A DNA stretch of 64,000 nucleotides, from contig JAQGDQ010000005.1 of NCBI GenBank assembly GCA_030141605.1, positions 310,001-374,000 on the forward strand. The letters are read 5' to 3'. Each line of letters begins with the position of its first letter. The stretch's first letter is position 1. Of this stretch, positions 1 through 64,000 are shown one piece after another. The notes beneath the pieces were generated by a model, which saw only the letters and a list, made by a program, of their open reading frames with translations, made no database searches and had not been told where the DNA came from. This DNA comes from Tubiluchus corallicola (Eukaryota > Priapulida > Priapulimorpha > Priapulimorphida > Tubiluchidae). The translations under genes were made by a program, and so were the position numbers.

Positions 1-134
1 GACAAAAACTATACCTACATAATAAACTCTAAAAATGTTTATTTCTGATTTGTTGTCATTTTACACTATGGATAGGTAGGGGTTTTATATTATATTATTT
101 TTTTATCAAGTGACTATGCCGGTGTATTTTGCAG

Positions 135-223
135 TGATGACTCAGCAACAGTATCAGGTAGCTACTGAAGTATCAAATTACAAGTTTGTGTTGGTGAGCA
201 CTGGCCATTTGATGTTTGCATAA
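135..223 (+). other. Possible last coding exon of an upstream plus-strand gene
   Basis: A T-rich stretch ending in TTTTGCAG at 127-134 looks like a 3' splice site. Two frames after it stay open briefly. One gives MTQQQYQVATEVSNY and on to a TAA at 221-223; the other gives DDSATVSGSY and a TGA at 166-168. Either could be the C-terminus of a gene that begins left of the window. AATAAA at 307-312 and 1044-1049 could end its transcript. There is no homology evidence and the reading frame is undecided, so this is a suggestion only. Confidence 0.22.
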
Positions 224-1951
224 TAGAAGCAGATTTACATAATGTGAAGCTGGTCAGCAATCGGCACTTGACAAGCAAAAAACAAACATCTTGATAATCA
301 TAAAAAAATAAATCGCACATAAAATGGGACAGTTGGTCGGCAACTGGAAAAAGACATTTTTTCTAAGCCTAAGCACAATAAGCATGCATGAACATATAGA
401 CACAAATACTTGCATTTAGCTTATAAAGCTTTAGGTTACACCAATATAAATATATTTAATGTCAAATCTAATAAACCCTTAATGCTAAAACATTGAACTA
501 GCAGATATGTCTTTGTAATGTTTGATATTGCAAGTCCTCCATCAAAAGCTTAAACTCAGGCATAATTAATCTAGGGTAGTATAAAATAACGTTAAAGGAA
601 AACAGCATCCAATTTCATACCATGGTGCAAAATAATGTAACATAAACGATATTGAAAGAGTAAATACTGTTTTTTTTTAAAAATAATTTATGTGAGAGGA
701 CTGTTAGGTGGCGGCATGGAAGCCTAATTTCACATTCTCACAGTTAGTTTTTCGTTATTACATGTATGCTTTTCGCCATTTTAGTTAAATTTACAACAGT
801 GCCTGCATCGCAGACACAAACAATGGCTTACTTTTCCAGAAAGTAAGAATACATTATATTTGTGATGTAGCACAGTTTTGTGAAGTTGTCTTAACACATA
901 ACTTGGAACATAAATTTCTTCTACTTAAAATGTGCAGAGTTCATGTGAATCATAGTCAGTGCTCTACAGTAGCACTTTGTCATAATTTTCATTATAGTAT
1001 GCACTTGTGACATCATCACCATAGCTACACTCACCAGTCTTTAAATAAAGGCTTGTATAACTATAACTATAAGCTAATATTTAATTATCAAAAGCATTTT
1101 GGTTTTATTATAGATGACAAAATGTATATGTAGCCACAATTCAAAATGGGATAGTATCTAAAAAGTCATCCTGTTTTGAGTGTTTTCTTCTAACTCATTT
1201 AAGTTAAGGTCTGAGAAGCTCCCCAACTCAAACAGCAGTTTTTTCACAAGTTATTCTTCTACTTACTTTACGGCCAAATTCATACGATGATCACTCTGCT
1301 ATCTCCTTAACCCATATACAGCATAACCTTTATGCCTAAGTAATAACATTTAATTGAATGCATAACATTTGACTAACACTAACAAAGTAGCATGCAGTAA
1401 CACTAGAGAAAGCATATAGTCAAACTCACTTTACATAAAGAATAAACGCCAAGCTTTTCAAGCTTCTTGTTCCGGCAATACCCTTTGATTTGGGCTTTCT
1501 TTTGTGCTATTCTCTGCAAATTATTCTGCTTTCCGATCTCCATAAATTACCGGTTCTATTTTTTAACACAAAACATTTTTTTTACTTTTTTTCAAAATTA
1601 ATCTAAACTCATGAATCTGTACAACAGAGTAAACTCTAGACTCCTACGCCCACAGTGCCCTCTCGTGTCATTAATTTTAGTATTTTTCTTGTTAAATTTT
1701 GGCTGAATGAAATAATATACCTGCTTATTTCATGCATTGTCTGTAATAAGGTTTTCTTTAATTAACGGTTAAAGTAATTAAATTTAGTTTCTATATCTGA
1801 TTTTATTGGCATTTTTTTATAAAATAAAAAATGTAGTGTGGTGCCACTAAAAGGTAGCAGCACCGACTAGTACATCAGACTCCTACAGTAGCTCCCTTGC
1901 CTCGTCAGAGTAAGGAGTTGCCTTCTATGTAATTTTATTGCATTTTATTTT
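224..1951. other. Intergenic: possible 3' UTR, then leader of the EF-hand gene
   Basis: No coding exon seen. AATAAA hexamers at 307-312 and 1044-1049 fit poly(A) signals of a plus-strand gene to the left. The last few hundred bases before 1952 should hold the promoter and leader of the penta-EF-hand gene; I see no clear TATA box or other promoter motif. Confidence 0.4.
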
Positions 1952-4900
1952 ATGGCTTACCCTGGTTATCCTGCGGGTGGTGGTTATCCCAACCCGTACG
2001 GGGGAGCTGGATACCCTCTAGGTCCAGCGCCGGCACCACCAACGACTGGTTATCCAGGCGGACAAGGCGCAGGGTATTCTGGTGTACCTGGAGTGCCTCA
2101 AGCTGGAAACCCTTACAGCTATATGACAGTTCAAGTATGTACGCTGTATGGCATCAGCATTAAACGTTATATACTTACTAATTATTGTTGTTAAAGCCGT
2201 TATAGCCTTATAGGACGTCTAATTTAGTACTAAAATTAGCCTGATTGGGCCTACCGTGGATTGTCTAAATTCGGATAACCTAATCGGTTAATTACATAAA
2301 TCAGATTCAGCAATTTCTCACTAAGGTTAGATGGGTATCTTTGGCCCTCTTGGTCGACTGAGGAACCAGAAAGGTTGCCAAAATAATGATCGTTTGGTGA
2401 CACAAGTCTGGCAGACCTTTTGGGTCAGACCTAGGGTGACTGGGAAAGGTAGATATATCGCTATCTGATCAACCTTTCACATTTAAAAACAAAATTCCTT
2501 ATGTTAGCCTGTACTGTAGTCATGGAATTCAGCACTGGCTGATATGCAAAAACCAAGAGCCTGGTAGTGCCTTTGGGCCCACCAGTCCTCAGCAATAATG
2601 ACATTCTTGTGCATTTTACAGTTAATGCTCTGTTGAGCTTCTAAAGTTTTAAAGGGTAAATAATGAAAATTTGATTTTTGAGTGCAGAAGTAGGAACTTA
2701 CTTATTTTGCATTCATTTTTTAGTAACATTGCTTCAACCTTTTGCTTGATACTTATCTTAAATTTACTCGATGCAGGACAAGAGCGATGCGACTATGATC
2801 AGAAGCAGCTGTTAATAATATGAAGTTAGTTTGATTTTCACTATCAAACTACCAAAACAGGATTATTTTTTAATAAGTGCCAAAAGCAGTATAAATTTAT
2901 TCTGCTACTGTTTAGCTGCAGTTTGAGTTCCTATTGCTGAAAACACAAAACCTATCATCATTGACACTGATTTTGTGTAAAACTGATACAAGAATTTTAC
3001 TTTGTCTATGCATTGATAACAGTTATTTTTTTAGTACAGTGCTGCTCCACCTGTGCCAAGCCCTGAACAGAGGTTTATTCAATATGCAGGAGCAACTGTA
3101 AGTATTTCTGGCAGACTACTATCTGAAATTAATTTAATTAATGGTAAAAATGAATAGTTATGCTTGTTATCTGAAAACTGCTCAGGAAGTTTTAAGCCAT
3201 CATTAGGTCATTTTAGTACCTATAAATTCTGTACTAATTTTAGCCATACATTCAGTTGTACAACTGCTTCTACTTCCTGGTCTATAAAGTGTGAACCTTA
3301 TGTGTTACAAACTGTATAATTTAACATAATAAAACCAAGATTACATATACTTGGCAAGTTGTCATAAGCATCACATTCACACTTAATTACCTTACTGAAT
3401 TTTTTGAATAGGCCCATTTTTGACAAACAATGACAAGCTAGTCAAAATAAAACTATTTTAGTTATTCAAGAAGTGAAAAAATATTTGCTTCTTTCTTGTG
3501 ATCACTGTATAGCATTTGGTGACTGATTTATAATAAATACTCCCATAGTACTTAATGTCTATCACTGTTTTTTTTCCAGGGAAGCATTAATGCAGAGCAG
3601 TTATCACAGTTATTGTCAGAGTCTGGATATTCAGGAGCCTTTAAAAGTATTGTTTAATAAATGGCATATCAGTACTTCAATTTTGTAAGAAAAGCATGAA
3701 ACGATTGTATAAATATCAGATAACTTATTGTACAATGTAAGTCTATCTTTTTCATAAGGAAAAAAACTTTTTTTGTTTGTCATTGTCTTGAAGACGACCT
3801 TCATGCAGTCTTAATCTCTAGTCGTTTATCAATTAGAAGTTATGTTAAATGTAATTGTACCTAAGAATCGCATTCTGACAGAATAATCATTCCGTTAATG
3901 TATGAGGATTATTAGTAAGCAGCATTAGTAAGTTACATCAGTATTCAATAATATGTGTGTCTTTGCAAGTCAGAGCACTTCATGGCTAATTTGGTATGAT
4001 AGTAAAATGATTACAGCAGCCCAATGAGTCCTGATATTTATTTCTGCTAGTATTAATATCCCTTTGAGATAATGTGCTCAGAGAATTTTTTGGTAGAGTT
4101 TTGCATTTATGAATTTAAATTAGTTAATAGTGATAAACGAAGCATTACATTTTATATTAGAGTTTTGAAATTGATAGCACGCAAACGAGATGCCAGCTTT
4201 TATTATCTAATAATTATTTTATTCCAGCACAATTTAGTCTAGAAACTTGCAGAATTATGGTAGCTATGCTTGATGTATCCTTGCAAATATAACTTTTTCT
4301 TTTTCAGCATTTTTGTAGTTTTAAAATTTGTGTAAAAATACCAAACAATTAACAAAACAGTCATAACAGTGATTGCATCCTTAACAGTCTATAATAGAGA
4401 AATTATGATGGCACCATGAATCTTCAGGAGTTCAGAGATTTGTTAAATGCTCTATGGCATTGGCGACAGACATTTGACATGCACGATAAAGACAGGTCTG
4501 GTACTATTGAGCCACACGAAATGTATGCCTGCTTACAATCTTTCGGTAAGAATCGTATCATTTTTCAATTTCGACAAAGCACAAATTTGACCTTCAATTT
4601 AAATCTATATCTCGTTCAATCCACACACTTCTGGGTCAGTTCTGTGAGCATGACCATGTTTATCACTTGTCTGTGCCTGGCCTAATGTGGTTTACTTGTG
4701 CTGAAAACTGTAGATTATTATGCTCAACAATTGACTAGTGTATACTGATTATGTAACGAATTTTACTAGTTATGTTGTTCATGTCTCAAGTGTGTATTTG
4801 TTAGTTGTTATCCTAAAAGTTTTTATAAAAATTGCTGATTTAGCTACAGACAAAACCTTGATGTAGAATAATACATAGAAACCTTTTTTGAAAAACATTT

Positions 4901-7900
4901 AGGTTATAATATCAGCGAACAAACAAAACAAGTGATGATGAAGCGGTATAGTCGTACAGCTGGATATCCACCAATTCCTCGAATTCACTTTGATGATTTT
5001 GTGGCTTTATGTGTGCGAATGCGGTCATTTTCTGGTATAGTTTCCATTCAATTTTGCAAACCAACTGTGACAACACCTACAATCCTATATACAGTCGAAT
5101 CATAGTACAGTATAATCCGCTTATAACGAGTTTCAAGGGACCATCAATATTTGCTCGCTATACCCGAGTCTTGTTATAGCTGAGGTCAATTGTCTGAGTG
5201 TGTGTGCTATATAGAAATGAAGCCGTTAGTATAAGGCTGATATGATGTAATGATGATAGAGCACTTTCTTTGGAGACTGGTACAAGTTTTTTAATGAGTG
5301 CCACTGTTCAACAACTATTTTATCATAAAAGAGTAAACTTATAATGTTTAAACTCCATTATGTCTATCATTAAAGCAGTATTTTATGCATTAAATTCCGC
5401 GCTAGTTGCTTTTCTAAACCACCGCTGTTATTCACTGAAACGTCTGCTTACAGTTGAGTGTGTTTTGAGTGGGTGTTGCAATACACTGGATGTCTGTGTT
5501 AGCAGAGTGCCCTCTAAGATGCATTGCCTACTCAAACAGTTTTACTATGCCGGGCAGAAAAGTATGGGTGGAAAACACAGCTGGTTTTTATTTAAATAGC
5601 TGTACAGGCTTAGTATAACTGATTATTTCACATGAGCACTTTGGCAAGGGCTAAAATGTTGCCTAATAATTAAATCTACAGTCTGGCCAACCTATGTGTT
5701 ATTTACTATAAAATCATTGTATTTATTTAGAACAGTATTTTTTTACAAATTAAACTTTGAAAAGTCACATTTTGCAAAGCAGAACAGTTCATTTAAAAAA
5801 ACGATTATTGTTGCATGCTTCATATTAAATTGCACCACTTTATTCAAGGAGCTGTTAAGGGACAAGAAAAGGGGTACCTGAATTAGGTTTCAGAAAATTC
5901 ACCTTAAACTTATACTACTTTACAGCAATTTTATGCATATATCGTTCTCGCGTTAAAGGAATTTTTCGTTTGTTTTCATTTTAAATATCCCACGATATTG
6001 TTCCGATGGCGCCACATGATGCCACTTACGCAAACGTAAATGATGGGAATAAAAGGTAATGTTACACTATGTCCCAAAAGATTTTCCATGCAAATCTATT
6101 ACTTGGCGTTTTGCTTATCTGCTGGAAAGACTTATGTAACTAGAAACTATAATTTAAAATGTTCGTGCTTATTCATAAAATGTCGCTGACTCCTCTCCAG
6201 GGTGCACCACTCACTAACCAAAAATGTAGTTTTAACCTTTTTGACAAGATACAGTAATTTAAAATCTTAGTTAGTTAGTAACATGTGTGCTACGAATGCT
6301 CTAATTATTTTTTCAAACTTGTTATCTAGATTTGTATCAAATTTGTAGATAGATTTTTATATAGACTCTTATATAGACTTGTATCAAATCATTATATCAA
6401 ATTACATCAAATATATCAAATTGTATCAAATGACTGTGCCTAACGGTCATCGCGGGAGTTTAAATTTAAATTTATACAGCGTTACTGCCGATGCAAGCCC
6501 TGAATGCAAAAAGACAGAATGTAAGTGGTATAAAATTTCAAGACGAATTTTTTAAGCTTTATGCAAGTGGAGGGTTTTCTTGTGCTTTAAGTTTACTGTT
6601 TTCTGTCATCTGATAACTTCCTAACGTCGTTGACAATCTTGTTTTCTGACTCATCCTGCACGCTTCATTCTACCTGCAATCTGCTAGTTATGCTTGCTTG
6701 TAGCTGTTGACTCACCAACATGTCTGCATGATTGTGCTGTACTTGATACGGGTAACACATTGTCTTATACTAGATCAACAAATTAACCTCCACGTACAGT
6801 GTATAGTAATCTTTTTGTTCTTGGTGAATGGTGCCCATTGTTTTAGAACATGCGCTCTTTATATATGCAGGCTAAAAATATAATCACAGGGCCAAAAAAT
6901 TCTCTTGTAATAAGCAAAAGTTATATGAGTTCCCAGTAAGCAAAGTTTAAATACATTATTTAAACCCAAGATTTGACAGGACTTTGAAATTTCCTCGTAT
7001 TAACCAGAAGCTTGTTATAACAGTACAAATGGATTATAGTGTAGTGCGATTTTCCAGGAGTAAAAATATTTTCATGATGTAGTTACAGAAACACTGTCAA
7101 CAGGTTAATACCACTGAATGCTTTATTGTAACATAATCAGTATGTCCAACATAACATAAATGTCCAACAGATCCCATAAAGTGGTGTTAACCTCTGTTGA
7201 CAGTATTTCTGTGATTACATCATTAACCTGACTGTTCAGAGCACAGGTGTGTAAAAACAGACAGGTGGCTAGCAGGTAACGAACAGAAAAACTGGCCAAA
7301 ACCAAGAGCTTTACATTCCCGTCACAGATGGCGCCTCGTGCACGATAAGTAAGATTAACAAAAAAAAGCTAAGGTCTGCTACACATATAAAGCATGTTTC
7401 TAATTATATATTGTGCGCATTTTTGCTGACTCACACTATTTTATTTCTAATTTAAAATAGCAATTACCTGATGCCTGTAGTCTCAACATCAGTTTTCTTT
7501 TCATCAGTGAACTTAATTTAAACTTGTTTTACCCCCATTTCCCACAAGTAGAAACTACAAAATTATATCAATATGCTGCCAGTCAGTCTATAAGCAAGCC
7601 TGCAAGCTAGTGGTTAGCATTTAAATCTGTGCAGGCGACTGATTAAATCAACTGTAGGCCTAGCTGTGATTCTGTAAAAACTGACATTACATTATAATGT
7701 TGAATGAGTTGTAAAACAATCAACTAAGCTACAGTCACCATGGCAACAGATGAAGAGTGAGGCAGGCCACTACAGAAATTTTTCTATCATATTTAACTCA
7801 GTTGGGAGGACTTCGGGAAAAACATCATACAAAATGGGGTTTCGTAATAAAAAGTTTTGTAGTAACGACATGTGATTACATAGGTTTTATTATAACCTCG

Positions 7901-8468
7901 CCAAGGACATATAAAATCATTGTATTACTGAGAGTTTCGTTATAAGCTGAGTCATATTAATGTGATTCGACTGTAGTTTTTTATTATATTTATTTAGTAA
8001 TTCATATTACTGTCTGTATTTTTAATTGTCACTGTTGCATTGATGACTTGGTTTACATTAAAAATATTGCTCTTGCTTAAACCACAGACTGTAGTCCAAT
8101 GTTATGCACATTTAATACTGATTCACATCAATGTTTTGTTTCTTAAATATTTAGACATATTTCGAAGATATGATCAAGCTCAGAATGGATTTGCAACATT
8201 TCAGTATGATCAGGTACATTGTCAATTTTTTCATTTGCTGATGAAAGCGTATTTTTTTAAACAAACATTTTTTGTCAGTGAATGGCTCACAGACCACTTA
8301 TAGCATGGCTCTTTTAACAACTGAAAGTAAGGGCATTTAATAGTATTCGGCAGGCATCAATTGCTTCCTTAAAATTTTTATAATATTTGTTAATGGATTT
8401 TATTTCTTGAAAATTTTCATTTAATGATTATTTTGTTTTAGTTTCTTTCAAGTGTGATGACACTATAA
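1952..8468 (+). CDS. SRI: Penta-EF-hand calcium-binding protein, sorcin/grancalcin type (8 exons, 241 aa)
   Basis: Cytosolic Ca2+ sensor; family members dimerise through the fifth EF-hand and move to membranes or partner proteins when Ca2+ binds. Exons: 1952-2134, 3035-3097, 3580-3646, 4228-4274, 4398-4545, 4903-5034, 8155-8213, 8442-8468; all introns GT..AG, phases join without a stop. Residues 1-60 are Gly/Pro/Tyr-rich (MAYPGYPAGGGYPNPYGG), very like the sorcin N-terminus, which fixes the start. LETCRIMVAMLD precedes EF2. EF2 loop D120-E131 (DRNYDGTMNLQE) and EF3 loop D150-E161 (DKDRSGTIEPHE) have all calcium ligands. EF1 (AGATGSINAEQL) lacks its acidic first positions, and EF4 and EF5 are degenerate as usual in the family. 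The C-terminus FLSSVMTL parallels sorcin and grancalcin. The 3.1-kb intron before exon 7 is largely transposon. Sorcin versus grancalcin cannot be decided. Confidence 0.92.
5092..7973. mobile_element. Pogo/Tigger-like DNA transposon, apparently nested, no intact transposase
   Basis: The left end CAGTCGAATCA (5092) is followed by CTTATAACGA. The right end, read on the minus strand from 7973, starts CAGTCGAATCACATTAATAT and also continues to CTTATAACGA. Both ends are flanked by TA (5090-5091 and 7974-7975), the target duplication of Tc1/mariner/pogo elements. A second pair lies just inside: CAGTATAATCC at 5108 and its inverse GGATTATAGTG ending at 7041, again flanked by TA, which suggests one element inside another. 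No open frame resembling a DDE transposase was found. It fills most of an intron of the EF-hand gene and contains a copy of a dispersed repeat (5857-6589). Confidence 0.6.
5857..6589 (+). repeat. Dispersed ~0.7-kb repeat, copy 1
   Basis: Aligns along its length with 32278-32935 in the TARBP2-like gene. Shared blocks include GACAAGAAAAGG near the start, GACTTATGTAACTAGAAA in the middle, TGCACCACTCACTAACCAAA (32278 copy differs by one base), and AAGTGGAGGGTT..CTTGTGCTTTA at the end. Partial inverted copies lie near 13520-13760 and 48230-48480. I see no coding capacity and no clear terminal repeats, so the class (SINE or non-autonomous DNA element) is open. Confidence 0.75.
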
Positions 8469-8795
8469 GCAGCAGAAAGTACCAAATCCTCTGCAGTGGC
8501 ATCTGCATCTTGGCTCACCAATAATTTTTAATTATCACAGAGTGGTACATAACTTTTTCCTGGGGGTACAGAAACAATGAGCAATAATGCTGAGTAATTT
8601 ATTTCTTCAAACTATTACTCAATCAAAAGCGAATCCATCATGCCTTCAAAATTTAGTGCAGAAGCCTTGCATTATCGCACATGGTGTAACCTTGAGGAAT
8701 ACGTGTAATCGGAGCAGTGATTTGATAAGCTGAATATCTTCCAACACACCTTGCAGATGTCTCACAAGCTTATCTGTTGAATACTGATCGGTCTC

Positions 8796-8857
8796 ATAGT
8801 TTTTTATCATGTTTGTATCCCATTCTATAGTTTTTTATCATGTTTGTATCCCATTCT
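8796..8857 (+). repeat. Perfect 31-bp tandem duplication
   Basis: Positions 8796-8826 and 8827-8857 are identical (unit begins ATAGTTTTTTATCATG). It lies in the probable 3' UTR of the EF-hand gene. The identity of the copies implies a recent duplication. Confidence 0.9.
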
Positions 8858-9419
8858 GTCCTTCAGGATAACGCTAATGTGTTTGTTAGGGTTGACTGGT
8901 CACTGCTCCAGTTATATCCTTTAACACTGTTTTGTTTGAGCAATACTTTGATGTAACAAATTGTTCTGTACCTCCTCAGCAAAAGGCTATGTGCTACCCT
9001 GTACATCTGCATTAAATGTACATTTACCTCATGCTAATTCATTCAATGTGTCTTGGTGATATTTTACAACTTCATCAGAAAGGTACAGATCTTTATACCA
9101 GAATGATTACTTTTGCAGTTTGGGTAGCTACAGTTTTTGTTTAAAATTCGATTTTATGCCTAGTTACTGTTTGTTGATCCTTATGATACCTGTTATTGTT
9201 TGCCTTATTATTAATTTTTTGTACAGTATAAATCATTGACTAGAAATCAATTGTTCCTAGTGAAATAGCTGTTAAGTAATCATGTTCTATAGATAATTTT
9301 ATAGATAGACAACTATTGTGTACGTAGTTCATAATATAATACACAATTTCATTCAAACATGTTAATTTTACAGAAAATACATTATATTTTCACATATTTT
9401 ACTGTTTCACCATTTTAAG

Positions 9420-9429
9420 AATAAATAAA
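9420..9429 (+). terminator. Poly(A) signal candidate of the EF-hand gene
   Basis: Two overlapping AATAAA hexamers (9420-9425 and 9424-9429) lie about 950 nt after the stop codon at 8468. They are only about 80 nt short of the NSUN6 stop codon on the other strand, so the two transcripts may overlap. Confidence 0.4.
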
Positions 9430-9507
9430 GTAGCATTAAATTTAACGGATGTTTCATATCTGTTTTACAGAATCTCAAATAATATTAACTTGGTCATTTA
9501 AGATGCA

Positions 9508-12500
9508 CTATTGCATTTCAAGAGCTGGTGAGGTACATTTCTTCTGGAACTTTGCTATGAAAAATCCTATTGTATCATGGTCACAATCTGCACGATTATC
9601 ATTCTCATCAAATCTCTGCAATAGTCCCAACTGTTCTTCTGTAAGTCCTGTTCCTTCTCTTCCGGGGAGTCCTACATATGGATTCTACATAAACAATAAA
9701 AAACCTGTGATTCTGCCATTATAAAAGAAAAATCAGAACAATGATGTATCTCAAATATTCAAGAAACTTTTCAACCATAGACTTTTTTAAACAGTTTCAG
9801 TTCTTAGATAAGTAGGTCTATCCTGTATGCACACCAAGAAAATAAGTTCTCAACTGGAACAGTCATAATATTATTACATGGCAGAGTTATTACATAAGCT
9901 TTGTGTTAATGATGATTATATCAGTTAGAATATAGCACTGGATACTGTAATCCGGCTGTGCAATTACTGAACTCATTCCAAGAAGAGGACCCAATTGGTT
10001 AGTCCTGTCAGGTGTCGTGGACACAATCAAAAATTACTGTAAAAACTAATGGGCTATGGAGTAAAATTCAGCTCATGCGAAAAGTAAAGCAGTCGTTGAA
10101 TTCAAGTAACACCTCGTCAATCCCCGCCATAACTTATAACATAGCAGATAAGAATGCAAATGCTTGATGGCATTCACATGGCCCAATCTAATGTCACTGC
10201 TTTTTGAGACACGGAGTTTCACAAATTAGATCACAATCCCTGACACAATAGGTTGCAAATTGATCTTCACTGTCGATTAATAGATTAGTTCACTCAGCAT
10301 CGGCATAAACAGAAAACTCATAGACGACAAGTTCGCTCCTCGATATAGCATAAATTTACATTAGCTACTCAGAATTCTTGCTTGCAGGCATTATAGCTCC
10401 TCGATCTCAGGCAAAATGTGACTTTACTTTTTTGTTTAGTCTATCATAAATGGATAAAAGTGCAATCACAAAATCTATGAACAGTTAGATACAACTGTAA
10501 CTGTTAACGACTTAGGTGGTTTTTCCTGACAAGCTGCAGTAAAATATAGAAACGGTGTTACCTGCTGTGCCAACTCCAAGTTCAAGAATGTCCTGAGGGC
10601 CCAATCAACTAGAAGCTCATTCTCTGACAAAGTAGTTGTGCATGTACTATATACCAGCGTACCACCAACCTTTACCAATGCAGCTGCCTAAATACAAAAT
10701 TTACAGTGGTTATTTCATATTGTGTACAAAGACTGCATCAGTTTGTTGCAATTTGTTCATTGCTAGTTATATATTCACTAGTTTGTTTGTTTCTTTACAT
10801 ATGGAAGCCTTCAATAAAATTTGTGGCATTTTTGTTGGTGGGACCGATGACAAACAGGTCTTTGTGGGTAATAATTTTCATGGAGAACTGGAGAACTAAA
10901 AAAATTAATGTGTCTCAGTTTGTCTGCAACATGTATCAAGTTGTGAGCTGGCCACGGAAAAGTGGTTCTTCAACCAAAGCAGCATCAGTGGCCATGTTTT
11001 AACAAGGTGTTAAAGAAAATCAACTTTCATTAGTTCAATACAAGTTTCAGTGGAAAAAATTTTTTATTGACTGGTACAACAAAATGCTGGAAGGTACATG
11101 AAACAGCAATTACCTAGTTCAAATTTTCAGAAAGCGACTGATGCCACTGAGTGCTGGAAAAAAAACGATTTGGTGCCAAATAAGTCAGCCAAGTGATTGA
11201 TGATTGATACGTTTAAAAAAGAGCCTACATAATGTGTTGTATATACGTTAGCCAATAACTGAAAACAAAGTAATAATTTACAATGCCAGTATCTACAACC
11301 AATCAGTCCTTATCTTGCGGATTTATTTAAGGTCATGATCATTTCTAAAGAATGAAAACTGGAGCAAATCAGGTACAAACTATTCCACAAATTCACTGTA
11401 ACTGATAATTTTAGAACAGCACAAGCAAATTTGATACGTAATTGCAAATGACTAAAAGATATATAGTTTGGTGATGCCATATAGCAAAAACCAGGCAAGT
11501 ATCAATAATCAGTAAAGTATTTTTGTATCCTGAAACAGATGGGACAGAAACAGTCCCCCATGACAAGAAAGATCAAGTTAAACAACAGAAAATTTCTTCC
11601 TTGCAGAAAGATTCAAATATCTGCATTGATGCTCTTCCAGCTATGTCGGCTAAGCTCAGTGTCAGAAATGCATAAATATTTAAAGTACTTGAAAAGCACT
11701 CACTACAGTAAAGAGCAGCCGTTGCAATTTAGGATAAGACTGAAGCTCACGACAGCTTAGAGATTCATGAAACCGAGGACGCCGACCCAATCCACTGCAA
11801 GGTGCATCAAGCAAGACACGGTCAAAAGTTTCCTTAGGAAATGGTGGTCCGCGTTCCATGTCTGCAAAGGCCCAACTCACTTACAAAATGCAGGCAATAC
11901 AAACAAAGTTAATTACTTTTATTATGCAAAAAATATAGTGTAACAAAAAAGATAAATAAAGTCTCTCTCTCTCTCTCTCTCTCTTGTCCTTTCTCTCTGA
12001 AGAAAATATTTCTTTCTTTTTAGAAAAATTTCTGGGTGACACATTTCTATAGTGTGAAGCAAAAAAGGCAAACTATGATACCTATAACTGAGAGAGAGAT
12101 AGTTTTCGATTCAAATGTGAAATCTAAATCCAAATATCTTTCTCATTTATAGATGTTTCAAATCTTAAATATAAATCGAAATCTAAACTTCTAAACTTCA
12201 AAAATGTAACAAGTTTAGCGACATACCAAGTTAAAAATAAAATACCGTTGCTTATTTAAAAATAAAATACCAAGCTTAGAGCTCACTTGTTATAATTATC
12301 GGACACTATGGTGTATTTGAACACGAAAACAAAAGATGTTGGCTAGCTTAAACTGACTGATGCCTTAATCGACTAAATACAGTATAACATGCACAACTTT
12401 TCACGAGTTAGTGATGCAAAATGATATGCCTCAAACAAACAAAGCCATAATAAAATGCTATGTGTGCTGCATTTACCAATGGAAACTATGTCCGACTTTG

Positions 12501-15500
12501 CATTTACAGCTTTTGTAGAATCAAACCTAAATGCTTTAATGCACGAAAGACCGAATATTTTGGCATTTGCAGCAACTTTTTCTACTTTTGATGATGATTT
12601 GTCCAAAGCAATTACAGTTCCGCTGTCCTTCATCAAACATGCAATATGTGTTGTTTTCCCTCCTATAAATAAAAAGTATTTCAAATAAGTTAAACTAATA
12701 CTTCAATTTGTTCAATGACATATACAAATTTTACACAATACTTACAGTTTTATGTTACATATGTATTCCTTACATTTTTCTTTAAATTAATATCAAAGAA
12801 TTTGCTTGTAAAAGTGGGGACAAAAATGGAGGTAATCATTATTCTCGTAATAACAGTACAGATCTGCAGATTACACCAATGGCTATTGAAAATAACTGGC
12901 ATTGCATATCAACAAACTGGCCTTCAATCTAGTACCAACACTGTAAATTTGTAATGACAAATTTACCTGGTGCAGCACACATGTCCAGCACACATTCACC
13001 TGGCTGAGGTTGTAAGACATGGCTGCAAACAATAGAAGGCAAATTCTGAAGAAATATTGCATCAGTGAGTATGCCACTGAAAGATGGCATTTCATATAGC
13101 GGTCGAATCATCGTTACAGCAACACCACTGTAAGACAGAATAAACATTGATTAATGATTTATTTGTGAAAACAGAAACGCTAATCAACACTTTTTGTAAT
13201 AACTGCTCAAGAACAATCACTTAAAGTACAAGAAAACACTCTTCACAAATAAACATTAAAAATTTCGTCTTGAAATTTTGTATCACTTACTAGCACTCTT
13301 ATCGCATACAGAGCTTGCGTTACCTGTAATGCTGTATACAATTTGTAAATTTAAACTGCCACAATGGCTATTCAATGCACCATTTTAACAGTAAGTCAAT
13401 TGAAACCAATTTAGAAAACATTGCATAAAGTTTAAAAAAAATAATCAGAGCATTTATGGTACATTCTTCGCTAAACTAAGCAAAAATTTAAATTACTCTT
13501 CAATGGCAGTAAGACCAAGAATACGCTTTTGATGGTTCAGTAGTATAAACTAGAATGGGGATGTAGTGCCGTTTTACCAAGTGGCATGAATATTTTAAAT
13601 CATTAAGAATTTTCTGCTAATAAGTCTTATAAACAGGTAAGCGTAATATTATATAATATAACTTTGTATAGAAAGTTCTTCGGGATATACTTTAAGTCCC
13701 TTTCTTCCCCGTTAATTAAGGTTACTTACCAAACTTTAGAGTTCACAGAAAACAATTCTTGTCTACTCATGCGAGCAATCCCATTACCGACAAAGTACTT
13801 TTTACCCTCAAAGGTTTTTGTCCACCCCTTTCTGCATGTTTTTGCTACATCAGCGTATACTGCAACCAACTCATCAGCCTGCAATGCTAAATATGTTGTT
13901 TCAAAAAAGTGTGCAACTAAATAATGCTTAACTAAAAATCTAACATCTCGGTGAGTTTACACTTAATATGAATAATCGAATATTATAACACGCTGGCATG
14001 GCCTACATTATACAGCTAGTATAAGTCTGTCTTGCTGCAGTTCATTAAGATAGTTTAGTCATGGCCAAACAGAATTCCCAGTTAAGCTTGTAAGTGTATT
14101 CATTTTTGATAAGTTTAATTAATATGATACGACAATAAAAACCTAGTGCAATAATACACACATAACTGCATAATAAGTTGAGGTGCACTGTTACTGAAAA
14201 AATGATGAGATGTTATGAAAGAATTACTTCATATTAATAAAATTAGTAAAATATCAAAATCCTTACATAAAGGTGCAGATACCACACCAGGAGCATAAAT
14301 TTCGGCTCCACGGAGAGCAGCAATCCCACATGCAGCATCAACAATGAGTTCCTTTGATTCGGGAACCAATCCTTCACAACTACTTATACATGGCACTATG
14401 AGCACATCTGCAAGCAACGGATGATCTTCTATAGTTGGAACTTTCCAGTTCATGTCTCTAAATTGCTAGACAACCAAATAAGAGAACATGTGTGTATCAA
14501 AGAGCTTTTTTATTTTAATCCAAACGGTCTAATTATATACATTTAATGTTATGTTCTCCGTCTAAACTATGGTAGCTATACCCCCTGATCAGGGCCAAAT
14601 TAAAAGAAAGGCAATAGTACAACGATACAAAAGTGTATTTTTCATCACATGATGGGTGTCTCATTTGAGAACATGAAGATATTAAGCAATAAATACATAA
14701 ATCATATTACTGACGGTTCTTATGAGCCATAGTTTATACAGAAGTGGCCTGCGTGTAGTAAAATCCACCTTGGTGTGAAGCTAAAGGGATTTACTCAGCG
14801 ACTAGATTTGTAAACCAAAGAGACCTATTAAGTAGCATTTTCCATGTTATTACAGTGAGTGTTTATTCATTAAGCCAATACTCTTATCATTCAGTAAACT
14901 GCTTGTGCAAAGTTTTTAAGTAAAATGCAATAATTTATTAGCATTTGTATAATTAAAGCAACTCACATAAAGTATGTATCGTTTATCTATGAAGCTATTA
15001 CCTTTTATAATTATGTGATAAGCTGTTTGCCAAGTTTAAAAAAAGGAATACATGTAACTTTAATATCAGCAATGATTCTGCATGCACTTATTTGAGTTAC
15101 GGACATTCTCCTGTGCAATAATTTGTCAGCAAGAATCAGCATGTTAGTTTATTAACTAGTTAATTAATTAAATTAGTTATGTTATTATGTAAATTATGTT
15201 ATGTTATATAACAGATATGTTAGTTAATTAAATATCTCATCTTGTGCTTGAATGTCATTTCTTTCATTGCAGCAAGTAAATAAGATCGCTAAAAGACAAA
15301 GAATTAAAGGGAAAAAATGCAAAGGTGTAAAAATACTTAGAAACAATCATGCAGTCTTACATCACAATTCTCAAGCAAAGTTAATAAACGACAGATTTTA
15401 CTAAATTGAAGCATTATACAGTTCCTTTCACCACAATAAATGACTGGATTTAATAAGCAAATTCTGCTGTAGTTTTAAATCAATTGTACAACTTACTGAA

Positions 15501-15650
15501 ACAAATGCTTTAAATACTTATACTTACTGCTTTTATGATCCCCTGTAACTTAATCTTTACATCTCCTTTTTCATAAAGGTGCGTATTGACGCGAAGAAGG
15601 GTGTACTGAGGTGGAACTGAGTGTCTTTCAACCATAGTGACACAAGACAT
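9508..15650 (-). CDS. NSUN6: NSUN6-type tRNA (cytosine-5) methyltransferase (8 exons, 428 aa)
   Basis: SAM-dependent enzyme of the NOL1/NOP2/Sun family; human NSUN6 makes m5C72 in the acceptor stem of tRNA-Cys and tRNA-Thr and modifies some mRNAs. Exons from the start: 15650-15528, 14465-14267, 13886-13730, 13127-12967, 12662-12477, 11861-11704, 10687-10562, 9684-9508; phases join with no stop. YTLLRVNTH (~20-28) is the conserved N-terminal block. A PUA-like domain spans ~78-158 (ACGIAALRGAEIYAPGVVSA). SAM loop DMCAAPGGKTTH is at 208-219. Motif IV DAPCSG carries C297; motif VI YSTCTTTLSENE carries C344, the expected catalytic pair. It ends with the family-typical DTIGFFIAKFQKK region. The start is the first ATG after an in-frame TGA in the same exon; an acceptor at 15663-15662 implies a 5' UTR intron. 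It is about 40 residues shorter than the human protein, at the N-terminus. Confidence 0.94.
11962..11984 (+). repeat. (TC)n microsatellite
   Basis: About eleven TC units in NSUN6 intron 5, followed by a shorter CT-rich stretch to about 11998. Confidence 0.9.
13520..13760 (-). repeat. Dispersed ~0.7-kb repeat, partial inverted copy 3
   Basis: Plus-strand text AATAAGTCTTATAAACAGGT followed by AATATAACTTTGTATAGAAAG matches the reverse complement of copies 1 and 2 (ACATAAGTCTTTCAGGCAGG ... ATAACTTTGCATGGAAG). The match runs on through a TTTAAG-CCC-TTTC-TTCCCC block to about 13730. It abuts the donor splice site of NSUN6 exon 3 at 13729. Confidence 0.6.
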
Positions 15651-18600
15651 TCAGTGCACAACTGAAATTAAGTAATTTTGTTTATTTAAACTGCAAGTTG
15701 AAAGTGAATTATCACTTCTAAAATGTGTGATAAATAAACTTATTAAATACTAATGCAAGCAGAAAACAAGAAAAAATTGCTAAACTAGCATACCGTTTAA
15801 TGAGAGCTGTACAATACTGTTTACAAAATAGAAATTTTTTTAACACAAGGAACTCATTGTCCTCAAGGAACATTAAGGCAATTAAAAGACCCAAAAAGTG
15901 AAGAGACTAAGTTGTAATGTTTAAAAGGAAAGAAAAAATACTTGGTATAATGTATCAAACTACCAAAACCCAAAGATGTAATTCTAATAATCCAAGTACT
16001 TGAGGTTATGAAAAATCAGAAAGTTAAACAATAGTAAGTTTGGTTCAATGCAATTACTTTTTAGCAGTATGATGGGATTTATTTAAAGGGAGCGGGAGTG
16101 ACAATAAAGACCAGGCAAATTAACCAATGTTTGTTTCGACATTGTACCCTTTTTGCGCAGTAAAGAACAATTCTGTTAAGTACCAAGACTCTCAAGACAT
16201 GAATTGTGTCAAAGCGGATACAAAAACAATGCCTATTCAACAAAACTTCTTCCTCAATTAAAAAATCGGACATGGCCTTAATCCTACTCAAATGAATAAA
16301 TAGTAATCCTCATTTAAAAAATGAAAGTCAAAAAAGGTGAATAAACATTTGGTCTCTTTATGACATACAGGTTTACCTGAAACAAATACATCATTACCAT
16401 CTGAGAATTTGTATGCTTCCGGGGAATCCTTTGAGTTTGACCTGGCAGTGGCTAGCTGGGGTTCATTTGTGGAAAACTCCTGTTTATATGGCGAACTGGC
16501 GATGAAGTATTGGCTTGCATGGTGAATTGGCGATGCACTATGGACTTGTCGGAACTTGCATGGTGAGTGGTGGCACACTTATCACTAGGAGTCTGACATT
16601 TCAGTTATTGGTTACAATACCAAATTAGTAATTACAGACCACTTTCCTTCCAATTGCAATAGGATGACTTTTACTTGAATACTTTAGTATTAATATAATA
16701 ATTTCCTCTCATTTGTAACAGGACGGTTTCTTCGGTACTGTAATACTAGGATAATAATTTTCCATCACAAACTGTATTGGCTCAATACACGTTTGGACAT
16801 TATGCATAATAATTGATACTGTGACAGCTTTACACAACCACTAAACCAAATCAGTACACAAATTAGGCTTGAAACACTTGCAAGCTTGGACACTGAAAAT
16901 TTGTGTGCTTGCACATGAACCTAGAATCAGGCGGCATGTTATGTATACAAAAAAAGGCAGTAGATTATCTTTATTTGAAGCTGACATTTTTAAACCTTTA
17001 ACCTTGACTTTTGATCGAAAAAACGGACCTCCCAGTCTTGTCTGGGCCTAACCCTCTGTTTGGCGAAATAGTTTCATTAAGATCTGATACACATTTCGAA
17101 ATTGTGACTGTGTCTTTGACAGATGTGACTAAGCACCCTATCCCATGCACCGACTACAATTTATGAAAGCCATTAGCAGTGTCTCCTCATTTAACAAACT
17201 TTGCTAGTTTAGTGAGTTTTGTAAATACTAATCAATTTTTAAACAGCTAGGTAGTGCATTTCAGATTAATTATTATGAATTTCGACTTCAAACATTTCTC
17301 TCTGTTTTGCGCTTAATAGTTGAAACTAAAGGCACTATGCCAAAATACCACCTCAGAACTTCTCTTATTAGCATTAAAAATGTTGTAGTATTCATAACTG
17401 AAATGTGGGATTTATTCGAATGTCTGGTAATGATGGATTTTATTTTGTTGTATTTGGTTACTTTATTATAAATAAGAAATAATCAACGGATCAGCTTACA
17501 AGTGTAAGCATAAATTTAAGCAATGAACCAACATTATATCGAATAAGACAGGTTTTTTTTAATTCAACCACGACCAACGAAACTACATGGAATGGATAAA
17601 ACAAAGGCTATAATTGAAATGTTAAAATCAAATGCATGTAGCTAACATGTATGGATAGTAAATCTGCTCCACAAAACTAGAGATTAAAAAGATACGAGAA
17701 CTATTCAATTCGTGGAAGTAATATTTACAGGGTGACTACAAATTTATAATGGCAATAATGAATTACTAACACAGACTGTACAACATCAATTTGTCAACCA
17801 AATAAAGGCTGTCACATTACTAATACAGGATTAATTTTCAATTTCCCGTTAGCACTGATTAACTTCCTACATAAAATTAATATGAGGCAGATGGCAGATG
17901 CATTTAACTAAACATGGAAAATAATTAAACATTGAAAATACATCTGGATAGTTGACAATAGATGTGAAAAAGTGTGATATTTTTTAATAAAATCTGTCTA
18001 TCAATTAGAATTAGTTTACAAGAAATAGAGATTGACTGCATGAGTTCCTATAAATAAATTAAAGATCACATGGCTGACAACTGCTCGCCTCAATTCAGGC
18101 CATTTAGGAATATAAGGAAGACCTGATCAGATATTCTGGAAAAGCAAAAACAAGCGGTGATACACTTCATGATAGCATAAAAACTGGTTTCATGGGCACA
18201 TATTGCAAGAGGGAAGGAAACCCACTGGGTGCTCTATTACATAGCTACTGGAATCCTGTACAGTGGCATTTTTTCTAGCAAATGAAAAATTTACAGTTTG
18301 AATAGGAATCTAACTGGCATCATTGGCCTACATCGACCACAAACTATAGCATTCTGCAGACTGTGTCAAAGGCTTAAAGCAACCCACTTAACCACGGAGA
18401 AAACTTGGAAAACTTGAGACTCTTATAAAATATATACACATGAAACTTGAAAAATGTTCAAACTACCTTTGCTACATTGCAAATGCAAAGGATCCACTTC
18501 TCAATTTTGTTCCAACAAGATTTGCTCACAAACTGCAAAAACAAATAATTTTCACTGTAACAAATGTAGATCCACTCAGTGAATTGATGGAAACTCCAAA

Positions 18601-18768
18601 GAGAGATAATTTGGAAAAATGATGAAATAAATCAATAAGCACTCATTTCACTATATGAAGACAAACCACACTACAATTATTCTATTATGCTCTACTACCC
18701 TTGGAGAGGTTTACTTTTAGCATTCTCACTAAGTCACCTGTTCATCACAGTGTGATGCATTGTTTCCT
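15651..18768. other. NSUN6 5' leader region and hnRNP K 3' UTR; no confident gene
   Basis: Both flanking genes are on the minus strand. The part near 15651 should hold the NSUN6 5' UTR exon and promoter, the part near 18768 the hnRNP K 3' UTR. A minus-strand open stretch at 16578-16374 (contains ATARSNSKDSPEAYKFSDG) ends at a possible donor CAG|GTAAAC. It could be an untranslated or separate exon, but I recognise no family. Minus-strand AATAAA occurs at about 17470-17410, a possible hnRNP K poly(A) region. Confidence 0.35.
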
Positions 18769-19992
18769 CTACATCTGCTCTTTCACACTCAACTGAAGCA
18801 AGTATTGTGCATTTTGGATATTATCAGGTGTTCCAGTAATTGTGATGATTCTATCTGAAGAGCCAGGAAGTGCTTCGGCGATTTCGATGTTCGCATTGGA
18901 CTGCTGGCGTATCTGTCGTATGCGCTGCCCGGCCTTGCCTATTATTGCGCCGGCATATTCTTTCGGAATGGTGACTTGCGTCCTGGTTTCGGGACCTCCA
19001 CCGCCTCCCATTCCCCCTCCTCTGTTGTTATACATCTGGTCTTGATATCTACCCATCTGGTTGGACTGCATGTCATCTCCCATTCCCCCATATCTGTCTC
19101 TGCCGCCTCCCATACCTCTTCCACCAAATCCACCTCCACCACCCACTCCACCCCCTCTACCAAATCCTCCACCACCATCTGATCTTTGTCCATAACCGCC
19201 TCCACCCCTACCACCTCCACGTCCTCCACCTCTACCACCTCCACGCCCTCCAAATCCACCACCACCACCACCACCACCTCGGCCTCCAAATCCACCACCT
19301 CTTCCACGCATACCTCCTCCACCTCGGCCACCTCGACCACCTCCTCCACCTCTGGGCAAACGACTACGGGGAAGACCTTCTTCTGAAGTGTAACCACCAT
19401 ATTCGTTAACAAAATATTCATCGAAATCATCAGGATTGTACGGCTGACTTGGTCCCTTCGGAGGTGCATTGTGCAAAATATCAGCTATTAGTTTAATACA
19501 ATCGACCACAACCTGTGGAGTACCCATTATTTGCGTGCATCGCTCGGTAGAATTAGGGCAGCACTGGCTATACACCTTGATGTTCGCGCCGGTTTGCTCT
19601 CGCAGCTCTTTTATTTTATAACCAGCGCGTCCAATAATCCCTCCCGCTTGACTCTGGTGGACAAGCATGCGAATATCGCACTTGAAATCCATGTCAGTAT
19701 AATGCTGATAGTCTTCCAGTACAGGTATAATTTCCAGGAGTACATCGCAAGCTGTATCAAGACCAGCACTAATAGTAAGAACACGCTCAGGGCCTTGACT
19801 ATCAGGTACAGTAATACCAGCCTTGTAATCAGTTCTCAGGCGTTTAATATTTGCCCCACCCTTTCCTATAATCGCTCCAGCATTTTTGCTCTGCAGTAGT
19901 ATTCGGAGATCAATATGCGGTGAATCTCCACGAGACCGCTTGTTGTATTGACCATTTTGGCCATCTTCAGCTGGACGTTTTCCTTCAGACAT
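18769..19992 (-). CDS. HNRNPK: Heterogeneous nuclear ribonucleoprotein K, coding sequence in one exon (407 aa)
   Basis: Poly(C)-binding nuclear RNA/DNA-binding protein acting in transcription, splicing and mRNA stability. KH1 ~28-92 has GxxG loop GKGG (43-46). KH2 ~107-172 has GRAG (121-124), with CCPNSTER as in hnRNP K/PCBP proteins. A long RGG/Gly-rich segment at ~214-333 replaces the K-interactive region. KH3 ~337-403 has GKAG (352-355) and ends QNAQYLLQLSVKEQM. The start is the ATG of MSEGKRPAEDGQ at 19992. The frame stays open upstream to 20100 but crosses an acceptor (CTTATAG, 20058-20052), so those extra residues are intron. A matching donor ACGG|GTGAGT at 20320/20319 makes a 5' UTR intron likely. 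No intron interrupts the 1.2-kb coding region, unlike the vertebrate gene. Confidence 0.95.
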   Translation of the reverse strand: MSEGKRPAEDGQNGQYNKRSRGDSPHIDLRILLQSKNAGAIIGKGGANIKRLRTDYKAGITVPDSQGPERVLTISAGLDTACDVLLEIIPVLEDYQHYTDMDFKCDIRMLVHQSQAGGIIGRAGYKIKELREQTGANIKVYSQCCPNSTERCTQIMGTPQVVVDCIKLIADILHNAPPKGPSQPYNPDDFDEYFVNEYGGYTSEEGLPRSRLPRGGGGGRGGRGGGGMRGRGGGFGGRGGGGGGGGFGGRGGGRGGGRGGGRGGGGYGQRSDGGGGFGRGGGVGGGGGFGGRGMGGGRDRYGGMGDDMQSNQMGRYQDQMYNNRGGGMGGGGGPETRTQVTIPKEYAGAIIGKAGQRIRQIRQQSNANIEIAEALPGSSDRIITITGTPDNIQNAQYLLQLSVKEQM

Positions 19993-20320
19993 TTTACTAA
20001 TAATTCTTGGACAAAGAGGCGAGAATCTTGCTGGTATGGGCTTTGAGAGGCCTATAAGATAAATGCAGATATTTTTAACATAAAGACAGTTCTGGGACAC
20101 AGTATGTTAGATAACAGTAATAGTAAAAGCAACTGAAAGGAGTCACCAGGCAGAACCTACATATACAAACTTGGGGGTGGCTACTCCTCAACAGTTCCCC
20201 CAAGACTTCCATATACAACACAACAGAGAAACCAAATGTTGAATCCTTTACATTTCATCAGCCCAATCTCAATTTTCATTCACATTTTGGGCGCCATTAA
20301 CTTAAATATAAGTACTCACC
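19993..20320 (-). other. hnRNP K 5' UTR intron and leader (inferred)
   Basis: On the minus strand, donor GTGAGT at 20319-20314 and acceptor TATAG ending at 20052 bound an intron of about 270 nt. 20051-19993 would be the leader joined to the ATG. This is inferred from splice-site motifs only. Confidence 0.45.
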
Positions 20321-21384
20321 CGTAATTTGGATGAATAAAATTTAAAGTAAAAAAATGCACTACATGACATTAATCACAATTAAGTTGAGGGCATGAATAT
20401 CAGCACCAGGGATGAACTGAATGTCAATTAACATTTAAATAAAGCAATAACTGCAACACACAGATCAATGAAATCTACATATTTTATACATATTGTTCCA
20501 CATCTTAATATTAAATACAGCATAAATCTTTCAAGACAAGAAAGGGATTTGTAAGTACAGGAAATATAAACATAAAGAGTTATGCAACTTATACTGCTCA
20601 GTAATAATCTTATGCGTATACAATACCTGTGTTAAGAGCAGTGTTTGTAATTTCTCAGTCCTAATAAAATCACGAGATTAAAATCAAGATCAAGAGCAAG
20701 ACTGTTCTATCGAGACCCCGCCAAGGTCAAGACACATTGCGAAATGTAACTCTCCACTCTACAATTGCCCTGCTCACAGAAAAGCAGCAGTAAACACAAG
20801 TTTGATTTATTGAGCTATTGATTTACGGAGTCCACCAGGGCACTGCCCAGGTGGGCTTCGTGTTCAAATTGAATGTATATGAAGTATATACTGTTAAAAA
20901 GTTGAGTGCATATAGAACAGGTACTAAGACTGACTAATCACTGTGTATAGAGCAATCAAAATTCTTGCAAGGCGTTTAACAATCGAACTGAGCCGCATCA
21001 CACATTTTTCGCATGTACCTGTTTTTATTAATTCTCATTATGCACAGAAGCATGTTTGAATTTTGCAACTAGACAGGTAGCCCAAAAAGTTGCTTCAACA
21101 GTTTCAAGTGTGGAAAATCAAGAAGTCCAGGCCTAAAGTTTAGTGACGACACAGATAAATCAAAAGTGAAAGGCCTACTCGCCTAGATAGTTTTGTCACA
21201 AGGTAGTACGGTAAGTTCTAAGTTACAAAGAATAAAAAAACGAAAATGGGAAATGGGCGGCAGTAATCAGTCACCCACAAAAATCACCAATGAGTTATTG
21301 CTTAGAAGGCATTTAGAGATTTTTAGATTAAAATAACAAACTTTAATTATTGTTGACAAAAATTGCAAGAAAAAAGAGCAGCGA
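20321..21384. other. Intergenic, upstream of hnRNP K; nothing recognised
   Basis: Should contain the hnRNP K promoter on the minus strand. I see no coding exon, transposon end or clear promoter motif. Confidence 0.4.
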
Positions 21385-22455
21385 AATGAGTTGCTGTCAG
21401 TGATGTTGAATCAAGCTGGACAGATGTAATTTCAGGTATCCCACTAGGTAGTGTATTGGGTTCAGTTCTATTCATCCTGTTTGTTAATGATTTCATAGAT
21501 GAATTGTACATAACATGGAAGATGTTTGCTGATAATACCAAGTTGTTTGCAGATGTGTCTCAGGAGAAGAATGTGAAGGAACTTCATCTTGACTGGTAAA
21601 GTTTGGAAAGTTGGACAAATCAGTGGCAATTAACCTTCAACGCTGAGAAATGCAAAGTGATGCACACTAGCAGAAACAACCCTGGTGCTGAATATAAAAT
21701 GAACCAACATGGGGTAGACGTATCATTAGCTAACAGTAGAGAAAGATCTTGGGCTAGACATAGATGTAAAGAAAGATCTTGGGCTGCATGTAGATAAGCA
21801 ACTTAAGCTTAGTAAACATGTTCAACTGCAAGCCAATAAAGGTAACAAGTTATTGGGTTTGATAAGAAAAACCTTCATGCATCACAATAAAGATATTGTA
21901 TAAGACATTAGTGAGACCCTGGTTAGAATATGGGCATGTCATGACTTACTATTGCTATGTCAAGGATTATAATTGCTTTATTGTCAAGGATTATGTAAAT
22001 ATATTTAAAGGAGAGCTACAAGAATGATTCCTGGACTGAAAGAGATGGACTATGAAGACTGCTTGGCAGCCATTAAATTACCATCTGCACATTATAGAAG
22101 AGCAAGAGGTGATATGACAGAATTCTACAAGTTTATCCAGGGCACATACAACATCCCAGTTCCCTTTAAAGTTGATGGCATAAGCAGGACTAGAGGGCAC
22201 GGCACAAAATTTAAGAAACCATACTGTAGGACATCTGTTAGGCAACATTATTTCTCATTGAGAATTGTTAATCTGTGGAATTCATTGTCAGATCATGTTG
22301 TCACTACCCCATTATTTAATATATTCAAAGTCAGGTTGGATCATCATTGGAAAAGATTTTGGTACCAGAATAAGCTTATATCCTTCCACCAAGTATGCAC
22401 AAATGTTATGGTTTTATCACTAATAAAGACATTAAACAATGCATCATTAAAGTAA
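21385..22455 (+). mobile_element. Decayed non-LTR retrotransposon (CR1/jockey-like RT, 3' part)
   Basis: Translation shows the reverse transcriptase block ISGIPLGSVLGSVLFILFVN, the equivalent of VPQGSVLGPLLF. Next comes KMFADNTKLFA, where the catalytic YADD/FADD has become FADN. Then comes SWTNQWQLTFNAEKCKVMH, followed by a duplicated and frameshifted stretch around 21740-21790. The C-terminal part at 22024-22452 (LKEMDYEDCLAAIKLPS, RRARGDMTEFYKFI, FSLRIVNLWNSL, LDHHWKRFW) is typical of the 3' end of these elements. An in-frame stop at 21598-21600, the FADN change and frameshifts mark it as dead. The 5' part is missing. Confidence 0.8.
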
Positions 22456-22659
22456 GGTAAAGTAAAACAAGACTGGCAACTTTAAAAAAATATAATCTCA
22501 GTGGAATAAAGACCGGTATTAGTCTCGCTGCAGACGATAGTTAAGAGAAATTCATTTTGATATGCATTTTAATTTAAATCCACCCATAGAGTTGCCTCAT
22601 TTATGGCCATTATATGACATCATAAATACTGTAAGAAAGTCAAGTAGTAATTAAGATAC

Positions 22660-24015
22660 TTGAAGATGCAAAAAGAAAAAAATGATAGCAGGAGTGAGGA
22701 GTGGGAAATGATTACGAAGCTATAGAGAAACAAAATACAGAACTGAAAAAGCAAATGGAAAGTCAATAGATGGAAACTGATAGGCTTAAGATGAAGTTAA
22801 ATTTGGGTAATAGTTCTGAAGAAGAAGTGAAGACTGGAAGAAGAGAAAAAAAAGGAGTCGGAAGTTAAAAATTTAAAGAGAGAGGAGGTTACGTATAAAG
22901 CAAAACTAGAACAGACTGCTACCGAAATTGCCAACAAAAAGAACAGTACTGTCCCTAAATCAGTAAACCTGTAAACGATCTAAAAGAAGTCAACTCAAAA
23001 TTAAAATTGAAGAATAGAAGTGACAGATCTAAAAAAGATGGCGCAAATCAAAAGGGAAACATGATGACTCTAAAGGACTTGGAGGGGGAATCTGACAAAG
23101 AAAGAAAGTGAAGTGAAACCACGTTTTTGCAGACAATCCCAGTGGGTAGTACAATAAAAGATGCTGGAATTTTGACAAGAACGGTGTTTGCAAATGTGGT
23201 TATCAACTGTTACTATGAATGCATAAGTAAGTGGGGAGAGGATAAGAAAGGATGTAGAAACAATAATCTTGAGAAGGACAAACGAAATCAGGTTTGCTAG
23301 AGATATGAGTCTGAAGGACACTGAAAATATGGCAAAGGGTGCAGGTTTGCACACAGTTAGAAAACTATGCCGGAACTTCGAAAAATATGAGCAGTGCACA
23401 TATGGAAACAGTTGTGGTTTCCAACACCATTATAATGAACATGAAAATTGCTTAGGAAAAATGAAAAGGAAGGTTGATGACTTCAGGGGAAAGACGGACT
23501 TTACAATAGAGAGAATAGGCATAGCACACAAATCCAATTATAAAGAAGGTCCAATTTGGTGGCTAACAAGGTGATTTCTATCTTCGCTATCTTTTTTCTA
23601 GCTTTATACTTTTTACTATATTAATTTTTCATGACCTTCCTGTTGAACTTGTTACTAATGATTATTTTATAGCATAAAAACAGAAGTAAATAAAAAAATT
23701 GAATTGAATGCTTTTGTCAGCTGACATACAGAAGTACTAGATGCATGGAGAGATGTTATCATCTCATGATTTATTAGTTGAAAAAGGCAGGTGGGTTTGT
23801 ATCCCAAGAGATCGGAGAGTGTGCCCATGTGATCAAGTAAATGTTCAAAGTGAAGAACACGTTTTTTGTCATTGCCCATAAAATTTACGGCGTGTGTTAG
23901 AATGAAATATAGCACTAATAATAAATTAGTATTTACATCTACAAGGCAACTGCTTGAAGCTGACACTAAAACATTATACCTATTCATTAGCAATTGTTTT
24001 CAGTTATTAATGGAA
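22660..24015 (+). mobile_element. Decayed LINE-like element with coiled-coil/CCCH zinc-finger ORF1 and zinc-ribbon tail
   Basis: 22700-22960 is a Lys/Glu-rich coiled-coil-like sequence broken by stops. At 23154-23210 a damaged CCCH finger reads CWNFDKNGVCKCGYQL, with two residues lost before the third Cys and the final His gone. At 23365-23430 an intact C-x8-C-x5-C-x3-H finger reads CRNFEKYEQCTYGNSCGFQH. 23700-23890 encodes LLVEKGRWVCIPRDRRVCPC and then EEHVFCHCP, the terminal zinc-binding block found at the end of many LINE polymerases. The endonuclease and RT between them are absent, so it is internally deleted or two fragments lie side by side. Confidence 0.6.
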
Positions 24016-24699
24016 AATGGCAATGAACAGTACCTCTATTAAAATAAATAATTAAGCTCTGATCATGATACCAGTTAATGTGAAGTGTGGACAATTATTC
24101 TGTATTATCCGTGTGTAGACACTGTTACGTGCATTTCTCCTTTTTTTAACTTTATCTTGCATTTTATTAATTGTCAACAAATTCAAATAAATAAATATAA
24201 GGCGCAGCGCGAAGGCATTCTGCCAGTATCCATACCCGAAGTGACATGTGGGCTAGTACTCAGTAGTGAACAATCACATATCGCAGTAGGCACGTCATTT
24301 ATTTGCTATTATTGGAATAAATATCACAACTGACAACTTTATGTCACGCGAAGAGCGCTCAAGCACAGCACAGTGACAGTCATGATAAAGCACATGGCAC
24401 AACGACACGATATAGTGCGGACCCTACCTACATACATAATTAAAACTTAAAAACATAAAATGTATGAAGTCATTAGACTCTAATTTTAACGTACTAAGGC
24501 AAACATACATGAAAACGTTCAGAGAAAGTATTTTTAGTTACGAACTTACGAACAAAAGAAAAAACCAACAATTCCAGAAAACGCACACAAAATGGAGAGA
24601 AATTATTGACAGAATTTATGTAACCTTCGACGCACCTAATATTGATGCTGATACTTCAATGCAGTCGGATTTTTTTACCACGCCAGACTGAGCAGTCGC

Positions 24700-25073
24700 T
24701 ATAGGGGGTGAATATTGAAAGCGAATTCGAATCGAATTTGTGACTTTCAAATTCGAATCAAATCAAATTTCATATTCGAATTCGAGCTGAGTATGAAAGA
24801 TTTTCGAAAAAGTTTTTAAGCCATCAGTAAAAAGCTCTCTTACAAAAATCATCCTCGTTAATCAATTTTGTTCTGCAATAATCAAAGACGAGGAAACTGT
24901 AAAGAAGTCACGACCAAGTAAATTATCTATATAGTGTGATTTACATAACTAAATTCGTGTAATCGATTTCACAAACAAACATATTCGAATCTATAATTTT
25001 AGGTTAGAATCGAATTCAAACTAAAAAACTCATGCGAATTGAACTCAATACGAACGTTTGATCCTCACCCCTA
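24700..25073. mobile_element. hAT-like MITE rich in TTCGAAT motifs, with 8-bp target duplication
   Basis: The left end TATAGGGGGTGAATATTGAA and the right end GATCCTCACCCCTA are inverted. The flanking octamers GCAGTCGC (24692-24699) and GCAGTGGC (25074-25081) match at 7 of 8 positions, as expected for hAT insertions. The inside is built of repeated TTCGAATT-type motifs near both ends and is non-coding. Confidence 0.7.
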
Positions 25074-26805
25074 GCAGTGGCAAGGTTGAGCAAACACTTG
25101 CAAATGGTAATTCGAAGCACTCAATGAACATAATTATTACGTAGTACATTTAGACCTTTTTTGTAGTCGTATCTTTATAAACGTATTTGTCTGTATATAA
25201 TTATGGCCTAACTGTTATTGATATTGAATTTAACACCATTCAGTAAATGTTCATTCCTGAAGTTGAAGGAATAGGTAAACAATTGTCATCAGGCTCATGA
25301 ATTAAGGAAAGTACAAAAATCATCATTTATTGCAGAAACGACCTCATTGGGGGAAGTAACAACATCTTTAGCAAAACTAATACAATTAGGAGGTTTACAA
25401 TGCATCTACGTTATCTGAAGATTGTGAAGAATTCCTTGAAATTTTTTACCTAATGATGTGCAATCTATTTTCATGAATTACAACATCTCTTCAGCACGAA
25501 TAGACATTCTTAACTGCTGGGAATGTCTGGGGCACTCAGCATGTGCACTGAACAAATTACTATGATGCTACTACCTCCAAGGTTTAAAGGAAAAGAAAGG
25601 TCACTTAACACGTTAATTGGGTTTATTATTACTGTTATCACTTAAGGTAGTGAAATGTAACAAAGAAATTTTCAAAAAAATTGTCTATAGAACAGCAGGT
25701 TAATTTAATTTTACAGCTGTAGAGAGATTTTTGGGCGTGGTGGCTGCAATTGTTCACTTGAAACTTATTAACGTAACTGCATGGTGGCTTTGTGATGCTT
25801 TGTGAGCACATCGGAGCTTTTCATAAGCGCATATCGGTGAAAATAATTCGGACTTTGCACATTACCTAGTATTCATGCAGAAAAACCACAAAATCACTTT
25901 TTTGTAAGAACTTCTTATAGCTTTGACACAAATTGACAGTGCACTGCTTTTCTTCAGCTGACGAATGACGACACTGGTGAAAAAATGGCTTTCAAAATGC
26001 AAATGCCCAAGTGTGAAATGATTGCAACTTTAAAGCAACTTCCTAGAAGCTTCCTAGTAACTTTTCCTTTAAGCTTCTTAGACTAGGCCTAAAGGACAGG
26101 CTTATCATTCTCCCAAGATGCACAAGACTATTTGTGATCGGATTCCCATTATTGTTACTGCCACAACTTTTTAAAGTGAAACTAGGTCCTGATTGGCAAT
26201 GCTGAATTTGTATAATAGTACGTGCATGATCCCACAAAGTGAACATCAAAGCCTGTTTTATTACGAAGTTTTCCATGAATCTGTAGAAACTACTAACAGT
26301 AGTGTATATTTCTATTATCAACAGAATTCTTACAGTACTATTTTTTGGGCAACGTATGTATGTCCCCGATAAAATAAATATTGTTGCCGGCTAAGCTGTA
26401 TCGTGGTTGAGACCAGGAAAAAGGCGTACAAAACAATAGAAATCACATGTAGCAGAGCAATATTTCCTAATGTAAATGTTTTGAACGTCACTTCCGGTCC
26501 AGTGAACTAGTTGTGTAGTTTACCATCAACAAGGTGATACAATTTTCACTATTTTTCATTATTGTAACATCGTTAGTAAATGTAGATTTTAATTTTATAA
26601 TTCTAAAATGTCTAGGATTGATAATTTACCAAATACCTGTTGTCATGCATGAATAATGACTTTATTATACTAAATCTTTTGCTGCCTTCTCTTCAGCCAT
26701 TGGCCATTTTCTTGCGTTGTTTCGTTACTTTAGATTTGCAATTTATCATGATTACTCATTACTGATCACATTTACAAGGGTATTTTGGATGCTAGGTTGA
26801 GTGAT

Positions 26806-26960
26806 ACTTTTGCCACAGTGGGTGACCTACAAAAAACCAAACTATGATTTCTTTACAAGCAAAATTGTTGATTAACATTAAATTTTAAAGAACTATTTCA
26901 GGGCTTTAAGTTTAACTAGGATATGAATGAACGGATTGTTAAGTTTAACAACACACAAAA
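26806..26960 (+). repeat. Long inverted repeat, left copy
   Basis: From CTTTTGCCACAGTGGGTGAC through TTTCTTTACAAGC, AACTATTTCAGGGC and TTAAGTTTAACAACACAC this matches the reverse complement of 29783-29930, with small differences. The outer ends of both copies carry the TTTTGCCAC block. Confidence 0.75.
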
Positions 26961-27459
26961 GTTTGGCAAAAAGTGTGTATATGTTTAGCGTTAGTGAAAT
27001 CAGAGCATTGCTTTTGCAATATACCTAAATCTGTCGCTAGATTAATTTACTCTACAATTTTGCTGCAAAATTATTTGCAACATTTTCTCAGACATGTTAA
27101 GAATGTTCGTAGATGCAGATTACTGCAGTTAGTCTCACAATCACAGTTGTCTTGAGCTCCAGCTTGTTGAGCTGTCAACAAAGCCTGATCATTGACACTT
27201 GTATCCATCGCAAACAACCAACGACATTAGCGTTCAGTCTTGTTACTGGCTTTACTCCGCTACTTACATTACGGTATGTGCACTTTGCACATGACCAAGC
27301 ATTGAGTGTTAAAACAGCTGCAGCAGCTGTAGAAGTTTTTATACACTGTCATTCTGAAATCTGAATGTCAAGTAAAGTCATTATTTGAACAAAGTCAAAA
27401 CTGTCTTGTGCAATTGTGCATACAGTCGTCGCTTGGCAGAGATAAACAAAAACAAGGTG

Positions 27460-27621
27460 GCTAAACAATTAAAGCAGCCTAAATTTAAAGTGTCTTCCTT
27501 GGATAGATAAGTAGTGCAGTAATGAGTAGACTAATTACCAGACTAAGCAGAGAACTAAGTTACATTACTCATTACTATAAAATATAATCTGATTACAGTA
27601 AAGCGTTACTACCCAACACTG
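27460..27621 (-). mobile_element. One end of a hAT-like element (CAGTGTTGGG terminus)
   Basis: Read on the minus strand from 27621 it begins CAGTGTTGGGTAGTAACGCT and continues with alternating TAATGAGTAATG/GATTACAG motifs. This terminus is widespread in non-autonomous hAT elements of animals. No matching inverted end was found nearby, so it is a fragment. Confidence 0.55.
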
Positions 27622-28694
27622 CTCGTAATGAACACCCAATTCAGACAATATTATCCAGTAACTATAAATATTAAATTAAACAGTTGAGGCTATGTGGTGT
27701 ACATTTTATGCAAATCCCACATTGGTCTTCAGTTTATACTGTTATACTCTGTTTGTAGCATGCATGACCCATTTCATCAAGAATGACCTAGAATGGTCAA
27801 ACACTCCAGTCCAAACATCAAGTCCAGATATAAGTGTGTACATTAGTTGTTTATTCTGTTAAAAAATATAATAAATGTTAATAAATGAATTGCTGCACAT
27901 TTTATGAAAATAATGACTTCAAATTAGTACTTTTGCAAAGATTTTAATATAAAACTCCAACTTAATTGTAGTTCATATAACTGTCTGTTTTATGGTTACT
28001 TAAATAATAATTCACAAATGTTCACACTGTGTATTAATAAAAATGTGTACAAATAAATTAACAAACCGCTCCAACATAAGTACTACACAAATAAATTACA
28101 GAACGTAACATTACACAGCAATAACTTGTCATTACAATGCAACACATTTCACACACGCAATTAATTCCAGTAGTTAATTAAGACTGCAAAAAGTATTAAA
28201 TAAAATAAAAGCAACTCGCATCCTTTCCCAAACATTGGAGCACCACAAACTGTAACAGCAAGTTGACATCAAACACAAATTGCAGACTGCAGGAAATGAT
28301 AATTTAATTAACTCAACAAGACAAGTTCTGTAAATTACAAGTGACCTAACCCAACATATCAAAGCCAAGTGTCTGCTGCATTTCACAAAGCCATGTACCT
28401 AAATTCACCAACCATGAAATCACCCGACAGGCAAGTTGAGGTAACTGCCTGCTGGCCTCAGAGGATAGAACTATCCATTACACTATTACTGGCCGTGTAT
28501 TGGTACAATGGTGTCACATAGTAAGTTCTAAATTGCGTTGCAGCCGATTATTTTTGTTTTCCAGTTGCTTTAATCTTTTATTATGCTTTTGTGTTGTTTT
28601 CTTTACTTGTTAGGAGCCATTTAGTGCAAAATCCCCAGAAGTCCATGATACTGTGTGACCTAATTAGTGCAGCTGGCCCAAATAGTGTGCATAA

Positions 28695-28733
28695 TACATA
28701 TATATATATATATACATACACATATACATATAC
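28695..28733 (+). repeat. TA/TACA microsatellite
   Basis: ATACATATATATATATATAC followed by ATACACATATACATATACA; simple sequence. Confidence 0.9.
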
Positions 28734-29782
28734 AGCAGTAACTGAAACTAGATATTAAAGGCTCTTAAAACATGTTGAGCATAAATGCAGTGTTAATTTA
28801 AAAATAATAAATTTTATATTAAAATAATGATAAATAATTTAATAAATTGAGTTGAATTTAATAATAATTTTGCAAGCTATTGGTTATTAGTGATACTGAG
28901 CTGCCAACTTTTGCCTTAGTAAATCAGTCTGCATATTTACTGACAGCACTTGGCTATGTCAAAATTCAGCCAGCTAATCTTTTTTTCATAAAATTTTCAT
29001 CTAGTTTTCATTTTAGTACAAAAAACAAATGTGGAATTTCTGCGATGTGAACTGTAAAGGACTTTCCTAGCTTTTTGTAGTTGATCAGTGATAATTGGAG
29101 ATGACATCAAACTTCTGTTTCTTTGCATTTTTGCAACACGTTAGCTTTGGGTGTGTTTTAAATTACAAGACCAATTTTCGGCCAGCCTCACAAAATAATA
29201 TAAAATAGAACGAAAAGTAACTTAGCAATGTGGATATTGAGGTAAAACCTAATTTTAATCTTTTCTAATAGATCTAGAGAGAAAAGAAATAATTTTATTA
29301 AAGTTGTCATATTTTTATTTACTTTCATTCATAAATTTCGTGGTTTTCATTCATACATTAAATTTCATTCAGTCTCAAATATATTAAAATTGTACGAGTC
29401 AAAATGTAAAAACATGTAACTGTACTGAGACAGGGATAGAGCCAGCAGGTATTTTGTCCTTATGCTGATCCATTAAATCATTGCACGTTTGCAATTTACA
29501 TGAACCAATTAAATGTGCAGTATTACAGTAAATTAATGTTTACACGGACCCATTAAAATAATCAGCGCAGTGAAGAATTAATGAAAGCTTTTTATATGTA
29601 ATTTAAAACCAACCAAGTTCACTGAGTTTTTACCCCTACAGTTTACCCTCACTGAGTTTGCCGAACTTCTTAATTACTTATATTACACACTTTATTAATA
29701 AATCAGCTACATCAGCCTCGGTACTGCGATGAGCACTATTAATGCAGCGTAGTGATTCGGGGAATATAGTAACATATTATCC

Positions 29783-29930
29783 TTTTCGTGTGTTGTTAAA
29801 CTTAATATTCCATTTATTTGAATCTTTCTTAGTGGCCTGAAATAGTTATTTAAATGTTAATGAATTATTTTGCCTGTAAAGAAATCAAAGTTTGTTTTTT
29901 GTAGGTCACCCCTGTGGCAAAAGTGGTTTC
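29783..29930 (-). repeat. Long inverted repeat, right copy
   Basis: Inverted partner of 26806-26960 (here TGTGTTGTTAAACTTAA ... GCCTGAAATAGTT ... GGTCACCCCTGTGGCAAAAG). The two copies face outward and bound about 3.1 kb. Confidence 0.75.
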
Positions 29931-31957
29931 ATCTGCCATGGGCTTCCAACCACTAGAAGATAATCGCTGCTGCCTTGCTAATGCTTTAATACAATGGTTC
30001 AAGTAGTAATGAATAATAATTTACTAATGACAAACTCTAATGTGTTGGAGAACCTTCAGCACCTTCAAAGAACTTCCATATATCACTTTTCTTTGCTGAA
30101 ACCCTTCTGTACACATTCTAGTTAGCAGAGCTACTGACTAGAATTTGCCATTAATGTGAAATATTTGCCATAAACATACATTGTTGGCCTGATGTACCGC
30201 CAATGCAGCCATTAATAGTCTACTACCAGGTAATTACTGTAGATTACTGCAGTAGTAGCAGTAATGGTAAATAAATTTAGCAATCATTTCTGGGGGTAAC
30301 AGCTAGCACTCAAAAAGTCTGTTCATAAAATGTCAAGAATTCTTTCAACATTATCGATATCTGCCATGTTACAAAGTGACGTGCATGGGGGTGCAGTAAT
30401 ACTAGTTGTCTAACATAAGCCTTATAAGCTCTTAAACTCTTATGAAAACAATATGTTTGTTATTTTGTAGGCTTTAGCAACCTGTTTTCGCAATATGCAA
30501 AGAAACTTACATTTGAGCGCAAAATGTTTGGCAATTCATTTGGGCATATGACTGCATTTATGATTAAGTTTTTTCAGAATCTTATGCGCTGATTGTGTTG
30601 AAAAAGTCACATTTGTCAATGCCAGGTGTAACATGACTATTAATGACTGGCATAACATTATTATCAGGCTCAATTTTCTGATAGGACAGTAGACATAATT
30701 TTAGTTTGTTCAGCATCATCAACTGTGACATTGTCAAATGTTTAGAGGTGCTACTCCATCTTTGTGCTTGTGGACAATACTTAAATAACGTATTATAATT
30801 ATAACAACTCAATAACTTATTTTCTTGAATGCTGTTTATTTTCCAAATAAACTGTTATAAATTGAGCACAAAACCAGCAGAGTTGTCTGTTTTAAAATCC
30901 AAAAATTTTGTCGTTTTGATTAATAAACTGGCCGAGAAAACAAAATTTAATCAGGCCTCGGTCGGGTCTATGCACAGTTATTGCACCAGCTAGTTTTTGC
31001 AAGATCTGTCACATTACCAGATAAGGTGTTTCTTGGGTCTTTCTTTGATGTACAATTCATAAACATTAATTTTAGTTCACTTTGTCTAACTTGTTTAGTC
31101 TCCGAACTGCCCTGTTCTACTTTTGCCAACTGTTATTTCATTGGTGGTTAATTTAAAAAGTCGGACGAAATTTACTGTTATAGTGAATAAAAATATCTAC
31201 CCAATTAAAGACATAGGGTAAAAAGAAAGGGCACAGAGTTTTGAATTACCACTATAGTTCTTCAGATAAACAAAAAAAGGTCAAGAAAGAGAAGAAATTC
31301 ACAGGGAATTACTATAACTATTGAACAAATTTTTTGGAAGAGTTTTTTCTTTATGTTAACAAATAAGAAGGATATCATCCTAAAGATGTGAGCACACAGA
31401 AAAGCAGAAACAGTGCTCAGATAAGCAGCGCTTGTAGCCTTACTAAAGTGCTATCCCTTTTTGTGTTAATAATACAAATAAAAAACTACACTCCCAAAAA
31501 ATTTGGCCGCTATTTCTGGTAAGTCCTTGCGATTATTTTCTCGTCTTCATCCTTTTTTGTTTATTTGAGGAAGAACTACAGCACTAGTTCAAAACATTAC
31601 GCCTGTTCCTTCTTTTTCTTTGTTTTCTAATTGTGGGATTCTTTAGTCACTCTTACTATTGTTGTTATTAAGGATTAATTTGTATTAGCACTGTAAGAGC
31701 AGTTCGGTAGGATATGGTCCATTCAAAGATCTGTACAGAAATGATATATTGGTGCCTACCAGTAGCAGCCTACTTGAGTATAACACAAGGTTATGTGTTG
31801 ATCACTTTAAGCCATAAAGAAACAAATAAATGCCAGGCTTGGGTAGTTGCTTAAATTATGCACATTCGATAATTTAATTTTTCTATTGATAATCCCATCT
31901 ATTTAAAAGGCTAATTAATTAGTTTACGGAAATAATTTAAATTATAACGGTTTTTAG

Positions 31958-34900
31958 ATGGCTAACCAACTAAAAACACCGATTAGCATGTTGCAAGAGC
32001 TGTGTACTAAGCGTGGCCTCACTCCCAAGTATGATGTCATCGCTGTTGAGGGTGCTGTACATGAGCCCACCTTTGTGTACAGGGTGCAAGTTGGCGAGAT
32101 GTTAACACAGGTTTGTACGATATTATTAGCTTAGAAGGCAAAAGTTGCTATTTTTATATATTTTTACCAGATGTTTTGAGATTAATAAGTTCTGAATGGG
32201 CATAAATATTACGTCAGTTTGGTTATAAATGCTGTTCTGTACAGTCATCATTGTGTGGTGCTTTTAATTTTTTTATTTAAAGGACAAGAAAAGGGTACCT
32301 GAAGTAGGTTTCAGAAAAATTGCCTTGAAAATTATATTATTTTATAGCAATTTTATGCGTATATCGTACTCGCGTTGAAAAGGTCTTTTGTTTGTTTTCA
32401 TTTTAAATCTCCCGCAATACTGTTCTGACTATGCCATGATGTCATATACATACAACGTTAATCAGGGGAAGGAAAGGAAATGTTAAACTACGTGTCAAAA
32501 AGCCTTCCATGCAAAGTTATATTACCTAGCATTTTTCTTACCTGCCTGAAAGACTTATGTAACTAGAAAAGAAAATTATTAATTATTAAAAATGTTTAAA
32601 ATGTTGTTGACTCACCTCCACGGTGCATCACTCACTAACCAAAAAACGTATTTTTAATCTTATTGACAAAATACAGTAATTTAATATTTTACTTAGTTAG
32701 TGAAGCGTGTGCTATGAATACTCAATTTTTTTTCAAACTCTGCTCAATGTTGTCTAAACTTGTTTTAAATTGCTTATTGTCAAACTGGTCATCGTGGAAG
32801 TTTAAATTCACGTGTTTCATACAGCGTTGCCGCCGACTCGAACCCTGTATGCGAAAAGGCAATGCGTAAGTGGTTTAAAATTTTAATACAATTTTTTTTA
32901 AACTTTATGTAAGTGGAGGGTTGTCTTGTGCTTTAGTCCTTTTCATATATTAGAAAGTCTAAGTCTCAGGAAGACTTTTTTAGGTTTTCTAGTTTTCTTT
33001 TTGTGGTTAGGTTAGAAAGTTTAATAAGCTTTCATTATGTAGAACTAAAAATTATTATTTTTTGCCTTCAAAAACTGCAAGAGCTCTTTCCGATCATTGG
33101 CAGCGATTAGGAACAGCTCAATTTCATCTTTACCTTAGTTTGTAAAAAATATTTTATTCTGTGAATATTGTTGTTTTGTTAACAATTTAATTGCAGTTCT
33201 ATTAATTTTTTATTACAGAAGCCAACTTTTTTTGTTTTTCTTATGATCTCATAAACTTTATGTTGGCAAATCTATATTTAACTTTTGCTCAAGTCTTTTC
33301 ATATTGAAATGCTGAGCTGTCTTCACCCTAAGTATTAAACAATGTTTTACACTTATAATATATACCTTTGAGATTTTTTTTGCTCATTATTAAGATTTCT
33401 GGCCAAACATCAGATGATTCGAATCCTGCTACTATAGATTGTGTCTATGTAAGTATAATTTTTATTTTTTGTCAAAAAATAGCAGCATAACATAACATTT
33501 GCCACTTTTGCCCTTGATTTGCCATCTCCAAAATCAGAATTTAACTGTCCTAAGTATGATTCAACATGTACTCATTAAGATTTCAAAATTGTTTTTTTTG
33601 AATACTTTAAAAAAGTAAACTGCCTTGATCTGCCCTGTAAACCTGTAAAGTGATGGTACAGGTTTTAGTTTCAAATTTCAAGTTTACTTTAATATCAACT
33701 TGGCGGAATTATCTACAGTGTGTTCTCAATTACCCACCCATATAATAACAGAGGTTAGTTAACTTTCTATTCTTATAGCAGGTCTAGTTTCCATATAAAA
33801 CAAAAGCCATTAAGTTTTAATTTACGTGATTTTTATTTCATGAAATACTGTAAAGGTAAAATTAGCTGTATACAACATTTTTGCTTTTTGAATGTTTCAC
33901 TGACCACGTCTATGATTCTATATGAAAAAGGCAGCTAGGCGTAAAACAGTCTTCAACATGAATATTGGTCGAGGAACTGTCGGTTAGATGTTGGATAAAA
34001 AACCTGACTTTGTCAGTAGATGGGGAATTCGTTCTGTATGTTCGCTTGCTGTTTCATTATGATGATGCTTATGGTTCTTTAAAAAATAATGTCGATGCGG
34101 ACTCTATGATTTTTGTAGATAGCATTAATCTCCACTAAAGTTTAAAAGTGATATATTGAGGTTGGAAATTGTTGCGTTTTGGCTGCTGTGGTAAATATTT
34201 TAAAACTCTATTCGCCAAGCCAAGGTAAAGCAACTTGAAGAGGGTTTTGCTTTTTGTAGTTTTTCTTTTTATTTTTTGATTCTTCAGAATAAACAAATAT
34301 ATTCGTTTCACAACGATCTCTTTCTAAAATGACAGTGCCTAAGGTTTTTTGGAAAATTGCCATTACTGGCCTCTTGAATTCAACGTAGCAGGTCAAAAGT
34401 GCAGCTCCATCAGTCGATATCTGTCGTGAATAGGTGGAGCTTCAGACTTTTTTCGAAAGTGATGTTCTTATGGCCATTTTAAATTCAAAATGGCAGATCA
34501 AAAATCCAGCACCATAAATTATTACAAATTTGTTCTAACACAGTCTTATGAAGTTTCATGACACAGTTCATTGTGAATTCATGGACTCTTGCATTATACA
34601 TAACCTTATGTGTACTACCTGAAAATACTGGTATTTCTTTGGGGAAAAGAATGCGAACCTATATGGCCTTAATTACTTGTTTTTCCGGGTTTTCTAACAC
34701 ATACCTAAATGTTTAGTGAAACTGTACATGTTCTTCAGTTTTGCATATAATTCCAAATGCTAAAAGTTCAGTCATATCAAAGTATGTCATAACATATTTT
34801 AATATAAAAGTAAAAGACAAAATTTTATAAGATTTTTCCAAGTGTGCAGCCATATTTGTTTACAGCTTTTAAACCACTTTTAGCTTGGCTGTGCTACTTA

Positions 34901-37900
34901 TCTGCATGTATGTCGAGCTCAACATTATTTTATAGCGAAAAGAGTGGGTGAAACATACACTTATGTATTAAATAATATTTGTGGTTCTAAAATATTTAGA
35001 AATGCTAAACAGTACAGCAACAAAGTTAAATTTAACAGGCAAAATCAACAATAAAAATGATGAAAAAGAGCATTTCACCTATTAGAAACTCACGTTTATT
35101 ATATTGGATTCAGGAATTATAACAATAATAAATAACTAAATTATGTTGGGCATTATTCTATTTAAAAAATTGATGTATAATGTACAAATCGAACTTTGAC
35201 ATTGGTAGTATCTAATATTAACTGCAACTTTATGATACTATTCTGCCCTATACATTTATTAACATTTTGTCAAATTGGCGTCCTATACTTTTATTTTATA
35301 CTATACTAGTATTTTTTTGCTTTTTCCATCTATACCCTTATTTGAAATGCAAGAATGGGCTTTTTTTCAAAAAGTCTTCCTGACAACATCAACCATATCA
35401 ACCAGATAAGTGGTGATACGTGTCAAATCCGTTGACCAAAAACCTAAATAATTAGGCTTATTTGTGAGTTTTAGTTAGCAAAGACTAAAAATGTAAAATA
35501 GATAAGGCAGTAAGCAATTATGTTTGGCTTGTAATCATAGGACAGAATTCATGTCTTTTTCTTTTTAATCTTATGGAAAATTTTATTACCAAATTATTGG
35601 GAGATTTACTATAAGTATAGTGTGACAATAAACCTCTATGTAGTCAAAGTAAATAAATGAGTGAACCTAGATTCCTGCATATATGTTGCAGTTGAAGACT
35701 CAGCAGGCTTCTAATACTGTAACCTGTAACACACATTAATCTATCATTTTAGTTATCAGGTAAACTCATCCTTAAGTTAACACAGATAATCAAGAGTAGT
35801 TGAGTACACTGTATAATGATTTGTACTGTGGCAGGCATTATCATCATAATATTGTCAGCAAGAAGGCACCTTGGGTTTGTCATTTATCTTACACACCAAC
35901 TTTATTATTACTTTGTGAGTTGTTGGATTCTGTTGTGAGTTGTTATTGAATTTTTTAAATGACTATTGTTACAATTCTTTTGATGAATTTTTTATAAAAA
36001 CGTTGAAATTGTGATGTGCGTGCACATTATTCATATTTATTGAGACGCTCATACTTGCATACCCATGAGTGTGTATGCAAAATTATCTATTATCTATAAA
36101 TTGAATGTCTAATAATGAGTTGTGTCAGATTTAAATATGGTGCAGGACCACTGTTGCAGTAGGCCTGCACTGGACATAGCGTCAGGGTGCACAATACCTT
36201 TCATACCACTGTTTAGAAATTTGGTTATAGTTAGCAATAAAAAATTGTCTTTACAGGGTCAAGGAAGTAGCAAGAAAAAAGCCAAGCATGCTGCTGCACA
36301 GAACATGCTAGATAAGATTGGTGGTTTGCCCGAGTCTCACCCAGTCGGGCCTATTTCCAATGGGTAATTTAAATGAATAAAAAACTTTTATTTTTCTTTT
36401 CTTTATAAAGTATTTGTAAATAAATACTGAGTAAATTTGCCAGATATAAACATCCAACAGTGGGTATTTGAAAATTGTTTTTGACATCACTTTGTAGCCA
36501 ATTTTATTTAGTAAGTGTTCCATCTCCATTGAAGCATTGAAGAGAGTAGGAAATATTTCTGTCCAGTTAAATGCAAACAATAGATTTTGTCTTCGAGAAC
36601 TAGATGCTTGGTGTTATGTAAGAAAAAGAAATGAAATTGAAAACTATATTACATTATTGCAGTACAATACAGCAACAGCAACCACAACAAGTACCTATTT
36701 CTGCAGAAGACAGCGAGGAAGGTGTACCAGGCAATCCCGTAGGAGCTTTGCAAGAAATGACAATGGGTCGTCATTGGCCACCTCCAAGATATGATTTGGA
36801 GCAGGAAATAGGACAACCTCATGAGAGAGAATTTGTGATCATTTGCAAAGTACTGAAGTGGACAGAAACAGGTCTGCTGATAAAATGTTACAATATTTGT
36901 GCTTAGCAAATGGGATTAGTAAAATTTCTTTGCAAAATCCTGTTATAAGTTGCTATAAGTAGTACGTGACTACAGTTTAAATAGGTCATTTTGTGTTAAC
37001 TAACTAATGATTCACTATCTGCATAAGTTACATAAAAGGAATGAAAATGTGTGCATTTAAATTTATTGTAAACATTGTAATTGTTAACATGAATAAGTAC
37101 AATTTTGTGTAAGGGACTCATGTAAACTTGTTCAACTTTACTTTTTCTGTTTTTAAGGAAAAGGACGTTCGAAGAAACTTGCGAAACGTGAGGCAGCACA
37201 TAAAATGGTTGAAAAGCTCAAAAGTATACCAGATGACCAAAAAGTAGATGATTTAAATGAAGATAATATGATGCCACTGGTATATGTCTTTAAGTGCTAT
37301 CACTTTCATTTTTGTGTGGGATATTTTAGGCTTTTGCAACTGAGCTTCAGAACTGTTTCATGAGAAAGTCTATTATATCTCTTATACTAATAGTAATTTT
37401 AATAAATGTAATGGCTTCAGTGTTTATCAGCGATAGTTGTATACACGTGAAACAGACTGCATATTATAATGGTAATAATTGTTGACTGAATTATGCCATG
37501 TTTAGCCAAGATTTGCAAATGAGGCATTATGGATAATTTTTCTCTTTTTTGGAAAAACAGATAGATAACATGAAGGTTTTAGACGGTGCATCAAAAGAGT
37601 CATGGTATGAAGCGTTGAAGCAAAACAAGATTCCTACTCTGACTCCAGAACATAGTAAAGAAGTAAGTTTGTTGGCTAATTCATTTAATTTACTTTAAAT
37701 ATGAACACATGCACAATTTTGTTTCAATCATCTGTGTTTTAATGTGACTCCTAGCTGCAAAGCTAAACATACAAATGTAGTGATTTAGATACATTAGCTT
37801 GTATTAGTTTAGTGTAAGCATGACACTATCAAAGCAGTTTTGGAGTAGTCATAGCTTAGTATAGTAAACTATGGTGGTTTGTGTGGGTTACTGTGATTGG

Positions 37901-40383
37901 ACTTGCTATATTTGTGCAACTCTACTTGTCATGTATAGAATAGCAGCATTGGTTATTTTTTTTGTTTAAAATTTTCCAAATAATTTTCCAAGACATTTCA
38001 CCCCTTGTAGATCATCATCAGCTATGATAAAATTGAATCTAAAATTTAAAATGTTACCTTTTAAATTTTGTATTCAATTTTTTCACAACTGACGCCGATC
38101 TATGAGGCTTGAAACAGCCTGGAAAATTATGTTGATGCCTTCAAATAAATTCATGATCGTTGTTAAATGCCTGATTTGGTTATTTTTGCATTTTGTTTTT
38201 AGTAAGCACAGTGTGCTATCATACAAAATTGTTAATAACATAAAATCGATTTGGTACTCGTTACAGCGGGGTCATACGCTTAAAAGTGAAACCTGATAGA
38301 CTGTGAATAGATAAATAATTACAAATTAAATCAGTATTTTTAAAGTCAACTTCAAATCAGATAATTTTTCCTTTGCTTTAGTAGTTTGGTCTTTTTAGAG
38401 TGTGTAGTTCTAAAGTGATATTCTACACTTGGTAAATCAGTAGAGCTTGATACTGATAAGTTACTTTTTGTTGTTGAATAATTGCCTGGAAGAAAGTTTA
38501 CTATTGAGTTTTTCTTATGTCCAGTTTACGAATTCCTAATTAAGTTACTTTGCAGAATCAAATGAATTGATCATTTCAAAAAGTACTTCATTTTATTAAA
38601 CATCAGTCTATGTTCCTAAATTTAGCAAATCCAGTTTTACTGGTGCAAATAGTGTGAGATAAATAAATAAAAAGTAGCAGATTATAGCATTAAATTAATG
38701 ATTACAGTTTTGTAATTTAACACATGGGGCCTATAATCGTATGATAAGGTTATAGAAAAGTTTCTAAGCATATAGCAGTTTTGTTTGAAGTTATGTGGGC
38801 TTTTGTCTCCTTTTGATTTCAGGAGATTGATCATGCCAATGAAAGGATAAAGAAAGACCCCAACAGTTAGCTTTGGTTTTATCACAGTAATATTGCTGTT
38901 ATTTGGAAGCATCGTTGACAGCTTCCAAAGTAGAATTACAGTGTGAAGATTTTTCAGTGTTATTTAATTGTATTTAATTTTGTCTTGTTTGCACTGTTAG
39001 TTTTAGCATTTTCTAAATCTGCTAAATCAATATGGTTTTAAATGTTTAGTTAGTTGTACTAGAATTTAGCAAAGATTTTGCTCATTAGTTAAATTTATGT
39101 TTACCATTCAAAATGACATGGCTTCTTAAAAAAACCTTTTGCATCGTACATATACAAAATTTTTTAACCAAGTGTAAACCGGAGGGCTTCTTAGGCATGG
39201 GCAAAGTGAATATAGCCTAGTTTCTTTTCTGAGTACTAAACTTGAAACCACTTTTTTTAACAATATTGTAAGGAAATTTTTTGATAATGTGTCAAAATAG
39301 CATCTCAAAGTATTTAGTCTGAAAATAATGTTTAAGGTTTCTTCGTCTGATTTAATTCTTCTATTTGTTAATGTTTGATGGGTTCTTTCTGCCTTCTGCT
39401 GTATTATAAACAATTTAAACCTTTGTAGTGTTACTATCTTTTAAAAATCAATGTGAATCTCTAGTTGTTAGGCTGAGGATATTTTGTTATTTGGCTTCAA
39501 TATTTAGGTGTCACAGTTTCACAGGAAGTTGAAAGCCAGTTCAGGTGAGCATCTCTCTGCATTGCAGAATCAGTCGTTGGATCAACCAAACATCAGTTTT
39601 TGTCAGTTGCTGCAGGAAATTGCTCTAGAGCAGAATTTTGAGGTCACTTATGTGGATGTGGAAGAAAAGAATATACGTGGTATGTGGCTGAATCATGCTG
39701 CTTTTATTTTTGATCATCTGTTGTAGCATTTACATCAGTCGATTTTTCTCATAATTTTTAACTAAGAAATTGCAGAAAGCATACATGTTTCTCGATGTTG
39801 TTGCCTTGTAATCGTTAGGAAAATAGTGAGCTGTAGCGTTGCAACTCTGTGTTTAATTAATTTTGGCCGATGGCCCTGCTAGATTGAAATCATTCTGGAC
39901 CAAGTAATATTTGTAATTTTACTACATTGGTGTATAAGTATTCGACTGCTATTATGCAGTTTTGAAGCTACTCCTCGAAACATCTGTATGGGGGCGAATA
40001 ATGACAGATTTTTATTTTGGACAAGAATGCCTTATTTGTTAGGTGCAAAGTGTGTAAACCACATAAAATAACATAACATAAAGCAGTACAAGTGGTTTTC
40101 GAAACATTTTTATGGACATATTATTCAGTTTCTACATTTCCGTATCAACTCTCCTAGTTATTTTTGTCTGATACTCATTTGTGTTAAATTGTTGCTGAGT
40201 GTGTAGCATATAATACGAAGAATTCTATTTAAAATTTTCATTTTAGGTTTACATCAATGCCTTGTGCAACTTTCTACTCTTCCTGTTGCTGTCTGTCATG
40301 GAGTTGGTCCAACCAGTGATGAAGCACAAGCGCAAGCTGCACATAATGCTCTGCATTATTTGAAAATCATGACAAAGAAATAA
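31958..40383 (+). CDS. TARBP2: TARBP2/PRKRA/Loquacious-family dsRNA-binding protein (7 exons, 333 aa)
   Basis: Partner of Dicer in small-RNA processing and RISC loading. Exons: 31958-32110, 36257-36363, 36663-36871, 37158-37279, 37561-37662, 39508-39679, 40247-40383; phases join without a stop. dsRBD1 ~6-72 (KTPISMLQELCTKRG ... GQGSSKKKAKHAAAQNML); dsRBD2 ~111-178 (NPVGALQEM ... GKGRSKKLAKREAAHKMVEK); dsRBD3 ~259-330 (ISFCQLLQEIALEQNFEVTY ... CLVQLSTLPVAVCHGVG ... HYLKIM), the type-B Dicer-contact domain. Three dsRBDs in this spacing define the family; TARBP2, PRKRA and Loqs cannot be separated here. The ATG lies immediately after an acceptor, so a short N-terminal piece may come from an upstream exon. 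The 4.1-kb first intron holds a repeat copy and a candidate cassette exon (33395-33448); intron 5 holds a candidate alternative terminal exon (38823-38870). The donor of exon 3 (GTCTGC) is weak. Confidence 0.93.
32278..32935 (+). repeat. Dispersed ~0.7-kb repeat, copy 2
   Basis: Lies in intron 1 of the TARBP2-like gene, in the same orientation as copy 1 at 5857-6589 and collinear with it: GACAAGAAAAGGGTACCTGA, then GTTTGTTTTCATTTTAAAT, GACTTATGTAACTAGAAAA and CTTGTGCTTTA at the right end. It differs by many substitutions and short indels, so neither copy is recent. Confidence 0.75.
33395..33448 (+). other. Candidate 54-nt cassette exon in the TARBP2-like gene
   Basis: A T-rich tract and CATTATTAAG acceptor precede it, and a consensus donor TAT|GTAAGT follows at 33449. 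It is 18 codons long, in phase 0 at both ends and free of stops (starts ISGQTSDDSNPATID). It would be inserted between exon 1 and exon 2, in the loop of dsRBD1 where other family members have no extra residues. Skipping restores the usual dsRBD spacing, so the main form probably lacks it. Confidence 0.4.
37996..38021 (-). other. Hammerhead-core-like motif (CTGATGA ... GAAA), copy B
   Basis: On the minus strand CTGATGA (38021-38015) is followed, after a short potential hairpin ATCT-ACAA-GGGGT, by GAAA (37999-37996). The downstream text ATGTCTTGGAAAATT resembles that after copy A at 56335-56365. No cleavage-site strand or stem I was established. Confidence 0.25.
38823..38870 (+). other. Candidate alternative terminal exon giving a dsRBD3-less isoform
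   Basis: The acceptor TTTTGTCTCCTTTTGATTTCAG ends at 38822 (strong pyrimidine tract). Joined in phase 0 to exon 5, which ends SKE at 37662, it reads EIDHANERIKKDPNS and then TAG at 38868-38870. The product would have 246 residues with dsRBD1 and dsRBD2 but not dsRBD3. No donor follows soon, as expected for a last exon. I saw no AATAAA before 39508 (only a TATAAA-like variant near 39408), which is the weak point. Confidence 0.4.
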
Positions 40384-43300
40384 TACATTTGGGGTAGCAG
40401 ACATGTTTTACTCTACAGTGACGGTTACATAAATGTGGACCAGTGTAAGTTTCTGGTTTTATAAGTTTTATGAGTGGTTACCTGTTGATTTTCATGATCA
40501 TGATGTCACTTTAGTCATTCAGTCTGGTTCACTTGTGTGCAAAGAAATTACAGTGTAATTTTGCCTAGCCACTTATAGTCAGAAATCCTGTATTTTTGTT
40601 GAAAACATTGCAAGCACTTAAAATGGCCATCGTCGATTCTTACTACTCAAAGTGGTTGCTTTGTTTAATGGCATTTTTCGTCACGTGCAGGTCGTACTGG
40701 TCCGTTTTAAGTGATTGTTCTTGTATTGCTAAAACACATGTTGATTTTGGGTAAATCGATAAGTCTGTTCTGGTTTTAACAAAAAAACAACAGCGAGTAA
40801 CTGCTTGAAAGTAAATTTCATAGCTTTCAAAGTCCACAAAATAAAAATTATGTGCAGGAGTATTTCTGGTACTGATTTCAGATGAATAATAATAATAATG
40901 TAATAGTTTCACTGAATGCATTGTATGATGACATTTGACATTATTTTATGTTTCCCAGCTGCACTACATCATTTATTTTATAATTGGTTTGCAGTTCATA
41001 TCTTCAGGTTTGCATTTAGACTTAAAAAGTCTGTGATGTCTGTTTTGGACTGCATATCGATATAGGTGCTTCTGTGTAGGCTTCATTTTTTATTATTTTA
41101 AAAAAGAGGATATTACTTTGCTACGTGGGAAACAATTTTACAATGATCAAAAATATCATTGACAATGTAAACAACACCTGCATTCTTAAATTGTTTTTGC
41201 AGTAAAAGGGTGTGAATGTTTGCATTGCCTTGGAAGTATTATTTAACTTGATATTGCTATCATAAGATAAAAATTAACAGTAAACTGTTCACCTCTTTAA
41301 AAACCGAGCTTAACTCCACAAAACAAAAGCAGTTTAATTGAGCAGTTGGGCTACTTAGCTGTCCTACTGTCTTACTTAGTTATGCTTCCAGTTTAATGAC
41401 AATTACATGTTATACAATGTTGTAATGAATTGTGTGATTGTGTGTTATTATAATTATCTGCTTGGGCGAATTTTTAAAATTTTTGGCTTGTGGTAGTTCA
41501 ATTTAGCTGGGATGTTGCACATAGTTGCCCGTCCTTGTAATCTTTCTCTTACTGGTCCGGAAGTCATGCCACTAGCCTATTCTTTTCAACGTTCGTCTGG
41601 GCAAGTACTTATAACTGTACTGCAAAGACTGTGATCTACGAAATATTGTTCTTGTGGGTTTGGAACTGAAATCATTTGTCAGCTGCGTTGTGCTAAATGT
41701 CAAATTTAACGTTTAAAAGTTAAAATAAATTCTGGTCTGGCACTGATTTAAACAGCTAATTAACATGCAAACTTTAAAGCATATCATATTTTAGCTGTTG
41801 TTTAGAATTTCTTTGTGAACAGGGAAAACACTTTTTTTAGGAATAATACCTCATTGTGAATTATATCATTATTATGAATTGCTATATTTGTGACTAGCAG
41901 AAAGTTTTAAACCAGCAGCGACATTAAAAAAATTGCTGGCTCAATTTGATTAATTCTGTTTTGTTAGTTGTAGCAAAATTATTACAGTTGTTACTATAAT
42001 TGAATGATAAAATCATGTTTTTGTTTTTTAATGATTGAAATAATTTTTTATGTTTGAAAGTTTTGCAAATTGGTACATGTACTTAAAAAAGAGCATTTTA
42101 GTCTACAAGAGGAAATATTTTCACCGGTGTCCTTTTACGTCGTTGACTTTTGTAATTTATTGAAACAACTTAAAATTATGTTATGTGATTTGAAACGTTG
42201 GCTCTTAAACAAATACATGTATCTGTAGTTGTACCTATTTCAGTATTGCATGGTTTTCACCTCTTTAGTTTAATGGTGATGGTAAAATTGGTGTTTCACC
42301 AAGTCTCACTGCTAGATGTGATATTGAATCAGTCATTTTGTTTGGTGTTCATAATAATCATGTGTTAAGGCTGACAGGTAATGCAAAGTTCCAAATTGCA
42401 CAAGTTTGTAATCTCTGCATTTTTTGTGGCTGCATTGTCATCATGGGTTGTTAGTGATTAGGGATAAGCCATTAGATCAGGAGAGGTCAGCTTTACACAA
42501 CAATTATGTTATAAGTTATATGTTCTATATCTTTCGTTTTAGCTTTAATGTTTGCCCTCTCTTAAAATGATGGTGTATCTCTCATGGTTAATAGCAAATA
42601 AAGATGCATTGGAAGTTTTTCCTTGTGCTTTTTATTTCAATGGCATTTTGTGTGAATTTGTTAGTTCCACTTTAGATGTACATGTGTATACAGACCTAAA
42701 ACCTTTGTTAGTTTTCACAAAAGTAATATAGCGTATACCAATGTTTTGAACTTGCATGAACAATGCTGTCATAATTAGAGTTAAGCGAGTGAACTCGTAG
42801 AGATCTTATATTTTTTCATAAATAATTATCAGTTAATTATAGTTTTAAACTTTCTAAGATTAGTTTGGCATTCCACTTATTCACTCGTTCGGAAAACCCG
42901 AATATTAAGGCACGGAGTATTTTTCTAAAATTTATGTCCTAGTTTTTTAATTAATACTGTATAAGTAGACTAGAAAATAGGAAATATTCCATGTCAGTAT
43001 CTTATAAACACGTACAAGATCTCTGCAAAGTTGAAAGGTGTAAAAATTATAATTTCTACTGCGACCTTTCTGTTTATGAGAGGTTCTTTGCAACCAAATA
43101 TCATTCCGTGGAATGCATTTAAACTGCCTCCTTAAGTAGCACATATTTTTGATAATATGTTAACCCAAATCGCATTAAATGCTATCGCATGATTATTCCT
43201 ATTACATTAGAAGTGATATTGCTTGGAAATTATTACCCCATATTAAGCCTATACTGAAACAGTTGGCTTCATCATTTTGCAACTCATAATGTAGGTTAAT

Positions 43301-43899
43301 GCTAGTTTACGTGATTTTCACCGATTATGTAGCTAATGTGACGCTTATTCCTTGTTTCGAATGGGCAAGGCTAACATTCGTGTCATTCCTTACCTTACCT
43401 TGGGATACCGTAGGATGTTTAGGCAAAGTAAAAAGTTCTAGCCAAATCTTGCATATATGTCAAACGTCCGATCCTTATTGAAGCCTTATAGTTATAATTG
43501 TAGACTAGACCTCTCAAAGCCCCGTGCTTTTCCAGCCTATTTAAGAATGTATTTATATTAGGTGCAGGTACCACTTGTTAGACTACTCCAGATGTTAATG
43601 GTCCTGCTCGAAAAGCTGTACAGACGTACCGATTTATTTGCTCTACTCTTATATAGCTTCAGATGATGTCCTCTTGCTGAAGTTCGATGAACTTATGCCC
43701 TGAGACGTAGCTTGGGACTAACAGCCGTGTCGTACTTTTGCTGCAGGTTTTATCCGTTTTTATCTTGTCACCTCTATGTTGTCTGTAAGCCAGCGGAGGT
43801 TATTTTAGCTGCCTGAGTTTCTCTTCATATGGTAATCCTTTTAAGTCGATTAGGGTTCTTGTGTTAGGGAACTCGTCCGTAAACATGTTGATTCCTAGA
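40384..43899. other. 3' UTR of the TARBP2-like gene, then intergenic
   Basis: T-rich sequence without coding exons. AATAAA at 42597-42602 followed by a TTTTTCCTTGTGCTTTTT stretch is a convincing poly(A) site and would give a 3' UTR of about 2.2 kb; earlier weaker signals exist (e.g. AATAAA near 41725). From 42650 to 43900 I see nothing identifiable. Confidence 0.45.
42597..42602 (+). terminator. Poly(A) signal candidate of the TARBP2-like gene
   Basis: AATAAA with a T/GT-rich element 15-35 nt downstream. About 2.2 kb after the stop codon. Confidence 0.4.
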
Positions 43900-46135
43900 A
43901 GCGGGCTCTTTTGTGTATATAATAGAGAAACTTACAGAAAACACGTTTTTAACAAGAGAAATAACGAGAAAAAATGACAACCTGGTAGAAAAATTAAAAA
44001 TGAGAACGTTGGTAAAAGAAAATAACGAAAACATAAAATAACTAAAAGATCAAATGGGTGTAAAATTTGATATTTTATTTCAAGTATAAGCATTTTAAAG
44101 TAATTACGCTAATTGTTGATGGATTTAAAAAGTATTATAGAAGAAATAGCCTAGTGCTTGTTGACTCATTGTGATAAAGATGAAACTATTCAGTTACAGT
44201 ATGTTCCAGTTTTTATTTAAACAGAAATAAATTAGGGGGTGATGTATCACTGGCAATTAAAAATGTTAGTTAATCAACAGTCGTATATTAAAGGTGAAAT
44301 AAACTGGCTATTAAAGTTTAATAACAATAGAATAAAAGCACGCATTCGGTTTATGTATGCTCCCGTAGAGAGTAGAACTACAAGGAGGGAAATGAAACAG
44401 ATGTCTGATGAAATTAGGTCGCAAATTAGTACAGCAAAAGATAACAAGCAATTTCCAAAAATAAAGAAAACCCAATTAAACGGGATAAGTAAAATGTTAA
44501 AAGGTACAAGAAGAAAATTTGTTTATAGCCAGTAGTTTACCCTATGTGCCTATGTATGGATTAGATCTGAGGGGGGAATAAATCAATCTTAGAATATATT
44601 TTAGTAGAAGAAAATGTGAATGCAATAGAACGTATTTTGACAATTATAGTATTTTTGCTGAATTCAACTGGCTGGAAATAAGTAAAATTATAAGGAATGA
44701 AAACAACACAATTTTAATGTTATAAGCAAAAAGAGATTACAAAATTTAAAAAGCCTTTCAGCAAAACTTGTTTTTGTGTGTGTTTTGCAGTGATAGATGA
44801 AAAGCTTACGAAATATACAGTGAATGGATTAAAGCGGTTCAGACATTAAAAATAAGGAGTATTAGTAGTTAAAAAATCATAATGCAAAAATTAAAAGACT
44901 AAGGCATGCAGTTAATAAAAGTTAAAAAGAGTGAAAGGGAAGTCTATAGTTTAGTGAAAACAAAAACAATTAATCCGAGGAGTGAATTAATTGATGGCTA
45001 ATTATGTTAATAACCCACCACAGAACAATACGGCATTAAAAAATTTAAAGAATTTAAGTTTATCGGTGAATTACTGATAAATTCGATGCTAGTTCTTTTT
45101 TCTGACAATTTCAGAAAAACTTAGATAAGCCTAAAATGAAGAGAAAGGAATGCAATGAGAGACGATCATCGTATTTTGAGAGAACCGAGGGAACTAAACT
45201 CGATTTATAAAGCAAAGGATAAGAAACAATACATGTCTAACAGGAGAGGAATTCTCGTTACAAACATTGCAAGTCAGATTTTTGAACGAGTTTGAACTGA
45301 ATCGGGTATAAAATTTGCGAATGTTACACAAAAATACCAATGTGGAGGAATGAGAGATAGAAGTGCAGTGGATCATATATTGCCAGCAAAACATGTAATC
45401 AATATAATACATTGTGGAATATAATGACCTAAATTTTATTTTCTGGCATTGACTATTTTGATCATTTGCGGCTGGAGAATACTTTTACTGAGATGTGGTT
45501 CGAGATCCAATCGGGCTTCCTGTTTATACAATAGGTATATTATTTAGAGAGAATGAACTTGCTAATGAAATAATAAAAACATCTATATAGGACTAACTGA
45601 GGAAGTGTAATTGAATGAATTATGTTTGTATAAAAAGACGAAATGAAAGGAACAATCGTTAGTCCAAAATTAAGAGTCAATATGTCGTGTTTTATGGGAT
45701 AAGTCGGTTTTATGGGAAATATAGTCGGAATAAGTGAAAAAGACGTAATTGAAAATGATGGTTGAAGGCTACAGATTTAGAAGTGAATCAGAATAATGTG
45801 ACTAAAGCAGAATACATGAGGACTCAAACAAGTAAAAAGAAAATAATTCCAGCTATTGAAGAGACGGTAATAAATGCGAGTATTCAAGAAACACACGAAT
45901 ATACTCGGGTGATTGAACGAACATAAAAAAACAGGTATGACACTTTACCTGAAAAGCATCATTTTTAAATATAAATAAGAAAATATAAAATATATAATTT
46001 TGTTGGCATTGCCAGCTATATTGTATATAGTTCTGAAGAGTCATTAAAATTATGCAGACATTAAAATTAGACGATATGAGTGAGTTGAACTGGAAAGATT
46101 CCATCATATTCACTAAGGCAATTACTAAATCTTAG
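43900..46135 (+). mobile_element. Heavily decayed LINE (endonuclease and reverse transcriptase remnants)
   Basis: 44310-44470 encodes IKARIRFMYAPVESRTTRRE followed by DEIRSQISTAKDNKQF, like the APE-type endonuclease core of L1/Tx1-like LINEs. 45240-45410, read in several frames, gives ILVTNIASQIFERV, then YQCGGMRDRSAVDHIL, the RT region around the N-terminal palm. 45450-45720 retains FTEMWFEI, LPVYTIGILFRENELANEII and GTIVSPKLRVNMSC. Dense stops and frameshifts show it is long dead. The K-rich start near 43920 may be an ORF1 remnant. Confidence 0.65.
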
Positions 46136-46955
46136 TGACTCTATTTTTTATTGGAGAGCGCTATTATTGAGTTAGGACTGCGGCCATTGTTGCAAAAGGT
46201 ACATGACAGACAACTAGTAATACTTTGATACATAATGATACCATCAACTAGGAAACATTGATCAGAATTTGCGATTTTATTATTTACAAACTGCATAAAT
46301 TTGAGAAAAATGTTGGATTCACTTTATCAAAACTTAAATTCAAAAGTAATAAACGAAAAGATGTTCAAAGAAACACTACCTGATTCGAAATGAAGCGGGT
46401 TCAGCCACAGAGCTCCATGGTTCCGCCTACTACCAGCATCTTGCTGCCTCTACTCGATGGCGCCACTTTAATACATGATCAGTAATCGATTAAAATGTCG
46501 TTGCTTCTCTGTTGTGTTCACTGCAGCCTTTTATCTAAAAAATAAATTTGTGACTTTATAGGTAGGCGACGATAGTGCCTGGTGTAAGTTCGTTTGCTTT
46601 TATTGTAGGAATTTGGGAAACTGTGCCTCGTGCTCTCAAAACTGATGCCGCGTCCATATTGCATGCTATTCTTTTTATAATAACCGCTTTTCATCGTTGA
46701 TGGGGAACGGTGGGGTGTTAGAAAATTGCAAATGGCTACAGTGTCACGCATAATAGTGGTACGAAAAATCACTTGAGTAAGTTGAGTTTGGGAGCTCAGT
46801 CTTCATTCTTGAAATAAAGCCGAGAATTAAGAGTAGAATAAGACTGGAATTGCAGGGCTTAAAATCTATTTGGATCCAGGATTGTCCCTGTGCAACTAGC
46901 AGTAGCAATGACTAATTTGTTGCCCAACCGCTAAGGAGATTCATTACCAATCTTG

Positions 46956-47125
46956 AGAACGAAAGGTGACGGTTTTTGAAACTACTTCTAGTTCCAAGTT
47001 CCTGTGTAAAAAAAGGAACCAGTTCAAGTTCCTAGTTCCACCAATGTATTACATTAGTTCTAAAAGTATCTAGTTCCAGCTCTATGTTCTCTGTGGAAAA
47101 AGGAATTAGTTCACATTCCAAATTT
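46956..47125. repeat. GTTCC/GGAAC-rich repeat, probably a MITE remnant
   Basis: Many CTAGTTCC, AGTTCC and GGAACC/GGAATTAG motifs in both orientations within 170 bp (e.g. CTAGTTCCAAGTTCC and AAAAGGAACCAGTTC). This pattern is common in non-autonomous DNA elements; termini not defined. Confidence 0.4.
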
Positions 47126-48229
47126 GAATGATAATAGTACAGGTACAATAAAACACTAAAAGGACAGCTACCCATAAGTTGGTAAATTAAAAACAATCAT
47201 TCTCCAAAGTACATACCCATCAAAGCACTTGTTCTGGCCAGTGTTGCTAAACTATTGAAGGTAGAATGAGGTCATAATTCTGATAAATAAACGTTTTCCA
47301 ATTTCTAAAATATTAGTATATGTACTACTGCTAGTACTAGGTGAGCAAACAACCAAAGTAGCATTAATTAAAGTATATTGCATAACAACTGTTCTATATA
47401 GGTAGCCCCTAAAACAGTTGAATCAGCAAAATAACCTTGCACTTAGACTGGCAAAATTATAATGCAATCTGCAAATGCAGCCTGGCATGGTGTTACAAAA
47501 TATTTAAAAATACATTTATATGTTTACTTTCAACTCCTTTTTTCATGACTCAGCATACATGTTTGCCCACTTTTGCTAACTACAAACCAAATTTTTTTCT
47601 TTTGGTTTTAGGACCCAATAATAATAGTAATCTTAGATATATAAAATCCGAGTTTAACTTAATATTTAAAGATATGTCTCATCTTTTCTTTCCCGTGATT
47701 GAACATTGTTGTATTAGAAGCTAAAACTCTTGTATCAAATAGTCATAAATGCAAAATCTGATAATTTTTAATTTCATGGTATATGAAATTCTGTCATTCT
47801 TAATTAATTATTTTAGTAACAATTCTGAGAGGGTGCCTGACCTTGATAATGACAGCATTACTATATTATGTCTTATCACTTCAAGTTCATTTTCAGTGTA
47901 AAATCTAACGTAACGCTTGCCACGCTTTTTTTTCATATATTCTGTTTATACATCCCAACCAGAAGCGATATTTTTGTGCATTTCAAAGTATCATAACTTT
48001 TCCAAAAACCTTGCAGTGACAATTCTTGGTCAAAACCTGTTGGATTCGTGGCTTGTGCAGAGACGGTTTGGAGATAGTATGCTGTAATGTGGCAATCAAA
48101 CCTTGATCCATAACCTGAATGAGTGGTGTTGTGTTGGTTGGTGGCAAATACACGTCCTTGACATCAACAAAATTTTGAATTGAATTCCCTTCTCCAAACA
48201 GCGCTCACAAGTCACAAAACAATTGAGAA

Positions 48230-48480
48230 ACTTTAAAATTAATAAATTATATTTTCTGGGGAGATCGTTTAGATCTGGTGGGATTGTGAGTTAGTGACAT
48301 TTTACCAGTTGCCACAAACGTAGTAAGTTACTAAGAACTTTCTTTTCCAGTTGCATATTCACTTTATTGCTAAAGAATATAACTTTGTATAAAAAGTCTT
48401 TTGGGACATACTTTTAAAGGAAGATGGAATGATTTTTCATATACTACCCCATTTTCAAGTTCTATAAAAAGTATACATTT
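48230..48480 (-). repeat. Dispersed ~0.7-kb repeat, partial inverted copy 4
   Basis: GAATATAACTTTGTATAAAA followed by AGTCTTTTGGGACATAC (48377-48413) is close to the reverse complement of GTCCCAAAAGATTTTCCATG in copy 1 and to copy 3 at 13660-13700. Flanking similarity is weaker, so the limits are approximate. Confidence 0.45.
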
Positions 48481-49001
48481 TAATGCAATTAATACTGCAG
48501 TTTGTTCTATTACACTACATAAAGTTAAAATAAAAACAAACACAGTAGGTGATCAGTTGATGAATCAAATTCTTTTAAGTAATTTGCAAGAACTGAGAAT
48601 GCAAACTATTAATAAAGTTGTGCATGGGTTGAGTATCAGTTACATAAATCTTGATCGGCCTGAGTGCGCTGCTGGTACAGAACTGAAGTTTTTTTTATAG
48701 AAATTGCCTCAAACAAAAAGCTGAAAGTGCTAATCTTGCTAAGCAAATTATAAGCAGATATTTATCTCTTTATAAATTACGAAGTTGCACTCTCAACTGT
48801 TGTATCTATGCATAGTTTTCTGCCGCCTTTGGAATTACGTGTATTGCATAGCTATAGAAATGTATATATTTATAAGTTTGAGATCTTTATGGCTAATGTT
48901 ACAAATAAAATATCTGTCATTAAAAAACATACAAAAACATACAACAAAAATTGGTTATTAAGCGTGAGAGTTGATAATGGTTTGTTTCATTAATAGGTGT
49001 C

Positions 49002-52000
49002 ATGGCTTTACAAACTAAAGTGACTGTGCCAAGTTCTTCAGGCCTCGGGTTAACTGTTCCTGAAAGTTATTCTTCCACACAGCAAGTAAGAGAAACTGGC
49101 CTGCTGAGTACTGCGTCAGCCAATTGCTCTCATTTTTCTTGCAATGAGAACCCATACGTAGCTGACGAGGAAGGCAAAGTTCTTGATTCTGTCTACCAAC
49201 GTGCTGTTTCATGCAATTATTACCAACAACTTCCTTCAATGTCACATTTACCACCAGGGTAATTATTTTTCATATTGATTAATTTTACTGGAACATTTTA
49301 TATGAAGTATGTTTATAAAATCAAACATACTGCTAACTCCTAGGGAATAGTTTTATTTTAAATTTCGTTAACATGCAAACTTGAACTTAAGTAGGCTGCT
49401 TCTCATAGTTCTTTTAAGTAAGACTATGTTTACAATTATTTATCTTTACGTTTGTGAGCAGTATATGGATTTAATGTAAGCTGCTGATAAGCTTTCAATG
49501 TAAATTAAATTAATGTTTTAACAGTAGTCTTATAAATAAATAATTTTCTTTAGAGCTACCTATGCTTCGGGCGACGTTGGTCAAATACCAAGTTATGCCT
49601 ATACACCAAGTGCTTCTAATATTCCCAATGAGGTGGCAACCCATTTTGCTATTGTGACTCCAAACACAAATGGTGATAAAGATCCCAAACATAACATGAT
49701 TTCTACGTTGTCTGAGACTCTTTATATTCCACCTGGACAGCAAACTGCAGTTATGTTAGCTGAAAACTTGGGAGACCATGCAGGTATTTTTTAAAAATGA
49801 TTTAATGATTTTGTTACTTGAGGGACAAACTTTTTTTATTGTATCCATGGAGGATTTATGCTCAAGAATAGACCTTTATCCTTCATTTATTTACCACGAT
49901 GATTATTTTACCACGTGTGAGATCAAGTTGAACAATGTCGGTTACCAATCAGTTTCATAATTGTATTTAACCTATAACTTTGTCTATTTTTTTCATAGTA
50001 GGTGGTATATCATATACTGTTGTACCTTCTTCAAATGCTGCACAGCAGCTTGATCCTGTAGCATATGCCATCGCCGAAATGGAAAAAGCTTCATCTCCTG
50101 AAGTACATCAACAACCAGAATCAGAAGAATCAATTAAGGAAAAGGTATTGTTTCATAACATATAGCCAAAACATATGAGAAGATATATGGATATATGGAC
50201 AACTAAGAAAACAACTAAAAAAGTCTATATTAGAACCCAGTAAAATTTTGTGTAAAAGTTTTTTGTTGACAAATGGACAGGACCGTTTGGCTGGACTCGG
50301 TGGTTATAGATCATATAATTTTGAAAAACATAGAAAGATTATTTTGATTTTTGAAGTACAAGTTTAACACTTATTTGTTTTTCTTCTTAGGTGTTAGAGG
50401 CAAGAGCCATCATGCATGAGGTAACAGATAAGCAGATAAAAAGGGAATTAGACAAAGAAATTAACGAAACAGTCTACCTTCCTGGTGAGACTGATGATTC
50501 TCTTACTAGTGACCCTGCAGCAAAAGACACTTCATTATCGGTAAGCCTGTAATTACTAACAATTTTAATTATTGTTTTACAATAGAACTTTTAAACTGTG
50601 ATGGATTCCTCTTTTATGTGTTTTACCAAATTTTTTTAAACATAAATTACAACACAAAAATAAATTACCAAGTGGATATCCAATTTTTGTGTTTAGGTGT
50701 TTACCCACGTAAAAGCAACCCTATCCAAGGCGGTATTAGAAACAATACCTGGGACCAAATGTAACTTTTTCAGCAGACTCAGAAAAGCATTTCAGGTCAG
50801 TGGTGTTGAATTACATTTACTTTGTAACTGCTATTATATACTCTGCAGTGAACATATCAACTGCTGTGTCTGTTGCGCAGAAAATGAATTCCTTTTAATT
50901 ATTATAAAAGCATGCTTAGATGAATGAGAGAATAAGGAGTGCTTTCTCAAATTTTGTAGTGATCCATATACCAGAGAAAATGATATTAAGACAGTTGTGC
51001 AACAATACTGTTTTGCTGCCATTAAGTGTTTGATTCCATTTTTTACAAATTTTCAGCAGATTGACGACATCTTGACTTTATTGTTATATTTAAGGTGACT
51101 CTTAAAAACGAAGATGACGGAGTTTCGATAAATGGATCATTTATCCACGTTTTAGAAGCTCAGCGATCGTTAAGACAATTATTGATGAACTGTGGCAGCT
51201 CTACAGAAGTTGTCGATGACCAACGTGACTGTGCAGTTCAATGCGAACTTGACATGCTTGACAAGCAGAGAGGTTTCATAATTTAATTGCATTTTTCTAT
51301 TATATTTATAAGCGCAACTTGCATATGTTCATAATGGTTGCTGCTCCTTTACATCATTTTCCAGAGTATTTCATGATTTTGACAATGGATTTCGTTTTTC
51401 TACAATGTATTTCAAAAGATAAATGATGGATTTTATTTTTATACAATGTATTTCAAAACTTTGTCAAAGGATTTCATTTTTCTTCTACAATGTTTTTCAA
51501 AACTTTGTCAAAGGATTTCATTTTTCTTCTACAATGTTTTTCAAAAAATGCACATTGAATTCTCTTAATTATACAATGTGCTTCCTAATATTGACAATGA
51601 TTTCTAAAAGTTGTACTTTACAATGATGATGCTGCTGATGACGATGACAGTGATTATGGTGATGATTCATTGATAATGATGACAAACTATGCTATTGCTG
51701 TTCCTTTAACTACAGATGATGCTCTAGTTGCAAAGCTTTCAAGTTGTTTAATTGCGCAAAATGTTAAAAATGGTTTGCCAGGCTACCCTATTCAGATGTA
51801 ATAACTGCTACTGGTAAACCTTTTCTTCATATTTTAGGGACTCCTTAAATCCAAAACTGTGCATCTTGTAGCATGTTTGTTGTACACTTAAAAGGACCAT
51901 TAAGCTGTCATTGCCCCAATTATGTGATTGTTTGGTCCCATTGATGTTCGTGATTCGCAGGTGACTCTTCTGCCTTTTCTGAACTATACAAACATTTGTC

Positions 52001-55000
52001 GGCAAAAGAACTGTACCCCCACTCTTGCAATTTGGTGTGTTCTTGTAAATACATACACTTGTACTCGCATCACACATATATACACACACAAGTAAACCCA
52101 GTGGGAGTATCAAGGTGCATTACGGTATTAAAATTAAATAGGGTTGAAAGTGAAGTACCGTATATACTCGCATATAAGCCTACATCGCATATAAGCCGAC
52201 CCCCTAAAACTGCTTTAAAATGGCCAGTTTTTGCAAAAACCCGTATATAAGCCGACCATCAACTTGTCTAATTTACTCCATCACTTTTAGCTTGAAGTCA
52301 GCAGTATAGGACATACGTTTTCTTTTTTCTCCAGGCATAGTGTATTGCACAAAGAATTTTACAACTAAAATTATCAAAATTCAGCACACTTTTAAATTCT
52401 GTGGCCGCGTGCTCACGTTTGCCTCAGTTTGCCTCATTGGTTTGCTGTTCCTCTATAAGCCACGTGACCCTCGTCTCCCCACGTGCTGCCTACCAATTGG
52501 CTGATGACGTCGGCTTCACCACTAGCTGTAGCTTGGTTACGGCTCGCAACTGGTGACACAGGTGTCTGTCCTTGTGTTCATTTTGTTTCATGCGCATATA
52601 AGCCGACCCCCTGATTTCAGTATTGTATTTTATAGTTCTAAATTCGGCTTATATGCGAGTATATACGGTACATCTTTGAAGTGACTATTTTTGAAATACA
52701 ATGTAGAAAATAGAATTACAATAGCACTTTTTAGAACTTCATTGATGAAAAATAAAATCCACTGACATAAATTTGAAATACATTGTAGAAAAATGAAATC
52801 CATCGTTTCTTTTGAAATACGTTGTAGAAAAATGAAATACACTGTCTATCTCAGTAAATTCACAGTGCATTTTTAAGAATACTGTGAAAATGGTGCAGAT
52901 TCAGCCTGCATTAAAACGAAATTACCACTGATATTTAAGACATAATTTAGCGAGTCAAAGTTTCCCAGTTTATGTAATAAAAAGTGTAGTTATCATCCTA
53001 TTTGTCTCCATATTTGGATCAGCATAAATGCCATCTGAGTAACATGTATAGTGAGAATTTTATATGAGAATAAGCTCCAAATTAACAATAATTATAGTCA
53101 ATTGAAACTGTTCTAGGTGAACAAGAAGAGGCACTGCTTTTGAACTCTTAAATGAGATATTAAGACAAAAAGTTGGAATCTTCATATTAGAATTTCGCTG
53201 ATTGTAATTTATTTGCGAGCTGCATTTTTTTAGATTTTTTTATTAAGTACCATTCTCAATTTAAAAGAAAAACTTAAGAGAAAAAACTTTAAAATTTGTC
53301 TTAACGTTGTGTTGTAAGGCCTCTGTGTTTTTTTTTGGTTTTACTCTGGTTAAGGTTTTAATATTATCTCCATTATTTAGCTCAATATTTTAAGGAGGAT
53401 TTTTCAAACTTTCCCATAAATATAATAGAAGGCTGCTGTACTGACCTATGGAATAGTATCACTGCGACACTCGTAGTAATTCACCACTCGCTTCTTTGGT
53501 ATACACTTTGATGTACAATTTCTCAACTTTGCACATCGGGAAAAACAGTGTAGAATTTTCAGTTGCTTTGGACAGCTCATATACGTTGGAATGCAACATT
53601 TAATGTGTATATTTGATTTGGCCCAGTCACGCACTGCTGCTATGTTATGTATACAAACACATTAGGCTCTACAACATAGGAAATTTAGATGTTAAATTGT
53701 GGAATGTAGCTGAGTATATAGGGCCACCAAATACAATCGATGTTAACATACGAGCAAACCTCCATTTTGGATCTTGTGCTGTTTTTTAAGTTTAGTAAGA
53801 TTATTTTAGTCAACAAAAGTAATATAATTTTCCATGTATTTTTTCATTTCTTCTATAATTAAGTGATGTTTATGTATAGTGAAAAACATATACAGTTTCT
53901 TCTTTTAGAAAATACTCGCTGGAAAAGCAGCGGTAAGCATTACCAACAGCGCAATATGAAGGTCATTATGCCGCCAAAGAAAATTGATGCAAGTCCTGAG
54001 AATGAAGAGGAAGAACTTCAAAAACTTATTCCACTAGAGGTGATCTTAATATTTGTGTCAAATTTTAATCTAATTTTGCTGTGTTTTCTATTTTTCAGTA
54101 CATTTGCTTTTGTGTAGCATCTACCCAGTTACATCATATACTTCTGTTTTTACAGCCTCTATTTTAAAGTTTTATCTATTCTGTAAAGACTATCAATAAA
54201 TTGTCTGTGACTTATAAGTCTGAGTAAGGATCATGTTTATTATTTTATATCAGTTGATAAGACAAATAAAATTTGTGTAGAATAAGGAGTCGAAAAGTTT
54301 CACTGAAAAGATTTAGGATTTTGTAATTGTATAAATTAAATTTTACTAAAAAAATTGAGTTTGTCTACATCATCATAGCTGCTGTCCAAATTAAGTCCAC
54401 GAATGATTCATCTTCTCAGCAGTTTCATTCTTTATAGTCACAGCAAGTAAATTTATCTTCAGATTATTTATCATGATTTACTATTATATAGAAAATCCTC
54501 GCTTATTGATAGCCGTTTAGTGATGTTTTGTTTTAATAACACAAATACAAGTGAATGGCTATAGAGATGATGTAAAAAAATTTTGATCATAATCTTTCGA
54601 TTTTATCGTGACTTCAATTGCTGGAGTCATTATCATATGTAAAGAACTTTTTTAAAAAATCATAACTTAGAATATAGTATAAAAGTTTATCGTGAAGGTA
54701 ACTAGATATTAAAAAGAAGAAGCGAATAGAATTTAAAAAATATAAAAATTAAAATGAATAAATTAAAGTTAAAAACTATCAAAAAAACATGAAAAAATAA
54801 TAATATTACCTGAAACTGTTTCGATAAATTGTTAGATCAAAAATCATTATAAAAATTGCTATAATAAATGGTATGTATTATTCCAGCCTTTAGCAAATTT
54901 AAAACTGATTTGATTGTTTAGACTGCTTATAAGACGTTCATCACTGCTATAAAATTTATTAAAACATACTTTGCCAAGTTTTTAACTATATTTATGGATC

Positions 55001-58000
55001 ACCTTTTAAACCTTCAGATTTCAAATAATAATATACTTTATTAGACATTTCCGAAAGAAATGCTATGTAAACTGAAGTAGCTGCAGATTGCAGAGCTTTA
55101 CACACCCATAAGTAGTATGTAGTAAAACTTACTGTAAAAAGTCACTATTATAGCCATTATTAGAAAAGATAGTCTGTAGTTTACTAATTTAACTTTCAAT
55201 GTTGGAATTATCACAATTTCGTAATGCTGTTATTTTCATGCCATGAACAATCTGTCTCAGCAAATCTTTTGCTACTTGGGACCTTAGGTGGATGTAGCAA
55301 TTATTGCTATGAGTTGGCTTTCAAAAAACAGACAAAACAAGACCATTTTCAGATTAGCTAATAAGAATGTATAAACACTCCATTACCCCCATTTAAATGT
55401 ATACTTGACAAACATCAGAAACTTTGGTAGTAAGACCACACGCAGCTCGTTTGTCAGATAAGAACCTATCTGACATAGTATTTCATAACTGTAATAAGTA
55501 ACTTGATTTGCTGTAGAATGTAATTAATACTGCTGATTAGTACAACTCTGTAATGTCATTTTCATGTTATGGATACTTAATATATTGCCACTGCAAAGTT
55601 GCTATTAAAATATAAAACCATTTGTAAAATAAATTGTGCTGCACGGATAGTCTAATGTACAGCAAAATTTAAAATGTCAATATTACTTAATAAATTTACT
55701 ACCATAATAAACAAAATAACATCAGAATTAACAAGAATGGTTTATTATTATTAAACAGGAATTTGAGAATTAATTAAATCTTGGATTACTTTGACTTGAA
55801 ACTCTACTCAAAGTTGAACATGACCACAGGAACGTAACTTGGGACCGACTTGCAGTCTCAGACATTAATAAAATGACTCAACACTTGTCTCGGACTTGGG
55901 CCACAGTGACTTGAGACTTGAGTTGGCCTTGAACCCGAATGACTTGGGACTCGACTTGGACTTGAGCTGAAAGGCTTGACTACGACACTGTTTGAACAAG
56001 CTATTTACATTCTTGCTAATAGCGATTTTACTCTAAACAATCAAAATAATTTAATTTTTTGGCTAAAGGCTGGAATACCATTCAGCGACCTGTATAACTG
56101 AGATTTTGCTGCAGTTGTTTCAGATATTATTACTATTATTATTATATGCTATGTTTCTTATAGTTTTTACTTTAATTCGTTCATTTAAATTTTTTAAAGT
56201 TTTAATTCTGATAGCATGTGATTGCCCTTATATTTGGTTTTTTCATTTCAATACTTTCTGTCGCATGTCATTATCACTTTTTATATTCTAAATTATGTAG
56301 GCCCTATTATGTTTTTTTTAATAGCTCCATACGTCTGATGATGACATCCGCAAAGGGAATCGAAATGTTAAGGTTAAAAATTTTTTAAATCATCATTTCT
56401 TAATGCTTTTGATCTGCGAAACCATGGAGCCATTCTTTGCAGACTTTATCGACTAGCACTGTGACATTCTCATTGCTGATTAAAAAAAAACAAATTTGTT
56501 TTAAGTTTGACAAAAGTGTAGCCATCTTTCAGTACTGGTTATTTTCATAATTTTCCCACTTTTTTGGATAAACTTCTTTCATTTCATTTCTTCCTGTTTT
56601 TGGCACCCTAGATTTCACTCATTAGGTTCGTGCATTAATTTCGGTTCTTTCATTTTGTTCATTATCTTCTATCAAAATCTTAACTCTCATAAAATCTGTG
56701 CTGAAATTTTAACAACTGGAATGTAATGTTAGTGAGAATGTTACGAGAGTATAATGCTAGTAAGGCAAGTAAATGTCCAGCATTGTTGCACTGACATGTG
56801 TTGTTGTTATTAAATAGTCATTGTTGGATGCCAAAACTCAAAAAGAACATTCAGAAAGCAGTGATTTGCAAACAGAAGATCAGTCGCTATCACAAACCAA
56901 ACTGATTGGTGGCAGAACATTACGAAAGAGGAAGAGACCCTTGACTTCTTCAGTTACAGAAAATGAATCACGTGAAGTTGAAGCCCAAACCACACAACAG
57001 AATAAAGAAATCAGAAACAAAGTTAAATCTAACAAGACAGGTAAGTGAAAATGCTGTTGAAAGGTGCATGTGCAAGCCTGTATCAGTTGTCACTTTTACC
57101 AAGCTTATCTTAAATGTTACCATATTAACAAGAACATCTTTCAGTTTTTTTCAACTTTTGCCAAAAAAGATTTTTGGTTAAAGGGTGCTGATTAATAGAA
57201 ATAAGCATTCTGCTCTTGTGTTCCTTTAGAAAACTGATATTCTAAGGAGGGCTGTTTTGGGACAGTTTTAATTTCTAAGTAGCCAAAAAGGCTGAAGAGG
57301 CTCCACTGGGCTTTACTTTTGCTTTTAGCTGGACTTAGAAAATCACCTGATTGTAGCATGTTTCTGCTACATCGTTGCTGAAAGTTACGTGTCTTTCTTA
57401 TTCAGCCACTGACTAGAGCTGGAGATACAAGTCTGTAATGCTGAATTATATAAAGAAAGTGTAATGCAGAATTGCTTGGAAAATGCAGAATATGCTTTAA
57501 GTTCTACGTATGGTTCCAGACATCCAGTTAACATTTTTTACTCACTGTTCTTGCTTTCAGAAGGTACGTCTAACAATGGAAAAAGCAACATACTGAAAAC
57601 GGTGAATGTACTTGCTATATTGGACACAGAGCTTGAAGGTAATAGTAACGGAGAAATTAAAGAAGAATCTACTGTTACTGATGTGGAAAAAAGTAGTGAC
57701 ATAGGTAAGTTTGGAAAAGTAATCTGCTGTACATTGATGTTTTGCGTTGTGATTTGCCTTTAATCACTTTTAAGTCCTTCATCATATTTTTGTGCATTTT
57801 CGTGAATTTCATGAGCTTTCCAAGAAACATAGTGACATGAAACACTATATAAAAAAATGAAAAAGTAACAGGACAAAAAGTAACATAAAACATTAAATAT
57901 AATTGTCATGTAACCTGCGAAAAGCTGAAAATAGCTGCAACTGTTGGGGAGAAAGTGATCTATATAGTTAAGTAGCCATGTTGATGTTGCTTAATTAAAG

Positions 58001-60790
58001 TTAAGCAATGTCTCACATGATGAGTAATTGAATCGGTGACCATTAATAAACTGATTCTGTGTGGTAGCATATGCTGTACTGTCCGGATTCTTTTTCCTCA
58101 TTGGGGGAAAATATACATTTTAAATACATCATAACTTGGCTAAGACATTCCTACTAGAGTTTTGTCTTATCTCAGAGGATTAACATTCATAACAAGCAAA
58201 ATTCTGGTCCTGCCACAGTCATGAACATTAGCAGGGTCTTTCATTTGTGCTGAAAAGCTGAACTAAAGCTGAATCTGTAAATCACCTTATTTCTTAAGCA
58301 GTTCTAAAAAACAATTGGCTATACAGTTTTCAAATTATTCAGATTTCCAGATTCTTTTTATTTCTTAATGGGATATTTTTATACAGTTTGGCACGCTGCG
58401 AACTGAAGTCCAACATTCAAAGGCAGTACCTACTCAACAAGATGTTTGTGATGTGTGACATATGACAAACCAAATTTTAGCTGCTAAGTAATTAGTCCCT
58501 TGCTGCTTTCTGTGATGTGCCTTAAATTATTTAGGTACCTCGTATGGTAATAATCTTTCCATTAAGAGGACAATGATTTATTGAAGGTACGCACGTTTGC
58601 TGTTTGGCTAACTTTTGTTGGCCTGAGCAAAACAATAAATTAAACTTTGATTTACAAGACAAAACTTGTGAGTTGTGAATCATAACATTCACCGAATGAA
58701 ATATGTTGCATAAAACTCAACATTACACAAATTCATTTTGCTGTTTCTTTCTTAGATCCATCAGAAACACCAGTGGCATTTTCAGTGATTGCTGATTCAG
58801 AAATTTTTACTTGGAAACAACAAACAAAAGACTATGAGGAAAGCACTCCATTTAAATTCTTCTGCAAAAGCTGTTCATTCAAAACAAAGCGAGAGAGTCA
58901 CTTCGTGAAGCACATGTTAATACATGAGAAAAGGGGAAAATTACACAAATGTGCTTTGTGTGACTTTAGTACGCTCAAGCTAAGTCATCTTCGACGTCAT
59001 GAGCTGGCACATTCTAAAATTGTTTTCAGTTGCAAACAGTGTACTTATAAAACAGATGATAAAAAATTGCTTTCTCGACATGTTAAGTTTCGTCACAAAA
59101 AGAAAGAAGAAGACGTTAGTGTAACTGAATTAAAAAAACTACTGTGCTCTCAGTGTACATATGCAACATTCAGACCGTATCTGTTTCAGAGACATATGCG
59201 TGTCCATGCTAATGGTGGTAAAAGTAAAATGTTTGAGTGTCGTTTGTGTCCTTACAAAACCTCTCGTAAGGAGCACTATACTCGCCATGTAAACAATGTG
59301 CACACAAGCCGTCGCCCATTTCTTTGTGATTTATGTGGCAAAGCCTTCAAGAGGGGAGATGCCTTGAGACAACACAAGGACACACATTCAGAAAGGGAGC
59401 ATCCTTTTCGCTGCGATAGATGCAGTAAAGGATTTAGATCGCACGCTCATCTCATTGAGCATCAAGCGTCTCATTCTGACTTGCGTTCATTTCTGTGCGA
59501 ATTATGCGGAGCCTCGTTTAAAACCAGATCGTGTCAGCGCAAGCATGTTTTGACAATACATATGAATCCACGTGCACATCAATGTGATCAATGTGAAAAG
59601 CGTTTTAATACAAACTACGCACTCCGGCGACATATGAAGTTGCACTTTATAGAGACTATGAAGACTGAGAACAAACTACAAGATGGAGAAATTATCATAC
59701 AGTGTTCTGATAACCTTATTCCTGCTCAGGTATATGCACAACCTTTCAAAAACCAAATTATATAGATTACCACTTTTTGGTGTGTAAAATGTGGCATGAA
59801 ATCTAGTTTTATTAGTTTTAATTAAACGGTAGTCCTGTTTTTCCTTTCATTTTGTGATTTACTTTTGTATGCAACACAATTTCAGGGCAAACTTAGTGAG
59901 AGGAGACAATTTTCTATTATTTGCAAAATTGCCTATACTTTGTTATTACTTACAAAATGTGCAGCCTATTCCTTTTTGTACTGATCAGCTTGAAATGCTT
60001 TACTGATTTACACAACTAATAGACGAATTTGGTACATACATGCTGTGGTAAAAATAGAGTACACTGCAGTATAATACTGTTTTCTCTCTAGTTTGCAGAG
60101 TCTGAAATCTCATTTCAGTTTTTGGTTGGTAACAATGGAAATTAGAAGCAGAAACAGACTTTGATAATGTTTACATACATAATGGATGTCTGTTTTTAAT
60201 ATTAACACACTTCATTTCATTCTTGTGTAAAGCGTTGTTACATTGTTTTCAAAATTACTTTTGTTGTACTAGCTTGTAATTTTAACGGCTGCAGTCGTGC
60301 GAGACAAAAAATACCTTGTAAATAGTTCATGTCTAGAACCTCTGTTACATTTCATATTTCGTTTATATTATTTTGACATGTAAATATAATTATGGTTGTT
60401 CTTTTTGCAGCTAGGAGAACCCCATGTGCAAATTATACAGAATGTGCTACCTCAAGAACAAGAGTCTATTCTTCAGTCACAGGTAGTTTTTTTAGTCTCG
60501 ATTTTTTTTTGTGCTGTGACATTTCTGCATGCCTTTTCTTTACTCAAGTGTAAATACTCTGCAGTATTTATCATCATCAAAATTGTCATCTTGCTTATTA
60601 CAAAGAAACTTTTGATATCTTTCAGATTCAAATGGCAAGTGTATCACAAGGTGGAGATTCTCAATCACAGTATTTACAATCAGAAGATGGCACGACATTA
60701 GTTTATTTAACTAGTAATTTCAATCAGTATCAGATTCAGCAAACACCAGATGACAGTAATGCCAGCAATGGTGGGCAGAAGTTTATTTAA
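49002..60790 (+). CDS. C2H2 zinc-finger protein, nine fingers (12 exons, 922 aa)
   Basis: Probably a nuclear DNA-binding regulator. Exons: 49002-49258, 49554-49783, 49999-50144, 50391-50540, 50697-50795, 51095-51272, 53909-54039, 56818-57040, 57561-57704, 58756-59729, 60411-60482, 60626-60790; all GT..AG, phases join in one frame. Residues 1-519 are Ser/Thr/Glu-rich without a known domain; a basic patch GGRTLRKRKRP (exon 8) may be a nuclear localisation signal. Exon 10 encodes all nine fingers (~556-816), each C-x2-C-x12-H-x3/4-H, e.g. CALCDFSTLKLSHLRRHELAH and CDLCGKAFKRGDALRQHKDTH. Linkers mostly differ from TGEKP. The C-terminal 100 residues are Gln-rich (VQIIQNVLPQEQESILQSQ). I cannot assign an orthologue; a ZNF335-like identity is only a guess. 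The ATG follows an acceptor with no in-frame stop between, so more N-terminal sequence is possible. Confidence 0.85.
51366..52862. mobile_element. Foldback-like element with 44-bp tandem repeats in its arms
   Basis: The left arm (51366-51600) consists of repeats of a unit like GGATTTCATTTTTCTTCTAC followed by AATGTTTTTCAAAACTTTGTC. Two neighbouring copies at 51454 and 51498 are identical with a 44-bp period, and the others are more divergent. The right arm (52672-52862) holds the same unit in inverse orientation (AAATACGTTGTAGAAAAATG, AAATACATTGTAGAAAAATG). The arms bound about 1.1 kb with a GAT-rich stretch (51621-51680) and a complete MITE (52158-52668). Inverted arms made of tandem repeats are the hallmark of Foldback elements. 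It lies in intron 6 of the zinc-finger gene. Confidence 0.6.
52158..52668. mobile_element. 511-bp MITE with perfect 23-bp terminal inverted repeats and TA duplication
   Basis: Both ends begin CCGTATATACTCGCATATAA and are identical over 23 bp. TA flanks each side (52156-52157 and 52669-52670). The subterminal motif GCATATAAGCCGACCCCCT occurs near both ends. The TIR type is widespread in animal genomes as non-autonomous Tc1/mariner-like elements. No coding capacity. It sits just inside the right arm of the foldback structure. Confidence 0.85.
55795..55991 (-). mobile_element. hAT-like fragment rich in GACTTG motifs
   Basis: Read on the minus strand from 55991 it starts CAGTGTCGTAGTCAAGCC. It contains many ACTTGGGACT, GACTTGAGACTTGAG and ACTCGACTTGGAC repeats, a pattern found in animal hAT-type repeats. 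The other terminus was not found. It lies in intron 7 of the zinc-finger gene. Confidence 0.5.
56335..56365 (+). other. Hammerhead-core-like motif (CTGATGA ... GAAA), copy A
   Basis: CTGATGA (56335-56341), then TGACATCC-GCAAA-GGGAATC, an imperfect hairpin where stem II would be, then GAAA (56362-56365). GCTCCAT at 56323-56329 can pair with ATGGAGC about 100 nt downstream (56425-56431). There is no UH cleavage site directly before that strand, so activity is doubtful. It may be a relic of a ribozyme-bearing retroelement end. Confidence 0.25.
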
Positions 60791-63700
60791 AACCGTCTAG
60801 TCTTGTTGCCTTATTATTAACTTGATGTTATTGGTGAAACTTTTGCATGTATGTTTCCATCAAGACTGCTAAATTTAGGTTTTGGTTTCCTAATGCCCGT
60901 TTTATATGCTCATATACAATTAACAATTACTTTAAATTTCATAAGCTGTGCAGTAAATAATAAACTGAGATAACTTCATACTATTATAAGTGTAAAATTA
61001 AGCTAATAAATGGTTTTTTTGATGAAAAATGTTTTGTTAACCATGAACAACTTTTCACTAACTAAGAAAAATACAAAAAAATCACACGAATTTTCTTTGA
61101 AATTTTAATCATCCTCAAATCTATATCAACAAAAAACAGTTGCATAATGGTGAAGGACCTGAACCAAAATGATGCAATTACAAATTCCCATAATTCATCA
61201 ACACGCACAATGATTGTGTTTAACCCAGGTGAAAATCATGTATGCTATATGACTGACGCAAATGAAATACGTATAAACGATTTAAACATTCAAAATGAAA
61301 CAATTTTGTTTGCAAGAAACTCAACAATTTCAATACATATCATTTCAGCATCAAACAACAAAATTTTCTGTTTATCACTGCGATTTTTAAACATCTCGCA
61401 TGAGATTCTATAAAGTAAATTACCTTATTCTTTTACAATTGGATTACAAACAGAGTTCATGTTTGCATTATAATAAACTTTTATCATACAGATTCTATAA
61501 CACAACTAAAATAAATTAGACCAAACATAAATTATAGTGCTATGTGATCTTCACACAATTAAATACTCCATTAGCAACTGGTAACAGTAACATAAACAGG
61601 AACAAATGAACTTTATGCCGGGAGAACTATGCAAGCCAAAATGTAAAAACAATTACATAGCAGCTCCATTACGAGTAGTAGCTTCAGGTCTTAAACCATG
61701 GAAGGTAGAAACGAGGCCAGTCACTATAGAAAACGGTCCTGCATAAACTTCAAACTTGCTTAGGTTTTTCCACATGCTATGCAAACTAGAAAGTACTACT
61801 ATACTTTCAAAAACCTAGAGAAGCGGATGCCTTCTGATTTAGTTTGCATGCTCTAAACAAATGCTATGCTTATTAAAGGCACTGAAATAGCATCAGTATT
61901 CAGGGACACGTCTCCATTTAGTCAACACCAATGTTGACGCAAAAGTAAATCCATTACCTAGAATTTTGCTTTATATTTAAAGCAGCAGCGTTCAACACTG
62001 TAAATCGGTCAACCTATTTAAAAGGCTCATCAACAAACAGGTGCTAGTGCCGCATGACAGGCATCAAATACGGGTGAGTTAAAGCCGTTTGGCTTTGACA
62101 CCTGCATGCGTACAGTAACACCACAATAAGCATAAATGATCTAATCTACACTACCCACTAGTGGTTATACAGATAAAGTGTATTTTACAAATTAGCCACA
62201 AGCATAAGAGAGAGATGTCACCCAACACAAAGTGGTGCCTCATAATAAATATCAAGCATCACTTTTGGAATCATACAGAAATGGTCTTTTATGTACAAGT
62301 ACACAGTTTATCACATTGCACAGCTAGTAACACAATGTCCTCTAACCATGGTTATATTATTATCAATAGGATACCTAAAACAATATTTACAGTTTCTTAG
62401 GACTTTTCAAACTTGTACAAAAATAAGATTTATCGCGGTTAACAATACCAAATGGACCATTACATAAACATCTGTATATGTCCATAGAAAATTATGACAT
62501 AAAAGTTGATATTGTATGGATTGGCTATTAAGATAGATACAAGTTGGGATAAATAGCAGCGTATTTACAAACGGTAGAAAATAAATGAATAACGAGCAAT
62601 ACTATGTAACTGATTAAAAACACTGATATTAAAAACCAGCCAGCCTCTCGCTGTATCACAATTTAAATAATAGAAACTTAACTTACCATAAAACCGAATA
62701 ATAGTAGGTTGATTAAATGATGGATAATAACACACATCAATTAGGCCTATTTATAAATAGTTTAAAACAGTTGGTACACCATTGCACATGCGAATATAGA
62801 ACAAAAGATTTAAGAAAATGTTTGTTTAACTCAAATAGTAGTAATGCAAAGCAAATCCAATGCTACCATTTATAAAGATTTTTTTCTAAATAGTGTGCAT
62901 AATTCATAAACATCTAGAGCAGCTCAACTGCAACAGTGGATATTAACTAGGTATTATACAAATCTTTGAACTCGTACACCTTTGTCAAAAACTTCAAACA
63001 TTCCCTGACAATACTGGTGCGTATACCTGTACAATCTAGATCAGTAGGATAACAAGCTAAGATATTATATAGTGTATCCACAAAAACCATAAAACTACAA
63101 TTCTGTAGTATACAACAAACCAGGTAGACATGCTTTCATATGCTTGTGGCTCACATACAAAGTGCAAAAGACATCACAAAAATCTGCTTCTATAAAAGTT
63201 CTACACTAATCCGTGGCTGTTGAACTCACACAACAAGCACATGGATGCTCTACATTAAAAAAATTTTCATGTTTTTTTGAAAGTTATTGTTTTTCCATTA
63301 CAACTACAGCACAAGACACCACCATGATCAATATTCTTCCATTCGTGGAAGACTGGAATGCTGTAAGCTATCTGTCATACAGTAAATATAACAACTACCA
63401 CTTACAGATGACACGCCACAACATTCATAAGTGCACCACTATGAATGCTAGTGCACCAGACTAACTATACCTACTAGAACTACATAGAGAAAGCATGTGA
63501 AACACTCCAGGGAAACATTACATTTGCAAATTTATCCAAACATTGAAAGCACATGAAAAGACAAGGCTTGTTATGACAGGCTGACCAGAAAGGTCTGGCA
63601 ATATATAGCCGGCTGTATGTAACAGCATTTCGTGTCAACCAAGCCACACTAATTGACTAACTACAACATTTAAATCTTGTCATCATTAAAAGTCTACAAT

Positions 63701-64000
63701 CAACTTTCGATCAGTGATCATAACAAATTTCTTTCATTGGTCACTGCATTTTACACATGATGGAAATCTCTTTAATACGAGATTTTTCGCTCACCATTAA
63801 ACTTGTATAAATTAAATCATCCTAAATTAGCTTTAAACCTTCATTAAATAGTGCAAAATGCCATTCTTTCATTAGCAGAATCATATTCAGGCATCATGAT
63901 ATTATTTATTTCTTTGGACATTTCCATGTCTGTACATATAAAATACTCATTGTAGCACAAGTGGCATGGCAAAATAAAACTCATGTATTTCAGCCAGTAT
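60791..64000. other. 3' UTR of the zinc-finger gene, then no recognisable gene
   Basis: AATAAA at 60959-60964 and 61005-61010, the second followed by a T/GT-rich run, mark the end of the zinc-finger transcript. From about 61100 to 64000 the plus strand is A/C-rich and without exons. This could be the 3' UTR of a minus-strand gene lying right of the window, but I have no coding evidence. Confidence 0.45.
60959..61010 (+). terminator. Poly(A) signals of the zinc-finger gene
   Basis: Two AATAAA hexamers 46 nt apart, about 170-215 nt after the stop codon at 60788-60790, with TGGTTTTTTTGATG after the second. Confidence 0.6.

Follow-up and report, generated by a model that had tools for sequence, protein, structure and literature searches.

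Loqs isoforms without dsRBD3 are already known from the fly and the locust, and possibly from the fall armyworm. In Drosophila, two of them, PC and PD, are named in the available excerpts of the source (PMC9440893). Loqs-PD, which works with Dicer-2, is a product of 359 aa with two N-terminal dsRBDs, no dsRBD3 and a short unique C-terminal tail; according to its PDB chain, it leaves Loqs-PB after residue 337 with a tail of 22 aa, VSIIQDIDRYEQVSKDFEFIKI, while Loqs-PB continues past that residue with PRSSENYYGELKDISVPTLTTQHSNKVSQFHKTLK. Since the fly tail begins with VS, as encoded by GTAAGT, we infer that Loqs-PD arises by intron read-through, and the processing of loqs-RD is not described in the available portions of PMC9440893, PMC10809485, PMC3757037, PMC12276012, PMC6124762, PMC9279154, PMC2685382, PMC10159624 or PMC10266119. 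In the Dcr-2/Loqs-PD structure, the contacts listed in the accessible part of the report are Y347, F354, F356 and the C-terminal I359 (PMC9279154).

Outside Drosophila, the accessible part of the report on Locusta migratoria presents a Loqs-PC of 286 aa without an intact dsRBD3 that is also made from a seven-exon loqs gene, in this case by omission of exon 7, with no mention there of splicing to an acceptor within intron 5 (PMC10266119). The same excerpts state that this isoform showed no binding to exogenous dsRNA in vitro and that it had an effect on an endo-siRNA reporter in fly cells (PMC10266119). For Spodoptera frugiperda, a putative LOQS-PD has been described with novel sequence in place of dsRBD3, and its authors, in the portion available, consider it unclear whether it is a bona fide LOQS-PD (PMC6124762). 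Human TARBP2 (TRBP) has the same three dsRBDs, with a C-terminal domain that binds Dicer. We know of no isoform of the human gene with a tail like the one discussed here. The site for Dicer on TRBP corresponds to the 69-aa C-terminal domain, as given in excerpts of the source (PMC2685382). In the portions of the literature on Loqs and TRBP isoforms and on invertebrate Dicer and TARBP2 that were available, no dsRBD3-less isoform was found from outside the arthropods.

The gene considered here lies within a 64-kb stretch of DNA from Tubiluchus corallicola (the window), on the plus strand at 31958-40383, where seven coding exons (Table 1), separated by six introns that all have GT-AG ends (6/6), encode a product of 333 aa in an unbroken frame. 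The best solved relative of this product is Drosophila Loqs-PB, with an alignment over residues 5-333 (E 3e-91), and the next is human TARBP2 (E 6e-56). Its dsRBD3 matches the Loqs dsRBD3 chain 4x8w_A at residues 260-331 (E 3e-25), and Pfam recognises two dsrm stretches together with Staufen_C at 259-327, the latter barely over its cut-off (27.2 bits vs 27). With three dsRBDs, the third of which is a protein-binding Staufen-like dsRBD, the gene is, on homology and domain order, a member of the Loquacious/TARBP2 family, as the original prediction had proposed, and it is the only Dicer partner of this type that we found in the genome. Searches of genome_contigs and viral_contigs found no relatives of it. 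A further 5′ exon upstream of exon 1 is possible, as TTTTTAG stands directly 5′ of that exon, with a low acceptor score of -2.9.

Table 1. Features of the Tubiluchus loqs/TARBP2-like gene and of the candidate alternative end in intron 5 (positions in the window).
Feature	Position	Strand	Basis
Coding exon 1: start codon, first part of dsRBD1	31958..32110	+	gene model, alignment
Coding exon 2: end of dsRBD1	36257..36363	+	gene model
Coding exon 3: linker, start of dsRBD2	36663..36871	+	gene model
Coding exon 4: end of dsRBD2, donor phase 0	37158..37279	+	gene model, alignment
Intron 4	37280..37560	+	positional equivalent of Loqs-PD end
Coding exon 5: 34 aa, 102 nt (a multiple of 3); phase-0 donor GTAAGT	37561..37662	+	gene model
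Candidate acceptor: pyrimidine tract 13/16 + TCAG; top-scoring AG of gene	38803..38822	+	acceptor matrix
Candidate alternative terminal coding segment: EIDHANERIKKDPNS + stop (TAG), phase 0	38823..38870	+	frame, codon score
Would-be 3′ UTR or retained intron	38871..39507	+	hexamer and donor scans
Coding exon 6: VSQFHRKLK..., start of dsRBD3	39508..39679	+	gene model, alignment
Coding exon 7: end of dsRBD3, LKIMTKK and stop	40247..40383	+	gene model, alignment

The coding sequence through exon 4 comprises 591 nt, exon 5 ends with SWYEALKQNKIPTLTPEHSKE, and intron 5 occupies 37663-39507. Inside this intron, the junction between 38822 and 38823 reads TTGTCTCCTTTTGATTTCAG on its upstream side and GAG on its downstream side. 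Splicing of 37662 to 38823 would conceptually yield a protein of 246 aa (231 + 15) with two dsRBDs and a short unique C-terminus, without dsRBD3. Thus, the claim that intron 5 holds an acceptor followed by a phase-0, 15-codon tail with a stop holds in both coordinates and frame, and its interpretation as an alternative end that removes dsRBD3 is a reasonable one, supported by the gene model and the positions of the domains. A splice from 37279 to 38823 would also be in frame, given that the exon 4 donor is in phase 0, and would skip the 102-nt exon 5. An origin of this exon in a repeat was rejected, given that a search of the genome that skips very common words found no second copy of 38600-39100, and no retrocopy carrying the junction of 37662 with 38823 was found, which counts against use of the exon. 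In a search of the PDB for a homologue of the tail, a 67-aa query made of the linker and the tail gave two matches (best E 0.093), and the DNA at 38700-39000 had no match among phages.

The first question is whether such an arrangement could be due to chance, that is, an unused decoy acceptor that happens to precede a short open stretch in an AT-rich intron. Taken alone, the acceptor is unremarkable. It scores 8.2, and the six true internal acceptors of the gene score 0.3-5.8, on a generic acceptor weight matrix. A score of at least 8.2 is shared by 5 of the 3635 AGs of the sense strand of the window (the candidate counted) and by 6 of the 3492 on the antisense strand, and dinucleotide shuffling of intron 5 produced an equally good acceptor in 63 of 1000 sequences. 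Under a looser criterion (13 or more pyrimidines in 16, followed by YAG), 2032 of 3000 simulated introns qualify; the true acceptor at 37158 has 14 of 16. The length of the tail is likewise ordinary, as at least 15 open codons follow 32% of 364 intronic AGs. The codon usage of the tail is less so: of the 109 open reads that follow AGs within the introns of the gene (38801-38899 excluded), none equals its score, and it falls at the 74th percentile of the coding windows of the gene itself. Window-wide, outside masked coding sequence, the tail's score of 7.0 was reached by 32 of 1199 open reads after AGs on the plus strand and by 19 of 1169 on the minus strand, reads that may include a number of genuine exons.

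It is the combination of the two signals that is rare. None of 1000 shuffles reached the observed sum of acceptor and tail scores of 16.2 (null 3.8, sd 2.2), none of 154 overlapping stretches of the window of equal length matched it, and none of 3000 order-3 simulations was as high. The best of the 154 stretches, at 14.0, resembles a real exon at 50391. Among the 8071 combinations of AG and phase in the window that are open for 15 codons, the candidate ranks 14th by acceptor plus codon score; 12 of the 13 combinations above it lie in the Gly-rich reading frame of hnRNP K, a gene that was included in the training set of this ranking, and the other in a Pro/Gly-rich ORF at 2028. The codon scores depend on a small training set of 2309 codons, and the introns of the gene itself served as the non-coding background in the tests on intronic AGs, ranking and shuffles; when the background is taken from the whole window instead, the score of the tail drops from 8.1 to 5.4. 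The site was, moreover, chosen post hoc from a reading of 64 kb, which favours chance, as do the shuffles with an equal acceptor and the ordinary length of the tail. By score, a codon signal is indistinguishable from a purine-rich splicing enhancer, and the latter would likewise favour use of the exon. We consider the combination of acceptor and tail good evidence for a real exon, although not decisive. Given that a strong acceptor and a coding-like tail so rarely coincide by chance, intron 5 probably holds a real alternative exon on the evidence of its sequence, and chance, the alternative that survives best, is an unlikely explanation that nevertheless retains some weight.

The reading we prefer, to which we assign a probability of roughly 0.45, is that the exon is real and produces an isoform that binds dsRNA, is uncoupled from Dicer and possibly competes with the Dicer-bound form. 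In such an isoform, 38823 would be used in place of 39508, and the message would end 15 codons past exon 5, so that the product would retain the first two dsRBDs and lose both the VSQFHRKLK segment and dsRBD3. Since the C-terminal dsRBD of TRBP and Loqs binds Dicer, by homology the short form would not be held by Dicer. By the same homology, it should still bind dsRNA through dsRBD1-2. It might dilute the form bound to Dicer, compete with that form or work independently of Dicer, and it would not be expected to serve a second Dicer in the manner of Loqs-PD. The splicing, polyadenylation, translation and role of the short form are all as we infer them. The locust isoform, to the extent that the analogy holds, counts against dsRNA binding by the short form, given its lack of binding to exogenous dsRNA, and its effect on the endo-siRNA reporter leans towards a function like that of Loqs-PD. 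Use of the exon would mean that an animal with an RdRP and seemingly only one Dicer produces a Dicer partner from which the Dicer-binding domain is missing, and this would offer an easy test of whether such isoforms are an invention of arthropods and Dicer-2 or a general way of separating dsRNA binding from Dicer docking. Chance or unproductive splicing, in contrast, would make the site an ordinary one.

Unproductive splicing, the next of the alternatives to survive, is in our opinion only slightly less likely than chance. Here, 38823 would serve exon 6 as a second, alternative acceptor, with the exon running on to 39679 and then to exon 7, or to a donor-like site at 39267, and no protein would be made; the last junction would follow the stop at 38870 at a distance of several hundred bases (809 nt if via 39679), and the message would be degraded or kept low, either as regulation or as noise. 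There is no AATAAA or ATTAAA in 38871-39507, where 1.7 would be expected (there are also none in 15% of shuffles), and, given the absence of such a signal, the candidate exon may continue through to exon 6 without yielding a product. Also in favour of this reading, both the normal donor of exon 6 and the AATAAA sites 3′ of the normal stop of the gene, at 40840 and 41724, are intact. On the other side, weak poly(A) hexamers are present in this interval (AATATA at 39209, ACTAAA at 39235 and TATAAA at 39405), and coding-like codons would be unexpected in a decay exon, although purine-rich enhancers could mimic them. The best donor-like site in the interval, at 39267, is the first to score above zero (1.4, against -0.02 to 3.7 for the true donors). 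Three architectures thus remain, namely, a terminal exon polyadenylated at a weak site, an extended exon 6 (38823-39679) with an early stop, and a 445-nt exon ending at 39267, of which the latter two would probably be unstable.

Of the rival explanations, the least likely, and a very improbable one, is a function like that of Loqs-PD, by descent or by convergence, in which the tail would dock on the Dicer helicase and the form with two dsRBDs would serve endo-siRNAs. The original prediction had compared the intron 5 tail to Loqs-PD, and the common architecture of two dsRBDs and a short tail without dsRBD3, encoded by orthologous genes, does stand. The position of the exon, its mode of formation and the contacts with Dcr-2 do not. 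The branch point of fly Loqs-PD corresponds here to the boundary of exons 4 and 5, that is, to intron 4, one exon earlier than the intron 5 tail; the fly tail departs before the segment ENYYGELKDISVPTLTTQHSNK, whereas the Tubiluchus tail departs after the matching segment ESWYEALKQNKIPTLTPEHSKE. In other words, the tail does not directly follow the exon that ends dsRBD2, as a further exon of 34 aa intervenes, although a splice from exon 4 to the tail, which would skip exon 5, is possible from the phases of the two sites. While the fly tail apparently results from read-through of an intron, the Tubiluchus tail would be a separately spliced, hydrophilic exon of 15 aa. Read-through of intron 4 was also considered as an equivalent of Loqs-PD; it would give the tail VYVFKCYHFHFCVGYFRLLQLSFRTVS, open for 27 codons before its stop, and was rejected for its strongly non-coding codon use (score -12.6), despite an AATAAA at 37401.

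The residues of Loqs-PD that contact Dcr-2 (Y347, F354, F356 and I359) have no counterpart in EIDHANERIKKDPNS, which is without aromatic or hydrophobic anchor residues. There is a weak, nominal similarity between the two tails, and it is the strongest point in favour of the comparison. With a gap penalty of -11, a Smith-Waterman alignment scores 20 (p 0.038-0.045) and pairs only EQVSKD with ERIKKD, and with a gap penalty of -6, it scores 24 (p 0.007-0.013) and pairs DIDR-YEQVSKD with EIDHANERIKKD; a score of 20 against the fly tail is reached by 1.5% of 1078 tails from the window. In our view, this similarity is not enough, being outweighed by the position of the exon and the missing contacts. 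An apparent likeness to R2D2, in which the alignment of the short form to solved R2D2 chains reaches residue 240 and gains about 5 bits over the long form, was dropped, as the linker-plus-tail query had no R2D2 match.

Fly Loqs-PD works with Dicer-2, and our searches of the genome, run exon by exon so that domains split between exons can be missed, found no Dicer-2 and a single Dicer locus, on contig C464. Both genome matches to Dicer_dimer are on that contig, as is the partner-binding domain Dicer_PBD (E 1e-17); another Dicer_PBD candidate on C890 (16.2 bits, cut-off 26) was set aside as a sub-threshold simple repeat. PAZ has seven matches on six contigs, C464 and five others, and these five were rejected as a second Dicer because, by inspection, they read as Argonaute or Piwi. 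RNase III matches occur twice on C464, on C2222, read by inspection as Drosha, and on a bacterial contig (C953). The helicase exon of C464 has human Dicer as its nearest match (E 1e-56), followed by Dcr-1 (1e-37) and Dcr-2 (5e-21). Elsewhere in the genome, it finds 25 further matches (24-39% identity); the one that was inspected, on C1858, looks like a DEAD-box protein and was rejected as a second Dicer. Thus, the genome seems, from these matches, to have one Dicer locus that resembles human Dicer and Dcr-1 more than Dcr-2. The dsRBD profile gave nine matches, in loqs and in three other loci that read by inspection as ADAR, DGCR8/Pasha and Staufen, and failed to pick up dsRBD2 and dsRBD3 of loqs, each of which is spread over two exons. 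R2D2 is absent among these nine matches, from a search that used no R2D2 query and is blind to exon-split dsRBDs. The arthropod cuticle domain Chitin_bind_4, normally present in many copies in arthropods, had no matches in the genome, and no control genome matched either. There was also no COX1 match, and in the four Hox loci that were read, homeodomains are present and the KLTGP signature of Lox5 is not. Dicer-2 itself is called arthropod-specific in the accessible portion of one source (PMC10159624), which also speaks against a function like that of Loqs-PD in Tubiluchus; together with the lack of Chitin_bind_4 matches, this agrees with an animal that is probably outside the arthropods. The Loqs-PD reading of the intron 5 tail is therefore weak as judged from sequence, and the short form probably does not do the same job as Loqs-PD.

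A more speculative idea, to which we give very little credence, is that the isoform is ancestral: a two-dsRBD Loqs with a spliced tail of the form [DE]IDx...E..xKD would predate Dicer-2, having arisen no later than an ancestral animal that had one Dicer (and an RdRP), and the tail of fly Loqs-PD would be a remnant refitted to grip Dicer-2. In Tubiluchus, an RdRP gene is represented on one contig by eight exon matches distributed across positions 1-577 of 582, so some multi-exon genes are well covered by the search. The presence of this gene suggests that dsRNA-derived siRNAs may exist here, which, along with the locust reporter result in the excerpts cited above (PMC10266119), is among the points in favour of a function like that of Loqs-PD.

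Elsewhere in the window, the stretch at 50391-50540 on the forward strand is probably a real exon of some gene. The hnRNP K-like open frame and two long frames outside the window, one ADAR-like (638 codons) and one DGCR8-like (749 codons), all look intron-poor. Within intron 5 of loqs, the Loquacious/TARBP2 gene, lies a near-palindromic inverted repeat whose 94-nt arms, spaced by 1 nt, are 73% complementary.

Coding-like stretches and other features in the window and in G000, the assembly of the same animal
Feature	Sequence	Positions	Strand	Remarks
Probable exon	window	50391-50540	+	strong acceptor, then 53-codon open frame (VLEARAIMHEVTDKQ...), then GTAAGC donor
hnRNP K-like open frame	window	18769-20106	-	445 codons, KH-type, Gly-rich; named by inspection
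LINE-type reverse transcriptase-like open frame	window	22009-22455	+	apparent tail end; by inspection
Inverted repeat, loqs intron 5	window	37961-38149		
RdRP gene	G000:C1442	277554-287378		RNA-dependent RNA polymerase, PF05183
Bacterial locus L006	G000:C953	20000-25005		
Tandem-repeat locus L092	G000:C1933	445500-450500		open frame of DCIRIDVSTKLT units

Our search of G000 gave eight exon matches for the RdRP gene, spread across positions 1-577 of 582, and this gene shares its genome with one Dicer, the only one found there. The tandem units of L092 adjoin a Piwi-like PAZ match. Three Hox-type homeodomains (L088, L089 and L091) lie on a single contig, C1217, within a span of ~66 kb, and a Hox4-like homeodomain (L090) is on a separate contig, C412; these may be of use in placing the animal among the phyla.

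The assembly also includes a bacterial contig, C953, which may come from a symbiont or a contaminant. By inspection, its genes in L006 were named cysS, Mini-III-like RNase, MreB-like, and DNA polymerase III delta'-like, and the three best matches of this cysS in the genome_contigs collection were Leptotrichiaceae MAGs, at 49-51%.
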